From Novipirellula aureliae (GTDB lineage: Bacteria; Planctomycetota; Planctomycetia; Pirellulales; Pirellulaceae): DNA of 64,000 nt. Position 1 is the stretch's first letter, and every line of letters starts with the position of its first letter. The position numbers and the translations under genes were made by a program. The notes beneath the pieces were generated by a model, which worked only from the letters and a program-made list of their open reading frames with translations, was not told where the DNA came from and did not search any database. Shown here piece after piece: positions 1-64,000 of this stretch. Location of the stretch: NCBI RefSeq assembly GCF_007860185.1, contig NZ_SJPY01000005.1, positions 186,001 to 250,000 on the forward strand. The letters are read 5' to 3'.

Positions 1-356
1 GATTTACGCCAGACGGCCAAAATGTGCTCCCTGCTTTCAAGGGAGAAGGATTCCAGCGAACCAAGCCAATCTTTTGGGAATGGAAAGGCGGCGACAAACA
101 AAATTTCACCTGGCCCACGTTGGGGATTCAGGACGGTCGCTGGAAGCTGCTCGTCGGTACGGAAACACGGCAGGTCGAACTATACGATTTGGAAGCCGAC
201 TGGCGGGAAACGAAGAATGTGTCAGCTGACCACCCCGAGGTGGTGCAGCGTTTGACCGACCAGCTAGCAGCCTGGAAAGACGAACTGCCAAAATCCCCCA
301 GTGAAAACAGCCTGTCTGCTGCTCGCCAGAAGCAAACGAAGAATTCTTCGAAATAG
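1..356 (+). CDS. Sulfatase, C-terminal fragment (gene enters from the left edge)
   Basis: Open frame from base 3 to a TAG at 354-356. The text DGQNVLPAFKGE, then RTKPIFWEWKG, then the tail RWKLLVGTETRQVELYDLEAD and HPEVVQRL is the usual C-terminal end of type I sulfatases (family knowledge). The FGly/CxPSR active site and metal ligands would lie left of the window. Internal GTG/ATG codons near base 24 are not credible starts because homology runs straight through them. It probably hydrolyses sulfate esters on polysaccharides, in line with the GH95 and sulfatase genes that follow on the same strand. The substrate cannot be told from this fragment. Confidence 0.85.
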   Translation, partial: FTPDGQNVLPAFKGEGFQRTKPIFWEWKGGDKQNFTWPTLGIQDGRWKLLVGTETRQVELYDLEADWRETKNVSADHPEVVQRLTDQLAAWKDELPKSPSENSLSAARQKQTKNSSK

Positions 357-404
357 TGTCTTTGCTCCGGTTTTGATCCGGAAAGAGGTCTCCGTTGTTC
401 GCTG

Positions 405-434
405 GCGGTCGAGCGAAGTGCGGTCGAGCGAAGT
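405..434. repeat. 15-bp perfect tandem duplication
   Basis: GCGGTCGAGCGAAGT occurs twice back to back (405-419 and 420-434) in the 345-bp gap 357-701. I see no gene in the gap. Apart from this repeat it holds only the promoter-like motif at 573-607. Confidence 0.8.
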
Positions 435-572
435 AAACGCTGCCCGGTGTCAAATCGCTGTAGCTGCTTCGCGGTAAACCCGAACGGAAACGGATGCGTC
501 AAAGGCGACTTCGGTTTACAGGCTTTCTTTCTGATTTTGCCTATTGCTCAACCGCGAGTCAATCATCCGTCC

Positions 573-607
573 GGAATTGACTTAGGAAAGGTGAGAGACC
601 ACACTAT
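573..607 (+). promoter_or_regulatory. Promoter-like motif upstream of GH95, shared with 9307-9341
   Basis: GGAATTGACTTAGGAAA followed by a GAGAGA-like stretch and CACTATG. Read as TTGACT (577-582), 19 bp, CACTAT (602-607). The same arrangement with the same 19-bp gap and mostly identical bases lies before the sulfatase operon at 9311-9341. This suggests one sigma factor or regulator serves both units. About 95 bp separate it from the GH95 start. The -35/-10 reading is inference; the conservation is seen. Confidence 0.5.
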
Positions 608-701
608 GGTTGCACATTGACGTCCGTTCCCTGCCACGTCGACACATCAACCAAGACGAAACGGCCCCCGCCTCGCACAACCAACCGAGCAGCAACCAGC
701 A

Positions 702-3101
702 ATGATGAACCATCGAATCGTTCTTTACGTCGTCCTGTTGAGTGTCACCTATTTTTGGACGGGGCGATGTGCTCAGGCGCAGAATGCAGCCTATTTTAAG
801 TATGCCGAACCCGTCGAAGTATTGCCGCTGGATCAAGCTCCCGATGAGGCGCTGTCGTTGTGGTACAACGCACCTTCGACCTACTGGGAAGAAGCGTTGC
901 CGATTGGAAACGGTCGGCTTGGTGCGATGGTCTATGGCGGGGTATCGACGGAACGTATTTTTCTCAACGAAGATACCATCTGGGCAGGTCCTCCCGTCCC
1001 GCAGGTCAAAGGCAGTGCCGCCGAAACGATTGCCAAGGTTCGTCAATTGCTCTTCGACGGAAAGTATGCCGAAGCGCAAAACTTGCAACAATCGATCATG
1101 CCAGCTCGCATCAGTCCGCGTAGTTACCAACCGCTCGGGGAACTTGTTCTTGACTTCGGGCACCGCCAAAAGGCGACCGACTATCGTCGCGATCTAAATC
1201 TTGACACCGCCGTAGCGACCACACGTTACAACATCGATGGCGTCACCTACACTCGTGAGGTGCTGGCTAGCCCGGTGGACGATGTCATCGCCATCCACAT
1301 CACTGCCGATCAACCGGGAGCTTTGTCGTTCGTGATGCGTGTCAAACGCCAGGGAACGTTTTCGGTCACCGCCTCGGGGACGGATACACTGATCGCTCGT
1401 GGCCAAGCATCTCATGGCAATCGCCATTTGGGTGTCAAGTTTGTCGGCCAATACAAAGTGCATACAGAGAATGGCTCGATACAGATCCAAGATGAGACGC
1501 TTTCGGTTAACGATGCCGATTCGGCTGTGATTTATGTTACGGCTGCGACGGACTACAATCGCGACGACACCGATAACCCCTTCACACATGACCTTGAGGA
1601 AGTCTGCAATCGCGTTCAAGCGGCTGCTGAGCAAAAAGATTTTTCGCAGCTGAAAGCGGATTCGATTGCCGCGCATCAAAAGCTTTTTCGACGAGTCACC
1701 TTGGAACTTGGTGAGGCCTCGACGGAGGACACGCTCAGCCGCATAGAAGGTTATAGGAACCCTGATTCGACCACGATCGATCCAAACTTTGAGGCCTTGT
1801 ATTTTCAGTATGGTCGCTACCTGCTGATCGCCTCATCGCGGCCGGGTTCGATGCCGGCAAATTTGCAGGGTATCTGGTGCAAGGATATGGCAGCTCCGTG
1901 GAATTCAGATTATCACATCAACATCAATATGCAGATGAACTACTGGCTGGCTGAAGTAGCCAATCTTTCGGAATGCCATCTGCCGTTTATGGCATATGTC
2001 GAGCGGTTGGTGCCGTCCGGTCAGAAAACCGCTCGTGACCTCTACGATTGCGGTGGGTTCATGGCCGGCCATGGCTCGGACGCATGGCATGCTACGGTTC
2101 CGTTTGGAAAGGTCCAATACGGGCAATGGGTCGTCGGCGGGGCCTGGTGTACCCAGCACTTTATGGAACACTACCGATTCACGGAGGACAAAGAATTTCT
2201 AAAAAACAGAGCCTATCCCATCCTGAAAGAGGCGTCGCTCTTCTTCCTCGATTGGCTGGTCGAAGATCCCAAAACAGGAAAACTGGTTTCCGGTCCAAGC
2301 ACCTCACCGGAGAATAAATTCTATATTCCCGGTACAGAGGTGAGCAGCAATCTGACGATGGGGCCATCGATGGATCAGCAGATTATCTGGGATGTTTTCA
2401 CGAACACACTCGAAGCAGCGAAGGTTCTTGGCGTCGACGATGTCTTCACGCAAGATGTTCAGCGTGCGCTTGATAAGTTGGCGATGCCGAGAATTGGGTC
2501 CGACGGACGACTGATGGAGTGGACCGAAGAGTTTGTCGAGCAAGATCCTGGGCATCGGCACATTTCTCATCTCTTTGGGTTGTATCCTGGTCGCCAGTAC
2601 AACACGACCGATACGCCCGAGTCCATCGCGGCGATGCGAAAGTCACTCGATACTCGTCTTGCTTCAGGAGGCGGGCACACCGGATGGAGCCGCGCATGGA
2701 TAATCAATTTCTGGGCACGATTCAAGAATGCGGACAAGGCACACGAGAACGTTGTGATGCTGTTGAAAAAATCGACCTTCAATAATTTGTTCGATAAACA
2801 TCCACCGTTCCAGATCGATGGCAACTTCGGCGGGGCCGCTGGAATGGCCGAGATGCTTTTGCAGTCTCATACAGGTACAATTGATCTGCTTCCCGCACTA
2901 CCTGAGTCCTGGACCGACGGTTCCGTCACAGGGCTTTGCGCCCGGGGTGGATTTGAGGTCGATATGACATGGAGTGACGGAAAACTCAAATCTGCAACGC
3001 TGCGTTCAAAATTAGGCAACCCCTGCACGGTTGGCTATGGCGAGACCACTGCGACGCTGAAAACCGAAAAAGACGGTACCTATGATCTGGTAGACTTTTA
3101 A
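702..3101 (+). CDS. GH95-family alpha-L-fucosidase (glycosyl hydrolase family 95)
   Basis: 799 aa, normal length for GH95 enzymes. An N-terminal signal peptide (hydrophobic [13 protein letters not shown], then Ala/Gln-rich cleavage region) predicts export. [20 protein letters not shown] and GAMVYGG, then [10 protein letters not shown], are the typical start of the N-terminal beta domain. [20 protein letters not shown] and INMQMNYW near residues 390-410 and [13 protein letters not shown] near 620 belong to the (alpha/alpha)6 catalytic barrel, and [19 protein letters not shown] is the late conserved block. It should release alpha-1,2-linked L-fucose (family knowledge) from algal or host glycans, probably with the neighbouring sulfatases. 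ATG at 702 and 705 are both possible starts. Confidence 0.92.
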
Positions 3102-3189
3102 CAAACCCGACGGATACTGCCGCCGGGGAGGAGTCATCGTTTTCCAAATCCTTGGTTCTTGCCTGCCATGACGACAAGCCATCGGCCGG

Positions 3190-3285
3190 TTACGTTTTGA
3201 AAATTAAGATTGGTTGGCGATTGTTACCACGATTTAACGCATGGTAGATCACGCCAGCTTCATCTGACCGTTTTTGCCGAGGCAT
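3190..3285 (-). pseudogene. REP-associated tyrosine transposase (RAYT/Y1_Tnp), N-terminal remnant
   Basis: MPRQKRSDEAGVIYHALNRG, then NNRQ and IF, is the classic N-terminus of RAYT (transposase_17/Y1) proteins, but the frame stops after about 31 residues. The HUH motif and catalytic Tyr are missing. The reading frame is open further upstream (to 3462), but that part has no recognisable sequence. It lies in the 384-bp gap after GH95 (3102-3485), where I see nothing else. It matters because RAYTs mobilise short palindromic repeats, and the window carries several (5006, 6095, 54443, 60363). Confidence 0.7.
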
Positions 3286-3485
3286 TTTGAACACTCCTGC
3301 CATCGAGAGGAACTCGCAAACCCACAATATCAGGTTTGCCCTAAAAACTGCTCCGTCACAATAGAGCATTTTTCGTTTTCTTTGTCCCTTTTTGTCAAGA
3401 AAGGACGCATTGGCTTTTAAGAACGATTTCCTCCGCTTATCCAAACGGCAGACGCTGTCCACCGACTTCCATCGGGAGAATCACC

Positions 3486-3770
3486 ATGTCGAATCGACAA
3501 CCACACACCCGGCATCCGCTGGACCATCATGTGCGAGCGGTTCCGCTCTCGGAGATCAGCAATTCTCGGATGACCCGTATGGAGTGCGACCGGAAAACAC
3601 CAAGTTCAAGCCGCAAGGCTACCGATGATTCCGAACCGGAACGCCAATCGTCTTGGCCAGACAGGCCCATTGCCACGTACGCCCCCCGGCCATCGTCGAT
3701 CAACATCGAGGCGTTAGATAACTGCTATCGCAATTTGGAGGATTACTTGCAAAATCATGACGACGATTAA
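3486..3770 (+). CDS. Hypothetical protein, polar, 94 aa
   Basis: ATG preceded by a purine-rich GGGAGAA about 6 nt upstream. The product is hydrophilic, Ser/Arg/Pro-rich, with an acidic end (LEDYLQNHDDD). No domain or membrane segment is recognised. It lies 100 bp before csrA on the same strand and may share its transcript. Could be a lineage-specific small protein; coding status is moderately supported by the ribosome-binding site and frame length only. Confidence 0.45.
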   Translation: MSNRQPHTRHPLDHHVRAVPLSEISNSRMTRMECDRKTPSSSRKATDDSEPERQSSWPDRPIATYAPRPSSINIEALDNCYRNLEDYLQNHDDD

Positions 3771-3870
3771 TATAAATTGCGTGACAAACGTGATTGCGAA
3801 GCCTCCTAAGTTCCTCTCATCGTAGTCTTGTCTACGAACCTTTTCACCAAACCCCTCTCAAGGAAGAAAG

Positions 3871-4098
3871 ATGTTGGTTCTATCACGAAAAGTCGGCGAG
3901 CGAATCACGATCGGCGACGACGTTCAAATTATCATCACCCGATTTGCGGGAGGACGGGTGAGCCTTGGCATCGACGCACCCAAGCATGTCGCCGTACGCC
4001 GCCATGAACTCGAATCGCGGCCGATGGATCGCCAAACCGAACGTTTTGCGGTTGGAATCAGCGGCGTTGGTCATCAAGACTCTCGGCTCCCGGCGTGA
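3871..4098 (+). CDS. csrA: Carbon storage regulator CsrA
   Basis: 75 aa. MLVLSRKVGERITIGDDVQI, then RVSLGIDAPKHVAVRRHEL, matches CsrA almost residue for residue: the beta1 RNA-binding strand (LxRK) and the GxxRhGIxAP..VxVxRxE block. CsrA homodimers bind GGA-containing hairpins in mRNA leaders and block or stabilise translation. AAGGAAG lies 5-9 nt before the ATG, a strong ribosome-binding site. The last ~20 residues after the core (RQTERFAVGISG...) are a variable tail. Monocistronic in appearance. Confidence 0.95.
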   Translation: MLVLSRKVGERITIGDDVQIIITRFAGGRVSLGIDAPKHVAVRRHELESRPMDRQTERFAVGISGVGHQDSRLPA

Positions 4099-4280
4099 TC
4101 GAGACTCTGGACCGCCGGCACGTTGGTATGAACGCAAGGGCTCGTAATGATCGTCCTAAACGAAAGAACTTGGTGTGACTTTCTATTGTCCATTTCGTCC
4201 TTACAAAGAGGTGTCCCCGTCGGGTTCCAACGAAGCACATTGCCATGGATTGGCCCGGCGGGGCTTTCCGAGAGATTGCA

Positions 4281-4940
4281 ATGTCAAGCGACGTAAAAAA
4301 GACTCCGTGTGCCGCCCGTTCTGTTGAGCAGATGATCGCCAAAGTGCGCGACGGCAATGCTGAATCGCTGGGGGATTTGCTGCAGCTTTACCAAGACTAT
4401 TTAGCAATTCTCGCAAGCACGCAGCTCGATCATCGCCTACGCCGCCGCATGAGTACGTCGGACTTGGTTCAAGAAACGATGTTGGCCGCTCACCGCGACT
4501 TCGCTCAGTTTCGTGGCAACAGCGAAGGTGAGCTGATGGCATGGCTACGTCAGATTCTTAGCAACTGCCTCAGTCATGCAGTCGAAAAGCATGTACATGC
4601 AAAGAAGCGAGATCTTCGTCGCGAAGTCGCACTCGACGCGATGGTGAAACGGCTCGATGACAGCATGGCAAGGCTTTCGCACTTGGCCACCGACAAAGCT
4701 GCCAGACCGAGCGAAGTGATGATGCGTCGTGAATTGGCCGCTGAGCTATCCGACCAACTGGCGAAGCTGAAAGATAGTTATCGGGATGTCATCGTGTATC
4801 GCAACATGCAAGGTCTTTCATTTGACGAGATCGCCGAGCGGATGGAAATCAAGTCGGGAGCGGCGCGAATGCTGTGGGTTCGAGCGATCGCGAAGTTCAA
4901 AGAAGTGTGTCAGATGAATGAGAACGGAGACAAGATATGA
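4281..4940 (+). CDS. ECF-type RNA polymerase sigma factor (planctomycete family)
   Basis: About 219 aa. RMSTSDLVQETMLAAHRDFA is sigma region 2, including the DLVQET helix that contacts core RNAP. LAKLKDSYRDVIVYRNMQGL and SFDEIAERM form the region 4 helix-turn-helix. A longer frame begins at 4245, but GAGAG sits just before the ATG at 4281, so I chose that start. The stop overlaps the ATG at 4937 (ATGA), where a Ser/Thr-kinase gene begins in the usual planctomycete sigma-kinase pair. It likely activates genes in response to a signal relayed by the partner kinase (inference). Confidence 0.85.
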   Translation: MSSDVKKTPCAARSVEQMIAKVRDGNAESLGDLLQLYQDYLAILASTQLDHRLRRRMSTSDLVQETMLAAHRDFAQFRGNSEGELMAWLRQILSNCLSHAVEKHVHAKKRDLRREVALDAMVKRLDDSMARLSHLATDKAARPSEVMMRRELAAELSDQLAKLKDSYRDVIVYRNMQGLSFDEIAERMEIKSGAARMLWVRAIAKFKEVCQMNENGDKI

Positions 4941-5005
4941 TTCGATTTCAGGGTAGCGAAATTCGTCAAGATTTCCGGAATCAGGATCGAGACGAGAAAC
5001 GAATC

Positions 5006-5061
5006 GTAGTGGACGAGGTACCGCGGCCCGTCGCGGAAGGACTCGTAGCCTCGTCCACTAC
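5006..5061. repeat. 56-bp REP-like palindrome (GTAGTGGA...TCCACTAC family), copy 1
   Basis: Perfect 13-bp arms, GTAGTGGACGAGG at 5006-5018 and CCTCGTCCACTAC at 5049-5061, separated by 30 bp. It sits inside the damaged 5' part of the kinase gene. Related copies are at 6095, 54443 and 60363. Confidence 0.85.
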
Positions 5062-5142
5062 CAATACGATTGACAACGACGATGAGCCCGACTTCATGCG
5101 CGGCTTGACGGACGCACCGACATCTATTCGCTGGCCACGACA

Positions 5143-6789
5143 TTGTACGAAATGCTCGGTCTGCGGCCAGCACATTCGGGTGACGACACCGCCTCGATAT
5201 TGCAACAAGTCAACGCTGGCGGCATCAAGCCATTGCGGCAACTCCGCCGCGATTTGCCTCGCGATCTGGAGACCGTTATCGCAAAAGCCATGTCGGCTCA
5301 TCGCGACCAACGCTACGACTCCGCGAGTGACTTTGCGGACGACTTGCGACGGGTATTGGCGAACGAACCAACGGTCGCTCGTCCTCCGACCTTGATCGAC
5401 CACATCGTGCGACACGCTGCCAAGCATCGAACGGCAGTCATCACCACTCTGTTGGTTGGCAGCTTGGTACTGGCCGGTCTTGCCATTGGCACCACGATGC
5501 TGGCTGCGGAAAAACAAGTCTCCGATACGTTGTTGATTCAGGCGCAGCATGACAGAGCGATCACGCGTGAAGCCGTCGATCGCTTGGGAATGCAGATCTC
5601 TGAACTATTGGCCGACATTCCCGCTGCGAACTCGGTTCGACAACGATTGCTATCGGAAACACTTGACTACTACAAGCAAATCGCGGCCGCTGAGGTAATT
5701 GATGATCGCGACAGCCAGCAACGTATCGACCTGGCGGTGGCGTACGGAAAGATAGGGATATTCCAAAGTGAACTCGGCCAATCCGCCGATGCGACCGCGT
5801 CGTTGCGAGAGTCAGAGCGACTTTATGGCGTGCTTGCCCAAGACTCTCCCGATGACGCTGACGTACACCTGCAGTGGTCGATCAGTCAGAACAATCTCGC
5901 CGAAAGACTTGCCCAAGTCGGCGATTTGCAGTCGGCCGCGGAATGGTTCGCAAAAGCAATCGCCACCCAGAAGCGACTTGGAAACAACGTTGAGCTTGCC
6001 AAGACGCTCAATAACCTCGGAGGCATGCTGTCCGATGCGGGCAATGTTAGCGAATCTCAACAAGCGTATGAACGAGCATTAGCGTTGATCGATGGTGGTG
6101 GACGAGGTAACGAGTCCGTCCCTGATGCTGGGACGCGTGACCTCGTCCACTACGAGGAACGCACGCTTCAATCGACCATTCGATCCAATCTGGCAGGACT
6201 GTTGGCCAAGCATGATCCGCACCAGGCGGCAACACTTGCACGTCAATCGCTCCAGTATCAACTTGAATTGTTAGCGAAAGACCCAGGCAAACCGAAGCTT
6301 GCAACGCAGGTCATGCTGACACTCAACACGCTTGCCGACACGCAAACCCAGATCGGAAATCACGCTTCCTCAGTCGAATCGCTGCGGCAAGCGGTTGAGA
6401 TCGGACGTCAACTTCACACACGTTGGCCTGACCAACCGAGCTATCGGCGAGATCTGGCCATCAGCCTGAACCATCTGGGACTTTCGCTCTCCGCGCTCGG
6501 CGAACTGAATCAGGCGCAGTCAGTGTTGCAGCAAGCTGCTGAGCAAGGGCGAGCTTTGCTGGAGGTGTACGGTGACAGCGCGGAAGTCCAAAACATGCTC
6601 GGTGGCATCTTGAACAATCTGGCGTTCCTCGCCGGTCGAATCGGTGACCGCCACACGGCCAGTCTGCTTTACGAGGATGCGATCGTCCATCAGCAGATCG
6701 CCATTGACCTGGCACCGAAGATCCTCAAGTACCAATCATCGCTGAAAACGCAACAAACCAACTTGAAGCAATTACGAGGTGAGTCATGA
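5143..6789 (+). CDS. Ser/Thr-kinase/TPR protein lacking its kinase N-lobe
   Basis: The frame opens after a stop at 5083 and reads ARLHARLDGRTDIYSLATTL, then YEMLG, the kinase activation-segment end. Next come the C-lobe (DLETVIAKAMSAHRDQRYDS) and the linker LANEPTVARPP, a transmembrane helix (residues ~95-120, TAVITTLLVGSLVLAGLAIG), then a long TPR region to the end. The glycine loop, HRD and DFG motifs are absent. The original start was probably the ATG at 4937, overlapping the sigma stop, because ~20 residues there lead straight into the palindrome at 5006. An internal deletion therefore left a membrane-anchored TPR protein with no kinase activity. The start (TTG 5143 or ATG 5152) is a guess. 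The stop overlaps the next ATG (6786). Confidence 0.75.
   Translation: MYEMLGLRPAHSGDDTASILQQVNAGGIKPLRQLRRDLPRDLETVIAKAMSAHRDQRYDSASDFADDLRRVLANEPTVARPPTLIDHIVRHAAKHRTAVITTLLVGSLVLAGLAIGTTMLAAEKQVSDTLLIQAQHDRAITREAVDRLGMQISELLADIPAANSVRQRLLSETLDYYKQIAAAEVIDDRDSQQRIDLAVAYGKIGIFQSELGQSADATASLRESERLYGVLAQDSPDDADVHLQWSISQNNLAERLAQVGDLQSAAEWFAKAIATQKRLGNNVELAKTLNNLGGMLSDAGNVSESQQAYERALALIDGGGRGNESVPDAGTRDLVHYEERTLQSTIRSNLAGLLAKHDPHQAATLARQSLQYQLELLAKDPGKPKLATQVMLTLNTLADTQTQIGNHASSVESLRQAVEIGRQLHTRWPDQPSYRRDLAISLNHLGLSLSALGELNQAQSVLQQAAEQGRALLEVYGDSAEVQNMLGGILNNLAFLAGRIGDRHTASLLYEDAIVHQQIAIDLAPKILKYQSSLKTQQTNLKQLRGES
6095..6153. repeat. REP-like palindrome, copy 2, translated in frame inside the TPR gene
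   Basis: GTGGTGGACGAGG (6095-6107) pairs with CCTCGTCCACTAC (6141-6153) with one mismatch. Inner bases continue the stem. Inside the TPR frame it encodes about 20 residues (DGGGRGNESVPDAGTRDLVH) that interrupt the repeat pattern without breaking the reading frame. Confidence 0.8.
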
Positions 6790-7877
6790 ATGGAAACCAC
6801 GAAAGTCGTATCCTACGCATCGAGCGTCTCGAAACCCGATCGCTATTGGCAGGAAACTTGTTCGCTGCCGATGACCTAACACTCGATCTCTTCATCGATG
6901 GCGCGGACTTCAGCGGTTCGCAGCAGGACGTCGAGGTGACGCAAACGCAAGAAGTTCGATCGATTGGAAACAATAATAGCCCCAATGTTCAGGAAACAAC
7001 TCGTCCGAATCCGTCGATTACGGAGTCCGATATTGTCCAAAATTTGCAGTTTGATCTCGCGGCCCAAGAAGCTGTAGCACTTTCGCCAAGCCAAGGCCAG
7101 CAAGCTCAACAGTCGTCGACGACCGAAGTTGTGAACCACCCACCAATCTCGGCAGTCGACGCAGCTTTATCGGCACTCACCGCCACTGCACCGACCGAGG
7201 CCGTGGGCGCTGAAATCTCGATTGCGAACGAGACGCAACCGGGGCTTGTGACCGAACAAACGCTGGAGTCGTCCATCGTTTCGGGGCTCGAAACAAGTCA
7301 ACGACAACTTGCAACATTTACAGCCGATCTCACAACCGCCATTCAAGAACCTTCCGATGGATTGATTGAATTGGCACCCGCAGACTTTGATCCATCACTT
7401 GACGGTTTCAAAAACGATAGTCTTCTGCCGTGGCAGATCGATACAGGACTTTTTCCAAAGATCCGATCGGTAGTTGAACGAGCATCGAATCATCGAGCTG
7501 AATTTACCGACGCAGCCATTGCGTCCTGGCTCGGTAGACCTGGCGGAATGATCTCGCTCGACCAAGTGCGACTGCCGGCCAACCCCGTGATTGCTGGCGT
7601 CAATTGGTTCGATGTGCAATTGGAATCGTCGTTGCAGTTACATCGTTCATTGGAATTGATTGCCAGCGGAAAGGCACTTCCGATTTCCGACGTAGCGATC
7701 GACGCGATCATGGCGTCACTCAACGAGATTGCGGAATCGCAAACGCAACCGATCAACATCATTCATCCGATTGAGGTTCCCAAACTCGTCTATCCCGCGA
7801 TCGCAATCTTAACAGCCGCAGCGATAGCGGCTAAACGCAAACATCGACACCCTGAACCCCTCAACAGCGTAACATGA
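6786..7877 (+). CDS. Exported planctomycete surface protein with LExRxLLAG motif
   Basis: 363 aa. SRILRIERLETRSLLAGN near the start matches the planctomycete-specific export motif found at the N-terminus of many large secreted proteins of this phylum. The rest is low-complexity, Gln/Thr/Ala/Ser-rich. A C-terminal hydrophobic segment (LVYPAIAILTAAAIAA) followed by KRKHRH looks like a membrane anchor. It overlaps the TPR gene (ATG at 6786, stop of TPR at 6789) and the next frame (ATGA at 7874), so sigma, kinase/TPR and this protein form one unit. No enzymatic domain is seen. Confidence 0.75.
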   Translation: MNGNHESRILRIERLETRSLLAGNLFAADDLTLDLFIDGADFSGSQQDVEVTQTQEVRSIGNNNSPNVQETTRPNPSITESDIVQNLQFDLAAQEAVALSPSQGQQAQQSSTTEVVNHPPISAVDAALSALTATAPTEAVGAEISIANETQPGLVTEQTLESSIVSGLETSQRQLATFTADLTTAIQEPSDGLIELAPADFDPSLDGFKNDSLLPWQIDTGLFPKIRSVVERASNHRAEFTDAAIASWLGRPGGMISLDQVRLPANPVIAGVNWFDVQLESSLQLHRSLELIASGKALPISDVAIDAIMASLNEIAESQTQPINIIHPIEVPKLVYPAIAILTAAAIAAKRKHRHPEPLNSVT

Positions 7878-8521
7878 CTCCGCTTGCAAAGAACCGATAC
7901 CTTTTCCGCTCCATCGGCGGTTTGATTCCAGTCGTTGGCTTGATGCCAACGATGTTGTCTCCATTGACCTGTCAGCCAACACCGTCGCCGTGGATACGAT
8001 CTTTGTCGCTCTCGCTTGGTGATGGTGAGGAGACGCTGACAAACGATGCGACGATTAACGGCAACTTGATCGAAGATGAGTTGGAAGACCTGCCTCCAAC
8101 CGACTTCGACCAATTGCGTCACGCTGACATGGATTCAGAAAACCAACGACGCCACTCGCACCCGCAAGATCAGGCGGGTCGAACTTCCAATCGGGATGAC
8201 AGTGGACTCGTCGATGTGGAAGAATCCGTAAACGACAGTCTGACCGACAGTACAGACACCATCACAAGCGAAGACTCATTGGTTGATTCAACCGAGGATT
8301 TTCAGCAACGAGCGCGCCTGCTGGGAGTTGCCGCAATTAACGGCGTCGAAGCCGGTGTTGCCAGTTTTGGCTCCGTTAATGTCGATCTTCGTCGACCCAC
8401 CGGCCCCTTCGTCGCTCTCGATCAACTCGCACGCTACCTCGTTCACCTGAAGGACAGCGACGTCTACTCGCAAGACGCCATCTTCGTGTCCAGTCAATCG
8501 ACTTCGTCTCGATGCACGTGA
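7874..8521 (+). CDS. Hypothetical acidic protein, probably the stub of a larger exported protein
   Basis: 215 aa, ATG overlapping the previous stop (ATGA), which suggests translational coupling. The N-terminus has a weak hydrophobic run (SIGGLIPVVGLMPTMLSPL). The middle is Asp/Ser/Thr-rich (DSLTDSTDTITSEDSLVDST), followed by a short ordered-looking part (RARLLGVAAINGVEAG). The sequence then stops abruptly in a Ser-rich tail. Position and composition suggest the beginning of a larger surface protein cut off at its 3' end. I cannot name a family. Confidence 0.5.
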   Translation: MTPLAKNRYLFRSIGGLIPVVGLMPTMLSPLTCQPTPSPWIRSLSLSLGDGEETLTNDATINGNLIEDELEDLPPTDFDQLRHADMDSENQRRHSHPQDQAGRTSNRDDSGLVDVEESVNDSLTDSTDTITSEDSLVDSTEDFQQRARLLGVAAINGVEAGVASFGSVNVDLRRPTGPFVALDQLARYLVHLKDSDVYSQDAIFVSSQSTSSRCT

Positions 8522-8561
8522 GCTTTTCTGCATTTCAACCTAATGATTTTGGTCCAAAAAG

Positions 8562-8753
8562 ATGATGCAAAACAACGTGTCGCCCCCTACGAAAACCGAT
8601 GACGGAGACCCGCTGGCCCAAAAGGTCGCGAAGTCACTTCGACGCTATGGCTACATTCATATTGCGGTCACTCACGTCGGTGATCGAATCATTCTGCTTT
8701 CCGGCCTACCAGAAACCGCTAACGACCGAGCACTCGCCGTCGAGCATCACTAA
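8562..8753 (+). CDS. BON-domain-like fragment, 63 aa
   Basis: AQKVAKSLRRYGYIHIAVTH, then VGDRIILLSGLPETANDRALAV, resembles a single BON domain (alpha-beta, phospholipid-binding fold), ending where a second half would be expected. Two adjacent ATGs (8562, 8565) follow AAAAAG. It may be a short functional protein or a truncated gene. Downstream, 8754-8953 shows nothing convincing. Confidence 0.4.
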   Translation: MMQNNVSPPTKTDDGDPLAQKVAKSLRRYGYIHIAVTHVGDRIILLSGLPETANDRALAVEHH

Positions 8754-8953
8754 AATACTCTGGCATGATCGTCATAACACTCCATGCTTCATATGCCGCG
8801 TATTGTGGTTCCATTTAGCCAAAGTGCATTCATCGACAGGATCGCCGAGCGCTAACGGAGCTCCATCACATAGATGACGCAAAAACGCCTCCAATTTAGC
8901 AAAACTAGCTTCGAGTCCAGTCTCAAGCCCTCGATATACGGCGATTCGAGTCG

Positions 8954-9157
8954 CTAACCCGCTTTTCGCTTCTTCTTTGTCTTGCCAAGTGCAGCCCAAA
9001 GTGGATCGTTGTCGTCATCTTCCCATTGGGCGTAGTGATTCCAACAAACCTTCGGCGTATTTCCCATCAATTCGGCAAGCACCTCGATCGAAACCGGGTT
9101 ACCGGTGTAGAAACCCGATATTGTCCTTGCCGCGAATCCGTTCACCGTTCTCGTCAA
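8954..9157 (-). pseudogene. Tyrosine recombinase (phage-type integrase), C-terminal remnant
   Basis: VSIEVLAELMGNTPKVCWNH, then YAQ and PLWAALGK, is the end of a tyrosine recombinase: the LAELMGN..T...YAQ block includes the conserved His/Trp and the catalytic Tyr. Upstream of about 9090 the frame loses similarity, and the catalytic Arg and the core-binding domain are absent. It marks a former integration event at the left edge of the sulfatase operon. Bases 9158-9300 contain other unrecognisable frame scraps. Confidence 0.5.
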
Positions 9158-9310
9158 AAAGACTTTTCTCTTCTTCGTTCCGGGTGGCGTGAATTACTAG
9201 CAGTCCGTTTGTTTCCATTGCCACGCAGAACCATGCCGCTGGCGACGTGATTTTCGATTCCTTGCCATTTTGAATGAACCTTTCTGAGTTGCCCCGGTTG
9301 TCGCCAGGAA

Positions 9311-9341
9311 TTGACTTAGGAAACGAGAGAGAAGACACTAT
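9311..9341 (+). promoter_or_regulatory. Promoter-like motif before the sulfatase operon (twin of 577-607)
   Basis: TTGACT (9311-9316), 19 bp, CACTAT (9336-9341), preceded by GGAA as in the GH95 copy. The two copies agree over GGAATTGACTTAGGAAA and the GAGAGA...ACACTATG end. RNA starting a few bases downstream would begin with the palindrome at 9347. Confidence 0.5.
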
Positions 9342-9346
9342 GTGTG

Positions 9347-9417
9347 GGAACCGAATTCGGTTCCTTGCCGCCAAGGGATCGACATACGGTTTGCCGACCG
9401 TGGTCCCTTGGCTTTTT
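9347..9417 (+). terminator. Leader hairpin plus intrinsic terminator (possible attenuator or small RNA)
   Basis: The perfect 18-bp palindrome GGAACCGAATTCGGTTCC (9347-9364) is followed by a long hairpin. Its arms are GCCAAGGGA and TCCCTTGGC with an inner ACGGT/ACCGT stem, and it ends in TTTTTT (about 9369-9417). This is 85 bp upstream of the sulfatase start and just after the promoter motif. Most transcripts would end here unless antiterminated, or a ~70-nt two-hairpin RNA is made. Confidence 0.6.
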
Positions 9418-9503
9418 TATGCGCAGCTTCAGCCGCTAAAGCGGGTGGAGCACGAGATTGAAACGAGTGTAAAGCACCCGCTTTCCAAAGAAGGGGATTC
9501 AAC

Positions 9504-11009
9504 ATGATTCAGTGCCTTGCCAAGTCGACGCGTGTTTTTGGAATGCTCGGTTGCCGCCGAGAATTCCCACGTCATTTGCTACACAGAATAAATACACTCG
9601 CCATTTCAGCTTGCACAGCACTCTTCGCACAAACCCTCTATACACCGACACTTCAAGCCGAGTCAAGCGACCGACCCAACTTCGTTTTGATACTTACTGA
9701 TGATCAAGGCTATGCGGACCTAAGTTGTTTCGGAGGAAACCATGTCGTGACGCCGAACATCGATCGGATGGCGAAGGAGGGCGCACGGTTGACCAGTTTT
9801 TATGCCGCAGCTCCCCTCTGCACGCCGTCGCGTGCGGCGCTGATGACGGGCTGCTATCCAAAACGGATCGATATGGATGTCGGCTCCAGCCTTGAGGTCG
9901 AGTTGCCCAATGTCCCAGAGGGTAAGCTCTTTCCCGTTGCTTTGGCCGGAGACGGGAAGGGGCTCAATCCGAAGGAGTTGACCATTGCCGAAGTGGCTCA
10001 GTCCGTAGGCTATAAAACCGGCATGTTTGGCAAATGGCATCTGGGGGACCAGCTTGAATTTCTGCCGACGCGTCAGGGTTTCGAGGAATTCTTCGGACTC
10101 CCATACAGCCACGACATTTATCCGATGCATCCCCGGCAGAAGTTTTTTAACTTTCCGCCGCTGCCGCTGCTTGAAGGTGAAAGGGTCATCGAACAGAACC
10201 CGAATGCCGACTATCTAACCCGACGGATTACCGAAAGGGCTGTCGGCTTCATCCGCGAGCACAAGGATGAGAAATTCTTCCTTTACGTTGCCCATCCTAT
10301 CCCGCACGGTCCCTTGGCGGCGTCCCCTGAAATCAAAGAGGCCTATGCTTCGATCGCGTCAACTGACAAGACCAAAGCAGGGATCTATTCGACCGCGATT
10401 TTTGAAATCGACTGGTCGGTCGGCGAAATTCTAAAAACGCTCAAAGAGACCGGCATTGATGAGAACACCGTCGTGCTATTCACCAGTGACAATGGTCCAG
10501 CGGGTAGAAATGGTTCGGCGAAACCCTTGAGTGGTGGAAAAGGGAAAACCCTAGAAGGAGGCATGCGGGTGCCTGCAGTGATCCGCTGGCCCAACGTGAT
10601 TCCCGCTGGAAGTGATACCGACGAGCTGTTGACCGCGATGGATGTGCTCCCCACCTTTGCAAATCTAAGCGGTGCGGCGCTGCCGGACGATCTCGTCATG
10701 GATGGAAAAGATATGATGCCCACACTTTTTCACGGTACCGAGAGCCCTCACGAGTACTTCTATTATGTGCACTGGGGTGAGCTTGAGGGGGGACGGTGGA
10801 TGTCTTGGAAATTGCGTATCATCGAAGGCGAAACGGCCCTCTACAATCTGGATGACGATATTGCTGAACAGAAGAATCTGGCGGCTAGCCACCCAGAAAT
10901 CGTGACACAGCTAAAATCCGCCATGCAGGCCTTTGAAAAAGAAATGAAAGAAGAGGCTCGACCTGCCGGTTATGTCAAAAACCCGCGTCCTTTGACCGAG
11001 AAGGATTGA
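9504..11009 (+). CDS. Secreted sulfatase (arylsulfatase A-like)
   Basis: 501 aa. A long leader with a hydrophobic stretch (LAISACTALFAQTLYTP) precedes RPNFVLILTDDQGYADLSCF, whose DD supplies calcium ligands. CTPSRAALMTG at about residue 105 is the formylglycine signature (Cys to be converted by a maturation enzyme). KWHLGDQLEFLPTRQGFEEF and FTSDNGPAGRNGSAKPL are the remaining conserved blocks, and LYNLDDDIAEQKNLA ends the C-terminal domain. Length is normal. It acts outside the cytoplasm on sulfate esters. It leads the cluster that runs to 16.5 kb and shares its promoter motif with GH95. Confidence 0.92.
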   Translation: MIQCLAKSTRVFGMLGCRREFPRHLLHRINTLAISACTALFAQTLYTPTLQAESSDRPNFVLILTDDQGYADLSCFGGNHVVTPNIDRMAKEGARLTSFYAAAPLCTPSRAALMTGCYPKRIDMDVGSSLEVELPNVPEGKLFPVALAGDGKGLNPKELTIAEVAQSVGYKTGMFGKWHLGDQLEFLPTRQGFEEFFGLPYSHDIYPMHPRQKFFNFPPLPLLEGERVIEQNPNADYLTRRITERAVGFIREHKDEKFFLYVAHPIPHGPLAASPEIKEAYASIASTDKTKAGIYSTAIFEIDWSVGEILKTLKETGIDENTVVLFTSDNGPAGRNGSAKPLSGGKGKTLEGGMRVPAVIRWPNVIPAGSDTDELLTAMDVLPTFANLSGAALPDDLVMDGKDMMPTLFHGTESPHEYFYYVHWGELEGGRWMSWKLRIIEGETALYNLDDDIAEQKNLAASHPEIVTQLKSAMQAFEKEMKEEARPAGYVKNPRPLTEKD

Positions 11010-11067
11010 GATTAGTCGTTAGCTGTTAGCGATTCGGTGTGGGGGCAAAATATTTACGAGCGACATT

Positions 11068-11355
11068 ATGAAGTTGCGAGACATTGTAGCCATCTGTCTG
11101 GTCGGTTCTGCAGTGATGACCAATTCGGCTGGGGCTAAAGAACCGGTCTGTATCAAATCACTTTTGGGGGAGATGGTCGATCGAGATGGTGTGTCGTGTT
11201 ATCCCGAGTCGGACTTCCGGTTGAAACAACCAAGCAGTTATGATCGGAGATCGACAAGTCCTGAAGACTCAGAAGGTTGGCTTCGAAACAAGAACTCTAA
11301 CTGGAATGACACGGATTCGAATTTTTATTCGAATCGGGCTCTTCAGAAGAATTAG
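11068..11355 (+). pseudogene. DUF2961/GH172-type protein, N-terminal remnant
   Basis: 95 aa: signal peptide (IVAICLVGSAVMTNSAGA), then SLLGEMVDRDGVSCYPESDF, SSYDRRSTSP and EGWLRN. That is the N-terminal signature of DUF2961 (GH172, difructose-anhydride/arabinan-active) proteins, which normally exceed 350 aa. The frame ends before the jelly-roll core. A start with no body indicates truncation, matching the other damaged genes of this locus. Confidence 0.6.
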
Positions 11356-11487
11356 TGGTTAGATTCATCAAGTAAACGCTTTAAGGCATAGACGTTAGCA
11401 AAACAATTTGCAAGCCCATGAATCATCCGGGTTAGCCCACAAATTCTGCTGAAGTGCCTTTATATTGGGGAGAGGGGAATAAGAGAA

Positions 11488-14235
11488 ATGAACAAAGTAA
11501 TATTGAAGTTGCTAATGGTGGTTTGCTTCGGATTCGCGTTCACGGTTCATTCGGATGCCGAGACCGTGTTGTTTAACCCGACTGCTGCGGATGTCGTCGC
11601 AACGGTGGGTGACCTCGATGCAGCGACGATCGGAGGTAGCTGGGATGCCTCGCTTTCGCAGACGAGTCGATTTGATGAAAACATCGGCGGCTACGTCTAT
11701 GTGATGGAGGGCGATTATGTGGAGCTAACGCTCGATGACGGCGGTATCGATTTTTTCTCAACCGACGTGGCGATCCATTTTGAGATGTTGGCAACGCGGG
11801 CTTCACCGGCTGGCGATAAGTTCATCACACTGATCGGGTATGATGGGGCCAACGAAATCTTCCGCCTGAGAAATGTTTCGAGCACAAACACTCCCCAGAA
11901 TTCCATTAGCGCGACGACCGGTGATGGTGAGGAGCCGATGGGGTTCACGCCCCTACGCTATATTGCGGAGGATGCCGGATATCCGTCTGGCCTTCAGGAC
12001 TTTCGAATTGTCCTCTCCGACAACCGCGTCTCTTTCAGTGGATCGAGCCTGACCCCACAGGAGGGGCCGGTTCTTCATTCGACACGAACGCTGACCCGTC
12101 TGCGTTGGGAGATGACCAACGGTGGCGGTGGCAACCATGGGGTATGGCTTGACGACGTCCGGATTCAGGAAGGTTTACCAAGTGCCCCGCGAGAGGCGAC
12201 GGATCGCCCGAATATTATCTTTATGTTGGCGGACGATTTGGGTTACAGCGATATCAGCTGCTATGGCGCGAAGAAGTTGGACACGCCAAACCTCGACACC
12301 TTGGCTTCAGACGGACTACAGTTTACCACCTTCCTCTCCGCGGCGAACGTCTGCTCTCCCTCGCGGGCGGCGTTCCTAACCGGTGCCTATCCGTCACGAT
12401 GTGGGGTGCCGATGGCAGTGAATCATCCGCTTCAGAACCATTGGTTTTTGGGACTCGATTCGGATGAGATCACCATCGCCGAGCAATGCCGAAAACAGGG
12501 CTACAAAACGTTCATGGTCGGTAAATGGCATCTGGGGACCGAGGATGTCTTCCTTCCCTTCAATCAGGGATTTGATCGTTGGTTGGGAACGGTGGCCAAT
12601 GCAGGCAGTATCTATGACGACAGGGAGGTTGCATACGACACATACCCTCAAACAATCCTTACGTCTTTGTATACTCAGCGCGTCCGAGAGCACATCCGTG
12701 ACTCGCGTGACCAGCCGTTCTTTATCTACTATCCACATAACTATCCGCACAAGCCCTTTACGGAAGGGAACGCCTTTGATGGGAGCACTGGTAGCGGAAC
12801 TCGCAGCGACGTGTTGAAAGAGATGGACTGGAGTGTCGGACAGATTGTTGCGGAGCTGGAAGCTCAAGGCATCCTGGAAAACACACTGATTGTCTTTTCG
12901 TCCGATAACGGCGCAGTCCCGCCATCGCAATATGGCAATGCGCCGTTCCGCGGCTCAAAATATGTGACGTGGGAGGGAGGACATCGGGTTCCGCTTGTGA
13001 TGTACTGGAAAGGGCAAATTCAGACGCCGGCAATGATCGATTCGCCGCAGGTCCGTGCAATGGATCTGTTTCCCACAATATGCGAGCTAATCGGAGAGCC
13101 CGTACCGAAGGATCGGGTTTATGATGGTACCAGCTTGGTGCCGCTGATGAGCGGTCAGTCGATTGATCGTGATCCGAACGAACCATTCTATTACTACACC
13201 GGAGACAACTTGCAGTGTGTCCGAGTCGGCAATTGGAAGCTGCATGTTCCGCGAACCGAGTACCAACTGCCCTGGTGGGATCAAATCAAGCCACCGCCAT
13301 CGACCTATCAGCTCTACGATCTGGCCAATGATGTGCATGAGGACCGGGATGTCTCGGCGGACCATCCGGAAATCGTCGCTGCGCTAAGCGAACTGGCCGC
13401 GAACATCGTCCTTGAGCTCGGCAATCCCGATCCTGAGACGGGAACGCTAATCGTAGGAAGCGGGCAGCGGGGAACCGGTTCGATCTTTCCCGAGGTGCCG
13501 ACCCTTCTCAATAATGAGTCGGACTATAAGTATGTGCCGGACTGGAATACCTTGACAGACGCTGAAAAGGGACGGGGGAAAACACGCGAGGGGATGAACG
13601 GTGTTGTCGACGCAGCGAATGAGTTCATCGACGGATCCACGTTACCGCATGGATGGCAATATCTGGAAGCTTCAATAGCGTCCGGTGGCAGCGAACGTGC
13701 GATGACGCCGGGCGTTGCAGTAGGCTCGGAAGGCAACACGGGATTCCTGGGAACCGGTACTGCCGCGCTGATCGGCAGCGCCGATGCGGGCCGTTTCGTC
13801 ATCGATTCGGCCCATACGGCCAATGCAGCCGCGGCAGGAACCGATCTTCTTATCGTCACCGATGACGCGGCAGCCCGCGATCATGTGATTGTTCGCTATA
13901 CTGTTGACGATGCGGATATCGGTATCGGAAAGACCCGTGCAAACATCACCGGAAGCTTCCGCGATCTGGTCGGTGAGATGACGGACGATTCCATCACCGC
14001 ACAGATTTTCCATAACGACACCCAGCTGTTTTCTGCCACGGGATCGGCGGGCCGGCTGACGCTGGCCGACGGCTCCTTTGATTTGAGGGATATCACGGTA
14101 GCCACAGGCGATACGATCGGTTTTGTAATCGGAAGTAACGGCAGCAGCCAAGGCGATGAGGTTGCCCTGAGAGCGTCGATTCGATTTTCGGTGCCGCGAA
14201 TCAAAACGAATAAGGAATCAGAGCATGAACACTAA
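11488..14235 (+). CDS. Large multidomain secreted sulfatase
   Basis: 915 aa, almost twice the normal sulfatase length. Signal peptide (LLMVVCFGFAFTVHSDA), then ~220 residues of beta-rich, lectin/LamG-like sequence. The sulfatase core starts at about residue 238 (RPNIIFMLADDLGYSDISCY), with the formylglycine motif CSPSRAAFLTG at about 289 and KWHLGTEDVFLPFNQGFDRW. A C-terminal ~240-residue beta-rich extension (GTLIVGSGQRGTGSIFPEVP onward) follows the normal end. The extra domains may bind polysaccharide (inference). GAGAGGGGAATAAGAGAA precedes the ATG. Its stop overlaps the next start by 11 nt. Confidence 0.9.
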   Translation: MNKVILKLLMVVCFGFAFTVHSDAETVLFNPTAADVVATVGDLDAATIGGSWDASLSQTSRFDENIGGYVYVMEGDYVELTLDDGGIDFFSTDVAIHFEMLATRASPAGDKFITLIGYDGANEIFRLRNVSSTNTPQNSISATTGDGEEPMGFTPLRYIAEDAGYPSGLQDFRIVLSDNRVSFSGSSLTPQEGPVLHSTRTLTRLRWEMTNGGGGNHGVWLDDVRIQEGLPSAPREATDRPNIIFMLADDLGYSDISCYGAKKLDTPNLDTLASDGLQFTTFLSAANVCSPSRAAFLTGAYPSRCGVPMAVNHPLQNHWFLGLDSDEITIAEQCRKQGYKTFMVGKWHLGTEDVFLPFNQGFDRWLGTVANAGSIYDDREVAYDTYPQTILTSLYTQRVREHIRDSRDQPFFIYYPHNYPHKPFTEGNAFDGSTGSGTRSDVLKEMDWSVGQIVAELEAQGILENTLIVFSSDNGAVPPSQYGNAPFRGSKYVTWEGGHRVPLVMYWKGQIQTPAMIDSPQVRAMDLFPTICELIGEPVPKDRVYDGTSLVPLMSGQSIDRDPNEPFYYYTGDNLQCVRVGNWKLHVPRTEYQLPWWDQIKPPPSTYQLYDLANDVHEDRDVSADHPEIVAALSELAANIVLELGNPDPETGTLIVGSGQRGTGSIFPEVPTLLNNESDYKYVPDWNTLTDAEKGRGKTREGMNGVVDAANEFIDGSTLPHGWQYLEASIASGGSERAMTPGVAVGSEGNTGFLGTGTAALIGSADAGRFVIDSAHTANAAAAGTDLLIVTDDAAARDHVIVRYTVDDADIGIGKTRANITGSFRDLVGEMTDDSITAQIFHNDTQLFSATGSAGRLTLADGSFDLRDITVATGDTIGFVIGSNGSSQGDEVALRASIRFSVPRIKTNKESEHEH

Positions 14236-15703
14236 AACGATTACTAACTCCGAATACCAGTCTCAATCCTGCGTTTGCAGGCCGGAGATGTCACGATGCC
14301 GCTTCCTCGTCACGGCGGCGATGTTTGCCGTGGGGCTGGCCGTCTCTACCAATGCCATGGCGGCGAAGCCGAATATTATAATTATTTTCAACGATGATCA
14401 GGGCTATCAGGATCTGGGGTGCTACGGTTCGCCGAACATCAAAACACCGAACGTCGACCGGCTGGCCGCCGAAGGGATGCGTTTTACAGATTACTATGTC
14501 GCCTCGCCCGTCTGCTCGGCCTCGCGCGCGGCATTGCTGACCGGATGCTATCCCAACCGCGTCGGTGTGGAGGGAGTCTTTTTCCCCAACCGTGGCCACG
14601 AGGGGCTAGATCCCAAGCACGTCACCATTGCCGAGACGTTGAAAACCGCAGGCTACGCCACTGCCGCCGTCGGTAAATGGCATCTCGGCGACGAGTTGGA
14701 ATTTTTGCCGACCCACCAAGGCTTCGACTCCTACTACGGTATCCCCTATTCCAACGACATGTATCCATCGGAGAGCATGAAATATGCCGAGGATTGCCTC
14801 TTCCGCGATGACCAAAGCCCCGCAACCCTCAAAGAGGTGTTTGCTCAAGGAAAGTTACGATCCGTAAAGGATAAGGTACCGTTGATGCGTGACGAGGAAT
14901 GCATCGAGTTTCCCTGCGATCAAGCGACCATTACCCGCCGTTATGCCGACGAAGGAATCAAATTTATCTCCAAAAGCGTGAAGACTCAAACACCGTTCTT
15001 CCTCTATCTCGCCAACTCCATGCCGCACACTCCGCTGTTCGCGTCAACCGAGTTCAAAGGCAAGAGCGACCGCGGTCTCTACGGCGACGTGATCGAGGAG
15101 ATCGATTTCAACACCGGACGGATTCTCGATCACTTGGAAAAGATGGGCGTCGAGGACAATACCATCGTGATCTTTTCTTCCGACAATGGCCCATGGCTGA
15201 TCAAAGGCGAAAACGGCGGATCCGCGCTTCCGCTGTTCGAGGGTAAGATGACCTGTTTCGAAGGCGGACAACGCGTGCCCTGCATCGTTAAATGGCCGGG
15301 CAAGATTATAGCGGGATCCGTCTGCTCCGAAATGGCTTGGTCGATGGACCTCCACCCCACGCTCGCAAAAATCGCAGGTGCCCAGTTCAAACCTGCTATC
15401 CCGGCTGATGGCGACGACATCTCTGATCTATGGACCGATCCCGGAGCAAAGTCGCCGCACGACTATTTCTTTTATTGGCACCAAGGCTCCTACAACGCGG
15501 TCCGGCAGGGCGACTGGAAATACCACAAGAAGGAGCTCTTCAAAGTCAAGAAAACCGCCCGCAACACCCAACAACCGACCCTCTATAACCTCAAGGACGA
15601 CATCGGCGAAGCCAACAACGTCATCGCCGAGCACCCGGAAATTGCGGAACGTCTCGCTAAGGCGCTTGATGCCCAGATTAAGGCTACCGGTGCGAAAAAA
15701 TAG
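14225..15703 (+). CDS. Secreted sulfatase
   Basis: 492 aa. Signal peptide (FLVTAAMFAVGLAVSTNAMA), then KPNIIIIFNDDQGYQDLGCY. Formylglycine motif CSASRAALLTG at residue ~97, which is the C-x-A-x-R variant rather than CxPSR and is still accepted by maturases. KWHLGDELEFLPTHQGFDSY and FSSDNGPWLIKG carry the other metal and substrate residues. The start lies within the 3' end of the preceding sulfatase, so the two are co-translated. It shares strong overall layout with the 9504 enzyme and is probably an older duplicate. Confidence 0.92.
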   Translation: MNTKTITNSEYQSQSCVCRPEMSRCRFLVTAAMFAVGLAVSTNAMAAKPNIIIIFNDDQGYQDLGCYGSPNIKTPNVDRLAAEGMRFTDYYVASPVCSASRAALLTGCYPNRVGVEGVFFPNRGHEGLDPKHVTIAETLKTAGYATAAVGKWHLGDELEFLPTHQGFDSYYGIPYSNDMYPSESMKYAEDCLFRDDQSPATLKEVFAQGKLRSVKDKVPLMRDEECIEFPCDQATITRRYADEGIKFISKSVKTQTPFFLYLANSMPHTPLFASTEFKGKSDRGLYGDVIEEIDFNTGRILDHLEKMGVEDNTIVIFSSDNGPWLIKGENGGSALPLFEGKMTCFEGGQRVPCIVKWPGKIIAGSVCSEMAWSMDLHPTLAKIAGAQFKPAIPADGDDISDLWTDPGAKSPHDYFFYWHQGSYNAVRQGDWKYHKKELFKVKKTARNTQQPTLYNLKDDIGEANNVIAEHPEIAERLAKALDAQIKATGAKK

Positions 15704-15996
15704 AAAAGGGTACAGCGATGAATCTTAGAATTCTAATCGGTATGGTTCTGCTGGGAATGATTCCAGGTTTTGATGCAGCTTCCTCCTATCAGCAGAAGAA
15801 GGGACGCATGAACCCTGTTGTTTTGCCCGCAATGGTGCGCGAACTCGATTATCGTATCGGGCAAGTCAGTCATGAATTCGTTTCTGCCCTGGACATTTTG
15901 CCAACCACCGCTGCCGCCACCGATGTCTCCTTGCCGACAGATCGAAAACTCGACGGGTTTGACCTGATGCCGATGTTGGTCAAACAGGTTGATTCC

Positions 15997-16026
15997 AGTC
16001 CCAGGCAAGAAAGTCCCAGGCAAGAA
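15997..16026. repeat. 15-bp tandem duplication in the sulfatase pseudogene
   Basis: AGTCCCAGGCAAGAA twice in a row (15997-16011, 16012-16026). In frame, it gives a duplicated SPRQE. Confidence 0.75.
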
Positions 16027-16302
16027 TTTGTTTCCTACAACGGTTTAACGCTTGAAGCAGTGCGAATGGGGCCGTGGAAACTGCATCTACCCCGTAAGGC
16101 GGTGAACCTTGTCTAATGGGCAAAGAAAAAGGGTGAGTATAAATACCTCGATCATTGACTGGTCAACAACCTGTCCAACGACATTGCCGAAAAACGCGAC
16201 CTTGCGAACGCGAATCCAGAGAAGACTGCCGGGCTTGAAAGGATGGCCGAGCAAACGCGTCACGAACTGGGCGACTGGAACAGGGAGGGAAGCAACCGGT
16301 CT

Positions 16303-16334
16303 GCCAATGCCTATCCCGGCCAATGCCTATCCCG
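16303..16334. repeat. 16-bp tandem duplication in the sulfatase pseudogene
   Basis: GCCAATGCCTATCCCG is repeated at 16303-16318 and 16319-16334. The unit length is not a multiple of three, so it shifts the frame near the 3' end. Confidence 0.8.
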
Positions 16335-16385
16335 GCCAACTGAATACCCTCAATTTTATCAAGAAGCCCAAAGGGGAGTAAGCTC

Positions 16386-16532
16386 ATGAGAACCCGACGC
16401 CCCTCTCTGATTTTACCAACGGTTTTGTTTGTTTGGGTCTTAGGTCCTACAAGCATGGCTGCCGAAGGTCCATCGGAGGTGATTCCGTCGAAACCCAACT
16501 TCGTCATCATCTTCACCGACGACATGGGTTAG
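16386..16532 (+). pseudogene. Sulfatase, N-terminal stub
   Basis: 48 codons: signal peptide (ILPTVLFVWVLGPTSMAA), then KPNFVIIFTDDMG, the start of a sulfatase, followed at once by TAG where a Tyr codon (GYxDLG) is expected. Nothing downstream resembles a sulfatase. The cut at about 16530 is the right-hand breakpoint of the polysaccharide locus. The ATG overlaps the stop of the previous pseudogene (ATGA), showing the genes were once one operon. Confidence 0.75.
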
Positions 16533-16852
16533 TTGACCGCGGACAGGGACCCTAGACTCGACGAATCACGCTGTTTTCCGCACTTTTACTTTCATTCGAA
16601 TGACGATGAATTCAGCGGGATTCAGCTCAATTCGCGTTGATTAGCTACACTTTGCTACATAGAGAGCCAAAGCAGGCGTCCTCCGCCGACTGATTTGCAT
16701 TGGTCGTTGTACGGCGTTCCCGAGCAACTCGAGAACGATGAAACTAAAGCGAGGTGTATTGGGAACTTCAAAAGTTCATCGTGTTGGCGCTCAAGGCGAA
16801 CCCAAATGTCTTGGAATGCCTCTAGTCACCGATCGTCGAAGAACTGCTTGCG
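16533..16852. other. 320-bp gap with no recognisable gene
   Basis: Composition shifts after the sulfatase breakpoint. Short frames exist (for example at 16695) but show no family signature. Probably the eroded 5' part of the following HNH-repeat gene or junction sequence. Confidence 0.4.
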
Positions 16853-17892
16853 ATGCGAGAAGCGTTCTTGTCTAAGCTCGTCTTCCAAACGTTCTCGGGC
16901 TACGTCGCATCACAATTCAAGAAGATGCAAACCGACATTCGCGGGTCTGGCCGCGTGAAGTGGAAGCACGTCATCCAGGCGATTCGCGATCGTCATCACC
17001 GTGGCGAGAGTCTGTTGCGAACCAAACGCGAAGATCGCGTTTTTTACGAACCCGGCAAACATTGGTTCAGGACTTGGTCGGCAGCCCTTGAAGCAGCCGG
17101 TCATCCAACGTCCAAACGTGAGTCTTATACAGCCGATCAAGTGCTACTGAGGATTATTGACCTGTATGAACGCGAGAAGCCGATCACGTTTGCTTCGCAT
17201 GGTGACGACAAGCTATGTCGATCCGCAAAGAAACACATCGGTGGGTGGCGACGCGAGGTCGAGTCACTCGGTTTAGGGAACGAACTGCGCAAATCAAGGA
17301 CTGATCGTCAAGTGCTCGAAGCGATCTGGGTGCGACGTGCGGAGGGACATCTTTTATTTAGGGCTTACGAGGAAGATCCGTCGCGGTTTCGTGCCGCGAG
17401 CAAGCATTTTGGAGATTGACCCCGCGCGATGCAGGCGGCTGGTATGGAGATGCAATCTCGTCAACGATGGGATAAATGCCGTGTGATTGGGCGACTGAAA
17501 GATCTTGTTGAAACGTTTGCGACCTCACGCAAGCACGCGTAGAACAACAACTTCGGCGTTTGTGTACGACAGGCTACGACCTCGGCGCCATGGTGAACCG
17601 AAAACGCGACCGCGCGCTCGATGAAGCGGTACTCCGCTACCACTGCACTTGGCGAGCCGCCCTCGCTGCCGCCGGCATCAATCTCGCCAACGTCTCCCGC
17701 CGCCGTCCCGACCACTTCGACCGAGAGACCATGATCCTCTGGCTCCGCAAGCGGCAAGCAGCCGGCCAAACTCTGGTCTTTTTCGAAGTTTGTTTAGAAA
17801 ACCGAGACCACGCGTTGGTGATCCGCCGAACGTTTGGAAGCAGGGGCAAGGCGATAACAATTTCCTGTGGCGAGTCACACGACAGTCTCTAA
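16853..17892 (+). pseudogene. HNH/homing-endonuclease-associated repeat protein, broken into several frames
   Basis: Repeated blocks of ~50 residues, each ending W..AL.AAG: FRTWSAALEAAGHPT, then HIGGWRREVESLGLG, then (second frame, ~17430) AMQAAGMEM, then (third frame, 17560 on) CTWRAALAAAGINL and RRTFGSRGKAI. This periodic pattern is typical of the HNH-associated repeat family (DNA-binding units in homing-endonuclease-like proteins). Stops at 17419 and 17542 and frame changes between units show it is disrupted. No nuclease motif is visible. Confidence 0.55.
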
Positions 17893-17975
17893 AGCGGAAC
17901 GATACGCCTCGATGAACAATTGCGTCTGATTTCTTCCTTCGCAATCGGGCCGACGACGACATCAAAGTCAGTCAT
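17889..17975 (-). pseudogene. RelE/ParE-like toxin, truncated after 28 residues
   Basis: ATG overlaps the antitoxin stop by 4 nt (ATGA). MTDFDVVVGPIAKEEIRRN is a plausible ParE/RelE first strand and helix, after which an unrelated tail leads to TAG at 17889. The toxin is dead. Confidence 0.45.
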
Positions 17976-18160
17976 CTGTTATGAATCATATTGCGAACCT
18001 CGTGCAATGGCTGGCCCTCACCGGCTTCCATGCAAGCGATCCCACGTCGGATCGCGTCAAGATCCTCCAGCCGAGCATATTCTTCGGCTGAAATCAAAAC
18101 ATATCGTATCTGCGTACTCGGATCGACAACCGTCAAACGAGCGTGGGGCGATCCCGCCAT
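17972..18160 (-). CDS. Antitoxin-like protein of a degraded toxin-antitoxin pair
   Basis: 62 aa. TQIRYVLISAEEYARLEDLD resembles the central part of Phd/YefM-like antitoxins and related planctomycete small antitoxins, ending in an acidic/Arg-rich helix (HEVRNMIHNR). It overlaps the start of a toxin remnant by 4 nt, the normal layout of such pairs. With the toxin truncated it is probably an orphan. Confidence 0.5.
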   Translation of the reverse strand: MAGSPHARLTVVDPSTQIRYVLISAEEYARLEDLDAIRRGIACMEAGEGQPLHEVRNMIHNR

Positions 18161-18352
18161 GGTGGCTGGTTGGTCAGTCGGCCACGACGGTTTGTGGCCA
18201 TCTAAGCGTTTGTCTGGCCGACGCAGTTATCCCTAACGTTATCCGATAGAAAACACCGGAAACTTTTTTGACGCATCATCGAAAGCGACCTAATCTTCAG
18301 TATCAGCTTAATTTCATCCATGCACCGGATTCGCGTGTAAGGCGTTTTTGTA

Positions 18353-18952
18353 ATGGCTGACTTTTTCGACGCAACGCGTTTATCGCAGCGTTATCCGACG
18401 GGAAATCTGCTATTGGTCCCTTTGCTTGAATTGGAGAAACGATTGGCTACTCGAAGCTTTACCTGCAAGACATGCGACGGCGGTACGATGTATGCCACCA
18501 AGATGCACCGGCTATCCGGTCCCGCCGTTTTTATCGGCTACTTGATTTTGATACCTTCAGTTCTTGGTGTCTTACTAGGTATGGGCATTGGCGTGCTGGG
18601 AGTAATTGGATCTGCTGCTGTACCAAGCGCCAGCAAAGCTGTCGCAACCGAAACGCTGACCGAATCGGGTATTGACGCGAACTTAGCCGAACGAATTGTG
18701 AGCCTTCAAATTTCGGTTGATGACCCTGAGATCGAGTCGCTTTCAGACGAACTACAAGTGATCGTTACCAAAGCCCGGAGAGAGGTGATTAGCGGAACCG
18801 CTGCCACCGGCGTCGGCTTCGTTGCATTCGGTGGTGGTGCCATATGTTTTTCTGTGTTCTGCTTCATGAATGGCTTGATCGGCTGGTTGCTAACCATGAA
18901 GAAGAAAGTGCTGCAGTGTTCGGCTTGCCGTGCTATCGTCGACGCCTCTTGA
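18353..18952 (+). CDS. Membrane protein with split zinc-ribbon-like Cys pairs
   Basis: 199 aa. An N-terminal CKTCDGG and a C-terminal CSACRAIVD each give a CxxC pair that could complete one zinc ribbon. Between them are two hydrophobic segments (AVFIGYLILIPSVLGVLLGM and VGFVAFGGGAICFSVFCFMN) separated by ~60 polar residues. Both ends would therefore face the same side, with the loop opposite. Function unknown. The start is uncertain, as an internal ATG lies at MYATKM. Confidence 0.65.
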   Translation: MADFFDATRLSQRYPTGNLLLVPLLELEKRLATRSFTCKTCDGGTMYATKMHRLSGPAVFIGYLILIPSVLGVLLGMGIGVLGVIGSAAVPSASKAVATETLTESGIDANLAERIVSLQISVDDPEIESLSDELQVIVTKARREVISGTAATGVGFVAFGGGAICFSVFCFMNGLIGWLLTMKKKVLQCSACRAIVDAS

Positions 18953-19098
18953 CTAGTCGCAGCGCATAACCGCCCAATCAACCGCCATCGGCAATAGCGT
19001 TTAATCTATGGTGAGTGTTAATCTTGCCGCTGCGATTATCGCAAGCATTATCCGCCTGAGTTTTTTCCATCTAACGCACATCCCCTAGGCTTTGTGGT

Positions 19099-19482
19099 AT
19101 GAAAAATCATCCAAGACATTCGATGGCTCTTTTTATTGTCGCTCTCACAGCAATCGCGACTTACCAAATCGCGTTAGCTGATCGCACTCCGACATGGCAA
19201 CACCCTGGTATTAACGATTTCGGCGATTCACCCTGCTTGGTCTCTTTTGACCTTGGTTCTGGAGGCGGTCAAAGTACGGGAGGCGTCCAACGAACAGTTC
19301 TTGTGAACGCTTCGTTTAACGATATTAGTGGCAAGCGGTTCCTTGGTGGGATTGTAACTGACAAATACAAGAAATTCACACGATTGGACGTCACGTTCCC
19401 AGGTACGCAGGCGTACATTTCGCTGGATCGCATAGCCTGTATAGAACTCCTTGACGTAGCAAAGGCCCAAACGGGCGGGTAA
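19099..19482 (+). CDS. Hypothetical exported protein, 127 aa
   Basis: The N-terminal hydrophobic stretch (MALFIVALTAIATYQIALA) reads as a signal peptide ending ALA-DR. The mature part is beta-rich with a Gly-rich loop (DLGSGGGQSTGGVQR) and one Cys pair. No known family. Stand-alone, with ~150 bp of empty sequence before it. Confidence 0.55.
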   Translation: MKNHPRHSMALFIVALTAIATYQIALADRTPTWQHPGINDFGDSPCLVSFDLGSGGGQSTGGVQRTVLVNASFNDISGKRFLGGIVTDKYKKFTRLDVTFPGTQAYISLDRIACIELLDVAKAQTGG

Positions 19483-19589
19483 ACATCGGATGCTCCGACG
19501 TCGCCTACGATAACTTTCCTGATGGCAAATGAAACGGGCCGACTCGATGATCCTGGACGTTGCCCGACTTCTTGAGTTCTGTTCTCGAA

Positions 19590-19697
19590 ATGCAATTAAT
19601 GATTTTCACTTTAAGAAATCGTGTCCGCGAGCTAAAAGCTGAAACTCGCAACGTGAATACGGAGATTGCAGAAATGAAAGAGGCGATAGCAATTTGA
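19590..19697 (+). CDS. Very small coiled-coil-like ORF, 35 aa
   Basis: TLRNRVRELKAETRNVNTEI, then AEMKEAIAI, reads as a short amphipathic helix with heptad-like spacing. It ends 2 nt before the next small frame, suggesting a pair. Coding status rests only on composition and spacing. Confidence 0.25.
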   Translation: MQLMIFTLRNRVRELKAETRNVNTEIAEMKEAIAI

Positions 19698-19699
19698 TC

Positions 19700-19837
19700 A
19701 TGTTTTTTATTCGCATGTGTCTTCACTTGCTTATTGCATCTTTTCTTTTGGCTACCCTTCCTTTCACGATTGTTGTTATATTGTTCGGCTTACTCACCAT
19801 TGTTAACCTGAGACGAACTATGGAGCCGAAAAGTTAA
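19700..19837 (+). CDS. Small single-span membrane peptide, 45 aa
   Basis: LHLLIASFLLATLPFTIVVI, then LFGLLTIVNLRRTMEPKS: a long hydrophobic helix followed by a positive tail. It follows the 35-aa frame by 2 nt. Too short to assign. Confidence 0.3.
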   Translation: MFFIRMCLHLLIASFLLATLPFTIVVILFGLLTIVNLRRTMEPKS

Positions 19838-19844
19838 GCTCCTG

Positions 19845-20156
19845 ATGACGAACGGATTCCCTCAGCTAGCCAGATCATTAATGTACCTCAACGGGGATGT
19901 AACGTGTCCGGAATGCGAATCGCGTTTTAACCTGATCGAATCTCTTGAGAATGCCACACAACCCAGAGCCAAAACATGCAACTTTCCGCTGGGTTATTCG
20001 CTAACCGAGGTTCTTTCCATAACCCGAACGCCGAAACATCCCGCCAGATCTACGAACCGTCTGGCCCATTCGAAATTCGTTGTCTACATGTGCAATCAGA
20101 TTCGACGGTGTCCCAACAAAATTGAATGTTTGAATTACCGGCTGGCAATACGTTGA
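19845..20156 (+). CDS. Uncertain ORF with a CxxC motif
   Basis: Only NGDVTCPECESRFNLIES looks protein-like (half a zinc ribbon). The remainder lacks any pattern. This 355-bp stretch (19838-20192) otherwise contains nothing I can name; it may be a decayed gene. Confidence 0.25.
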   Translation: MTNGFPQLARSLMYLNGDVTCPECESRFNLIESLENATQPRAKTCNFPLGYSLTEVLSITRTPKHPARSTNRLAHSKFVVYMCNQIRRCPNKIECLNYRLAIR

Positions 20157-20192
20157 CAAGTGTATCTTCCGATTGGAGGGAAAAAACGAGGA

Positions 20193-21161
20193 CTATTGTT
20201 TTGGCGGGTCAGGTAGCAGGCCAATGCTTTCCATCGACTGGACGGTCAACGCAGCGTCCTCGCTCGTGTATCCTCGCCTCATCAACAGCGCCTTCGCTGC
20301 GGCTCGGCGTTCGCTAAGCGTGTAGCCAGGTTGCCAAGGTTTACGATTGATACCGTCGACCTTTCGCTTGTTTATTTGATTGATTTCTTCCACCCGGTCC
20401 AATAGCTCCTGCCGCTGCTGCTTGCCGCTGCGTTGATTCGCTTTCAGCTCGCTTTCAATTGACTTCAGTTCACTCGCCAGCTTCTCAGGCTGGTAATTGG
20501 TTGAAGGTTCACGTAGTTCTCGCGTCAATCTAGTCGACCATGTTGACTCGGCACGTTGTCTTTGTGACTCTACTTCTGCAGCAATCTTGTCAGAGTGTTT
20601 CTGCGCACGCGATGCCGTTCGCGACAAGTATGGCTGTAGCTTCAAAGCGATGCCCTCCTCGGCTATAAAGACCTGATTCTCGAAGGACAGACGTGGCAAA
20701 AAATTCTGCACTCCGTACTTCGCGATCAGATCGCAGCACTGTGTAATCCTATTCAGCGACCTCGACAGTCTTTCGATCTTAGCGACATCGCGATTCTCAA
20801 AAGCACGTTCTTGACCGAAGCGTTCTTCGGGAATAAGAGCACGGGCGAGGTCCAATCCTTTCTCAACCACTGCGATCTCGTCGTCCGACGGCGTTCCTTC
20901 CACGCCATTAACGCCATTCGCATTGGGGGATGTTGGTGTAGCTGATTCCTCGGGGGCGGATGCAAATCGGTTTTCCCGAACATCCCCTGCGAACGTAGGA
21001 GTCGCAATCGGAAACAGATTGAGTGACGCAAGAGCAATCGAGCCCAACGAGAAAAACGAGACGGATTTGAGTCGAAGGAGATGTCTCACTTGAGGCTCCA
21101 GCTGAAGTTGCGAACGGATTCTCTTGCCTCTTTTATGCATCCGCATTCCGGACGGCGGCAC
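20193..21161 (-). CDS. Hypothetical exported helical protein
   Basis: 322 aa. A twin-Arg-poor leader with a hydrophobic segment (FFSLGSIALASLNLFPIATP) is followed by ~260 mostly helical, charged residues (AAEVESQRQRAESTWSTRLT; LKSIESELKANQRSGKQQRQ), probably coiled coil. The end GYTSEDAALTVQSMESIGL has a UBA/CUE-like helical look (weak). An internal Met (MHKRGKRIRS) could be the true start. No relation to neighbouring RNA-repair genes is evident. Confidence 0.6.
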   Translation of the reverse strand: MPPSGMRMHKRGKRIRSQLQLEPQVRHLLRLKSVSFFSLGSIALASLNLFPIATPTFAGDVRENRFASAPEESATPTSPNANGVNGVEGTPSDDEIAVVEKGLDLARALIPEERFGQERAFENRDVAKIERLSRSLNRITQCCDLIAKYGVQNFLPRLSFENQVFIAEEGIALKLQPYLSRTASRAQKHSDKIAAEVESQRQRAESTWSTRLTRELREPSTNYQPEKLASELKSIESELKANQRSGKQQRQELLDRVEEINQINKRKVDGINRKPWQPGYTLSERRAAAKALLMRRGYTSEDAALTVQSMESIGLLPDPPKQ

Positions 21162-21270
21162 TTTCGGAGGCCAAGAAAGTTTAGAATAGCGGCGTTCGAG
21201 AGGGCGTGCAAAACACCCACGTTCATTAGCCGAGCTATGTATTTGGTATCAGACATCCCAATTGTAGGGG

Positions 21271-22287
21271 TCACAATGATCGGCTTTGATCGACATGCCT
21301 GAGTGAATGCCGCAACTGTCCGACGTGACCCATGTTTTCGCGTTGTGAATGATGGCTTCTCCGAAAGCGATCATCAGCCATTTCCATTCCCCTGAGGACC
21401 ATGTTCGCCGGGACGATGAACTGCTCCAGGCCGCAGCGTGCGACGAGTTCCAATTCAGCGGTCAGTTGCTCGTATTGCGTTGTGTGAAAGTCGAGATCAG
21501 CCGCGCTGAGCGTTCCCTTCTCGGGGCCGGTTTGCTTTTGGCTAATCAGGTCGTCGAGGAATAGTAGCGTGGCGGTCTCGTTGAGCTTGACGAGGTTGGC
21601 TTCGACTTCGCCGGTCCGCATTAGATGGATGCCGGTCAGCAGGACGCGGTAAACGTGCAGTAGCGGTTTGACCCGTGGCGGTGATTCTTTTCCGAATAGT
21701 TTCCACTGGGTTGCGGCGAAGCCGAGGTAGTGATGGGCGTGATGCTTGGTGATACAGTCGGCTGTGATCGACTTCAATTCGTCGAACTCCTTGGTCGCGA
21801 ACACGACCAACGGTGAAAATATCTGTTCGAGCACGTAGCCGTTACAACGCAGCATCAGAGCGAAGAATTTCGATGCGTCGTGGGTGACCAAGTCGATTTC
21901 TAACCCATCGTAGATGCCTTCCTTTTCGACCGTTTGATCACCTTCATCGAGACCCACGACTGTTTCAATAGGCAGCAAATGCACGCCACGAAGATCGAAG
22001 TCAGAATCAGGCGACGGGAAACCGTCGCGCGAGTCGTGAACCAAGCACGGCACCATCTCAACGCCCAGGTCCAATAGAATCCGATAGCGAAGTGTTCCGT
22101 CGAGAATCTCATCCCCGTCTTCGAGCGGATAGACAATCAGCGGATCGATCAATCCCACCGCCCGCAGAATCGCCTCGATCCTTTGCCGATACTTCTTAGC
22201 GACAGTGCGTTCGTTTCGGGGAACCAGTTTGACAATCGAGATATCCATGCCGTGAACCGGCTTACCGTTCTTTTCGTTGGCACTCAT
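21271..22287 (-). CDS. ParB/Srx-like domain fused to an RlaP-type nucleotidyltransferase
   Basis: 338 aa. Residues 1-100 are ParB-N-like: DISIVKLVPRNERTVAKKYR, then GLIDPLIVYPLEDGDEILDG with the DG..R turn. From ~108, FPSPDSDFDLRGVHLLPIET, then EIDLVTHDASKFFALMLRCN, is the pol-beta nucleotidyltransferase called RlaP (RNA-ligase-associated), with the catalytic DSDFD carboxylates. The usual first strand and GS motif just before FPSPDSD (SGAHLYG-like) is replaced by the end of the ParB-like domain, so activity is doubtful. RlaP is known from RNA-repair operons. Here it sits with EEP, PARG and receiver-domain genes of the same type. Confidence 0.75.
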   Translation of the reverse strand: MSANEKNGKPVHGMDISIVKLVPRNERTVAKKYRQRIEAILRAVGLIDPLIVYPLEDGDEILDGTLRYRILLDLGVEMVPCLVHDSRDGFPSPDSDFDLRGVHLLPIETVVGLDEGDQTVEKEGIYDGLEIDLVTHDASKFFALMLRCNGYVLEQIFSPLVVFATKEFDELKSITADCITKHHAHHYLGFAATQWKLFGKESPPRVKPLLHVYRVLLTGIHLMRTGEVEANLVKLNETATLLFLDDLISQKQTGPEKGTLSAADLDFHTTQYEQLTAELELVARCGLEQFIVPANMVLRGMEMADDRFRRSHHSQRENMGHVGQLRHSLRHVDQSRSL

Positions 22288-22394
22288 GACGATACCTCCA
22301 AGTTGTTGGTCGGATCAAACTGAAAGTCACCAGAAAGCTCCGGACGATTGTCAAGCTGAAAAAGCGACGCAACGAACTCCAGGGCGGTTGTCCT

Positions 22395-22655
22395 GTGGAA
22401 TTGACGATCGAGCATGTCGAACCGATGTCGGAAGAAGAGGCTATCGAAACCGAGCGGCGTTGGCACTTGCTTTTGGAGAATTTGCAAAATCGGGATGCGT
22501 GGGAGGAGACTGTATTCGCCGACGTGCAATCGCTGCTCACATCTCGGTGGTTTCCGTATGCGAACAACATCAAGTCGTTCGTCGAACAACTCAAGTCAGC
22601 GACGCTATGTGATGAACTCTATTCAGGCACCGAACGCCAATCGATGCTGTTCTAA
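22395..22655 (+). CDS. Hypothetical small protein on the opposite strand
   Basis: 86 aa from a GTG: VEPMSEEEAIETERRWHLLL, then ENLQNRDAWEETVFADVQSL, looks like a normal soluble helical protein. The frame stays open upstream to about 22290 (Lys/Arg-rich), so the real start is uncertain. The antisense frame (22284-22589) has poorer composition. No family known. Confidence 0.35.
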   Translation: MELTIEHVEPMSEEEAIETERRWHLLLENLQNRDAWEETVFADVQSLLTSRWFPYANNIKSFVEQLKSATLCDELYSGTERQSMLF

Positions 22656-22707
22656 AGGCGGTTGTCAATCCTAGATAGCGAACATCTGGATCAAACTTGG
22701 AAATGGT

Positions 22708-23460
22708 TTAGCGTGTATAATCGATCGTTTCAATATCAACCCAAACGCCAAAGTGATCAGACAAACTCGATGTCCGCTCGCTCTCACCAGGCCAAACGTT
22801 TGACGATCTGCGAAAACGTGATGTCCATGATTCGGAGAGACAATTATGATCGATCGCCGAACATCGACCTTCGGTCAATTCACTCACCCGATCGAATTCG
22901 CCCGATGCCAAGCAATTCAAGCCGGAAGTCTTGATCGCATCGCGAAGTGCGGTCCGTCCGACTCTTGAACCGCAGTAGTGCGAGTTGGCCAAATCTTGAT
23001 TAAGGTCGCCTGCGATACAAAAGCCGCTATCAGGATTCTCCGCTTGAATCCTAGTCCAATCGGTCGCCTGTTTCGCAAACACGCTGACAAAGGCGTCAGC
23101 ACCACGGAGTGGATCAAACCACGTGTCAGCGAGCCAAGGCAAGACGGTTCCATAGACGATCAATGAACCATCCGGCGTTGCGATTTCCACGCAGACCGAA
23201 CGAATAGGATCTACAACCGCCAACTCACGGACAATTGGAAAACGACACCAAATCGCCGTCCAAACCTCGCCCTCCGATTGCGCACGATCGCTACCTGTTG
23301 TCGATCGCATCTCGAAGTCAGACCCTGGAGAAACATCACTATGCGACTCGGTTAAGATCCAAATATCAGAACAGTCACGCTTGATATGTTCCATAAGCAG
23401 CTTCGCTTTGGCCGAATCTCCGCTCGTCGGTCGTGCCAGATTCCATGTCGCGATTCTCAT
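22708..23460 (-). CDS. Endonuclease/exonuclease/phosphatase (EEP) family protein
   Basis: 250 aa, single-domain length. MRIATWNLARPT is strand 1 with the catalytic Asn. DIWILTESH supplies the metal-binding Glu. GFCIAGDLNQD is the GDxN motif, and the end SSLSDHFGVWVDI is the SDH motif with the general-base His. The fold hydrolyses phosphodiesters or phosphomonoesters in nucleic acids or nucleotides. The neighbours suggest RNA-end or cyclic-phosphate processing, but the substrate cannot be read from sequence. Good start with no competing upstream Met. Confidence 0.8.
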   Translation of the reverse strand: MRIATWNLARPTSGDSAKAKLLMEHIKRDCSDIWILTESHSDVSPGSDFEMRSTTGSDRAQSEGEVWTAIWCRFPIVRELAVVDPIRSVCVEIATPDGSLIVYGTVLPWLADTWFDPLRGADAFVSVFAKQATDWTRIQAENPDSGFCIAGDLNQDLANSHYCGSRVGRTALRDAIKTSGLNCLASGEFDRVSELTEGRCSAIDHNCLSESWTSRFRRSSNVWPGESERTSSLSDHFGVWVDIETIDYTR

Positions 23461-23600
23461 TGATCGACTTCCAATTATTGCTGAATATTTAAAACTAAAG
23501 CAGCTCTACCTCAAGCAACTGAAAATACGTCGTAGAACGGACGTAGATACCTTCGTTCGTCAGACCAATCGGTGATGGCAAAGACCACGCGATGGAATGC

Positions 23601-24384
23601 TCAGGCAAATTCACCTTTCAGAGCACTTCGAAAATCCTTTGCCTTTTGCAGCGGGTCATTCGCGAACATGCTACATCCCCACGCACCCAGCCCGAGAGAC
23701 TCGTCATCGTAGGCCCAGGCAATCGAAAGCACGCGTAAAATCCGCTGGCGAAGCATTGGCTCTGCATCGAGTCGACCGATCGCCGGTGCGTACGGCGCGG
23801 CACACGTCAAAAAGCTGAGCGGCCACGGTGTATCGCATTCCATTCCCGCATCGTCACGAAAAACGGGTACGTTCGGCGACAGAATCGTCCAGTCGCTCGA
23901 AGCGGCCGGATCATTGTCGCGGTGAAAGTCGTACATCGGATCATCGAAAAGCGTGGCGTACAACTTACTGGACCGCCAGAGCGTTTCCTCTTGAGCAGTC
24001 GCGTCCCGCAAGAAACCATTGCCAGGTTCAACGCCATTTGCGATATTGAGAGCCAAGGGACGATGCCCTTCTGCTACCAGGGCAGGGGCTGCGGCCAGTG
24101 TGGTTTGTCACCAAAGTCTCAGCGTGCCTGTCGTCTTGAGATCGCAGTGTCGCATCCGGCAGACTGGCATCGAGTGCAATGGAAACCTTCGCCGCTTCAG
24201 CCGCCTTGATTTCCGCTGACCAATCGACCACCCCATCGTCGGTCAGATACTCGCCATGGTCCATTGCCTCGAGGGCAGACCGCCCAAGTGACTCCGCGAT
24301 CTCCTGACGTATTCCAAGAACACGTTGATGCCCCCGAGCCAACTCCGCTGAATCGATACAATCTGTGAAACGTAGGGCAGTCAT
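23601..24384 (-). pseudogene. Microbial-type poly(ADP-ribose) glycohydrolase (PARG), single frameshift
   Basis: The N-terminal frame (24384 down to about 24095) carries RIAxE-type helices and ends TLVTNHT. Shifting one base then gives AAAPALVAEGHRPLALNIAN, which continues as GVEPGNGFLRDATAQEE, FRDDAGMECDTPWPLSFLTC and LGAWGCSMFANDP to 23601. That is the microbial PARG (DUF2263/TIGR02452) order. The break lies within GGCCAGTG at about 24094-24101. The catalytic loop GGG-x-QEE reads GNG. It removes ADP-ribose from proteins or nucleic acids in other bacteria. Here it is frameshifted; a sequencing error is possible. Confidence 0.7.
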
Positions 24385-24426
24385 GTCAGAATCTCTCCGC
24401 CAGAAGTATTTTCCTTCGCACTATCG

Positions 24427-24729
24427 TCACCCATCGCGTTTCCTCACCATTGTTTCAATCGCCCGAATCCCATTCTCCATCTTTGTCCGCGCCGACACAT
24501 TGGCCGAATGCACCATCATCGCTGGCGGGACAAAACCGTGCAACGCAACTTGCTCTTCGATCCATATCACAACATCGTAACCGGTGCCGCGTTCATCGTC
24601 GCCAAGGTCGTGATCCAAACTGATCTCCGTGACATCACCAGCCTTTAACAAGTCTATCGCCTCATCCGGCCAATAGGCCCGGTGCCATCCATCGGGTGTC
24701 GTTCGTTCGTCATCGAGATAGATTTTCAT
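24427..24729 (-). CDS. Cyclic-phosphate-processing receiver-domain protein
   Basis: 100 aa. MKIYLDDERTTPDGWHRAYW, then PDEAIDLL, ISLDHDLGDDERGTGYDVVI and VHSANVSARTKM matches the small stand-alone receiver-like family with DDE and DHDLG acidic clusters, proposed to process cyclic phosphates in RNA-repair operons (family prediction, not biochemistry I can confirm). Compact, no signal peptide. It is the last gene of the left RNA-repair block and on the same strand as PARG and EEP. Confidence 0.75.
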   Translation of the reverse strand: MKIYLDDERTTPDGWHRAYWPDEAIDLLKAGDVTEISLDHDLGDDERGTGYDVVIWIEEQVALHGFVPPAMMVHSANVSARTKMENGIRAIETMVRKRDG

Positions 24730-25008
24730 CTAATTCTCGTTTCAATCATTTGGCCCTTGGCACTCGGCGGCCTTCACCATCTCGCCAATCGGCATCAGAG
24801 ATTCGGCAAGAGTATTCTCCGTTATAGTCGAGCAACCGAGGCAAAATTAACTCCAGAAAGCGAAAGCAGAGAGTTCGACCCTCGACTGGACCTGCAATCC
24901 CGCGGCGCTAAGCTTGCATCGGTTCTTGGGACGAGGGTGTGCACATACGAGTTGCTAAGCCTTGAAAGCGTGGTCGCGGCATCTTCGTGGTAAGCGTACC
25001 GGAACAAA

Positions 25009-27120
25009 TCAATCTCTAGTCGTGCCTCCTTTGACGGGCATCAGGTTGCCGCGTAGAGGCTGTTGGTCGAGTTCATCCGCGTCATCTCGGTAGCTGCGGA
25101 CAGCCATCTTCCAAAATTCGTATCCGTACCTTTCCCGTACTACGGTCATCCTCATCACATCAGTGGTGCCATCGGCAATCCGCAGCCCCATTAAGTCGCG
25201 AACTCGATCACCGAGATCGACTTCGCGGCTGTATCCCATCGCCCCATGTGATCGCATCGCGGCGTCGCATGCGGCGAGCGCAATTTCGACTCCTTCGGCC
25301 TTCAGTCCGTCAACCAAAGGCGAGGCAGCTTTGTAGTCCCCCTGGTCAATTAAGTCAGCTGCCTCGCGTGCTAGCGCCATCGCCATACGCAGCTTCGTAA
25401 GGTATTCGCCAATCGGTTGCTGAAGGTGGGTGAAACGACCGATGGGGCCGCCGAATGCATCTCGAGTTGCAATGCGTTCGGCCATCTGGTCCAACGCTGC
25501 CTCGCCGCATCCGATCGCTGCAGCCGCCTGCATCAATCGCCAGTATTGAAAGTGTTCAGTGAAAATCTTGCCACCGTCGCCATCTTCGCCGAGGATATGA
25601 TCTTTGCTCACAAACATATCGTCGAACTCTAACCCGCCGAAGGAATTGCCAGTCAGCCCGTGGGCGTACCGGTCGACAATCCGCAATCCAGGATGGTCGA
25701 TCGGGAGCAGAAACGCCGACCTAGATCCGGTTTCGCCATGGGCCGCGAGGGTATAGAGAACAACATGAGTAGCCTCTCGAAGGCGGGCGTTCCAAAGTTT
25801 GCGACCTGTCAGTTTGAAACCATCGCCGTAACGAACCGCCTTCGATTGCATCTGCTTCATGTCCGTTCCGGCCTCGGGTTCAGTGATCGCGACTGCAACG
25901 TAGGCACTGCCAGCGACGAGGTCGTTAAGAACTTTCCGGACAAGAGCTGAGTCCGACTTCACGAGCGGTCGACCATGCGCACCACCGATAACGTCACGCA
26001 GGTTCAAATTGTGCCGTCCAGCATGCCGGAATATCTCAAGCGTCTTGCTTGCCGACCAGCCACCACCGCCGACCTCTCTAGGCAGGTCCAGACCCGGCAA
26101 ACCAAAAGTCGCGCCCTCACGCCGCCAGGCATTCGGTGATGAAAACTCGCCGGTTGATTGCAGGCGCTCCGCAAGCTTTTCCATCTCCGACTTAACAGAT
26201 TCGATGGACGCCCCGACGTTGCCGTGACTATCGCCATTGGGTGAAATCAGTCGAATGGTAAATACTGTGTTCAATTCATAGGTCTGATTTGACTTGTCGA
26301 CACCGGCCGGGCTGTGGAAGAAAACTTGTGCTTTGGAGGAGAATGATTCGCCGCGATATTCGATAATGAACGTGCGATTACCGAGCGGACTGCCCGGATT
26401 AAGGAAAGACAACTTACCATCGCTGATTTCCTTCAACAGCACAAAGTGACGTCCACGAACCGTTCCATCCGCTTGTGTCACAGTGTATGCGAGAATCTTT
26501 AATTCGCCCCTCTTCGTCGATAGATCAGGGCCGTCGGCTGGAGACCACCTTTGCCCCGTGGTCACATGAGGGCTATTCGGAGCTGATACTGTCGATATCG
26601 CGAACGGTTTTTCGTCAAGATCGCTGCAAACGTACGCCAACAATTCAACGAAACGCTCGTTGTCAATTCGCCCCTCTTTCAGTTCCGGTTTGGACTGAAA
26701 CATCCGGAGTGCCGATCGGTGTGGGTACGGATCGACTGGCAGGTCAGCCATGATGCGTATTCCTTGAGCGGCGATCAACGCCGCAGAGAGCGGACACGCG
26801 CCACCACCATTACGGTCAATCAGTTGATCAAGCTCGCCTTGTGCAACGATCACGGGGGAGTTTTCACTGTGCAGGTGCTGAACTTGGATGAGGGCGTCGT
26901 TTGGCTCTAAAAGCAGTTTTGTTTCGTGCGCCGTCTTCGGCATATCCTGCCCGAGAGAGATCCCAGAAATCGCAAAACAAGCTATCGCGAAAATGAGCAA
27001 AATAGTCATTGGCAGTTGAGTGCGATTCTGCCTATCGATTGAGCAGCGAATGCGATTAAACATGCTACCCACGAGTGGTTCGAGATCAGAAATAACTCTT
27101 GGTTTGCTTCGCGTATTCAT
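25009..27120 (-). CDS. Fusion: exported C39-like peptidase domain plus acyl-CoA dehydrogenase
   Basis: 703 aa. Residues ~38-60 (MTILLIFAIACFAISGISLG) form a signal or anchor. Residues 70-300 resemble a papain-like C39-type domain: GGGACPLSAALIAAQGIR with Cys, and GRHFVLLKEISDGKLSFLNP with His. From ~310 to 690 it is a complete-looking acyl-CoA dehydrogenase (FGLPGLDLPREVGGGGW; AITEPEAGTDMKQMQS; FTLTG-like FKLTGRKLWNA; GAMGYSREVDLGDRVRDLMG). A cytosolic flavoenzyme behind a signal peptide is odd. This may be an in-frame junction of two genes made by deletion, or an assembly artefact. Confidence 0.7.
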   Translation of the reverse strand: MNTRSKPRVISDLEPLVGSMFNRIRCSIDRQNRTQLPMTILLIFAIACFAISGISLGQDMPKTAHETKLLLEPNDALIQVQHLHSENSPVIVAQGELDQLIDRNGGGACPLSAALIAAQGIRIMADLPVDPYPHRSALRMFQSKPELKEGRIDNERFVELLAYVCSDLDEKPFAISTVSAPNSPHVTTGQRWSPADGPDLSTKRGELKILAYTVTQADGTVRGRHFVLLKEISDGKLSFLNPGSPLGNRTFIIEYRGESFSSKAQVFFHSPAGVDKSNQTYELNTVFTIRLISPNGDSHGNVGASIESVKSEMEKLAERLQSTGEFSSPNAWRREGATFGLPGLDLPREVGGGGWSASKTLEIFRHAGRHNLNLRDVIGGAHGRPLVKSDSALVRKVLNDLVAGSAYVAVAITEPEAGTDMKQMQSKAVRYGDGFKLTGRKLWNARLREATHVVLYTLAAHGETGSRSAFLLPIDHPGLRIVDRYAHGLTGNSFGGLEFDDMFVSKDHILGEDGDGGKIFTEHFQYWRLMQAAAAIGCGEAALDQMAERIATRDAFGGPIGRFTHLQQPIGEYLTKLRMAMALAREAADLIDQGDYKAASPLVDGLKAEGVEIALAACDAAMRSHGAMGYSREVDLGDRVRDLMGLRIADGTTDVMRMTVVRERYGYEFWKMAVRSYRDDADELDQQPLRGNLMPVKGGTTRD

Positions 27121-27207
27121 GATTGCTAAACGGATCCTGTTTACCTAGTTGGCGTTTCTGACGTTTTGTAGCATTGTGCTAGGGTCTTAAACCTGAGTTG
27201 TGTACCG

Positions 27208-27294
27208 CTACTTTTTCTTTCCCTTCGCGGGTTTCGTCTTTGGTGATTTTGGCGGACGTTTGCCCGCTTTTCGCTTCCCCTCACCTTTTTTCAT
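27208..27294 (-). CDS. Tiny Lys-rich basic peptide, 28 aa
   Basis: MKKGEGKRKAGKRPPKSPKT, then KPAKGKKK and stop. Composition suits a nucleic-acid-binding tail or a remnant of one. No clear ribosome-binding site. The rest of the gap 27121-27472 contains the inverted repeat described next. Confidence 0.3.
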   Translation of the reverse strand: MKKGEGKRKAGKRPPKSPKTKPAKGKKK

Positions 27295-27413
27295 GACAGG
27301 TACCCGCAGCTGAATCCATGTCTCGAATTAAAAGCGACCGAAGCAACCATGCAGGTGGTTGTTTTGTAAATATTACGTACAGACACCCCATCCGTCAAAC
27401 AGGCAAGCAACAC

Positions 27414-27431
27414 GCCGGCAGACATGCCGGC
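27414..27431. promoter_or_regulatory. Inverted repeat upstream of brxA (candidate operator)
   Basis: GCCGGCA-GACA-TGCCGGC, perfect 7-bp arms, 41 bp before the brxA ATG. A symmetric site at this distance could bind a dimeric repressor or form a leader hairpin. No regulator gene is adjacent. Confidence 0.35.
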
Positions 27432-27472
27432 ACCTGACGGCGGTAGTTGACATCCGGTGATTTGTCGTGATA

Positions 27473-28306
27473 ATGGACGAAAATCAGCAGTGCAGGAGCT
27501 TGCCACGGGTGGACGCGTTTAATTCAGTTTCAGAACAGGCGGAAGAATTCGGCTTGATTGCTGGCCCCAGTGGGCCGCACTCCAGCCGAACGATGATGCT
27601 TGCTGAACTACAAACGCTCCTAGATACGGTTCCGGCGGAATCTGATTTCGGGCAATTCCAGCAGGCCGTTGTTGATGAAAACGTGCTGGGTAAGTCGACG
27701 GACTCCAATCGCAAAGGAACCCTGCGTCGACTCCGTGAGCTTTATTCGCTTGATAAGTTGGCGCCCTTGTTCCGTGTCTTTCGATCGTTGTGGGAGTTGG
27801 ATGAATCAGGGCAACCACTACTGGCGATTTTGATTGCTTACGCCCGCGACCCGTTGCTTCGATCAACCGCGACGGCGGTTCTGGAAACACCAGATGGCAT
27901 GGAACTGATGCGACAATCGGTTTGTAGCTCGATCGATGACTTCACGAACGGGCGCATGGGTGAGTCAACAATCGACAAGGTTGCGCGCAACACAAGTTCA
28001 TCCTGGAGTCAGTCTGGACACTTAGTTGGACGGGTTCGGAAGGTGCGAACACAAGTCGATGCAACACCAGTCACGGTCACGTTTGCTTTGCTGCTCGGGT
28101 ACGTCATGGGGCTGCGAGGCAAGAAGTTGTTGTCGAGTGAGTTCATGCGACTGCTAGATGCACCAGAGGATATCGCGTTAGCTCGGGCGATTGACGCTCG
28201 CAGGCTTGGGCTGATTTCCCTGCGTGAAGCACAAGATATTTTTGACGTTGGCTTTGGTGCTCTGTTAACCGAACGTGAACTGAGGATTGCAAATGGGACG
28301 AATTGA
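27473..28306 (+). CDS. brxA: BREX protein BrxA (DUF1819)
   Basis: 277 aa from the ATG (a GTG in the same frame lies 6 nt upstream). FGQFQQAVVDENVLGKSTDS, RKGTLRRLRELYSLD, then LLAILIAYARDPLLRSTATA, is the BrxA winged-helix-like body, about 200 aa in the family. The ~60 extra N-terminal residues are unusual. BrxA is a small DNA-binding protein and the first gene of type I BREX operons. It overlaps brxB by 14 nt, indicating coupling. Confidence 0.85.
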   Translation: MDENQQCRSLPRVDAFNSVSEQAEEFGLIAGPSGPHSSRTMMLAELQTLLDTVPAESDFGQFQQAVVDENVLGKSTDSNRKGTLRRLRELYSLDKLAPLFRVFRSLWELDESGQPLLAILIAYARDPLLRSTATAVLETPDGMELMRQSVCSSIDDFTNGRMGESTIDKVARNTSSSWSQSGHLVGRVRKVRTQVDATPVTVTFALLLGYVMGLRGKKLLSSEFMRLLDAPEDIALARAIDARRLGLISLREAQDIFDVGFGALLTERELRIANGTN

Positions 28307-28847
28307 AGACCTGGCCGACAGTTACGAGCGAAACATCAAAGCGCCTTGGCAGAAGAATCTCGCCGGCGCCCAGAAAGCAATCTTCGTCGTCTATGCGAAA
28401 GAGGATGAACGAAAGCTCAATGCACGAATCGGTGACTTTGAAGTTCGCACGAAGGGTGCTGGCCATGGCTGGCGACAGCTTGATCTTGCGCCACTGTTTC
28501 CTGCGTGGATGTCAGCGGAAGAATATCGCGAGTCCTATTTTGAATGTCCTGAAGATTTGCAGCTCAAGCTGGACACTGAGTTTTTCGACTATGTCGTCGC
28601 GGCTGTGCGGGCCGAGTTGACTGCCGACGATGTTGACGAAAACACTGTCGTCGCAATCTATGGCACGTCTTCGCTGTATGGATTCTTGCGAGTTTCCGAG
28701 GTGCTCGACAAATCGGTCGGCGACATCCGCGGACGCATGGTGCTGTTCTTTCCTGGGACATTTCAGCAGGACAACTACAGCCTACTGGGCGCTCGTGATG
28801 GCTGGAACTATCTCGCCACGCCCATCACGCTTCACCAAAGCGAATAG
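28293..28847 (+). CDS. brxB: BREX protein BrxB (DUF1788)
   Basis: 184 aa. MGRIEDLADSYERNI opens the domain and RMVLFFPGTFQQDNYSLLGA, then RDGWNYLATPI, is the DUF1788 C-terminal signature. I chose ATG 28293 over the TTG at 28287 because GAGG lies ~8 nt upstream. BrxB is required for defence in type I BREX, but its biochemical role is unknown. Lies between BrxA and BrxC as expected. Confidence 0.9.
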   Translation: MGRIEDLADSYERNIKAPWQKNLAGAQKAIFVVYAKEDERKLNARIGDFEVRTKGAGHGWRQLDLAPLFPAWMSAEEYRESYFECPEDLQLKLDTEFFDYVVAAVRAELTADDVDENTVVAIYGTSSLYGFLRVSEVLDKSVGDIRGRMVLFFPGTFQQDNYSLLGARDGWNYLATPITLHQSE

Positions 28848-28900
28848 CCGGCTATTCCACGCATAACAAATCAAGCAAGAAGTCTATCGAGAGTCGATCC

Positions 28901-31900
28901 ATGATTAAGAACAGCGAGCTATTCGTCCGTGATCCAGCCCATTCAGAGCTGATGAATAATGGTCAAGCACGGATCACATCGGAAGGAACCGACCAGGAAC
29001 GCGACACGCTTCGCGAAGAGCTTTCCAATTTCGTATGCGAAGGCCAGTATGAAGATGGAATGGTCCGCATCTTGGAGTCGTATCTTCAGCACCTTAGTGG
29101 CACCAGTCAGCCGGCCGCCTGGGTCAGCGGTTTCTTTGGCAGTGGTAAATCTCACCTTTTGAAGATGCTGTGTCACCTTTGGGTCGATACTGAATTCCCC
29201 GACGGCTCCCGCGCCCGTTCGCTGGTAAAAGATTTACCCGAAGATGTGGTCGCAGCGTTGAAGGAACTAGACACCGAAGGGCGCAAGGCTGGTGGTCTCC
29301 ACGCCGTATCAGGAACGCTGCCCTCGGGTGACACCAGCAGTGTTCGCTTGACCGTCTTGGGCATGATTCTGCGATCAAAGGGGCTGCCCGAACAGTACGC
29401 TCCTGCGAAGTTCTGTCTGTACCTCAAGAACAATGGCTTTTACGACCAAGTCAAAGCAGCCGTTGAAGTCAAAGGGAAAGACTTCTTTCGCGAGCTGAAC
29501 GACCTGACCGTCAGTCCCGTTCTGCACGATGCCTTGGTCGAGGTCGATGCCGGATATGGCGACCGCAAGTCGGCGAGGGAAACGATCCGAGGACAGTTTA
29601 AGAAACCAGCGGACATTTCATCTTCAGAATTGTTGCAACTAACCCGCGAAGTGCTCTCGGTCGATGGCAAGTTGCCATGCACGATCATCGTGCTGGACGA
29701 AGTGCAAATCCACATCGGTGACTCGAAGGATCGGACACGAGATGTGGTCGACGTTGCCGAAGCGCTCAGCAAGCAGCTGGAATCTCGGATCATCGTCGTT
29801 GGTGCGGGCCAGAACGCTCTCGCGTCCCAGGCACCGCACTTCAAGTGGCTACAAGACCGCTTCACGATTCCGATCGAACTCTCCGACACCGATGTCGAAA
29901 CGGTGACGCGACGCGTTTTGTTGCAGAAGAAACCTGAACACGTTGACGCTGTCCGCAAGTGCCTCGACATACACTCGGGTGAAATCGAACGTCAGCTCTC
30001 AGGGACGCGCATCGGAAGCAAGGGGAGCGACCGTGAAATCATGGTCGAAGACTATCCACTGTTGCCTGTACGCCGTCGCTTTTGGGAGCACGTGTTCCGC
30101 GCCGTCGATCCAACCGGCACCAGCGGAATGCTTCGGTCCCAGTTGCGAATCATTCACGATGCACTGCACGACTACGCATCCAGCGGACTAGGCACGGTGG
30201 TGCCGGCCGACCTGATGTTTGACCAGCTTCAGCCGAGTCTGGTTCACCAAGGTGTGCTACTGCGTGAACTCGACGAAACGATTCGATCGCTCGATGACGG
30301 CACCGAAAAGGGAAAGCTGAAACGCCGGCTTTGCGGACTAACCTTCTTGATTCGCAAAATCCCACGTGAAGCAGGTTTTGACATCGGCGTTCGCGCGTCG
30401 GAGGAAATGTTGGCCGATCTGATGGTCAGCGATCTGCAAGACGACGGGGCGCGGCTTCGCAAAGAGATTCCGGATTTGCTTGAGGAGTTGGTCAACGACG
30501 GAATTTTGCTGAAGGACCACAGCGAATACAACCTTCAAACCAAGGAGTACTCTGACTGGGACGCTGAGTTCCGCAAGCGAGAGCAGCAGCTCAACGCAAA
30601 CTCTGGCGAGCTGACCACCAAACGTGACGCGCTGATCCGTGCAGCCAGCCATGACGCCATCAAGGGCATTTCGCTGATCCAAGGTGAGCGAAAAGAGAAA
30701 CGCAAATTGGCGATCCACTTCGGAGACGATGCCCCAGTCGTGGACGGTGATGCGGTGCCCGTATGGATTCGCGATGAGTACTCGGCCAGCGAAAAGAACG
30801 TGGTCGATTCAGCTCGTGCTGCCGGAACCGACAGTCCAATTGTCTTCGTCTTCCTACCGCGTGGAAACTCGAAGGACTTGGAGAAGCAGATCGTCCGGCA
30901 TGAGGCTTCCACTGGAACCATCAAGATCAAAGGTGTGCCAAGCACGCCAGAAGGAGACGAAGCGCGGAGCGCGATGGAAAGTCGGCAAACTGATGCCCAG
31001 CGAACTCGCGATGAAATCCTCGGCGAGATTGTCGACGCCGCCAAAGTATTCAAGGGCGGCGGTGCCGAGGTGATGTCGCTGACGATCGAGGAAAAGGTCA
31101 AAGATGCCGCTAAGGATGCTCTCGACCGGATGTTCCCCAAGTTTGGTGACGGCGACCACAAGAATTGGCCCGTCGTCATTAGTCGCGCCAAGAACAACGA
31201 CGACGCACCGCTGGGGGCCGTCAGTTGGACGGGCGAAACCAAGGCCCACCCGGTGTGCAAGGCGCTTCTGCGTGAGATAGGAGCTGGTTGCGAAGGTCGT
31301 CAGTTGCAGAGAATTTTTGGGAATGCACCCTACGGTTGGTCCCAAGACGCGATTGACGGCGCAATCATGGCGCTGCACAACTCAGGCGATATCACGGTTC
31401 GCGCTGGCGGTGACAGTGTCCCGCCAGGCAAGTTGGACCAAACCAAGATTAAGAAAGCGGAACTTCGACAGGAAACGATCACGCTTTCGGCCAGCGACAA
31501 GATTGCGCTTCGCGGGTTGTTCCCGACCGCCGGGGTTCCGACTCGCCCCAGCGATGACTTGGAGGACAAGTCAAGCGAGTTCCTCAAGGCGATGTTTGAC
31601 TTGGCCAGCCGCGCCGGCGGCGATGCCCCACTACCTGTTCGTCCCAATACGGATCATCTGACTGACCTGCGAAATCACGCAGGCAACGAACGCCTCGCAA
31701 AAATGCTGGCGGTCCGCGATGAACTGAGCAAACAAGCCGAGGATTGGACATCGCTTGCTGAGCTGTCCGAGAAGAGAATGCCCCAGTGGGAACGGCTTGG
31801 CCGGCTGATGAAGCACGGCGAGGGGATGGATGAGTTCGCTGACATTCAATCTGCGGCCGATGGAATACGCGACAGTCGTTTGCTGCTAGAGAAGACCGAC

Positions 31901-32350
31901 CACGTAACACCGTTGGTGAAGAAGGCTGCAGCAGCGTTGCGATCGGCAGTCACCTCTTCTCACGACCAATACGAAAGCACTTACAACTCCGAGTTCGACA
32001 CTTTGAAGGCCAGCGAGTCCTGGCAGAAGACGGATGCAGCAAAACAGTCTGAGTTAATGCAGGCGGAAGGATTGGACGGCGTTCCGGCGATCTCAGTTGG
32101 CAGTGACGACGAACTGCTGCGAACGCTAGATGCGACCCCGCTTTCATCATGGAAAGACAAGACCGATGCATTGACTAGTCGATTTGCCAGTGCCGACGCA
32201 AGAGCAGCCAAGTTGCATGAACCCAAGCTTCAGCGCATGCACTTGTCGAGTGGAACGTTGAAGACGCCTGAGGATGTGAAGTCGTGGTTGGCAGAGCAGG
32301 AAGCAGCCATCAATCAAAAACTGAAAGACGGCCCCGTCGTCATTAGTTGA
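28901..32350 (+). CDS. brxC: BREX ATPase BrxC/PglY
   Basis: 1149 aa, the family size. Walker A FFGSGKSHLLKML at residues ~78-90 and Walker B-like IIVLDEVQIHIGD at ~262. The long C-terminal half is helical with several charged coiled-coil-like segments. BrxC is a DUF499/PglY-type AAA-like ATPase that forms the motor or scaffold of BREX. 53 bp separate it from brxB. Confidence 0.9.
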   Translation: MIKNSELFVRDPAHSELMNNGQARITSEGTDQERDTLREELSNFVCEGQYEDGMVRILESYLQHLSGTSQPAAWVSGFFGSGKSHLLKMLCHLWVDTEFPDGSRARSLVKDLPEDVVAALKELDTEGRKAGGLHAVSGTLPSGDTSSVRLTVLGMILRSKGLPEQYAPAKFCLYLKNNGFYDQVKAAVEVKGKDFFRELNDLTVSPVLHDALVEVDAGYGDRKSARETIRGQFKKPADISSSELLQLTREVLSVDGKLPCTIIVLDEVQIHIGDSKDRTRDVVDVAEALSKQLESRIIVVGAGQNALASQAPHFKWLQDRFTIPIELSDTDVETVTRRVLLQKKPEHVDAVRKCLDIHSGEIERQLSGTRIGSKGSDREIMVEDYPLLPVRRRFWEHVFRAVDPTGTSGMLRSQLRIIHDALHDYASSGLGTVVPADLMFDQLQPSLVHQGVLLRELDETIRSLDDGTEKGKLKRRLCGLTFLIRKIPREAGFDIGVRASEEMLADLMVSDLQDDGARLRKEIPDLLEELVNDGILLKDHSEYNLQTKEYSDWDAEFRKREQQLNANSGELTTKRDALIRAASHDAIKGISLIQGERKEKRKLAIHFGDDAPVVDGDAVPVWIRDEYSASEKNVVDSARAAGTDSPIVFVFLPRGNSKDLEKQIVRHEASTGTIKIKGVPSTPEGDEARSAMESRQTDAQRTRDEILGEIVDAAKVFKGGGAEVMSLTIEEKVKDAAKDALDRMFPKFGDGDHKNWPVVISRAKNNDDAPLGAVSWTGETKAHPVCKALLREIGAGCEGRQLQRIFGNAPYGWSQDAIDGAIMALHNSGDITVRAGGDSVPPGKLDQTKIKKAELRQETITLSASDKIALRGLFPTAGVPTRPSDDLEDKSSEFLKAMFDLASRAGGDAPLPVRPNTDHLTDLRNHAGNERLAKMLAVRDELSKQAEDWTSLAELSEKRMPQWERLGRLMKHGEGMDEFADIQSAADGIRDSRLLLEKTDHVTPLVKKAAAALRSAVTSSHDQYESTYNSEFDTLKASESWQKTDAAKQSELMQAEGLDGVPAISVGSDDELLRTLDATPLSSWKDKTDALTSRFASADARAAKLHEPKLQRMHLSSGTLKTPEDVKSWLAEQEAAINQKLKDGPVVIS

Positions 32351-32440
32351 ACAAGCTGTGCCAACGTGCGCGGGCACTGTTGCGAATCCTGACACTGACT
32401 GCCGAAATCAAAAGCGGCCCACTGCAAGACGAAGAAATTC

Positions 32441-35400
32441 ATGGCATCACTTTCTAGCGAACTGAGACGGAAACTCGAAAAGGCGGTTGTTGAAGCGCGC
32501 AAGGTGGCTGAGCTTGGTGCTCGCCAGGCGTTGGAATCGTTGACAGTGCATGAGGCAAAGCGGGGCGATCACGTTAAGACCGAGGAACAGATTCAGCTGC
32601 GGAATCGCTTGCGTGCTCACGGTCGGTTCTTGGGTGATCGCCGGGACGCTTCAGGGGTGCAGTCGATCGACCGGCTGGTCGAAGAGTGTGCGTATCAACA
32701 TTGGCATCGCATTCTGTTCGCTCGTTTCTTGGCTGAAAATGATTGTTTGTGGCACCCTGACCTGAAGGCGTTGGTTTCGTTGGAGGAAGTTGAGGAGCTG
32801 GCGCACGAAGAGGGTACGCACCAGTGGGAACTGGCGGGTCGTTTCGCTCAGGCTGCCTTACCGGCCATCTTTCCAGCCGACAATCCGGTACTGGAAGTCA
32901 AGTTGCCGCCGGAGGTCTTGAGTACCTTGATCGAACTGGTCGAAGAACCGGCGAGCGAACAGAGCAATACTGGGTTGGCGAGGGAGGTCTTCCGTACTGA
33001 CGACAGCTTGGGCTGGGTCTATCAGTTTTGGCAGAACGATGCCAACGAGCGAGCGAACAAGTCGGAAGAGAAGATCAATGCTGCGACTTTGCCGGCGGTG
33101 ACTCAGTTCTTCACTGAAGACTATATGGTGATGTCACTGCTGCATAACACATTAGGTGCTTGGCATGCCGGCAAGGTACTGGCGGAGAATCCAGAACTAG
33201 CCAAAACAGCCAATGATGAAGATGAGCTTCGCCGAGCCGTGGCGCTGACCGAGGCAGGTGGATATGAGTTCGAGTACCTACGATTCGTTCGTGAGTCGCA
33301 AGAAACTGACGGCGAATCAGAGGATGGCGACGGACCATGGCGGCCGATGGGCGGAACGCTAGAGGGTTGGCCTCGGGCTGCGGCGGAGTTGAAAGTCCTT
33401 GATCCGTGTTGCGGCAGCGGGCACTTTCTGGTGGCTGCATTTGAGCTGCTGGCTCGGCTACGGATGCGGGAAGAATCGCTTGGTCTGTCAGCTGCAATTG
33501 ACGCAGTTTTGGAAGACAACCTGTTCGGCTTGGAGTTGGACAAACGCTGTGTTCAGATCGCGGTGTTCAACGTCGCGCTGTCGGCGTGGAAGATGGATAG
33601 TTATCGCGAGTTACCATCAATGACGATCGCCCACGTCGGTCAGTCGATCGGGGCCACGCGTGAGCAGTGGATGAAGTTGCTCAAAAAAGAACCGACGGCA
33701 GAATCTAGCAGTGCTGAGAGAAAGACACTTCCTGCCGAAGCTCAAGAAGGGCTCGGTTTTTTTTGGGGACAGCTCTATGAAATGTTCAGTCAAGCTTCGA
33801 CGCTTGGAAGCTTGATAAATCCAAAGCGTTCGCTCGATTCATTCTTGCTGAGCGATGAGCAAACAGCGTTTCTATACGGATTGCTGGCGACGGCAGTCGC
33901 TGCCGATCCGAATACCGAGCCGGAATCGCACGAGCTGGGATTGGCGGCAAAAGGTCTTGCAGTCGCCGTGAGTTTATTGTCGGAGAATTACACATTGGTA
34001 GCTACTAACGTACCTTACCTGGGCAGGGCGAAGCAGGATGTCCCGCTTCAAGAGCACAGTGATGCGTTTTTTAAGATTGGGCGGGCTGACCTATCGACCA
34101 CGTGTGTACTTCGTGTTATCGACCTGCTCGAACGCGGTGGCACGGGTTGTCTCGTAACACCCCAAAATTGGTTTTTCCTGAAAACGTACCGTCGTCTACG
34201 TGAGCACTTAATTAAGACCGTCGAACTAAACGCAATCATCACGTTGGGATCGAATGCGTTTAGAGACATGAATTGGTGGGCTGCAACTACCGGACTCATC
34301 ACATTCACGCGAGCACAGCCGAGCGAAACCAGCCATTTCGCTGGAATGGATACGGGCGGCGTGAAGCCTCCAAACGGAAAAGCCGCATTATTGAGAGGCT
34401 CACATGATATCGCGGAGGTTAGTGACGAGATTGCTGAAGACGGGTTCAGTCTTACATCAGATTCTAAGACGTCGCTTATTTCGCAAACAGGGATTGGCGC
34501 AAACCCCGACTCGCGATTTGTAATAGCTAAGCAAAGCAAGTTTCGTTTGCTTCGTCATACGGCTGAGGCGTACCACGGACTTACAACTGGTGATAGCTTA
34601 CGAATGCAGTTGAAGTTTTGGGAATTCGATTCCAAGAGCCCGGAGTGGGACTGGTTCATGGGGTCATGTGACTCGACAATGCTCTACGGCGGGAGAAGCA
34701 ATGTCCTAAGGTGGTGTAACGGTGAAGGAGCAATTGACGAATTACTTGGAGCAAGAAAGGATGGGAGAGAGGCGTGGGGCCGAAATGGCGTTCTGGTACG
34801 ACAGATGCGTCATCTCCCAGCAACGCTCTATACCGGCGAGCCGTTCGACAACAATACTGCAACGCTTGTTCCAGAAGACGAGAGTCATCTTGCTGCAGTA
34901 TGGGCTTTTGCCAGCTCACGTGAGTATCATGAGGCAGTTAGGAAGATAGATCAGAAGGTTAGTGTGACCAGTGCTACACTCGCTCTGGTGCCATTCGATA
35001 TAGATCACTGGAGCAAGAAGGCTAGTGCTGATTTTCCGCTTGGTCTCCCTGCACCTGAGTCCGACGATCCAACACAATGGCTCTTTCACGGATGGCCATC
35101 CGAATCAACATCACCGCTGCAAGTTGCCGTTGCTCGATTGCTAGGCTATCGCTGGCCAGCGGAACTCGATTCCGAAATGCGACTGAGTGAGCGTGCGCGC
35201 GCTTTGGTTGCTCGTTGCAGCGAACTCGATTCATTCATCGACGACGACGGCATTGTCTGCGTTCCATCGGTTCGCGGCGAAGACGCCGCTGCCGATCGTT
35301 TGGCTCGTTTGCTTTCCGCGTGCGATGTCACGACGAACGAGAACCTGGATGATTGGCTGCGCAACAGATTCTTCAAGGAGCACTGTGAGACCTTCAGTCA

Positions 35401-36022
35401 ACGTCCATTCATTTGGCACATTTATGATGGTCGAAAGCAAGACGGTTTCCATGCGTTGGTGAACTATCACAAGCTGGCAGGACCCGGTGGCCGCAAGGTG
35501 CTGGAGAGTTTGACGTACAGCTACCTGGGTGACTGGATCACACGTCAAAAAGACGAAGTGAAACGTGAGTTGCCCGCCGCAGAGGCTCGCTTGCTGGCTG
35601 CCGAAGAGCTGTTCAAGCGACTTGAAGCGATTTTGGAGGGTGAGCCGCCGTACGATCTGTTCGTTCGCTGGAAACCGATCCATGAGCAACCGATCGGCTT
35701 TGAACCGGACATCAACGACGGCGTCCGCATCAACATCCGACCCTTCATGGCCTTGGACTTGCCGGGCGTCCCAAAGGATGCCGGCGTCTTTCGAGTGAAG
35801 CCAAAGATCAAGTGGACCAAGGACCGCGGCAAGGAGCCCGAACGTCCCATCGAAGAATACCCCTGGTTCTGGAGTTGGGATGAGAAGACCACTGACTTCA
35901 CGGGAGGCGACGAATTCGACGGCGTCCGATGGAATGACTGTCATTACACCAATGCGTTCAAACAAGCAGCGCGTCGTGCTGCGGCCACCAGACCTCAACA
36001 TTCAAACACAAGAGACAAATGA
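32441..36022 (+). CDS. pglX: BREX adenine-specific DNA methyltransferase PglX
   Basis: 1193 aa. SAM-binding motif I LDPCCGSGHFLVAAFELLAR at ~319. The catalytic motif IV reads TNVPYLGRAKQ at ~521, so NVPY instead of NPPY. PglX methylates the host at an N6-adenine in a non-palindromic site, giving the self mark of BREX. A T8G4 run at 33757-33768 (within GLGFFWGQLYEM) could allow slipped-strand switching. The C-terminal ~500 aa would be target recognition. The stop overlaps the next ATG (ATGA at 36019). Confidence 0.9.
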   Translation: MASLSSELRRKLEKAVVEARKVAELGARQALESLTVHEAKRGDHVKTEEQIQLRNRLRAHGRFLGDRRDASGVQSIDRLVEECAYQHWHRILFARFLAENDCLWHPDLKALVSLEEVEELAHEEGTHQWELAGRFAQAALPAIFPADNPVLEVKLPPEVLSTLIELVEEPASEQSNTGLAREVFRTDDSLGWVYQFWQNDANERANKSEEKINAATLPAVTQFFTEDYMVMSLLHNTLGAWHAGKVLAENPELAKTANDEDELRRAVALTEAGGYEFEYLRFVRESQETDGESEDGDGPWRPMGGTLEGWPRAAAELKVLDPCCGSGHFLVAAFELLARLRMREESLGLSAAIDAVLEDNLFGLELDKRCVQIAVFNVALSAWKMDSYRELPSMTIAHVGQSIGATREQWMKLLKKEPTAESSSAERKTLPAEAQEGLGFFWGQLYEMFSQASTLGSLINPKRSLDSFLLSDEQTAFLYGLLATAVAADPNTEPESHELGLAAKGLAVAVSLLSENYTLVATNVPYLGRAKQDVPLQEHSDAFFKIGRADLSTTCVLRVIDLLERGGTGCLVTPQNWFFLKTYRRLREHLIKTVELNAIITLGSNAFRDMNWWAATTGLITFTRAQPSETSHFAGMDTGGVKPPNGKAALLRGSHDIAEVSDEIAEDGFSLTSDSKTSLISQTGIGANPDSRFVIAKQSKFRLLRHTAEAYHGLTTGDSLRMQLKFWEFDSKSPEWDWFMGSCDSTMLYGGRSNVLRWCNGEGAIDELLGARKDGREAWGRNGVLVRQMRHLPATLYTGEPFDNNTATLVPEDESHLAAVWAFASSREYHEAVRKIDQKVSVTSATLALVPFDIDHWSKKASADFPLGLPAPESDDPTQWLFHGWPSESTSPLQVAVARLLGYRWPAELDSEMRLSERARALVARCSELDSFIDDDGIVCVPSVRGEDAAADRLARLLSACDVTTNENLDDWLRNRFFKEHCETFSQRPFIWHIYDGRKQDGFHALVNYHKLAGPGGRKVLESLTYSYLGDWITRQKDEVKRELPAAEARLLAAEELFKRLEAILEGEPPYDLFVRWKPIHEQPIGFEPDINDGVRINIRPFMALDLPGVPKDAGVFRVKPKIKWTKDRGKEPERPIEEYPWFWSWDEKTTDFTGGDEFDGVRWNDCHYTNAFKQAARRAAATRPQHSNTRDK

Positions 36023-38835
36023 TGACTGAAATCATTGGCAGCCGTTGGTGGAAATTCGACTTCCATACCCACACGCCGTTTTCGACGGATACACCGTGGC
36101 ATTCACTTGCCGGTGCAGATGAACTGTCACCATCTGCTTGGTTACGTAAATACATGGAGGCCAAAATCGACTGTATCGCCGTCACCGATCACAACGGTGC
36201 GGGATGGGTAGACAAGCTGGCCGCTGAATACCGAAAACTGGAAGAAAACCCACCTGAATGGTTCCGGTCTCTGACCCTTTTCCCAGGTGTCGAGATTTCG
36301 GTGAACCAGGGATTTCATATTCTTGGAATATTCTCGCCGTTAACCACCACAGATTCGATTCATGAGTTACTGGCGGTGTGCGGGTACATGGGACTCAAGG
36401 GTGACCCTCAAGTCCGCACTGAGAAGTCGTGTCAGGACGTTGTCAAAATCATTCGTGATCGTGGCGGTATTTGCATTCCGGCACATGTCGACATCGACAA
36501 TGGGCTATTTGCGGCGAGTGAGACCGGCCAGGTTAGCGGAGACTCACAGACGATCCGGCAAATCTGGGAATGCAACTGCTTCGACGCGGTTGAAATTCGC
36601 GATCCAAACTGGCAGCCGCCTGGGCTTTGGAACGATCTTCGATCAGAGCTTGCCGTAGTGGTCGGATCGGATTGCCACAACTTTCGAGGCGAGCGTCTGC
36701 CCGGTCAACATTTCACCTGGGTCAAGATGGGCGAGCCTTCATTTGAGGGTTTGCAACTTGCTTTGCATGACGGTAACGGCACGTCGATCGTTCGGGGAGA
36801 AACGGACGCTGATCCAAATGCTCACGCAACACCGATCATCGAGTCCGTTGCCATCAACAACCTGAAGCTTATGGGGCGAAGTAGCGGAGCCATGACGACT
36901 CCCCTTTCGCCTTGGTTGACGGCGCTGATCGGAGGTCGTGGATCGGGCAAGTCGACCATCATCGACAGTCTTCGCATTCTGTTCGACCGAGTTGGTGACT
37001 TACCAAAGGACATGCAGTCTGAGTTTGCCGAATTTCAGCGTATTGCTCCGGAAAAAGACAAGCGGGGTTTGCTACTAGAGGACACATCAATCAGTGCAAT
37101 CGTTCTGAAGAACGCCGCACGTTTCCGGCTGACCTGGACCACGACTAGTGGCGAAACAAAAATCGAGCGAGAAACTGCGCCGGATGTTTGGGAGCTAGAT
37201 GACGGCGATGTTCGTCAACGATTCCGTGTCCGCGTGCTTTCGCAGAAGGAGGTATATGAAATTTCACGTGACCCCCATGCACTTACTAACCTCATTGATC
37301 AGTCGGAAGGATTGCGACTGAACGACTGGCGGGAGAAACGTTCTCAGTTGCATGCGAAGTTCAAGCGGCTACGAAATGACCAACGTGAATTGGATTCTAA
37401 AATTCAGCCGAAACAAAGACTGCTGGGTGAATTGGGAGATGTCAACATCCAATTGAAGGTCTTTGAGGAAGGTGACAACAGGCAGGTGTTGCTGGACTAT
37501 CAGAGACGGGGCCGCCAGGAACGAATCCTAGACGACCAGATTGAGGATGTTGGCCGGCTGGAGGAATCCATTCGAGGGTTGGTCGAAGAAGTAGCTCCGA
37601 ACGATTTTGACGAGGAACAGTTCGATCGTGATGTTCAAAGTGATGCGAGCGCCGTCAAACTAATTGAGGAAGCAGTTGCGAAACAGCAGGCTGCCGCAGC
37701 GTCGCTTCGCGCGATCGCTGATGACTTGCAAGCGTTCGCGATTCAGTGGCGAAGTGAGCTTAGCTCGACTGCCTGGGCGACCACGAAAAAGCGTGTCGAT
37801 GAGCGATATGAAGCCGTGGTTTCTGAATTAACTGAAGCGGGAGTTCAAGACCCCAACCAATACCGGAAGTTGGTCCAGCAACGAGCGCTAATTGAAGGAG
37901 AGCTAAAGCAGATTGGCGAATCGGAGAAAAGACTGGCCGAGATTCAGGTGGAATCAAGGGACTGCCTGCGTGAGATAGCAGGGCACCGACGGGAAATCTC
38001 GCAGCGAAGAATTGAGTTTCTGCGGGACACACTCGCTGACAACCAGTTTGTCAGAGCCAGCGTCGTTCCCTTTGGGGCGACGGCGGATGCGTGCGAGACG
38101 GAGTTTAGACGTCGCGTAGGATGTGATCAGGGATTCGAGCGAGACATTTTAGGTAACGAAAACTATACCGGAGCAATTGGCCATCTCTTTACCGCCCTGC
38201 CCACGGAACAGGAAGAGCGAAGCCGCGTCTTGGATGAGCGTCTTTTCGAGTTGAAGAGCGGTGTTGAGGAAATGGCCGTCGGAGGCGATTCCAAAGAGTA
38301 TTGCACACAGAGTTTCGCGAAACGGATGGCAAAACTGTCGCCCGAACAGCTCGATAACGTTCTGCTTTGGTTTCCTGACGACGTGCTGAAAGTCGAGTAC
38401 TGCCATGATCGTTCGAGAAATCGCTGGATGCCGATTGAACAGGGTTCGCCTGGGCAACGATCCGCTGCAATTCTTGCCTTTCTGCTGTCCAACGAGACCT
38501 GTCCGATCCTGCTAGATCAACCCGAAGATGATTTGGACAACCATCTCATTTATGACCTGATTGTCCAGCAGATTCGCGAAAAGAAGAGTCAACGGCAGAT
38601 AATCACCGCAACGCACAACCCGAATATCGTGGTCAACGGTGATGCCGAGTTGGTGCTTGCTATGGATGCGACAACCGGACAATGCAGAGTGCATCCACAA
38701 CGAAGTGGAAGTTTGCAAGAACCGAGAGTTCGCGCTGAAGTCTGCGATGTGATGGAAGGAGGACGGCAAGCTTTCCAGAAACGCTACAAACGCATCATGT
38801 TGCCGGCACCGAGCAATGGAGGTCGTCATGTTTGA
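36019..38835 (+). CDS. TrlF-like PHP domain plus SMC/ABC-type ATPase
   Basis: 938 aa. The N-terminal PHP phosphoesterase-like domain has KFDFHTHTPFSTDT (residues ~12-25), AVTDHNG, FPGVEIS, IPAHVDI and VGSDCHN, giving the full set of metal-binding His/Asp. Then Walker A GGRGSGKSTIIDSL at ~305, a coiled-coil middle (~430-680), and the ABC end LDQPEDDLDNHLIYDLIVQQ (~833) with ATHNPNIVV. This order matches TrlF-type proteins, which are recurrent in defence loci. It is embedded in the BREX operon, overlapping pglX by 4 nt and the next gene by 8 nt. Likely a nuclease/phosphoesterase controlled by ATP (inference). Confidence 0.85.
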   Translation: MMTEIIGSRWWKFDFHTHTPFSTDTPWHSLAGADELSPSAWLRKYMEAKIDCIAVTDHNGAGWVDKLAAEYRKLEENPPEWFRSLTLFPGVEISVNQGFHILGIFSPLTTTDSIHELLAVCGYMGLKGDPQVRTEKSCQDVVKIIRDRGGICIPAHVDIDNGLFAASETGQVSGDSQTIRQIWECNCFDAVEIRDPNWQPPGLWNDLRSELAVVVGSDCHNFRGERLPGQHFTWVKMGEPSFEGLQLALHDGNGTSIVRGETDADPNAHATPIIESVAINNLKLMGRSSGAMTTPLSPWLTALIGGRGSGKSTIIDSLRILFDRVGDLPKDMQSEFAEFQRIAPEKDKRGLLLEDTSISAIVLKNAARFRLTWTTTSGETKIERETAPDVWELDDGDVRQRFRVRVLSQKEVYEISRDPHALTNLIDQSEGLRLNDWREKRSQLHAKFKRLRNDQRELDSKIQPKQRLLGELGDVNIQLKVFEEGDNRQVLLDYQRRGRQERILDDQIEDVGRLEESIRGLVEEVAPNDFDEEQFDRDVQSDASAVKLIEEAVAKQQAAAASLRAIADDLQAFAIQWRSELSSTAWATTKKRVDERYEAVVSELTEAGVQDPNQYRKLVQQRALIEGELKQIGESEKRLAEIQVESRDCLREIAGHRREISQRRIEFLRDTLADNQFVRASVVPFGATADACETEFRRRVGCDQGFERDILGNENYTGAIGHLFTALPTEQEERSRVLDERLFELKSGVEEMAVGGDSKEYCTQSFAKRMAKLSPEQLDNVLLWFPDDVLKVEYCHDRSRNRWMPIEQGSPGQRSAAILAFLLSNETCPILLDQPEDDLDNHLIYDLIVQQIREKKSQRQIITATHNPNIVVNGDAELVLAMDATTGQCRVHPQRSGSLQEPRVRAEVCDVMEGGRQAFQKRYKRIMLPAPSNGGRHV

Positions 38836-40153
38836 ATCCCCCCGCCAGTTACTCCAAGCGATCGAACTTGGTGAAGACAGTCGTCTCGAGCTGAAGGAAG
38901 TTCAATATTCGGGAGCTAAATGGAAAGCTCCCAAGGTTGATGATTTGGCTGCCGAAATTGCAGCGATGGCAAATGCAGATGGGGGTGTCATTGTCTTGGG
39001 CGTCGATGACGTTCGTAAAGAGATCCTTGGCATCCCTGAACTAAATTTGGACGATGCTGAGACCATTGTCCGCGATCTCTTGAATGACAAGCTCGAACCG
39101 CCGCTGATCGCTTCGGTTCGCAAGGTTCGACTACCGGACTCCCAAGGGATTGATCGCTCGATCATACGTATCGACATCCCGAAAAGCCTTTTCGTTCATC
39201 GTTGCAAAGGCAGATACTGGGTGCGTGTAGGAAGTAGCAAGCGAGAGATTAGCCCTGACTACTTAGCGCGATTGATGCAGCAGCGTAGTCAGGCTCGTTT
39301 GATTCGGTTCGATGAACAAACTGTTCCGGGAACCTCGTTATCGACACTTGACCAATCGCTTGTTGAAAGATACCGGTCGGCGTTGTCTGACAGTCATTTT
39401 GCTACATTTGCGAACAAGCTAGCAATGCTTCGGCCCGATTCAGAAGGCATCGAGCGGGCGACTGTGACGGGCATCCTACTTGGAACGCCGGGTCCGACTG
39501 AATTTCTTCCCAATGCGTTCATTCAGGCGGTGGCGTACCGAGGAGACTTCGAGACGGCTTTTCTTGATCTTGAGAATTACCAACGCGATGCGAAAGACTT
39601 CATTGGATCAGTCGACCAACAAGTCAGGGATGCTGTCGCATTCGTTGACAACAACATGACCATTTCAGGATCGAAAGATCTGGGTCGATCCAATCTGCCC
39701 CAATACGATCTGACGGCAGTTTTTGAAGCGATCGTCAACGCGGTATCGCATCGGGATTATTCGATGCATGGATCTAAGATCCGCTTGCATCTATTCGCAG
39801 ATCGGCTTCGGCTTCACGTCCCTGGCGATTTAGCGAATTCGATGGACGTTGAGGCACTCCCCGTACGACAGGCGACCCGCAATGAAGCGATCACAAGCTT
39901 GCTGGCTAGGACGCCCGTTGATATTACACTTCGTGATTTTGATTCACCTCGTCAATTCATGATGGACCGGCGAGGTGAGGGCGTAAATCAAATTCTATTG
40001 CGTAGCGAGAATTTGTCAGGTCAGCGGCCGACCTACGAAATGATCGGCGACGGCGAGTTGTTGCTAACGATCTTCGCTGCAAATCCAAACTCAGACACCG
40101 AACATGTAGTATCAAGCACTGCTGCCAAAGTCGAATCGGAGGATGCAGAGTGA
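38828..40153 (+). CDS. AlbA_2 (Schlafen-like) ATP-binding protein
   Basis: 441 aa. LGEDSRLELKEVQYSGAKWK, then LAAEIAAMANADGGVIVLGV, is the AlbA_2/Schlafen-AAA domain. EAIVNAVSHRDYSMHGSKIR, then LHLFADRLRLHVPGDL, is the C-terminal HATPase_c_4-like domain. GGAGG lies 5 nt before the ATG at 38828, so I prefer it to 38816. Related proteins act as regulators or as effectors in phage defence. Here it is translationally linked to the TrlF-like gene, so the two are probably partners. Confidence 0.8.
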   Translation: MFESPRQLLQAIELGEDSRLELKEVQYSGAKWKAPKVDDLAAEIAAMANADGGVIVLGVDDVRKEILGIPELNLDDAETIVRDLLNDKLEPPLIASVRKVRLPDSQGIDRSIIRIDIPKSLFVHRCKGRYWVRVGSSKREISPDYLARLMQQRSQARLIRFDEQTVPGTSLSTLDQSLVERYRSALSDSHFATFANKLAMLRPDSEGIERATVTGILLGTPGPTEFLPNAFIQAVAYRGDFETAFLDLENYQRDAKDFIGSVDQQVRDAVAFVDNNMTISGSKDLGRSNLPQYDLTAVFEAIVNAVSHRDYSMHGSKIRLHLFADRLRLHVPGDLANSMDVEALPVRQATRNEAITSLLARTPVDITLRDFDSPRQFMMDRRGEGVNQILLRSENLSGQRPTYEMIGDGELLLTIFAANPNSDTEHVVSSTAAKVESEDAE

Positions 40154-40449
40154 ATTCAAAGGAATCATACGTATCTGGCCGAGGACTCTCGATTGCTGCC
40201 TGTCTCGTCATTTATTACCGCATCGTGGCCGCACTATGGCCGCGCCCATTCGCCGCGTCGTCCGCAGAATCGGCGATGTTCTCGATTTTAGCGAGGTTTT
40301 TCGGTTGCAAGGTGTCCTCACTTGTCCGGATTGGATGGCTTCTGTTCGCATATGCAATTGATCCGAAGGCGATAGGGGAGAGCCTTGCATACGAGGACAG
40401 CGATAGAGTCCCGCGGCTCGCGACGTCGGCTCAGGGGGATCAGATATGA
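40150..40449 (+). CDS. Unknown 99-aa protein inside the BREX operon
   Basis: A GTG start overlaps the previous stop (GTGA, 40150-40153) and its own stop overlaps the pglZ start (ATGA, 40446-40449). This double 4-nt overlap is strong evidence that it is translated. It has one likely membrane segment near the N-terminus (LSIAACLVIYYRIVAALW) and a second weaker hydrophobic part (VRIGWLLFAYAI). No known family. An accessory of the TrlF/AlbA pair or of PglZ is possible. Confidence 0.6.
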   Translation: MNSKESYVSGRGLSIAACLVIYYRIVAALWPRPFAASSAESAMFSILARFFGCKVSSLVRIGWLLFAYAIDPKAIGESLAYEDSDRVPRLATSAQGDQI

Positions 40450-42911
40450 GTGGCGACACGATGCTCGAATCACTGTGTGATTCGCTTCTTGATGGTTCAA
40501 AGCACTCCGCCGGCGAGGTTCCACCGGTTGCGATCTTGTGGACAGATGCAAAAGGCGAATGGTTGCCGTTGGTCGAAACCCTGTGTGCGCGATTACCGCA
40601 GTTGCTTGTTCATGGTGAATACGACAGCGATAAGCGAACTGGCCCGGCGATCTGGTTGAAATGTGCGATTGCTCGGCAGTTGCCTGAGGTTGAGATTCCC
40701 GAAGGATTGACGCCCATCGTCTATCTGCCCTTGGTCAGCCGGCAAACATTACGTGCCGGAACCGAATGTCCGTTGCAACTGCAGCCCTTGGTCGAGCTGT
40801 TGTATCGCGGTGCGGTGTGGACACAAAAAAACGGTCGCGATTGGTCGGTCGAAGCAATGTTGGTCAGCAAGGACGCGCCGGGACTTGGGCTGGATGTCGC
40901 TGGCGACAGCCACACCAAGCTTTCGATGATGGCTTCCTTGTCGGTTTTGGCCGATACGCCGGTATCCCGTTTAACGGGCCGGAGACTGGAGGCGGAAGAT
41001 TTTGACAAGCTGATGATCGGTGACCATCCGCGTGACCTGTTGCGTTGGATGAGTGACCCATTGGTAGTGCGTGAAGAGATGGGCGGCGTCGATAGCGAGG
41101 GTGGCACGTGGCATGCCTTCTGTAACCGATGCCGCGAGGATTATGGATTCGATCCGGATACCGATGGCGAACTGGTGGCCGCCGAAAAACTCGGCATGCA
41201 GGAAACGAATGTTTGGGAGGGGCTGTGGGGACGCTACTGTGAATCCCCCAAGACATACCCTGGTATTCCGAATCTGCTTCGCCGAGCCAAGCCGACCAAC
41301 CGAATCGCTTACGAGAAAGAAACATGGCCGGACGAAAATGAAACGGAGGAAGCGTCGCTTCGCACCGCTTTGGCTGCGTTGGATGGCGTCAATGCAACGC
41401 ATGCTAGTGAGGCGATCGCAAAGTTGGAACAGGCTCATGGTTTTCGGAGGTCATGGGTTTGGGCTCGATTAGACCAAGCTCCGCTTGCACTAGCCTTGGA
41501 ACATCTAGGGCACCTGGCCGAGCGGACGCAAACGGCACTCGGAGGCGATTCGCCCGAGGACTTGGCGAAGCTGTACGCGGACGGCGGTTACTTGGTCGAT
41601 GATGCGGCTCTCGCGGCAATGGCGACTATCCGTACGGCAGCCGACGCTGTGGCAGTACACGCCGCGGTGCGAGCGCTGTACTTGCCGTGGTTGGATCAGG
41701 CGGCAACTCGATTACAGGAAGTATGGCGTGACCCGCCCCGACTGACCGATCGTGTATCGGAGCGTTTGCCTGAGCCGACGGCGCTAGCTGCGGGCCGCAG
41801 CGCAACTGGTGTTTACGGAGGCAGACCCGAGAATACCGCATTCGGTTCACATGGAACGGTTTCTTCTTACGAATCTATTTCGGCGGACGTTGGATGTTGC
41901 TTGCTGTTTGCCGACGGTTTGCGTTACGACCTGGCGCAGCGGTTGTCGCTGGCTCTGTCTGAACGCAGCTTGATGGTCGCGTCACGGCGACGGTGGTCTG
42001 CGTTGCCATCGGTGACCGCAACGGCCAAGCCCGCTGTGTCGCCGGTAACGGCCAAGGTTCGCGGTGTGGGCCTGCCGGATAGCTTTGCCCCCTCGTTGGC
42101 CGACGATCCAGAAAAGTCGCTGACGTTCGCTCGTATGCACTCGTTGTTGAAAACAGACGGCTACCAGATCATCGGCGCGGGTGAGGTCGGCGATCCGGCT
42201 GCCGCTAAAGCGCGTGGTTGGTGCGAGTTTGGTGAGATCGACAAACGCGGTCACAGCATGCAGGCCAAGTTGGCATCGGTGGTGGCAGAGCAAGTCGAAC
42301 TGATTGCCGAACGAATAACTGAACTGCTCGATGCCGGTTGGCGAGAAGTTCGCGTTATCACGGACCACGGTTGGTTGTTGATGCCAGGTGGGTTGCCGAA
42401 AGAAGATCTGCCGCATTACTTGACGGAAGCTAAATGGGCTCGCTGTGCGACGATCAAAGGTGAATCGAAACCGAATGTCCCCAAGGCGACGTGGCATTGG
42501 AACCAATCGGCCGAGTTCGCCACCGGCACCGGCATCCGATGCTTCTCTGCTGGTCACGCGTACGCGCACGGCGGCATCAGTTTGCAGGAGTGCTTGATCG
42601 CAGACATGTCGGTGACTCTGCAAAACCAGCCTGTGCGACAGGACGTTTCGATCACGAAAGTCGATTGGAAGGGGCTGCGTTGTCGGATCTCGGTCTCGCC
42701 GGCATCGGCTGGATTGAGCGTGGATTTGCGTAGCAAGCCTAATGATCCGGCAACTTCGGTCGCTGCGGGCGGCAAACCGCTTGACGGAAGCGAGACAGTC
42801 ACGCTGTTTGTGGAGGATGATGACCTGTTGGAATCGGTCGTCGCGGTCACCGTGTGTAACGATGCCGGCCAAACAATTGCAAAACAAAACACCACCATTG
42901 GTGGCGAATAA
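40446..42911 (+). CDS. pglZ: BREX alkaline-phosphatase-fold protein PglZ
   Basis: 821 aa. CCLLFADGLRYDLAQRLSLA at ~483 holds the Asp-metal site of the PglZ domain. SALPSVTATAKPAVSPV and VITDHGWLLMPGG (~636) with the AGHAYAHGGISLQECLIADM block complete the alkaline-phosphatase-like core. PglZ is the signature gene of BREX. It follows the 99-aa gene by a 4-nt overlap instead of lying directly behind pglX as in the basic type I order. Confidence 0.9.
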   Translation: MSGDTMLESLCDSLLDGSKHSAGEVPPVAILWTDAKGEWLPLVETLCARLPQLLVHGEYDSDKRTGPAIWLKCAIARQLPEVEIPEGLTPIVYLPLVSRQTLRAGTECPLQLQPLVELLYRGAVWTQKNGRDWSVEAMLVSKDAPGLGLDVAGDSHTKLSMMASLSVLADTPVSRLTGRRLEAEDFDKLMIGDHPRDLLRWMSDPLVVREEMGGVDSEGGTWHAFCNRCREDYGFDPDTDGELVAAEKLGMQETNVWEGLWGRYCESPKTYPGIPNLLRRAKPTNRIAYEKETWPDENETEEASLRTALAALDGVNATHASEAIAKLEQAHGFRRSWVWARLDQAPLALALEHLGHLAERTQTALGGDSPEDLAKLYADGGYLVDDAALAAMATIRTAADAVAVHAAVRALYLPWLDQAATRLQEVWRDPPRLTDRVSERLPEPTALAAGRSATGVYGGRPENTAFGSHGTVSSYESISADVGCCLLFADGLRYDLAQRLSLALSERSLMVASRRRWSALPSVTATAKPAVSPVTAKVRGVGLPDSFAPSLADDPEKSLTFARMHSLLKTDGYQIIGAGEVGDPAAAKARGWCEFGEIDKRGHSMQAKLASVVAEQVELIAERITELLDAGWREVRVITDHGWLLMPGGLPKEDLPHYLTEAKWARCATIKGESKPNVPKATWHWNQSAEFATGTGIRCFSAGHAYAHGGISLQECLIADMSVTLQNQPVRQDVSITKVDWKGLRCRISVSPASAGLSVDLRSKPNDPATSVAAGGKPLDGSETVTLFVEDDDLLESVVAVTVCNDAGQTIAKQNTTIGGE

Positions 42912-42925
42912 ATAGGGATGAATAT

Positions 42926-44989
42926 ATGAACGCAACAACATTGCAAATGGACGGACTGGATCAAATGTCCGCGTCCGTCTTTGACGGGTACTTGGTTCGT
43001 AAGGACTTAGTCCGAAAGTACGCCCGCCAATACCCTGTACCAACTTACGTGGTCGAGTTCTTGCTCGGTCGCTACTGCGCGACGGTCGACGAAGAGGAAA
43101 TTGCTGAGGGGCTGCAGATTGTCGAAAAGCAATTGCAGAACCGCACGGTGAAGACCGGGCAAGAGGAGGTCTTCATCAAACAGGCTCGCGACAAGGGATC
43201 AGTGAAGCTGATCGACGTGGTGAAGGCGAAACTCGACACGAAGTCGGATTGCTACTACGCCGAAATTCCTAGCCTGGCAATCAAGGATGCCCTGATTGAT
43301 GACAAGCTGGTCGACGATCACGAGCGAATGCTGACAGATGGTTTCTACGCCGAGATCACGCTGGAGTATGACGCGGTTGTTGCCCAGGAGAAAAACGGGA
43401 GGCCGTTCCGGATCGCGTCACTGCGCCCGATTCAAATGTCCAAGTCAGACATTCTGGATGTACTGAAACGCGGACGAGCCGAATACTCGACCGAGCAATG
43501 GATCGACTTTATGGTCCGTTCAATCGGATTGGAACCGACCGCGCTATCGGATCGGGCGAAGTATGTCGTCTTGCTGCGAATGGTGCCATTTGTCGAACGC
43601 AATTACAACTTGGTCGAACTAGGACCGCGCGGCACCGGCAAGAGCCACCTGTTCCAGCAGATTTCGCCGTACTCCCATTTGATCTCGGGCGGCAAAGCCA
43701 CCGTGGCGAAGATGTTCGTCAACAACGCCAGCGGCCAACGCGGTTTGGTTTGTCAGTACGACGTGGTGTGCTTCGACGAAGTCTCCGGCGTCTCTTTCGA
43801 CCAAAAGGACGGCGTCAACATCATGAAGGGCTACATGGCGTCCGGCGAATTCAGCCGAGGCAAAGAGAGCATCCGAGCCGAAGGCGGCATCGTCATGGTT
43901 GGAAACTTCGACGTCGACGTCGAACAGCAACAACGCATCGGCCATTTGTTAAGCCCGCTGCCGGCGGAAATGCGCGACGATACGGCCTTCCACGACCGTA
44001 TTCATGCATTCGCGCCCGGCTGGGATTTCCCCAAGCTGAATCCGAACGAGCACCTCACCAATCACTTCGGCCTCGTCAGTGACTTCCTAAGCGAATGCTG
44101 GACGAACCTGAGAATGCTTAGCCGCGTCTCGACGCTGCAGAATCGGGTGTTTTTCGGCGGCGCGCTGAGCGGCCGCGACATTGAAGCGGTCAACAAAACG
44201 ATCAGCGGTTTGTTGAAACTTCTATTTCCCGATCCTGACATGGAAGTCTCCGATGAAGACCTCGAATTGTTGGTTCGCTTGGCGCTGGAATCACGCCGGC
44301 GCGTGAAAGAACAACAGAAGAAGTGTCTCAAGAGCGAGTTCCGTAACACGCACTTTAGCTTCACGATGGGCGTCGACGGTGTCGAACAGTTCGTCGCAAC
44401 GCCGGAGCTTCACAGCGACGCCGCTATCGACGGCGACCCGTTACCACCAGGCCAAGTTTGGGCGATCAGCCCCGGATCGCAAGAGTCCGGCCCCGGACTG
44501 TACCGACTGGAAGTCACATCCGGCCCCGGTAGCAACGTCCGCATCCTGAACACTCCGACACCGCCCGGCTTTCGCGAAAGCGTCAAGATCGGCGAACAGA
44601 ACCTTTACACGCAGAGTAAGCAACTGGTCGGGGATCGCGACCCGCGAGCACACGAGTTCTCCATCCAAATGCGAGCGATGGACAACGACCACAGCGGCGT
44701 AGGTCTAGGCTTGCCAGTGCTCGTCGCTCTTTCAAGCTCTTTGTTGGAACGCAGCACAAAGGGCGGCATGATTATTGTCGGATCGCTGAACCTCGGTGGC
44801 TCAGTTGAGATGATTCCGAACCCAGTCGCCATCGCCGAAGTCGCCATCGAAAAGCAAGCAGCAACCCTGCTCATGCCAGTCTCAGCCCGCCGGCAACTCA
44901 ACGATCTGCCGGACGAACTCTGGACCAAAATCAGCATTGAGTTCTACAAGGATGCTCAAGACGCGTTCTTTAAGTGTTTATTGGATTGA
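42926..44989 (+). CDS. brxL: BREX Lon-like ATPase BrxL
   Basis: 687 aa. Walker A LGPRGTGKSHLFQQISPYSH at ~231, DVVCFDEVSGVSF as Walker B, and a C-terminal Lon-protease-like domain (DNDHSGVGLGLPVLVALSSS, then LNLGGSVEMIPNPVAIAEVA). BrxL closes type I BREX operons and forms a hexameric DNA-binding assembly. AGGG lies 8-11 nt before the ATG. The presence of BrxL rather than a PglW kinase or BrxHII helicase supports type I. Confidence 0.9.
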   Translation: MNATTLQMDGLDQMSASVFDGYLVRKDLVRKYARQYPVPTYVVEFLLGRYCATVDEEEIAEGLQIVEKQLQNRTVKTGQEEVFIKQARDKGSVKLIDVVKAKLDTKSDCYYAEIPSLAIKDALIDDKLVDDHERMLTDGFYAEITLEYDAVVAQEKNGRPFRIASLRPIQMSKSDILDVLKRGRAEYSTEQWIDFMVRSIGLEPTALSDRAKYVVLLRMVPFVERNYNLVELGPRGTGKSHLFQQISPYSHLISGGKATVAKMFVNNASGQRGLVCQYDVVCFDEVSGVSFDQKDGVNIMKGYMASGEFSRGKESIRAEGGIVMVGNFDVDVEQQQRIGHLLSPLPAEMRDDTAFHDRIHAFAPGWDFPKLNPNEHLTNHFGLVSDFLSECWTNLRMLSRVSTLQNRVFFGGALSGRDIEAVNKTISGLLKLLFPDPDMEVSDEDLELLVRLALESRRRVKEQQKKCLKSEFRNTHFSFTMGVDGVEQFVATPELHSDAAIDGDPLPPGQVWAISPGSQESGPGLYRLEVTSGPGSNVRILNTPTPPGFRESVKIGEQNLYTQSKQLVGDRDPRAHEFSIQMRAMDNDHSGVGLGLPVLVALSSSLLERSTKGGMIIVGSLNLGGSVEMIPNPVAIAEVAIEKQAATLLMPVSARRQLNDLPDELWTKISIEFYKDAQDAFFKCLLD

Positions 44990-45034
44990 TACATTACGTT
45001 TTGTGACTTAAGACGCCAAGCGGCGGGGGTGATA

Positions 45035-46123
45035 ATGGACGACTGGGACTTCCACGGCACATCGTTAGTGGTTTTGGGCGCAGGTTTTTCCTATGCGGCT
45101 ACCGATGGCGGTACGCCGTTGATGCAAGGTTACTTCGATAGGCTCAACCAGCGGGAATATCCCGATCTTCACAAGTTCGTGGTTCAGGTCGGCTGCGATC
45201 GTTCATGCCCAACTGTCTCCGACGCGAATGTCGAGCGTGTTTTGTTGACTTTAGAGCAAGCGAGAACCGCCAACGCCCTCATGCTAGACGGTTGGTTTGA
45301 GGATTGGATTCCCAAGTTGCAAGTGCTTAGAGATCAGCTCGGGCGCTATACGCTGTTTCGATTGTCCGACCAAATCTCAATGGACGATGAGAATTGGGCA
45401 GTCAATCTTCTCGCACGCACGGGTTTCAACACGTCCTACATATCGCTGAACTACGACAACATTGCCGAAAGCATACTCTCTGCACGGACTGGAACAGTCC
45501 ATTGCCGTAATGCCAATTGTCCACACTGCAAAATGCGTAGGCTTCTTCAGTTTTCATGTTCGTGCGGCGAGACTCGACGTGATCTGGGGCGTCGCTGGCA
45601 CGGCAGCTTAATCAAATTGCATGGGTCAATTGCGTGGCGTCGTTGTGTTTGCGAAAGCTGCTGTGCGAAGGAGTGTATTGACGCCGATTGTCGTTGTGCC
45701 CCATTTAGTGAAATTGCCTGCGAGTACTGCGGGGAAGCCTGTGTGCCTGTGATGGTCTTCCCGACCATGAGCAAGAATCTGGGTGAAATTCCGCAGATTG
45801 GCACGATGTGGCAAGCAGCTCGCGCGGCGTTAGAAGAGGCAGAATCAATCCTGCTCTTCGGTTTCTCGTTGCCCACAAGCGACGAACTTTTAGCCCAGTT
45901 GATGCGCAATGCTTGTGAAAAGCATCGGAATCTTCGGCGAGTTGGAGCAATTGACCTGAATCCTGAGCAGGTGCTTGATCGGTTTAGGCAAGCAGTGAAC
46001 CCAACCTGCGACATAGAGTACGTGCCACTCTTGGTTGAACCTGGAAAGGTTCCAGCATGGTACAGGGCACCGGCGAGCCCCGCACTCGAATGGTGCGGAC
46101 AAGCGCCGATACAATCGAACTAA
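45035..46123 (+). CDS. SIR2-domain protein with Cys-rich zinc insert
   Basis: 362 aa from ATG 45035 (a GTG start 6 nt earlier is possible). SLVVLGAGFSYAATDGGTPL is the NAD-binding GAGxS, SLNYDNIAES the SIR2 Asn/Asp motif, IKLHGSIAW the catalytic His strand, and LLFGFSLPTSDE the end. Between residues ~150 and 235 lie about 20 cysteines (NCPHCKMR, FSCSCGE, CESCCAKECIDADCRC, CEYCGEAC), suggesting two or more zinc sites. SIR2 proteins in defence islands typically degrade NAD+ to stop infection. No partner (HerA, pAgo, TIR) is present; McrBC follows. Confidence 0.8.
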   Translation: MDDWDFHGTSLVVLGAGFSYAATDGGTPLMQGYFDRLNQREYPDLHKFVVQVGCDRSCPTVSDANVERVLLTLEQARTANALMLDGWFEDWIPKLQVLRDQLGRYTLFRLSDQISMDDENWAVNLLARTGFNTSYISLNYDNIAESILSARTGTVHCRNANCPHCKMRRLLQFSCSCGETRRDLGRRWHGSLIKLHGSIAWRRCVCESCCAKECIDADCRCAPFSEIACEYCGEACVPVMVFPTMSKNLGEIPQIGTMWQAARAALEEAESILLFGFSLPTSDELLAQLMRNACEKHRNLRRVGAIDLNPEQVLDRFRQAVNPTCDIEYVPLLVEPGKVPAWYRAPASPALEWCGQAPIQSN

Positions 46124-46159
46124 GAATTTGGACTACAGAAGCATGTTTGGAATACGAAA

Positions 46160-48841
46160 ATGACGAATGAACAACCTGAGAAGTTGTACCTTAAGATTGG
46201 CGAAGCTGATGCTGTTGCCGTCATGGACCAAAGTGGATTCACGGTACTAGAAGGTTCGACGGCCAGGAAGGAGGTAACGTCATCTTGCCGACCCAATGTG
46301 CGAGCAATCCGTGAGGAGCTGATTGCTGAGGGAGTGCTTCAGGAATTCGGCGATCTGTACCGATTCATGAAAGACCACCGTTTTGCCGCACCAAGTAGTG
46401 CTGGCGTTATCGTGAAAGGATCCCCGTCGAACGGCTGGTACGACTGGAAAGTCGCGGATGGTCGCAGGCTAAGTGAGGTGCGCCGAGTTTCGCGACCTGA
46501 GGGATCGACGATGCTTAGCGAATCGAAACGCGATGAACTAGCTGCGACTTGTGAAAGCCTCTTGGGAGAAGGCCGGGTCTATACCGCAGATCAGCTAGAT
46601 GCATCCTATTCATTGTTCTCCGAGCGGTTCTCGCCACAGGTCTTGGCCGGAATGGATGGTGAGGCGTTACTTGAGTTTTTGCATGACCACGGCAATCGAG
46701 ACAGTTTGGTCTACTGGCTGGAGTTCAAGAGCGATGAAGAATTTGACACCAAGCAATTTGGAAGCATCGCTGGCGGGAGTGCATTGAAGTTCCGGATCTT
46801 CCGACGAAAAGAAACCGGGCGATGGCAGATGGCCGCGGATAACGGCAAGCCGATTGATGTTTCAATCGACGACGCGATTGAGGCCGCTCGCTTGCATCGT
46901 GATCAGTTGATCGAAGGAGCTGAGTTGCTTGCTCAGTTGCCAGAGAATGCGTCAGATGACGAGTATGCTGAGCTTCAAGATCAGATGGACGAAGTTGTTC
47001 CCGAAGTCAGCAAGTTAGCGTGGGGGCACAAGTATTTCAGCTTGCTATTCCCCGAAAAGCTTGATGATTTCCATAGTCCGGATTGGCAACACTTCCACCT
47101 CCTGAAACTCCAGCAGTTGCCACCTGAGGGCGACGGACGCTACATCTGCGCCGGCCGCTTCGTATCGGCAGCATCCGAAGTGGGCGTTCGGATGAATCAA
47201 TTCACCGCGTCACTTAATGCGGTTCAGGGACGTCTGCACAAGTACTGGCGTGTCGGAACTCGCGGTGGTGACGATGGTGTTAGTCATTGGGAAATGATGA
47301 AAGAGCGAAACGTCATCGCAGTGGGATGGAAGCAGCTCGGCGACCTTTCTTGGGTACAAGCCAAGAAGGAATCTCGGGTGAAGCTGAAAGAAGCACTGGT
47401 GGAAGCCTATCCGAATCAGAACGCGATCGCGGCTGGCCAGGACTGTTCGCAATTGACACAGTTCATTGCAACGATAAGCGAAGGCGATTGGGTGTTGGCG
47501 TCAGACGGCGCGACAGTGTTAGGTATTGGACGCGTAACGGGGGAGTACGAATACGACCCTAAATTCGAGTTCCCACATCAGCGAAGTGTTGAATGGTTGA
47601 GCCTTGACGAGTGGAAGATGCCAGTCTTGGAGGGGTTGCGATCAACTGTTCGTGAGATTCGCAGGCACGACGAGAATATCGTGGAGGCCGAAAAAAAGGT
47701 CCACGAATCGGGGGCTGTTGTCTCTAATGGCAAAACATCTCCGGCAATCACTCCGTCTCGGCCAATTCGCCTGCAGGAGACCGCAGGCCGTATTCAATCC
47801 GTATTGGCTCGCAAGTCGCAGGTGATTTTATACGGTCCTCCGGGTACCGGAAAAACTTTCTGGGCTGAGAGAACCGCATTTGATTTGGCTGCCATCTCTC
47901 ATTTCGGAAAACTGTTTGCAAACTTAAGCGAAATCGAGAAGCAAACGATCTTGGGTGAAGGTGAGCAGTCAGGATGCGTTCGGATGTGCTGCTTTCACCC
48001 CGCGTATGGATACGAGGATTTCCTCGAAGGCTATCGGCCGACAACGGTGAACGGCCAAGTGTCCTTTGACTTGCGCCCAGGCGTTTTCAAGAAGCTCTGT
48101 CGCGATGCCGAAACATTTCCCGACAAGAGCTTCTTCCTGATCGTGGACGAGATCAATCGCGGGGACATTCCGCGAGTGTTCGGCGAATTGTTGACCACTT
48201 TGGAGAAAGACAAACGCGGCAGACGAATCACGCTACCTGTTAGCGGGGATATCTTCACGGTTCCAAAGAATGTGTTTTTGATTGGGACGATGAATACCGC
48301 AGATCGCTCAATCTCTCTGCTTGACGCTGCTCTTCGACGTCGCTTTGGATTCATTGAACTCATGCCAGACGGCAAGGTCCTGAAGGATTCGACAGTAAGT
48401 GGCATTCCTTTGCGTGCCTGGTTCGAGGCGTTGAACGAGCGCATTCGGCAGCATGTAGGCCGCGATGCGAGGAACCTGCAAATTGGCCACTCATATTTGC
48501 TTCAAGCCGGTAGTCCGATCAAGGAGATCGCAGTCCTACGGCGTGCAATTCGGGATGACATCATTCCGCTACTCGAGGAATACTGCTACGAGGACTACAC
48601 CGCACTTGCGAACATTCTTGGGCATGAGCTTGTCGATTCCGATAAGCAAGAGATACGCCAAGAACTACTCGAAGCGGGACGCGAGGATGACTTGGTTGCA
48701 GCTTTGTTGACGTCGTTCAGCGATATCAAACGGACAGCAGCAGGACTCAGCTCGGATATTTCATCGCAAGACGACGACGAGACGAATGACGCGAGCGACG
48801 ATGATGATGCTTCAGGATCGGTCGATGGTGAAGAACCATGA
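46160..48841 (+). CDS. mcrB: McrB-type AAA+ GTPase with EVE/PUA-like DNA-recognition domain
   Basis: 893 aa. The N-terminal part is helical and unassigned. Residues ~350-490 (KYWRVGTRGGDDGVSHWEMM, VGWKQLGDLSW, TISEGDWVLASDGATVLGIG) are EVE/PUA-like, a fold that binds modified cytosines. AAA+ core: Walker A LYGPPGTGKTFWAERTA (~557), GYEDFLEGYRP, Walker B LIVDEINRGDIPRVFGELLT (~660), and the GTP-specific MNTADRSI (~709). Acts with McrC to cut modified DNA. Acidic C-terminal tail. Stop overlaps mcrC (ATGA). Confidence 0.9.
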   Translation: MTNEQPEKLYLKIGEADAVAVMDQSGFTVLEGSTARKEVTSSCRPNVRAIREELIAEGVLQEFGDLYRFMKDHRFAAPSSAGVIVKGSPSNGWYDWKVADGRRLSEVRRVSRPEGSTMLSESKRDELAATCESLLGEGRVYTADQLDASYSLFSERFSPQVLAGMDGEALLEFLHDHGNRDSLVYWLEFKSDEEFDTKQFGSIAGGSALKFRIFRRKETGRWQMAADNGKPIDVSIDDAIEAARLHRDQLIEGAELLAQLPENASDDEYAELQDQMDEVVPEVSKLAWGHKYFSLLFPEKLDDFHSPDWQHFHLLKLQQLPPEGDGRYICAGRFVSAASEVGVRMNQFTASLNAVQGRLHKYWRVGTRGGDDGVSHWEMMKERNVIAVGWKQLGDLSWVQAKKESRVKLKEALVEAYPNQNAIAAGQDCSQLTQFIATISEGDWVLASDGATVLGIGRVTGEYEYDPKFEFPHQRSVEWLSLDEWKMPVLEGLRSTVREIRRHDENIVEAEKKVHESGAVVSNGKTSPAITPSRPIRLQETAGRIQSVLARKSQVILYGPPGTGKTFWAERTAFDLAAISHFGKLFANLSEIEKQTILGEGEQSGCVRMCCFHPAYGYEDFLEGYRPTTVNGQVSFDLRPGVFKKLCRDAETFPDKSFFLIVDEINRGDIPRVFGELLTTLEKDKRGRRITLPVSGDIFTVPKNVFLIGTMNTADRSISLLDAALRRRFGFIELMPDGKVLKDSTVSGIPLRAWFEALNERIRQHVGRDARNLQIGHSYLLQAGSPIKEIAVLRRAIRDDIIPLLEEYCYEDYTALANILGHELVDSDKQEIRQELLEAGREDDLVAALLTSFSDIKRTAAGLSSDISSQDDDETNDASDDDDASGSVDGEEP

Positions 48842-50151
48842 CGATCGCGGCGCACTCGATTGTGCTCTCCGAGTGGGAAACAGCAAGTCCAGAAACCCAT
48901 GAGTGCCTACGTGGCTTTTTCCTTGATTCCGGCAGTTCTGCCTTCGCTGCCGCGGAAACGCTGACTCGGTCGAGAAGGCTTGAACTAAACGAACTTCGCA
49001 ATGGTCTCGAAATCAAGGCGCTTTCACATGTAGGACGGCTACGCCTCGGAGGTTTGACGGTAACGATAATGCCCAAGCTTCCGGGAGCCTCGTTACTGAA
49101 TTTGCTTAGATATGCATACGGGTTTCGTAAGCTTCACTTGCTTTTCGATGCCAACCATCTCGCCGAGCCATGTGGGTTTGAAGATTTGCTGGTTGCTCAG
49201 CTGAACACCGAGGCGCAGGAATTACTTTCACGTGGCTTGCAACGAGCCTATGTCCGAAGGGGCGAACGACTGGCGTCGCCACGCGGTCAAATCGACATCG
49301 GCTGGATCGCTCGCGAAGGTGGACTCATGACGGCAGAGCTACCATGCTGCCACTATCCACGAATTGAAGACACCCTGTTCAACCAAGTCTTGCACGGAGG
49401 GCTTCGATTGGCGGGATCGCTTGCGAGCAATTTGGATTTGCGACGGGATTCACGGCGGCTGGCGTCGCTAATGGAGGAGTCCGTTTCAAGCATCCGACTT
49501 AACTCCACAACCATGAATCAGGTCGCTCGCCAGTCCAACCGCCTTACCAGGAGCTATACAGCCGCATTGTCGATCATCCGATTGCTAGTTGAATCGGAAG
49601 GGATCACTCTCGAAGGTAAAGCAATCTCAAATCGCCTTCCAGGATTCCTGTTCGACATGAATGCGTTCTTCCAGGCATTGATGTCACGCTTCCTGGCTGA
49701 GCATCTAAGTGATCACCGTGTCGTCGATGAACAGGGGTTGAAGAATATGATGCGGTACAATCCCGACTTTAATCCGCAGAGGAAGCAGTCACCAACTCCC
49801 CGCCCAGATTACGCGGTGACAAAGGACGGACATCTCTGCGCTATACTGGACGCAAAGTATCGCGACCTATGGGATAAGCCCTTGCCGCGAGAAATGCTTT
49901 ATCAACTTGTTGTCTACGCGATCAGCCAGCGGGCGAATCCGACAAGCAGCATTATTTACCCAGCCGCAAATTTGCATGCCAAAGAAGCAAGAATAGACGT
50001 TTCTGACCCAATTCGCGGATCAACATTGGGCCGAGTTTGTTTGCGCCCTGTCAACTTGAAGCAGATCGAGCAAATGTTGAGCGTCGACAATCCGCAGTCT
50101 CGTGACGAGCGGCGCATCGAAGCACATAGAATGGCGTTCGGAGATCAATAG
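48838..50151 (+). CDS. mcrC: McrC-type nuclease subunit
   Basis: 437 aa. The N-terminal half is the McrB-stimulating part (LRLGGLTVTIMPKLPGASLL; LLRYAYGF; RGERLASPRGQIDI). The C-terminal half has a PD-(D/E)xK site: PRPDYAVTKDGHLCAILDAK, with D near 322 and D-x-K near 337, followed by QLVVYAISQ. The 4-nt overlap with mcrB gives coupled translation. Together they restrict incoming DNA carrying modified cytosine, complementing BREX, which targets unmodified DNA. Confidence 0.9.
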   Translation: MTIAAHSIVLSEWETASPETHECLRGFFLDSGSSAFAAAETLTRSRRLELNELRNGLEIKALSHVGRLRLGGLTVTIMPKLPGASLLNLLRYAYGFRKLHLLFDANHLAEPCGFEDLLVAQLNTEAQELLSRGLQRAYVRRGERLASPRGQIDIGWIAREGGLMTAELPCCHYPRIEDTLFNQVLHGGLRLAGSLASNLDLRRDSRRLASLMEESVSSIRLNSTTMNQVARQSNRLTRSYTAALSIIRLLVESEGITLEGKAISNRLPGFLFDMNAFFQALMSRFLAEHLSDHRVVDEQGLKNMMRYNPDFNPQRKQSPTPRPDYAVTKDGHLCAILDAKYRDLWDKPLPREMLYQLVVYAISQRANPTSSIIYPAANLHAKEARIDVSDPIRGSTLGRVCLRPVNLKQIEQMLSVDNPQSRDERRIEAHRMAFGDQ

Positions 50152-50295
50152 CTTGTTCAGGCTTCCTTGATCAGTATTTGCAGCTACAAGTCGTGCCATC
50201 ATCGGCACCTGATGCGAGTGCGGGTACCTTTCCACGACGATTATGAACATCTAATACGAAATAGCGATATCGGTTGCTGATCCAGCCCGAAAAAC

Positions 50296-50331
50296 AAACG
50301 CCCGCGGGGGATTTCTCCTCTGCGGGCGTTT
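50296..50331. terminator. Intrinsic terminator, copy A
   Basis: AAACGCCCGC ... GCGGGCGTTT hairpin with a GGGGGATTTCTCCTCT middle; usable from both strands. It ends the mcrBC unit. Same hairpin at 53238 and 58557. Confidence 0.7.
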
Positions 50332-50341
50332 CGGTTGTGCC

Positions 50342-50383
50342 GTAAGCTTCTAGCTTGCGATTGTTGGCAAGCAGGATGCTTAC
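50342..50383. repeat. 42-bp imperfect palindrome, copy 1
   Basis: GTAAGC-TTCTAGCTTGC ... GCAAGCAGGATGCTTAC. A near-identical copy is at 58605-58646, each directly beside a terminator of the same type. I believe this hairpin recurs in Pirellulaceae genomes (memory, unchecked). Confidence 0.75.
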
Positions 50384-50389
50384 CCCACG

Positions 50390-50438
50390 TTACAGTTCGA
50401 CGGATTCGAAGATCGCGGACGAAGCGGGATGCGTCTAG
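50390..50438 (-). pseudogene. Fragment of a TROVE gene 3' end, copy A
   Basis: Opposite-strand reading gives LDASRFVRDLRIRRTV, matching the last residues of the TROVE gene at 58653 ([15 protein letters not shown]) except for one extra base that destroys the stop. With the terminator and palindrome beside it, 50296-50438 is a copy of 58557-58700. The remaining bases to 50723 hold no gene; a half-copy of the GATCTT..AAGATCCACCAC repeat lies near 50685-50707. Confidence 0.65.
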
Positions 50439-50723
50439 TTCCCACCAAATGCCAAAAAACGCTGGCTCGGCGTTGCAACACATTCGCCTGGAATGGGAGT
50501 ACCAGGGCAAACGTCCGAACAAGCCGGACACCGCACCAGCGAGAAAACCTTTCAGAGAATCGGCCGAATGGGAAACGACCGTCGTCAAAAGGCTTGTTAC
50601 CACTTGGTGGCTACTTTAATAGGTCCAAAAGCGTCCTTGACGGGGCGAGAAATCTAGAATTTATTCCCAAATCCTGTACGATGCGATCTTTGGCAAGATC
50701 CACCACGTGAAAATAGATTCGGA

Positions 50724-50942
50724 ATGAACTGGTTAGACCGTGCTCCGTTGTTTTTGTTTGTTGTAGCGGCTTTGACTCTGGGGTTGGCTCCGTTTGTGCC
50801 AGAACCGCATATTTGGGAAAAACTCAAAATGCTCGTTGCTGGGACGCTGCGGCGACCGATCGATATTTTCGATCTTGTGCTGCATGCGACGCCTTGGGTG
50901 CTGCTGGTTGTGAAAGTGCTGCGGATGGTAATGAAGACGTAA
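50724..50942 (+). CDS. Small two-span membrane protein of a planctomycete-typical family
   Basis: 72 aa. NWLDRAPLFLFVVAALTLGL, then APFVPEPHIWEKLKMLVAGT, then a second helix (HATPWVLLVVKVLRMVM). I recognise this as a short conserved family often labelled RND-transporter-like, though it is far too small to be a transporter. Function unknown. It lies alone between defence and RNA-repair blocks. Confidence 0.65.
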   Translation: MNWLDRAPLFLFVVAALTLGLAPFVPEPHIWEKLKMLVAGTLRRPIDIFDLVLHATPWVLLVVKVLRMVMKT

Positions 50943-51067
50943 GGCCGCAGGCTCGTAGCAGAGTCCCTCCGAAACGCTGGATTTGCGAGTCTCGGAGCGA
51001 CTCGCTAAGTGATCAGCGCAAGACTCCTGTTCAGGTGAAATGGATCCGAACACCACACAAGTGCAGC

Positions 51068-51184
51068 TTATCGTTTCTTCACGGGACGCTTCTTCGTCAA
51101 GCTTTTCTGCTTCCAAATCTTTTTTTGAAGCTGGCCGAAGCTCATCGCATGCTTTCGCGACGTTTTTTTTCCACTTTTCGTCAT
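51068..51184 (-). CDS. Small basic protein, 38 aa
   Basis: MTKSGKKTSRKHAMSFGQLQ, then KKIWKQKSLTKKRPVKKR. Arg/Lys-rich, plausible nucleic-acid binder. GGAGG lies 12 nt before this ATG; another in-frame ATG directly follows the GGAGG and is too close. No family known. Confidence 0.4.
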   Translation of the reverse strand: MTKSGKKTSRKHAMSFGQLQKKIWKQKSLTKKRPVKKR

Positions 51185-51326
51185 AATGGTTTGCATCCTC
51201 CTGCACCCGATTGTACCGCCAATCGCGACAAGTCGTTACTACCCGTGAACCTGATCGCAATTCTATGACTCCTGATCTTGAAATGACTCCGTTGGTAACC
51301 GCCCATCGTTTCTTCGCGAATTTCAA

Positions 51327-51659
51327 ATGAGAAAACTGGCCACGATCTGCACCGTTCATGAGATACGACCAATCAATGGGGCGGACATGATTGAATTGGC
51401 CGTTGTTGACGGTTGGAAGTGCGTCACGAAAAAGGGCGAGTTTGCCGATGGTGACGCAGTGATTTACTGCGAGATCGATTCGTTCTTACCGGTGCGTGTG
51501 CCTTATAGTATGGATGCGATTTTGGCGTTGGCCGAAGGCAAGAGTGCTTTGAATCCGAAGACGGAACGTGAGGGGCTGGTTTGGGTTCGCAGCTCTGGAG
51601 ATGATCGCATTTCCTTCAAGACGATCTCCAACAAGTTTCTGGCCAAGTACGGTGAATAG
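51327..51659 (+). pseudogene. DraRnl-type RNA ligase with the catalytic centre deleted
   Basis: 110 aa against about 340 in the family. Residues 1-53 (MRKLATICTVHEIRPINGAD, VVDGWKCVTKKGEFADGDAV, YCEIDSFLP) are the N-terminal OB domain of the Deinococcus DRB0094-like RNA ligase. Residues ~60-110 (ILALAEGKSALNPKTEREGL, VWVRSSGDD, ISFKTISNKFLAKYGE) are its extreme C-terminus. The whole nucleotidyltransferase core with the KxDG lysine is missing, and the two ends are joined in frame at LPVRVPYSMD. It cannot ligate. It shows an RNA ligase was once part of this RNA-repair region. Confidence 0.75.
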
Positions 51660-51681
51660 ACGCAGCGAGGAGACTGACGGC

Positions 51682-52356
51682 ATGAAAATCTGGTTCATTT
51701 CGGACACTCACAACGAGCACCATGGATTGCAGGTTCCAGATGTGGATATGGTGGTCCATTGCGGTGATGAGTCGACGCATGGAAATGCTTGGATGAATGA
51801 ACCCGAGGCGAGACGGTTCTTTGATTGGTACTCGGCGTTGAACATCGACACAAAGGTGTTCGTGCCTGGAAATCATTCGACGGCTGTGGAACAGGGATTG
51901 ATCCGCGCCGAAGAGTATCCCGGTGTTCGGTTCCTGATTCATGAGTCGATGCAGTGGAACGGGCTGAAACTGTTCGGTTCGCCCTACACGCCTCGCTTTC
52001 ACGATTGGGCGTATATGAAAAAACGAGGACACCTTGATCTCGTTTGGCAATCCGTTCCCGATGATGTCGACATCCTTGTCACGCATGGACCGCCAAAGGG
52101 TGTTTTGGATGTCACGCACGACATCGAGTCAAAGGAACTCGTTCAGGTCGGCTGCGCTGCACTGCGCCGACACGTTGAAGAACGGATCAAGCCGAAGATT
52201 CACGCTTTCGGTCATTTGCACGACGAGAAAGGTATCAGCAACTATGGGATGTTCACTCGCGGTGCAACGAAGTACATCAACTGTTCATGCTGCAACCTCG
52301 CAGCCAAACTGAATAATAATGGGTTTGTCGTTGAGGTCGAAAATGGCGTCACATGA
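51682..52356 (+). CDS. Calcineurin-like metallophosphoesterase
   Basis: 224 aa. MKIWFISDTHNEHHG (metal DxH), VVHCGDES (GD), VPGNHS (GNH), LVTHGPPKG and AFGHLHDE (GHxH) give all five motifs of the family. GAGGAGA lies ~10 nt before the ATG at 51682; the frame extends upstream only through the RNA-ligase remnant. It could hydrolyse cyclic or terminal phosphates on RNA, or nucleotides, as such enzymes do in RNA-repair operons. This is inference from context. Converges with the next gene, 6 bp apart. Confidence 0.85.
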   Translation: MKIWFISDTHNEHHGLQVPDVDMVVHCGDESTHGNAWMNEPEARRFFDWYSALNIDTKVFVPGNHSTAVEQGLIRAEEYPGVRFLIHESMQWNGLKLFGSPYTPRFHDWAYMKKRGHLDLVWQSVPDDVDILVTHGPPKGVLDVTHDIESKELVQVGCAALRRHVEERIKPKIHAFGHLHDEKGISNYGMFTRGATKYINCSCCNLAAKLNNNGFVVEVENGVT

Positions 52357-52362
52357 GTGGTT

Positions 52363-53178
52363 TCATGTTTCGTTCTCTGTCAGAATAACAACTCTTGCGT
52401 CCACATTCAAAACCTGCGTTCCGCACGAAAGTTCCGCGAGAGGCTCCTGCCAATGCGAATGCCCCCGAACAACAAGCGTGTTCTCGAATTGCTCGAAGAC
52501 TTCTCGAATTCGCGGTGATCCACGGAAGCCTTTGCCTGGAACGTCCGGTCCATCGTGCAAGAGTGTGATCGCTGGCTCCTCGCACAAGAGCATGCCAAGT
52601 GTCTCGACATAGTCGTCTTCGGTGCGTCGCCAGGGGCGTCTTGGGTTACCTTGAATGCCGCTCAGTCCGGCGATCGAAACGCCGCCGATCGTTGCGTGGT
52701 CGTTGTCTAGGAAGTGAACCGGGCCAGTGAAGCTCGGCCGGTTCGACCCGTCCGCGAACGTGTCGTGGTTTCCTGCCACGCCGACAACCCAGTCGAACTC
52801 AGCGGCGAACGCGTCCCACACGGGCCGCACGTCGCCCGAGCCACCACGTTTGTCGAGTGCTGGGACAGTGTAGAAATCTCCGGCGAGCAAGACGCCAATG
52901 TCGCCTGATGGAAGGCTGAGATCTGGCCGTACATCCGCTCGCAAGATCCCTGGAATGACTTCTCCAAGGAGCCGAAGCGGATGACCGTTGGCTGACTCGA
53001 ATGTCTCGCGGCCTTGCAGATCGGCTGTGACCACGATCGCAGACGTTCCGCGGGGCAATGCGTCAACGTAGCCGTGGTGAACCGGAACGACGTCGTTGTA
53101 GAAGTCGCCTGGCCCGTGTCCTGAATTGAGGAATCGGATTTCGGTTAGCAGTTTCGATTCGATGGATGTGATTCTCAT
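52363..53178 (-). CDS. Second metallophosphoesterase (divergent motifs)
   Basis: 271 aa from ATG 53178. The frame is open further upstream, but only through a terminator and a TROVE fragment, so the longer start is false. VLLAGDFYT, GVAGNHDTF, ITLLHDGPD and VVRGHSHWQ are calcineurin-type motifs (GD, GNHD, H, GHxH). The first DxH is not obvious, as the N-terminal strand reads SAIVVTADLQG. Possibly a nucleotide or RNA phosphatase; substrate unknown. Confidence 0.75.
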   Translation of the reverse strand: MRITSIESKLLTEIRFLNSGHGPGDFYNDVVPVHHGYVDALPRGTSAIVVTADLQGRETFESANGHPLRLLGEVIPGILRADVRPDLSLPSGDIGVLLAGDFYTVPALDKRGGSGDVRPVWDAFAAEFDWVVGVAGNHDTFADGSNRPSFTGPVHFLDNDHATIGGVSIAGLSGIQGNPRRPWRRTEDDYVETLGMLLCEEPAITLLHDGPDVPGKGFRGSPRIREVFEQFENTLVVRGHSHWQEPLAELSCGTQVLNVDARVVILTENET

Positions 53179-53237
53179 AGCCAACTGAGACACTATCGCC
53201 ACGCATCGGTTCAGTACAGCGTCCTCAGGGCAAACAA

Positions 53238-53274
53238 AAAACGCCCGCAGTGGATTGCTCCTCCGCGGGCGTTT
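53238..53274. terminator. Intrinsic terminator, copy B
   Basis: AAAACGCCCGC ... GCGGGCGTTT hairpin with a GTGGATTGCTCCTCC middle, nearly the same as copies A and C. Lies upstream of the 52363-53178 gene on its strand and would end transcription arriving from the right. Confidence 0.65.
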
Positions 53275-53294
53275 CGGTTTGTTCGACTTTCGAC

Positions 53295-53386
53295 TTACAG
53301 TTCGACGGACTCGAAGATCGCGGACGAAGCGGGATGCGTCGTTTTCTAGGAACGATTGGCAAACGTTGAACACGGCGTCACTGAAG
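53295..53386 (-). pseudogene. Fragment of a TROVE gene 3' end, copy B
   Basis: Minus-strand reading gives [20 protein letters not shown], then FVRDLRVRRTV, aligned with [20 protein letters not shown] of the intact TROVE gene. It carries the same extra base as copy A before the stop. Longer than A (~30 codons) and diverged, so it derives from a lost paralogue rather than a recent duplication. Confidence 0.7.
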
Positions 53387-53449
53387 TTTGACGAGTGAAC
53401 GGTGAAGGTCGAAAAGAAGAAAGTGCGGTGACGCCCATTGCCGATCCAG

Positions 53450-54340
53450 CTATCGAAGTATCCGTCGCATCGCCGCAGCCACGCCGAGGGTTACTTCGGT
53501 CATGCGGGGATAGTCCAGCGTTTCGGGCGTATCGGTGGCTTGGTGATAGTTTGGATTGCGAAGGAAACTGGTGTCGGTCAGCATCAATGCCGGATAGCCT
53601 TGGTCCCAAAACGAACTGTTGTCGCTGAGCCGGATCTCGTTGATCTTCTCAGGAAGACAAATCGAAAACAATGGCATCCGCCGTGTTCCTCGTTTGAATC
53701 CGCGTCGGAATTGCCAGTTGAGCTTCCATGATGGCATGTTGCCGACCGCGGCGAGGAAGTTGCCTCGCTGAGGGAAGAACCGGTGCAGCCATTTAGGGAT
53801 CGCTGGCGGAATGGACTGCGAGCCCTTGTGCAGAGAATAGTAGCCGACCATCTCCAGGCAAAGCATGCCAACGATGTTGTCACCACGAACACGTGACTGG
53901 CGAGCGTGGTGTTGGCTGCCCATCGAGTCGAGATTGAAATACGGAGGCTCCTCACAAGCGAATGCGACGTAGCGTGCCGTTCGGCGTCCCGTGTGTTCGC
54001 GAATCAATCGGCTGACTTCTAGCAAGACGGCCACGGCCGATGCGTTGTCGTCGGCACCTGGTGTGGTGGAGACGGTGTCGTAGTGGGCACCGAGTAGTAC
54101 GATCTCGTCGGGCCGTTTGCGTCCCGGTTGTTCGACGATCAGATTCGTCGCCTCGTCGCCGATCGCGTCGTAGCATTCGCGTTCATTCGAGTATCCCATC
54201 TCGGACCATTGACCTTCGATATAACCGATGGTCGCTTCGATCGTTTTTGGCTTCTTCAAAGTGCGTACGCCGATCAATCCCGCAAGCCGATCGACATGCA
54301 GGCGTAGGTTGGCTTCGATTTGGTCGCGATCGTCATTCAT
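53450..54340 (-). CDS. M28-family zinc peptidase
   Basis: 296 aa. LLGAHYDTV (first His/Asp), GADDNASAVAVLLEVSRLI (bridging Asp), FACEEPPYF (catalytic Glu pair), and the final TDTSFLRNPNYHQATDTPET (last metal His) form the M28 aminopeptidase core. No signal peptide, so cytosolic. Its role among RNA/NAD genes is not clear. It ends the minus-strand gene run and its start abuts the stop of the ADP-ribosylglycohydrolase gene. Confidence 0.85.
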   Translation of the reverse strand: MNDDRDQIEANLRLHVDRLAGLIGVRTLKKPKTIEATIGYIEGQWSEMGYSNERECYDAIGDEATNLIVEQPGRKRPDEIVLLGAHYDTVSTTPGADDNASAVAVLLEVSRLIREHTGRRTARYVAFACEEPPYFNLDSMGSQHHARQSRVRGDNIVGMLCLEMVGYYSLHKGSQSIPPAIPKWLHRFFPQRGNFLAAVGNMPSWKLNWQFRRGFKRGTRRMPLFSICLPEKINEIRLSDNSSFWDQGYPALMLTDTSFLRNPNYHQATDTPETLDYPRMTEVTLGVAAAMRRILR

Positions 54341-55422
54341 TAGTATGGTGGGGCAAGACGGCGGAAGCCGTGAAAAAGAACAATGAACAGGAAAAGCAGA
54401 TTGCGAAGCAAAACTGCAATTGGATTGACAGTTGCAACTTTGGCAGTGGATCTTGTTATAGATCCTTGTTGCGAGGGATCTTTAACAAGATCCACTACGG
54501 CTAACGCTTCGCCGAGGTTTCGCATCCATGGAACGCTGCGGGGATACTCAGCTATCCCTTGGATCCAATTTGACGGGATTCCATCTTCCCCGACGCCGGC
54601 ACCGACGATCCCGCCAACGATTGCTGCGGTTGTGTCGGCGTCGCCACCGCACTCGATGATCGTCGTGACTGCACGGCGGAAGTCTCTTGGGTGTGAGAGC
54701 CAAGCGTGAATGGCGACCGGTACCGTGTGATAGGTGTAGCCGGTGACGCCGCGTACAAGACCTAGCGACTGAGCAAAGACCTTCGTCGAGTCGCCGGCCG
54801 TAACACTGTCGATCGCTTGTCGAAGCAGACCAATGAACTCCGATGCATCTTTACCAACCGCAGTGACAACTTCCTCGAGCCAAAGGTTCGTGTCGATCGA
54901 CGGATGTTCGCGAGAGTGCTTGGCGGCCAAGGCCACCGCGATCGCTCCGTACTCCGCTTTGGGGTCGGTATGTGTCAGCCGTGACGATGCACGCACGAAT
55001 TCGAGCATGTATGGCAAGTCATCGATCGCCGCGCCGAAAATCGCGGCTCGCATCGCCGGCCCGTTGCCCGCAGAGAACACTCCGGCGCTGGCAGGCTTCG
55101 CACCCAACCAAAGTTTGATGCCCGCTCGAGCGGTCGCTTTACCGACCCCCGCGGGCAAAGCCAGGATCCACCATCGCAGTCGACTCGCGAAACGACGTGC
55201 GAATAAAACGACATCGCCATGGGCTTCGATCAGCGACTGAGCCGCCATGCATGTGTGTTCGGTATCGTCGGAAATCATTCCGCGGCGAAAGAAGAATCGG
55301 TACCGATCCGGCGGACCAAGCAGCTTTGGTGCCCGCGTTGGCGATACGCCTTCATAAGGCAGACCGAGGGCATCGCCGACGGCGGTTCCCAAAAGGCATC
55401 CGACAATGGCTTTATTTTTCAC
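54340..55422 (-). CDS. ADP-ribosylglycohydrolase (DraG/ARH family)
   Basis: 360 aa. AIVGCLLGTAVGDALGLPYE, SDDTEHTCMAAQSL (metal ligands) and IECGGDADTTAAIVGGIVGA (second Asp pair) are the ARH core. It removes ADP-ribose from proteins or nucleic acids. The GTG start overlaps the nadR stop by one base (TAGTG). The last ~40 codons run through a REP-like palindrome (54443-54498), giving VVDLVKDPSQQGSITRSTAK plus an added hydrophobic tail (PIAVLLRNLLFLFIVLF) not normal for the family. Confidence 0.88.
   Translation of the reverse strand: MKNKAIVGCLLGTAVGDALGLPYEGVSPTRAPKLLGPPDRYRFFFRRGMISDDTEHTCMAAQSLIEAHGDVVLFARRFASRLRWWILALPAGVGKATARAGIKLWLGAKPASAGVFSAGNGPAMRAAIFGAAIDDLPYMLEFVRASSRLTHTDPKAEYGAIAVALAAKHSREHPSIDTNLWLEEVVTAVGKDASEFIGLLRQAIDSVTAGDSTKVFAQSLGLVRGVTGYTYHTVPVAIHAWLSHPRDFRRAVTTIIECGGDADTTAAIVGGIVGAGVGEDGIPSNWIQGIAEYPRSVPWMRNLGEALAVVDLVKDPSQQGSITRSTAKVATVNPIAVLLRNLLFLFIVLFHGFRRLAPPY
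54443..54498. repeat. 56-bp REP-like palindrome, copy 3
   Basis: Arms of 23 bp: GCAGTGGATCTTGTTATAGATCC and GGATCTTTAACAAGATCCACTAC, two mismatches. It lies in the 3' coding part of the ADP-ribosylglycohydrolase gene and has exactly the same length as copies 1 and 4. Confidence 0.85.
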
Positions 55423-56411
55423 TAGATCGCTTCTATTTCGAGTGCATTCAATATCTCGGTCACCCGCTTAACTCGTTGTTCAAGCGGACCAGCGATTCTA
55501 ACGTATTTGATACCTCGCCGTTTCAGGTCTGATTCGATCGCCTCTTGAAAGTTCTCACGGTGAACTTCGCCACTACGGTCCCATGTGTTGTCGTAGGGAA
55601 TGTCAGTATCGCACAAAAAGAAAACTTGGTAGCGATCGCGACTCTCATCAGCACACTTGGCAACCGTAGGATGGGCTTGGTCGTGGTAGTACATAGAGAA
55701 TTGATAAGTGGTCGTCGCATCCGTATCGATGAATAGGTAGCGATTGGCATTGACGATCATTTGATCCTCGCTCTGGCGATGTCCCACCGCGATCTCGGCT
55801 AGTTGCTCCAGTGTAAGACGTCGCTGGACGTGATGTTTTTCCCAATATTCGCGACCGTACTCTGGAACCCATTTGGTCTTAAACTGCTCTGCCAAGTAGG
55901 ATGTGAGGGTGGTTTTCCCAGTTGATGGAGCGCCAAGAAAGACAACTTGCGTAATCAGATCACGATAAACCACCGGATCTAGAAAGTGGCGGTACCGAAA
56001 AGGATCGCATCGGATAGAGGTACCCGATGTCGGTACTGAACTTCGGCTTTCGTCAACTCGGCGATCAATCGCATTCAATGCACGACTGACGTGGTCGCCG
56101 TAGAACTCACTGCTGTAAAAATGCGTTATGTTCCTACCAGCAAGTAATCGCTGCAAGTAAGCATCGTGTAATCGCGTGACTTCTGGAGAATCACCAACGA
56201 TTGTCGGCCCATCCTTTGCCAAGATCACCTCGACATTCGGGTACAGTGTCTTGATCCAGCCGGCCCGTTTCTCGAGCGAGATTCGAGTCACTTCCGGGGC
56301 ATCGTAAATCACTACGATCACATGTTCATTTTCTGCGCAAGCTCGCTCGATGACCAACTGATGCCCACGATGGAGTGGTGCGTACTTCCCCAACGTCAAC
56401 CCTATCGTCAC
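55422..56411 (-). CDS. nadR: NadR-like NMN adenylyltransferase / ribosylnicotinamide kinase
   Basis: 329 aa from GTG 56411, which overlaps the pnuC stop (GTGA) and has AAGGAG upstream. The longer frame to 56741 is only antisense-type sequence within pnuC. LTLGKYAPLHRGHQLVIERA carries the HxGH nucleotidyltransferase site, TSGTSIRCDPF the ISGTxIR loop, VFLGAPSTGKTTLTSYLAEQ the kinase P-loop, and VPEYGREYW the Asp/Glu region. No N-terminal DNA-binding domain. It makes NAD+ from nicotinamide riboside: NR to NMN to NAD+. Confidence 0.9.
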   Translation of the reverse strand: MTIGLTLGKYAPLHRGHQLVIERACAENEHVIVVIYDAPEVTRISLEKRAGWIKTLYPNVEVILAKDGPTIVGDSPEVTRLHDAYLQRLLAGRNITHFYSSEFYGDHVSRALNAIDRRVDESRSSVPTSGTSIRCDPFRYRHFLDPVVYRDLITQVVFLGAPSTGKTTLTSYLAEQFKTKWVPEYGREYWEKHHVQRRLTLEQLAEIAVGHRQSEDQMIVNANRYLFIDTDATTTYQFSMYYHDQAHPTVAKCADESRDRYQVFFLCDTDIPYDNTWDRSGEVHRENFQEAIESDLKRRGIKYVRIAGPLEQRVKRVTEILNALEIEAI

Positions 56412-57007
56412 GCCGACACTCCTTCGGTTCGCATGGATGCAGGACAGGATTGGATCGCCAGTCGCTGCTTCCAAATCGCCAACCCGATGCTCGCTAGAAT
56501 CAGAAACGCAATATACAGCACCGCAGTGGCATTGAGTTCCTTCGTAAAATAGACCCAGATTGCGACGACATCGACTGCGATCCAAAAGGCCCAGTTCTGA
56601 ACGTATCGTCGGGCCAGCAAGAATTGTGCGACCAAGCTTGCAACTGTCGTAAAAGCATCGGGATAGGGAAGTGACGCATCGGTCCAGCGACTCATTGCCC
56701 AGCCCCATCCAGCGGTGCCGATCGCCACGATTGCGATCCAAATCGCAAGCCGCGATGCCGGTAAAGATTGGACGACCAACGTTTTGTCAATTGCATCGTC
56801 ACGAGTCCAGCAGTACCAACCATAGAACTGAAGAAAAACATAAACGACGTGTAGCAGCAAATCCGAATATAGTTTTGCATCGTAGAACACGAAAATAAAC
56901 AGCGTGACTTGCACCAGTCCGATCGGCCAACACCACACGCTCCGGCGAATCGTAAGCAAGACACATAGAAATCCAAACACGGTTGCGGCTAGTTCTATCA
57001 AATTCAT
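56408..57007 (-). CDS. pnuC: Nicotinamide riboside transporter PnuC
   Basis: 199 aa with about seven hydrophobic segments. LIELAATVFGFLCVLLTIRR, then WCWPIGLVQVTLFIFVFYDA, is the PnuC opening. YGWYCW and the late WAFWIAVDVVAIWVYFTKEL contain the Trp/Asn motif that lines the substrate path. It imports nicotinamide riboside, which the overlapping nadR gene phosphorylates, so import and trapping are co-translated. Divergent spacing to the GNAT gene is ~10 bp on the same strand. Confidence 0.92.
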   Translation of the reverse strand: MNLIELAATVFGFLCVLLTIRRSVWCWPIGLVQVTLFIFVFYDAKLYSDLLLHVVYVFLQFYGWYCWTRDDAIDKTLVVQSLPASRLAIWIAIVAIGTAGWGWAMSRWTDASLPYPDAFTTVASLVAQFLLARRYVQNWAFWIAVDVVAIWVYFTKELNATAVLYIAFLILASIGLAIWKQRLAIQSCPASMRTEGVSA

Positions 57008-57016
57008 CGCGTACTT

Positions 57017-57514
57017 TTACAGTTTCTCGGCGGTTGCCATTGAAAAGAACAATCGTGACGGCAGCCGTGGAAGTATCTGAAAGCCGAACTTTTCATGGAA
57101 TTGCCGAGCGGCATCGTCCTTTGCATCGACGACGATGACGCTTGCCGCAATCTGCTTAGATGCTTCCACACAGCGAGAAAGAGCATCAGCCAACAACAAA
57201 GTCCCTAGCCCCGGAAAATCGATATCTCTTGCTAGCCGACCGATCAAGACGCCGGGTACTTGGGGATAGCGAGGTAATCGTTTTTGCACGTCTTTTGGCA
57301 AACCCATCAATTCAATGGACGTTGAGCAAAGTGTATAGAAACCAGCGATCCTCCCTGAGTCGTTTTGAGGACATAACACGAAAACGGCAGCGACTTTTCG
57401 CTTCACGTCCTGACTTGCCGATCGAGCAAGATACGAATTTAACTCCTCGACACCGCAATCAAACTGTTTACGATCATGCTTTCGACTTAATGCCTCACAA
57501 ACGTACTCGGTCAT
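57017..57514 (-). CDS. GNAT acetyltransferase toxin (TacT/AtaT-like)
   Basis: 165 aa. LSRKHDRKQFDCGVEELNSY, LARSASQD, GFYTLCSTSIEL, GVLIGRLARDIDFPGLGTLL (acetyl-CoA-binding region), VDAKDDAARQFHEKFGFQIL. This matches DUF1778-linked GNAT toxins, which acetylate the amino group of charged tRNAs and stop translation. The ATG overlaps the antitoxin stop by 4 nt. A tRNA-targeting toxin beside RNA-repair genes and a tRNA array is notable. Confidence 0.85.
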   Translation of the reverse strand: MTEYVCEALSRKHDRKQFDCGVEELNSYLARSASQDVKRKVAAVFVLCPQNDSGRIAGFYTLCSTSIELMGLPKDVQKRLPRYPQVPGVLIGRLARDIDFPGLGTLLLADALSRCVEASKQIAASVIVVDAKDDAARQFHEKFGFQILPRLPSRLFFSMATAEKL

Positions 57515-57798
57515 CGTCTCTCAACTTCCTTACGATGCCGAACTGCCGCGTCACGGAGTCGTTTGTTGGGCTGCCGCGTTGACAGCAGCACTTCCACTAA
57601 AGCGAGGCTTTGTGCTCGCGTTAGCTTGAGCTGCTCATGTTCTTCGATAACCGCCTTGGCGGCTTGTTCAGCGTTCGCGATCACGAACTCTGATACGCTG
57701 CATCCCTGATAGGCTGCAGCTCGCTCAATCAATTGTTTTTTTTCCGTTGAAACGCGTGTTTCAATTCTCGCCATCTTTGTGTTACTAGTCGGCATCAT
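57511..57798 (-). CDS. DUF1778 (TacA-type) antitoxin
   Basis: 95 aa. ARIETRVSTEKKQLIERAAA, YQGCSVSEFVIANAEQAAKA is a ribbon-helix-helix DNA-binding domain, followed by the toxin-wrapping tail. AGGAGA lies 4 nt before ATG 57798 (a second ATG is 3 nt on), which rules out the longer frame to 57852. It neutralises the GNAT toxin and likely represses the pair. Confidence 0.85.
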   Translation of the reverse strand: MMPTSNTKMARIETRVSTEKKQLIERAAAYQGCSVSEFVIANAEQAAKAVIEEHEQLKLTRAQSLALVEVLLSTRQPNKRLRDAAVRHRKEVERR

Positions 57799-57968
57799 CT
57801 TTCTCCTGAAGCGGCTAGAGGCCATTGTACGGCAAAATCCCGTACACAGCAATAGCGTCGGCTATGTTCGCTGTGGATTGGAACGCTGTGTTTTGCTCAA
57901 ATCCACTCCCGATCGCGCAGTCGCTACGCTGATCGCGATCCCCAGCAACAGGAATAGAAATCCGTATT

Positions 57969-58535
57969 TCATCGGATACTCGAGCGAGGGAATGTCAAGT
58001 ACTTCGTGGGCACCATCTCGACCAACCAAATCCCGTTGGCCGAAAGGTAGAATCGGTGACCATCCTGATGCATTGCCGCGGCATCGACGAGCAGGATGAT
58101 CGGCTTGCCTCGTCGCGATCCTACATTGCGCGCGGTCGTTTCATCGGCAGACAAATGCACATGATTTCGAGATCGCTTTTGCAAACCGCTCGCTCGGATG
58201 CTCTCGATGAAGGCTGCGACCGTTCCGTGACAAAGGGTAGCCGGTGGCGTTGTCTCCTCAAGTTTCAAGTCAACGCCTGCAACCGAATGCCCCTGGCTGG
58301 CTCGAATCCGAAGTCCGTCTTCACTTAACGCAAAACGTTTCTTGTCACTCGTCGCGACAACCTCGTGAACCAGTTCGAGAGTCAATTGATTTCCACGTTC
58401 ATTTGCGTTGGCAATCAGCTCATTGACGTCTAGCCACCCCTCTTCGTCGAGAGTCAAGCCAACGACTTCCGGTTGATGCCGGAGAATTAAGCTCAATAGT
58501 TTGCTGATCGATACAATTAGCTTATCTGTCTTCAT
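57969..58535 (-). CDS. kptA: RNA 2'-phosphotransferase KptA/Tpt1
   Basis: 188 aa. SKLLSLILRHQPEVVGLTLD, GWLDVNELIANAN form the N-terminal winged helix with the catalytic Arg-His. TLCHGTVAAFIESIRASGLQ, RNHVHLSADETTA and SRRGKPIILLVDAAA are the NAD-binding lobe with the remaining conserved Arg residues. It removes a 2'-phosphate from RNA by transferring it to NAD+, giving ADP-ribose 1'',2''-cyclic phosphate. That links RNA repair to the NAD salvage and ADP-ribose genes next door. ATG 58535 chosen; the frame beyond is terminator sequence. Confidence 0.92.
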   Translation of the reverse strand: MKTDKLIVSISKLLSLILRHQPEVVGLTLDEEGWLDVNELIANANERGNQLTLELVHEVVATSDKKRFALSEDGLRIRASQGHSVAGVDLKLEETTPPATLCHGTVAAFIESIRASGLQKRSRNHVHLSADETTARNVGSRRGKPIILLVDAAAMHQDGHRFYLSANGIWLVEMVPTKYLTFPRSSIR

Positions 58536-58556
58536 GCGGTTGATTCTAACGAAAAG

Positions 58557-58595
58557 AAAAAAGCCCGCGGGGGATTGCTCCTCCACGGGCGTTTT
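58557..58595. terminator. Intrinsic terminator, copy C, between the TROVE gene and kptA
   Basis: AAAAAAGCCCGC-GGGGGATTGCTCCTCCAC-GGGCGTTTT hairpin. On the minus strand it follows the TROVE stop by ~60 nt and ends in a T run, so kptA probably has its own promoter. Confidence 0.75.
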
Positions 58596-58604
58596 GGCTG
58601 TGGC

Positions 58605-58646
58605 GTAAGCTTCTAGCTTGCGATAGTTGGCAAGCAGGATGCTTAC
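58605..58646. repeat. 42-bp imperfect palindrome, copy 2
   Basis: GTAAGCTTCTAGCTTGCGAT ... GCAAGCAGGATGCTTAC. Differs from the 50342 copy by about one base. Lies between the TROVE stop and its terminator. Confidence 0.75.
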
Positions 58647-58652
58647 CCCACG

Positions 58653-60347
<1,695 letters not shown>

Positions 60348-60362
60348 GTTGACCTCCTACAG

Positions 60363-60418
60363 GTAGTGGATGTTGTCAAACATCCTGGCAGCCGGGGATC
60401 TTTAACAAGATCCACTAC
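60363..60418. repeat. 56-bp REP-like palindrome, copy 4
   Basis: GTAGTGGATGTTGTCAAACATCC and GGATCTTTAACAAGATCCACTAC: the outer and inner parts pair, with compensating changes. Lies just upstream of the TROVE ribosome-binding site, between it and the RNA array. Confidence 0.85.
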
Positions 60419-60430
60419 GGCGAAGTAAAA

Positions 60431-60555
60431 ACTCACTCGGCGAAGTGTTGGTCAGAGAACCCGTGACGCTTTCGAGAAAGCTAACGGGACGGGACTCGAA
60501 CCCGCTAAACCTTTCGGTCATTTGCCATGTACTCCGAACCGGCAGCCGAGTGTGT
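60431..60555 (-). ncRNA. Candidate Y RNA 1 (capped acceptor stem and T-arm, no clear D-arm)
   Basis: On the minus strand the RNA starts CACTCGGC and ends GCCGAGTG, an 8-bp closing stem. The 5' strand continues GCTGCCGGTTCGGAGTACAT and the 3' strand ends CTCTGACCAACACTTCGCCG; both motifs are shared with the other five candidates. Inside are a short hairpin ACC-GAAA-GGT, then T-arm GCGGG-TTCGAGT-CCCGT. A stem CCCGT/ACGGG follows, extended by GCTTT-CTCG-AAAGC, which acts as a loop-closed acceptor stem. Acceptor ends are not free, so it is not a tRNA. Confidence 0.65.
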
Positions 60556-60643
60556 CTTGTTGCCGCGCGCCTCTGTCCAACGAAGTTAGGGCAGGAAAGC
60601 ACGCGGCGTATGATTTGCGTAAAATGAAGTAGTGATGCAAAAA

Positions 60644-60856
60644 ACGCGATCGACGAAGTTGTGACCAGAGGGTATTACGGTGCTCTACCACTGAGCTACG
60701 GCGCTGAAAAGAGTCTTGAGTTTTGAACCCTGAGACACGAGCGTTTTTACTCAGGTCTCACGACTCATCTCTCACGACTCGAATTGCGCCGGTGGGACTC
60801 GAACCCACGACACCCGGCTCCTGAAGCATGTACTCCGAATCGGCAGTCGATCGTGT
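60644..60856 (-). ncRNA. Candidate Y RNA 2 (permuted tRNA body with hairpin spacer)
   Basis: Closing stem of 8 bp plus two more pairs (CGATCGAC at 60647-60654 with GTCGATCG at 60846-60853). Transcript order: leader GACTGCCGATTCGGAGTACA, then anticodon 3' part AGCCGG, T-arm GTGGG-TTCGAGT-CCCAC, acceptor CGGCGC. Next come ~80 nt of GAGTC-rich hairpin, then acceptor GCGCCG-TA, D-arm GCTCAGTGGTAGAGC, CCG, and trailer CTCTGGTCACAACTTCGTCG. The halves are in the reverse order of a tRNA and the anticodon is replaced by leader and trailer. Confidence 0.7.
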
Positions 60857-60863
60857 GCGCTTT

Positions 60864-61136
60864 CTATTTCGTTTTCTTCTTCGCAGCCTTTCGCATTTGT
60901 TTCCAAAGCGACCGGCCGTTGTCCCGGTCAAGCCGGACGAGTTGTTGCTGTCGTGTGTCGAAAGCGATCAAGAGAAGTTTGAAGAGTGAAGGGTGAAGTT
61001 TGAAAAAAAAACAGGTTTGGGTGATTGCTTTCACACTTCTAACTTCACCCTTCAAACTTCCACTGATGTCTTCGCCTGCGATCCTGGCCGCGACGGTCGT
61101 CACGGGTTTGGATCGGCTTTCGGTTGTGGTTTTCAT
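60864..61136 (-). pseudogene. Small planctomycete protein with its centre replaced by a hairpin repeat
   Basis: 90 aa from ATG 61136. The start (MKTTTESRSKPVTTVAARIA, GEDI) and end (FDTRQQQLVRLDRDNGRSLW, KQMRKAAKK) fit a small planctomycete protein family I recognise, but the middle ~30 residues are translation of the palindromic repeat 60974-61060. The frame is preserved. Probably non-functional; it could still be translated. Confidence 0.5.
60974..61060. repeat. GAAGAGTGAAGG-type palindromic hairpin
   Basis: Left arm GAAGTTTGAAGAGTGAAGGG (from 60974) and right arm ending CTTCACCCTTCAAACTTC (to 61060) are imperfect reverse complements around a short centre. A sister hairpin is at 61287-61360. 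Confidence 0.7.
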
Positions 61137-61286
61137 GTTTCCGCAATCGTTAAAAGAATGAATTGTGCATGTGTGTTCTCTGCTGGACCGCGAGTATGGA
61201 TTACTCGCGGCCGGTCGTAATCGCGAAACAGGAATGTAAAACACGCATAGTTCAGTCTCTCGAGACGATTGGGGAATGGAAACGCC

Positions 61287-61360
61287 AGTGAAGAGTGAAG
61301 AGTGAATGGTGAAAGTCGTGTTCGTTTCACACTTCACCCTTCTCACTTCAAACTTCTCAA
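61287..61360. repeat. GAAGAGTGAAGG-type palindromic hairpin, second copy
   Basis: AGTGAAGAGTGAAGAGTGAA ... TTCACCCTTCTCACTTCAAA, imperfect reverse complements. Bases 61137-61373 hold no gene otherwise. Confidence 0.65.
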
Positions 61361-61373
61361 TGTCGTGTATGGT

Positions 61374-61510
61374 GGGCGACGAAGTTTGTGGCCAGAGGCT
61401 TTTTCCTGAGCTATCGGCGTTCCTTGCGGATACCGAGCGGGACTTGAACCCGCGACCTCGCCGCTCTCGCGACGCGCTCTAACCTATGTACTCCGAACCG
61501 GCAGTCGCCT
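61374..61510 (-). ncRNA. Candidate Y RNA 3 (permuted tRNA body, GCAA-capped acceptor)
   Basis: Closing stem GGCGAC/GTCGCC. The clearest case. Leader GACTGCCGGTTCGGAGTACA, then T-arm GCGGG-TTCAAGT-CCCGC, then acceptor strand TCGGTATCC, GCAA tetraloop, GGAACGCCGA as the other acceptor strand, TA, a D-arm-like GCTCAGGAAAAAGC, and trailer CTCTGGCCACAAACTTCGTC. The acceptor stem is a GNRA-closed hairpin. That prevents aminoacylation and matches the bacterial Y-RNA tRNA-mimic architecture. Confidence 0.75.
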
Positions 61511-61533
61511 TGTTCTGTGGTTGTTGTGTAAAA

Positions 61534-61735
61534 ACGATTGACGAAGTTTGTTAATCAGACGTTTCGATGCTCTACCAACTGAGCTACGAAGCGAAAAGAG
61601 ACTTGAGGTTTGAGTCCTGAGACCCGAGCGTTCTTACTCAGGTCTCACTGCTCATCCCTCACATCTCAAACTACTTCGGTAGGATTCGAACCCACGACAG
61701 TCGAGGTAATGTAGTCCAATCAGGCAGTCAATCGT
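61534..61735 (-). ncRNA. Candidate Y RNA 4 (permuted tRNA body with hairpin spacer)
   Basis: Perfect 9-bp closing stem ACGATTGAC/GTCAATCGT. Leader GACTGCCTGATTGGACTACA, T-arm GTGGG-TTCGAAT-CCTAC, acceptor CGAAGTA. Next comes a GAGTC-rich hairpin spacer (61598-61671) closely related to that in RNA 2, then acceptor CGCTTCG-TA, D-arm GCTCAGTTGGTAGAGC, and trailer GTCTGATTAACAAACTTCGT. The acceptor strands pair over six positions including one G-U. Confidence 0.7.
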
Positions 61736-61744
61736 GTGTTGTGG

Positions 61745-61815
61745 AGTTTTGAGTCTTGAGGGGTGAGTCTTGAGCGAACTAACAACTCGAGACTCGTGAC
61801 TCAGGACTCGCAACT
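61745..61815. repeat. GAGTC-type palindromic hairpin between RNA genes
   Basis: GAGTTTTGAGTCTTGAGG ... CTCAGGACTCGCAACTT, imperfect arms. Member of the family seen in RNAs 2 and 4 and at 61994, 63411 and 63676. Confidence 0.7.
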
Positions 61816-61827
61816 TCCTTTGTGTTG

Positions 61828-61902
61828 TGATCGGCCAGCGAAGGTTTTGAATCAGACGGTTCTTTAGCAAAGATGTATTCCGATTCGTCAGTTGGTCGAT
61901 CA
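61828..61902 (-). ncRNA. Candidate Y RNA 5 (minimal form, no tRNA body)
   Basis: 75 nt. The ends pair over 12 positions with two mismatches. 5' motif AACTGACGAATCGGAATACA and 3' motif GTCTGATTCAAAACCTTCGC align with those of RNAs 1-4, but only ~16 nt lie between them. Its 5' end begins 2 nt after the 3' end of tRNA-Cys. Confidence 0.6.
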
Positions 61903-61904
61903 AG

Positions 61905-61975
61905 AAACGCTGGTGGGAGTCGAACCCACTTAAACCGGGTTGCAGCCGGCCGCCTAGCCATCTGGCTCCAGCGTT
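61905..61975 (-). tRNA. tRNA-Cys (GCA)
   Basis: 71 nt. Acceptor AACGCTG/CAGCGTT, D-arm GCC-AGATGGCTA-GGC, anticodon arm GCCGG-CTGCAAC-CCGGT (anticodon GCA), T-arm GTGGG-TTCGACT-CCCAC, discriminator U as expected for Cys. Position 8 is G instead of the near-universal U. CCA is not encoded. Confidence 0.85.
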
Positions 61976-61993
61976 TTGGTAGTATTTAGGGGT

Positions 61994-62017
61994 GAGTCTT
62001 GAGTTGTGAGTCCTGAG
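61994..62017. repeat. Left inverted repeat flanking the first four-helix-bundle gene
   Basis: GAGTCTTGAG then TTGTGAGTCCTGAG; matches 21 of 24 positions of the reverse complement of 62404-62427. Together they would form a stem with the gene in its loop. Confidence 0.75.
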
Positions 62018-62032
62018 AAAAAAGGGTGACGT

Positions 62033-62392
62033 ATGCGGGATCATCGAAAACTACGAGCGTTTGAACTAGCAGATCAGCTTGTCATGTCTGTCTACTCAGC
62101 AACAAGGACATTCCCAAGGGATGAAATGTTCGGTCTGACGTCGCAACTTCGCCGAGCTTCCGTTTCGATTGCATCCAACATCGTCGAAGGATGTGCGCGG
62201 AACTCCGAAGCAGATTTCCTACGTTTCCTCGACATGGCACTTGGATCCATTCGAGAGGTCGAATATCAGCTGACCATCGCAAGACGGCTCGAATACACAA
62301 ACGGCGAGACCGCCGAACGACTTGCAAATCAAGCGGATGAGACAGCAAGGGTGCTCGCTGGTCTCATCCGTTCACTTCGCTCGTCAACTTGA
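62033..62392 (+). CDS. Four-helix-bundle protein (23S rRNA intervening-sequence type), copy 1
   Basis: 119 aa. MRDHRKLRAFELADQLVMSV, then FGLTSQLRRASVSIASNIVE, GCARNSEADFLRFLDMALGS and REVEYQLTIARRL is the S23/IVS-protein family (TIGR02436-like). It was first known from ORFs within intervening sequences of 23S rRNA, where it sits inside an RNase III-cleaved stem. Function unknown. Here it is coded opposite to the RNA genes and lies between inverted repeats 61994-62017 and 62404-62427. Confidence 0.9.
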   Translation: MRDHRKLRAFELADQLVMSVYSATRTFPRDEMFGLTSQLRRASVSIASNIVEGCARNSEADFLRFLDMALGSIREVEYQLTIARRLEYTNGETAERLANQADETARVLAGLIRSLRSST

Positions 62393-62403
62393 TCCTCACA
62401 CGA

Positions 62404-62427
62404 CTCAGGACTCATCCCTCAAGACTC
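62404..62427. repeat. Right inverted repeat flanking the first four-helix-bundle gene
   Basis: CTCAGGACTCATCCCTCAAG then ACTC, partner of 61994-62017. Confidence 0.75.
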
Positions 62428-62472
62428 GTTTCAGTCTTCAGTCTCTAAAAGTAGTCGTCGCGATTGACTCCA

Positions 62473-62637
62473 TCACAGACGCCCCGATCGTAGGCAACAA
62501 CGTTTGAACCGCTGACCGCTGCCGCATGGGCACAGGTCGTTGCGGCCGAGTTTTTCCTCGAGTTGCTTGCCTTGGATGATTCGGACTCCGCGTTTGACTT
62601 TCGTTTCTGACGGGTAGCCTTTACGACGTTTGCTCAT
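62473..62637 (-). CDS. SEC-C-motif small protein
   Basis: 54 aa from ATG 62637 ([20 protein letters not shown]). The end [19 protein letters not shown] is a complete SEC-C zinc motif (CxCxnCC). Such motifs bind zinc and often nucleic acid or ribosomes. The 11 extra upstream codons in the open frame lack similarity. It lies between the two tRNA/Y-RNA/four-helix units. Confidence 0.75.
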
Positions 62638-62732
62638 TGGCTCGAAAGCATTGGGCGTTGTCGTCATCATACAGGTGTTCGTATCGCATTGTTCTACTCC
62701 GGTTTGAGTGTGAAAGTGTTGTGTTATGCAAA

Positions 62733-62805
62733 GACCAATCGGCGAAGGGACAACTCAGATGGTTCACATTTTCAAGATGTAATCAGAGTCTGCAGTCGAT
62801 CAGTC
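62733..62805 (-). ncRNA. Candidate Y RNA 6 (minimal form, no tRNA body)
   Basis: 73 nt. Ends GACTGATCGAC and GCCGATTGGTC pair over 11 positions with one mismatch. Inside, GACTGCAGACTCTGATTACA and ATCTGAGTTGTCCCTTCGCC follow the leader and trailer pattern of the family. It lies 2 nt downstream of the tRNA-like gene at 62808, exactly as RNA 5 follows tRNA-Cys. Confidence 0.55.
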
Positions 62806-62807
62806 AG

Positions 62808-62878
62808 AAACGCCGGTGGGAGTCGAACCCACTTCGATCCGCCGAGGGCGGATTGCCCAGCCATCTGGCTCCAGCGTT
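62808..62878 (-). tRNA. tRNA-Cys-derived tRNA-like gene with a collapsed anticodon loop
   Basis: 71 nt, same arms as tRNA-Cys 61905 (acceptor AACGCTG/CGGCGTT, identical T-arm, U discriminator, G8). The anticodon arm is ATCCGCC-CTC-GGCGGAT, a 7-bp stem closed by three bases. A 7-nt loop reading would give anticodon CTC (Glu), but position 33 is C, not U. Probably not a decoding tRNA: pseudo-tRNA, mimic or decoy. Confidence 0.55.
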
Positions 62879-62896
62879 TTGGTAGTCTTTAGGGGA

Positions 62897-62914
62897 TAGT
62901 CTTTAGTCTCTAGG
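62897..62914. repeat. Left inverted repeat flanking the second four-helix-bundle gene
   Basis: TAGTCTTTAGTCTCTAGG; 16 of 18 positions match the reverse complement of 63295-63312. Confidence 0.65.
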
Positions 62915-62930
62915 AAGTTGGAGGAATGAA

Positions 62931-63290
62931 ATGCGAGATCACAGAAAACTGCGAGCGTTTGAGTTGGCCGATGAATTGGTTTTGGACTTGTACCGTGCTA
63001 CCAAGACATTTCCGCGTGAGGAAATGTTCGGGCTAACATCTCAACTTCGTCGGGCAACCGTTTCGATTGCATCCAACATCGTCGAAGGTTGCGCTCGCCA
63101 ATCGCAAGCGGACTCCGTCCGTTTCCTCGACATGGCGTTCGCCTCCGCACGCGAAGTCGAGTATCAACTCAGCATCGCAGCTAGACTCGAATACCTACCC
63201 GCCGATGTCGCCACGAGACTCAACGACAAAGTCGTCGAAACATCGAAGGTCACGTATGGGCTCCTCAAATCGCTTCGCAGCGATTCTTGA
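62931..63290 (+). CDS. Four-helix-bundle protein (23S rRNA intervening-sequence type), copy 2
   Basis: 119 aa, the same length as copy 1 and clearly paralogous (MRDHRKLRAFELADELVLDL, FGLTSQLRRATVSIASNIVE, GCARQSQADSVRFLDMAFAS). Preceded by GGAGGAATGAA just before the ATG. With tRNA-like 62808 and Y RNA 6 it repeats the order Y RNA, tRNA, four-helix gene seen at 61828-62392. A block of about 0.55 kb was therefore duplicated. Confidence 0.9.
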   Translation: MRDHRKLRAFELADELVLDLYRATKTFPREEMFGLTSQLRRATVSIASNIVEGCARQSQADSVRFLDMAFASAREVEYQLSIAARLEYLPADVATRLNDKVVETSKVTYGLLKSLRSDS

Positions 63291-63294
63291 TTTC

Positions 63295-63312
63295 CCTACA
63301 GACTAAAGGCTA
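63295..63312. repeat. Right inverted repeat flanking the second four-helix-bundle gene
   Basis: CCTACAGACTAAAGGCTA, partner of 62897-62914. Confidence 0.65.
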
Positions 63313-63331
63313 CGGACTATCAACTATCGAG

Positions 63332-63404
63332 TGCTCTCGCCAGGAATCGAACCTGGTCTACGACCTTCGCAAAGTCGCGTGCTAATCCGGCACACTCCGA
63401 GAAC
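63332..63404 (-). tRNA. tRNA-Arg (GCG)
   Basis: 73 nt. Acceptor GTTCTCG/CGAGAGC, D-arm GTGT-GCCGGATTA-GCAC, anticodon arm CGACT-TTGCGAA-GGTCG, T-arm CCAGG-TTCGATT-CCTGG, discriminator A. Anticodon GCG (codon CGC) is unusual, since most bacteria read CGN with ACG. Position 8 is G and position 14 G. No encoded CCA. Confidence 0.8.
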
Positions 63405-63410
63405 GTAGGT

Positions 63411-63478
63411 GAGGTGTGAGTCTCGAGTTGTGAGACCTGAGATTTCTTCCTCAAGACTCATTGCTCAAGACTCACTCC
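63411..63478. repeat. GAGTC-type palindromic hairpin between the two tRNA-Arg genes
   Basis: GTGAGTCTCGAGTTGTGAGA ... CTCATTGCTCAAGACTCAC, arms match at about 21 of 26 positions. Confidence 0.7.
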
Positions 63479-63485
63479 TAATCAG

Positions 63486-63558
63486 TAACCCGCCCAGGAA
63501 TCGAACAAGCGTCCGACAGTTTCGAAGACTGTCATGCTATCCAGCACACCCGCGAGTC
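63486..63558 (-). tRNA. tRNA-Arg (TCG), T-stem damaged
   Basis: 73 nt. Acceptor GACTCGC/GCGGGTT (two G-U), D-arm GTGT/GCAT, anticodon arm ACAGT-CTTCGAA-ACTGT (anticodon TCG). T-arm GCTTG-TTCGATT-CCTGG has three mismatched positions, and position 8 is G. Either a decaying tRNA or a non-canonical one. Confidence 0.65.
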
Positions 63559-63675
63559 ATTTGGTTGTCTTCATCATTCATAGTCACAAGAGCCGACGAC
63601 TGGGCACCCGTATGAGCGAGCCAAAAAGGAAACACTGCCAAGAGCGGTGCCTTTCTGCATCGAGCCACGTCGGCT

Positions 63676-63748
63676 TGGAAGAGTCGCGAGACTTGAGTCT
63701 TGAGCTATGAGCCAATACTCAGGACTCATCGCTCACGACTCGCGACTC
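63676..63748. repeat. GAGTC-type palindromic hairpin at the right end of the array
   Basis: GAGTCGCGAGACTTGAGTCT ... CTCACGACTCGCGACTC; arms pair almost completely around AATA. Confidence 0.7.
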
Positions 63749-63749
63749 T

Positions 63750-63779
63750 AAAAAAGGCTCGCCACCGTGGTGGAGAGCC
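63750..63779 (-). terminator. Intrinsic terminator after the right-edge gene
   Basis: GGCTC-GCCACC-GTGGTGG-AGAGCC hairpin with AAAAAA on its left (TTTTTT on the minus strand), 6 bp beyond the stop of the 63785 frame. Confidence 0.75.
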
Positions 63780-63784
63780 GCGTG

Positions 63785-64000
63785 TTAGTCGATGAACGCG
63801 ACATGTCGCATTGCAATCGACTCATTTTCAGTGTTCATCATGACTTGGTGCCAACCGTTCAAGATGATCGTCTTGTGATCCGGATGGCGAACTCGCCCGC
63901 GAACAAACACGCTTGGGTTTCGACGTTGAGCGACCCAGTGCAGATGACGAAGTTCAGGCTCGCTACTAATCAATCGCCGTCGCTGTCCCTCGGTCAATCC
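63785..64000 (-). CDS. Hypothetical protein, C-terminal part (runs off the right edge)
   Basis: About 70 residues, open to the window end: EPELRHLHWVAQRRNPSVFV, RGRVRHPDHKTIILNGWHQV, ESIAMRHVAFID. The beta-rich character and the adjoining terminator support a real gene end. No family recognised. The Met near 63997 need not be the start. Confidence 0.5.
   Translation of the reverse strand, partial: GLTEGQRRRLISSEPELRHLHWVAQRRNPSVFVRGRVRHPDHKTIILNGWHQVMMNTENESIAMRHVAFID

What the first reader, a model, noticed from the sequence alone, without database searches (positions are those of the whole stretch)
60431..62805. Array of six Y-RNA candidates, most of them circularly permuted tRNA mimics, beside a Ro60/TROVE gene
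Seen: six minus-strand elements (60431, 60644, 61374, 61534, 61828, 62733). Each starts near GACTGCC-GGTTCGGA-GTACAT, ends near TCTG-N-CACAACTTCGTCG, and is closed by an 8-12 position stem. Elements 2, 3 and 4 contain a complete tRNA body cut at the anticodon, in the order T-arm/3' acceptor, loop, 5' acceptor/D-arm. In 3 the acceptor is closed by a GCAA tetraloop. Known: bacterial YrlA Y RNAs bind Ro (Rsr) through a stem made by their ends and carry a tRNA-like module with a closed acceptor stem. The leader GGTTCGGAGTA and trailer ACTTCGTC also recall animal Y RNA ends (from memory). Inferred: a multi-member Y-RNA bank mimicking different tRNAs, which I have not seen described for planctomycetes.
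Basis: partly seen in the sequence, partly recalled or inferred. Interest (0 to 1): 0.95.

Follow-up and report, generated by a model that had tools for sequence, protein, structure and literature searches.

The report
Y-RNA bank copying tRNA, rRNA parts
Next to a bacterial Ro60 gene lies a set of six predicted small RNAs that share one Ro-binding handle but each display a copy of a different tRNA piece, and relatives carry sets of up to twelve, some of which copy pieces of ribosomal RNA, which suggests a swappable toolkit of RNA mimics.

Summary
All six minus-strand elements are Y RNAs by anatomy, directly upstream of rsr (Ro60). A scanner trained on relatives scores them 40-72, against nothing above 15 in 728 kb of control. 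Rfam YrlA and YrlB match three of them below the cut-offs. Covariation in relatives supports the folds of the E1, E2 and E3 classes (E4-E6 not tested this way). E2 and E4 are tRNAs cut at the anticodon loop, E3 at the D-loop. They are not permuted tRNA genes: no anticodon loop remains.

The bank is the tail of a 28-tRNA array. tRNA array, Y bank and rsr recur together in Planctomycetes (250 distinct candidates, up to 12 per locus). (1) Short YrlB-like members, E5 and E6 included, look like anticodon stem-loops: 22 of 52 carry positions 33-38 of a real anticodon loop (control mean 0.3, maximum 2). (2) In relatives, not in this window, 24 copy 23S rRNA H69-H72 and two copy the sarcin-ricin loop.

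Best reading: Ro-bound adaptors for proteins that recognise those RNA parts; a decoy bank is the main rival. Transcripts and binding are untested.

The parts
60428..60558 (-). E1: Y RNA with T-arm and closed acceptor stem only (no D-arm, by eye); core closing stem CTCGGC/GCCGAG
   Evidence: scanner 70.2; cluster of 31 sequences in 31 loci; covariation on 25 of these 31: 14 of 27 pairs with changes on both sides, 97.0% paired vs 87.9% shuffled
60644..60856 (-). E2: YrlA-type Y RNA, tRNA body cut at the anticodon loop; palindromic insert in the acceptor-closing loop
   Evidence: scanner 72.1; 20 relatives (window copy and L060 left out for their inserts): 12 of 34 pairs with changes on both sides, 98.4% paired vs 93.8% shuffled; insert absent from 16 of the 17 relatives listed
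61375..61509 (-). E3: Y RNA with a whole tRNA body cut in the D-loop; anticodon arm capped GAGA, acceptor capped GCAA; closest to tRNA-Ile
   Evidence: scanner 70.9; 11-sequence alignment with the window copy: 12 of 36 pairs with changes on both sides, 95.0% vs 89.6% shuffled; Ile best match; YrlA 23.1 bits
61534..61735 (-). E4: YrlA-type Y RNA, tRNA body cut at the anticodon loop; palindromic insert of about 80 nt in the acceptor loop
   Evidence: Rfam YrlA 41.9 bits E 4.8e-7; scanner 68.1; none of the 14 relatives listed has the insert; no covariation count made for this class
61828..61902 (-). E5: short YrlB-like Y RNA; hairpin UCU-UUGCUAA-AGA, loop equal to the anticodon loop of core tRNA-Ser(GCU) if two pairs of the MFE hairpin are opened; 1 nt after tRNA-Cys
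   Evidence: scanner 52.6; loop test and abutment; MFE fold z -2.85
62733..62805 (-). E6: short YrlB-like Y RNA, MFE hairpin UACAU-CUUGAAA-AUGUG; positions 33-38 = tRNA-Ser(UGA), position 32 differs from the core gene; 1 nt after a tRNA-like gene
   Evidence: scanner 39.8; YrlB 23.6 bits E 0.21; MFE fold z -1.26; loop test
61904..61975 (-). tRNA-Cys (GCA) whose 3' end lies 1 nt before E5
   Evidence: ARAGORN; Rfam tRNA 49.4 bits; abutment recurs in relatives
62807..62878 (-). tRNA-like copy of the tRNA-Cys gene (by eye; ARAGORN calls Glu-CTC; its loop CCCTCGG lacks U33) 1 nt before E6
63331..63404 (-). tRNA-Arg (GCG) of the tRNA array
63485..63558 (-). tRNA-Arg (TCG) of the tRNA array, which runs on beyond the window (28 ARAGORN genes in L009, these four included)
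58653..60347 (-). rsr: Ro60/TROVE protein, 564 aa, vWA_Ro60 domain with DASGS motif
   Evidence: PF25045 E 2.7e-13, PF05731 E 4.2e-5; PDB 2nvo (Rsr) E 2e-18, 1yvp (Ro60) E 3e-7

Best explanation
It is a bank of Y RNAs made for the neighbouring Ro60 protein (Rsr). Every member has the same handle: an outer stem, an internal loop and an inner stem (with a bulge in the classes aligned) made by its two ends. On the handle sits one exchangeable head. Heads in the window copy tRNA bodies joined through the anticodon loop (E2, E4) or the D-loop (E3), a tRNA upper half (E1), and anticodon stem-loops (E5, E6). In relatives further heads copy 23S rRNA H69-H72 and the sarcin-ricin loop. Mechanism, inferred: Rsr holds the handle and the head engages whatever protein normally reads that RNA part (tRNA and rRNA processing, modification, decay or repair enzymes), so one Ro ring can be tethered to many partners, as Y RNA tethers Rsr to PNPase in Deinococcus. 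The tRNA array, bank and rsr may be transcribed together, and tRNA 3' processing could free the 5' ends of the short members. Shown: the anatomy, its conservation, and the resemblance. Not shown: transcription, Rsr binding, partners.
For: Six of six elements found by the scanner, control empty. 250 distinct Y-RNA candidates, the window's six included; 43 of 49 rsr loci examined have at least one upstream, up to 12 in L055 (some loci belong to the same genome, and many are cut by contig ends). Covariation of handle and heads: E1 class, E2 class, E3 class, rRNA class, each 0 of 500 shuffles on the covariation score and far above slid controls. Anticodon loops: 22 of 52 short Y RNAs match positions 33-38 of a real loop, against a resampled mean of 0.335, maximum 2 in 200 runs; strict 7-nt test 10 of 52 against 0.365, maximum 2. 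rRNA heads: a model of 16 of the 24 finds the 23S rRNA of the window's own genome, E 2.1e-5, next unrelated 0.25; alignment of one chosen head scores 26.5 against a maximum of 16.5 in 300 shuffles. 26 locus-Y RNA pairs start 0-3 nt after a tRNA, 22 of them after tRNA-Cys, in three families. Rsr relation to solved Rsr and Ro60. Known Y RNA biology: PMC8394870 passages, PMC7790460 passages.
Against: No expression or binding data. In the passages I saw, the tether is shown only for PNPase in one other bacterium. If heads only recruit partners, it is not clear why anticodon loops should be swapped between lineages. Single-sequence folds of three rRNA-type heads (145-146 nt pieces without the 3' handle) are not more stable than shuffles (z +0.91, -1.12, -1.17), and those of E6 (z -1.26) and E3 (z -1.79) are weak. 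RNAalifold on the E3 class prefers a fold without the handle's inner stem and the D-stem, so E3's cut rests on the counted structure, where the D-stem hardly varies and one of five measures (pair types) was reached by 31 of 500 shuffles. The model match to 23S rests mainly on the first 20 positions; the middle 39 were skipped. Long Y RNAs show anticodon-loop hairpins only a little above control (13 of 198; control mean 2.9, maximum 11).
Confidence: 0.6

Rival explanations
1. Decoy bank. The heads are baits for enzymes that attack translation RNAs (anticodon nucleases, enzymes acting on the sarcin-ricin loop or H69 region); Rsr stabilises or disposes of the bait-enzyme complex. The array tRNAs replace what is lost.
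For: Heads copy known attack sites (that they are attack sites is recalled): anticodon loops with intact anticodons, the sarcin-ricin core in two banks, H69-H71. At one position that I take as orthologous by eye the loop differs between lineages: CUUGAAA, CUGUUAA, and UUGCUAA or AUUGCUA. tRNA arrays are regarded as putative antidefence (PMC12803027, abstract and passages), and YrlA has been proposed as a competitive inhibitor of an anticodon nuclease (PMC7790460 passages). A kptA-type gene (RNA repair, recalled) follows rsr here.
Against: E1-E4 have no anticodon loop, and most rRNA heads lose the H69 loop to the handle. YrlA fragments were not detected in Salmonella, so it is not cut by that nuclease. 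kptA was found in only 6 of 40 other loci, several of them short.
Confidence: 0.3
2. Ordinary YrlA and YrlB pairs that multiplied; the heads matter only as generic tRNA-elbow and hairpin modules, and likeness to particular tRNAs or rRNA is incidental.
For: Rfam YrlA/YrlB similarity; T- and D-arm are very conserved in the E2 class; E2 and E4 resemble tRNAs only generically.
Against: Anticodon-loop matches at about 60 times the control (orthologues counted) and a 23S likeness conserved in several families.
Confidence: 0.12
3. True circularly permuted tRNA genes that yield joined, mature tRNAs.
For: Order T-arm/3' acceptor, spacer, 5' acceptor/D-arm in E2 and E4.
Against: No anticodon loop in E1-E4; the ends pair as a conserved, covarying handle; E3 is cut in the D-loop and capped at the anticodon arm; position 1:72 is mismatched in E2 and E4 (by eye).
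Confidence: 0.02
4. Decaying tRNA genes of a degenerate array, with chance stems.
For: Planctomycete tRNA clusters have been called degenerate (PMC4807772 passages); the neighbouring tRNAs mostly score lower than core ones.
Against: Covariation, conserved ends, empty scanner control.
Confidence: 0.02

Closest known systems
YrlA (Rfam RF02553), bacterial Y RNA with tRNA-like domain
   Same: Terminal stem, internal loop, tRNA body cut at the anticodon and closed at the acceptor, beside rsr (E2, E4; for E4 and E3)
   Different: Many members per locus; cuts also in the D-loop and elsewhere; some keep anticodon loops; below Rfam's gathering score; palindromic inserts in the acceptor loop of the window's E2 and E4
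YrlB (Rfam RF02565)
   Same: Short Y RNA with one apical hairpin (E6, 23.6 bits)
   Different: The apical hairpin looks like an anticodon stem-loop and the RNA abuts a tRNA gene
rsr-yrlBA-rtcBA RNA repair operon of Salmonella (PMC7790460 passages)
   Same: rsr with Y RNAs and an RNA-repair-type gene (kptA here)
   Different: tRNA array upstream; kptA instead of rtcBA next to rsr; bank of six
tRNA array units of mycobacteria and phages, and the trn operon of Anabaena (abstracts and passages)
   Same: Dense array of some 28 tRNA genes
   Different: Ends in a Y RNA bank and rsr
rRNA mimicry in gene regulation (Meyer 2018; only the title seen, in a reference list; content recalled)
   Same: RNA that copies rRNA parts
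   Different: Here on a Ro-binding scaffold, in relatives only

Membership tests
Bacterial Y RNA (YrlA/YrlB) | Encoded beside a Ro60/Rsr gene | tested here: met
   rsr 58653-60347
Bacterial Y RNA (YrlA/YrlB) | Ends pair into a stem with internal loop and inner stem | tested here: met
   all six by scanner; covariation for the E1, E2, E3 and rRNA classes
Bacterial Y RNA (YrlA/YrlB) | At least one member with a tRNA-like module closed at the acceptor | tested here: met
   E2, E3, E4
Bacterial Y RNA (YrlA/YrlB) | Rfam gathering score (69 for YrlA, 97 for YrlB) | tested here: not met
   41.9, 23.1 and 23.6 bits; so not filed as members of these Rfam models, only as Y RNAs by anatomy
Bacterial Y RNA (YrlA/YrlB) | Transcribed and bound by Rsr | not testable with these tools
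   no RNA or binding data
Ro60/Rsr | TROVE and vWA domains with MIDAS DxSxS (motif recalled) | tested here: met
   (DASGS); TROVE match is weak, 23.4 bits against a cut-off of 23
Permuted tRNA gene | Joined halves give a tRNA with an anticodon loop | tested here: not met
   E1-E4 lack an anticodon loop
23S rRNA H69-H72 copy (relatives only) | Sequence and helices of 23S in order, apart from the cut | tested here: met
   one search supports mainly the first 20 positions
tRNA array unit | Dense run of many tRNA genes | tested here: met
   28 ARAGORN genes in L009 4904-12538

The most novel reading that the evidence does not exclude
Planctomycetes keep a heritable, exchangeable library of mimics of translation RNAs on a Ro60 scaffold: tRNA bodies presented through different cut points, anticodon stem-loops whose anticodon is swapped between lineages, the 23S H69-H72 region and the sarcin-ricin loop. 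Ro60 would be a general display platform for RNA-part mimics, used against or together with enzymes that act on the translation machinery.
Probability: 0.5. Interest if true: 0.95.

Novelty: new variant of a known kind. Interest (0 to 1): 0.88.

Why it matters
Y RNAs were known as tRNA mimics, usually (recalled) one or a few per genome. A bank whose heads also copy anticodon loops and rRNA centres would make the old question of what Y RNAs are for directly testable: each head predicts its own partner. It would also connect Ro60 RNPs with tRNA arrays, for which roles under translational stress or attack have been suggested. Among the papers listed by my searches I saw no description of rRNA-like or anticodon-loop Y RNAs (each lists only the 6-20 best of its matches), and the key papers by Chen 2014, Sim and Wolin 2018 and Wang 2018 were not held, so this is weak evidence of absence.

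Tried and rejected
Permuted tRNA genes and decaying tRNAs were considered and rejected (see rivals). The YrlA family search over the window's own genome gave extra weak hits upstream; where I looked they lie on array tRNA genes, whose neighbours look permuted to the model, and the same search rang in 13 of 14 control genomes below cut-off, so YrlA hits of that strength alone prove little. A simple regex pass gave many false matches and was replaced by scanners. The Myxococcus phage Mx1 rsr region holds no Y RNA that my scanner sees. A sarcin-ricin pattern hit in one more genome (L296) is not a Y RNA by the scanner. The idea that the array lacks the copied tRNA was dropped: the L058 array has Ser-GCT and Ser-TGA. 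Counts per locus are lower bounds: L052 and L069 lost a member that the first scanner had found. Some of the 250 candidates are weak (for example Y006, Y057 and Y239, scores 42.6, 42.0 and 37.4). Counts of loops and clusters include orthologues, so they are not independent events; the 22 loop hits are 6 anticodon types. Rows left out: the E1 alignment holds 25 of 31 cluster members, the rRNA alignment 18 of 24, the model 16 of 24, the E2 alignment 16 of the 18 listed plus four chosen by eye.
Full report
1. The observation. A first scanner (fuzzy 5' core, outer stem, inner duplex; not trained) found E1-E4, with one control hit of 11 in 168,000 bases. Over relatives it gave 184 distinct candidates, with 2 hits in 1.23 Mb of Markov control. 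A weight-matrix scanner trained on 159 of these (the long window elements among them) then found exactly six elements in the 5.5 kb upstream of rsr in the window's genome, with scores 39.8 to 72.1; 727,560 control bases gave nothing of 15 or more. Rfam in E-value mode agrees for three: YrlA at E4 (41.9 bits) and E3 (23.1), YrlB at E6 (23.6), all below gathering scores; E1, E2 and E5 had no Y-RNA match.

2. The neighbourhood. The gene downstream is rsr: PF25045 and, weakly, PF05731; closest solved relative by sequence 2nvo, an Rsr, E 2e-18 (that 2nvo is from Deinococcus radiodurans is recalled). Then come kptA, a TacA-like antitoxin with a weakly FR47-like protein (below cut-off), an NMN transporter, an AAA_28 protein (NadR-like is my label) and an ADP-ribosylglycohydrolase. 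Upstream, beyond the window, lies an array of tRNA genes: 28 by ARAGORN, all on the same strand. Their covariance scores are mostly lower than those of the core tRNAs. The six Y RNAs lie at the end of this array. Of 21 loci of relatives scanned for tRNAs, 15 have 12 to 34 of them in the fetched stretch, 6 have 0 to 3. Downstream genes vary: kptA was found in 6 of 40 other loci, some of them short. What recurs is tRNA array, Y bank, rsr.

3. Spread. Rsr matches (E 1e-20 or better, fragments included) occur in 59 of 149 genomes of the family, the own one among them; named relatives include Rhodopirellula, Rubripirellula and Neorhodopirellula. At least one Y RNA was found upstream in 43 of 49 loci examined, up to 12 in L055. 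The exact 5' core occurs in 20 of 392 genomes of the phylum, eight of them in another family of the class with three or four copies each; single hits elsewhere may be chance. With those loci the total is 250 distinct candidates. An IMG/VR contig (IMGVR_UViG_3300049594_000559) has rsr and Y RNAs.

4. Folds of the long members. E2 class (20 relatives; the window's own copy and L060 left out because of their inserts): handle, acceptor, T-stem, D-stem and a 3-bp remnant of the anticodon stem; 98.4% of cells paired against 93.8% in shuffles; 12 of 34 pairs change on both sides; slid controls 30-47%. RNAalifold finds these helices unaided, plus one small one. E1 class (25 of 31 members): 97.0% against 87.9%; 14 of 27 pairs. 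E3 class (11): 95.0% against 89.6%; 12 of 36 pairs, though RNAalifold preferred another pairing near the handle, the D-stem hardly varies, and 31 of 500 shuffles reached the number of pair types. No count was made for E4, E5 or E6. In E3 the handle leaves from the D-loop, the anticodon arm ends in GAGA and the acceptor in GCAA. E3 resembles tRNA-Ile most (array Ile-TAT 32.5, core Ile-GAT 29.4 and 29.2, next 24.8); E2 and E4 are generic (best Thr 23.8 and 27.3). Some relatives' members keep a whole anticodon arm (Lys, Asn) or seem attached at the acceptor end (L043 7987-8112; read by eye). E2 and E4 of the window carry palindromic inserts in the acceptor-closing loop; of the relatives listed, 1 of 17 (L060) has one in E2 and 0 of 14 in E4. 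These palindromes resemble the spacers between the array tRNAs (by eye).

5. Short members look like anticodon stem-loops. I folded all 52 short Y RNAs (under 100 nt), took apical loops of 7 nt, or of 3 or 5 nt opened to 7, and asked whether the loop begins with C or U, has U33 and shares positions 33-38 with a tRNA gene of the core set or the arrays (80 distinct hexamers). 22 of 52 do; with the apical part resampled and the same rule the mean is 0.335 and the maximum 2 in 200 runs. The hits are Ser-UGA 6, Ser-GCU 9, Asn 3, Pro 2, Arg 1, His 1; many are orthologues. A stricter test (exact 7 nt, stem of 4 or more) gives 10 of 52 against 0.365 (maximum 2), and adds Ile and Tyr. For long Y RNAs the same test is weak: 13 of 198 against 2.9, maximum 11. 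In the window E5 has UUGCUAA, identical to the core tRNA-Ser(GCU) loop, but its MFE hairpin has a 3-nt loop; E6 has CUUGAAA in a 7-nt MFE loop, which differs from the core Ser(UGA) loop at position 32. At what I take as the position of E6, relatives have CUGUUAA (L049) or UUGCUAA/AUUGCUA (L058 group; register ambiguous) in the same frame.

6. Short members abut tRNAs. In 26 loci (172 Y RNAs considered), 26 locus-Y RNA pairs start 0-3 nt after a tRNA, 22 of these after tRNA-Cys, in three families; all are short members. This fits release of the Y RNA 5' end by tRNA 3' processing (inference).

7. rRNA copies in relatives. 24 of the 250 form one cluster, in 24 loci of three families, and three more were found later. 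Most start with H69's 3' strand and CCUAAGGUAGCGA, go on through an H71-like hairpin with a short cap, an H70-like strand and an H72-like GUCUC hairpin, and end with H69's 5' strand: the handle leaves from the H69 loop (helix names from recall, read by eye). Some (L239, L294, L055) instead hold the H69 loop itself (UAACUAUGA). On 18 of the 24 sequences 94.8% of cells are paired against 81.0%; 23 of 38 pairs change on both sides; the H69 helix has three such pairs. In the first BLAST of the 184 candidates, 16 rows matched own 23S at E 0.05 or better, 12 of them at this one site; 920 shuffled copies gave 21 rows. A covariance model of 16 of them finds own 23S at E 2.1e-5 (next unrelated 0.25), mainly through its first 20 positions. 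A local alignment of one chosen head (L294) covers 23S 1896-1960 with score 26.5 against at most 16.5 in 300 shuffles. A search of the phage collection with the L239 head hit 20 records over a short stretch (the listed ones 29 nt at 96.6%), annotated 23S rRNA in 3 of the 8 listed. None lies in this window. Single-sequence folds of three pieces of this class are not unusually stable.

8. Sarcin-ricin copies. Two banks in different families hold the core GUACGAGAGGA on the short handle: L064 and L292/L295. The exact patterns were found in 1 of 241 and 2 of 397 genomes, one of the latter not a Y RNA by the scanner. So this is rare.

9. Mechanism. Known: YrlA's tRNA-like domain is a substrate of DusA and TruB, and Y RNA tethers Rsr to PNPase (PMC8394870 passages). 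YrlA has been proposed as competitive inhibitor of an anticodon nuclease, though it is not cut by it (PMC7790460 passages). I think the identity as a Y RNA bank is about 0.9 likely, that heads engage proteins reading the copied part about 0.65, and that tethering is more likely than baiting, roughly 0.55 to 0.35. Intact anticodon loops and their turnover favour baiting; the missing anticodon in E1-E4 and the loss of the H69 loop in most rRNA heads favour tethering.

10. Novelty. Y RNAs and their tRNA mimicry are known, so the window's finding is a new variant. The bank, the anticodon stem-loop heads and the rRNA heads were not seen in the papers listed by my searches, with the reservation that the central Y RNA papers were not held.

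Noticed in passing
window 50290-50435 and 53232-53386 (-): Two displaced pieces like the 3' end of rsr and its flank (91% over 146 nt, mostly flank; 88% over 92 nt plus a further 46 nt) lie downstream of the intact gene; L049 and L084 show extra copies too. The 3' end of rsr may be a repeated integration site, with kptA and its neighbours as cargo.
   Followed up: partly
window 60644-60856 and 61534-61735; L060 11631-11841: Palindromic repeats of the GAGTCTTGAG kind, which also separate array tRNAs (by eye), sit in the acceptor-closing loop of Y RNAs.
   Followed up: partly
L009 6785-7621 (-): A 278-aa protein inside the tRNA array without a Pfam match, found in 9 of 40 other loci at 83-94% identity (many loci are short).
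   Followed up: partly
L009 13641-16974 (+): Serine recombinase and two RepB/ParB-type proteins upstream of the array; in L044 relatives of the same three lie downstream of rsr, as if the unit had moved or circularised.
   Followed up: no
window 62033-62392 and 62931-63290 (+): Two 23S rRNA-intervening-sequence (PF05635) proteins inside the array, each beside a tRNA-short Y RNA pair; looks like a duplicated unit.
   Followed up: no
L116 and L172 (IMGVR_UViG_3300049594_000559): A contig in the viral collection carries rsr (69% identity) and Y RNAs of the planctomycete kind.
   Followed up: partly
L064 11440-11514; L295 1479-1546: Short Y RNAs that hold the sarcin-ricin loop core.
   Followed up: partly
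L294 1361-1449: Y RNA with CACC-CUGUUAA-GGUG, like an Asn anticodon stem-loop, next to an rRNA-type Y RNA with the H69 loop.
   Followed up: no
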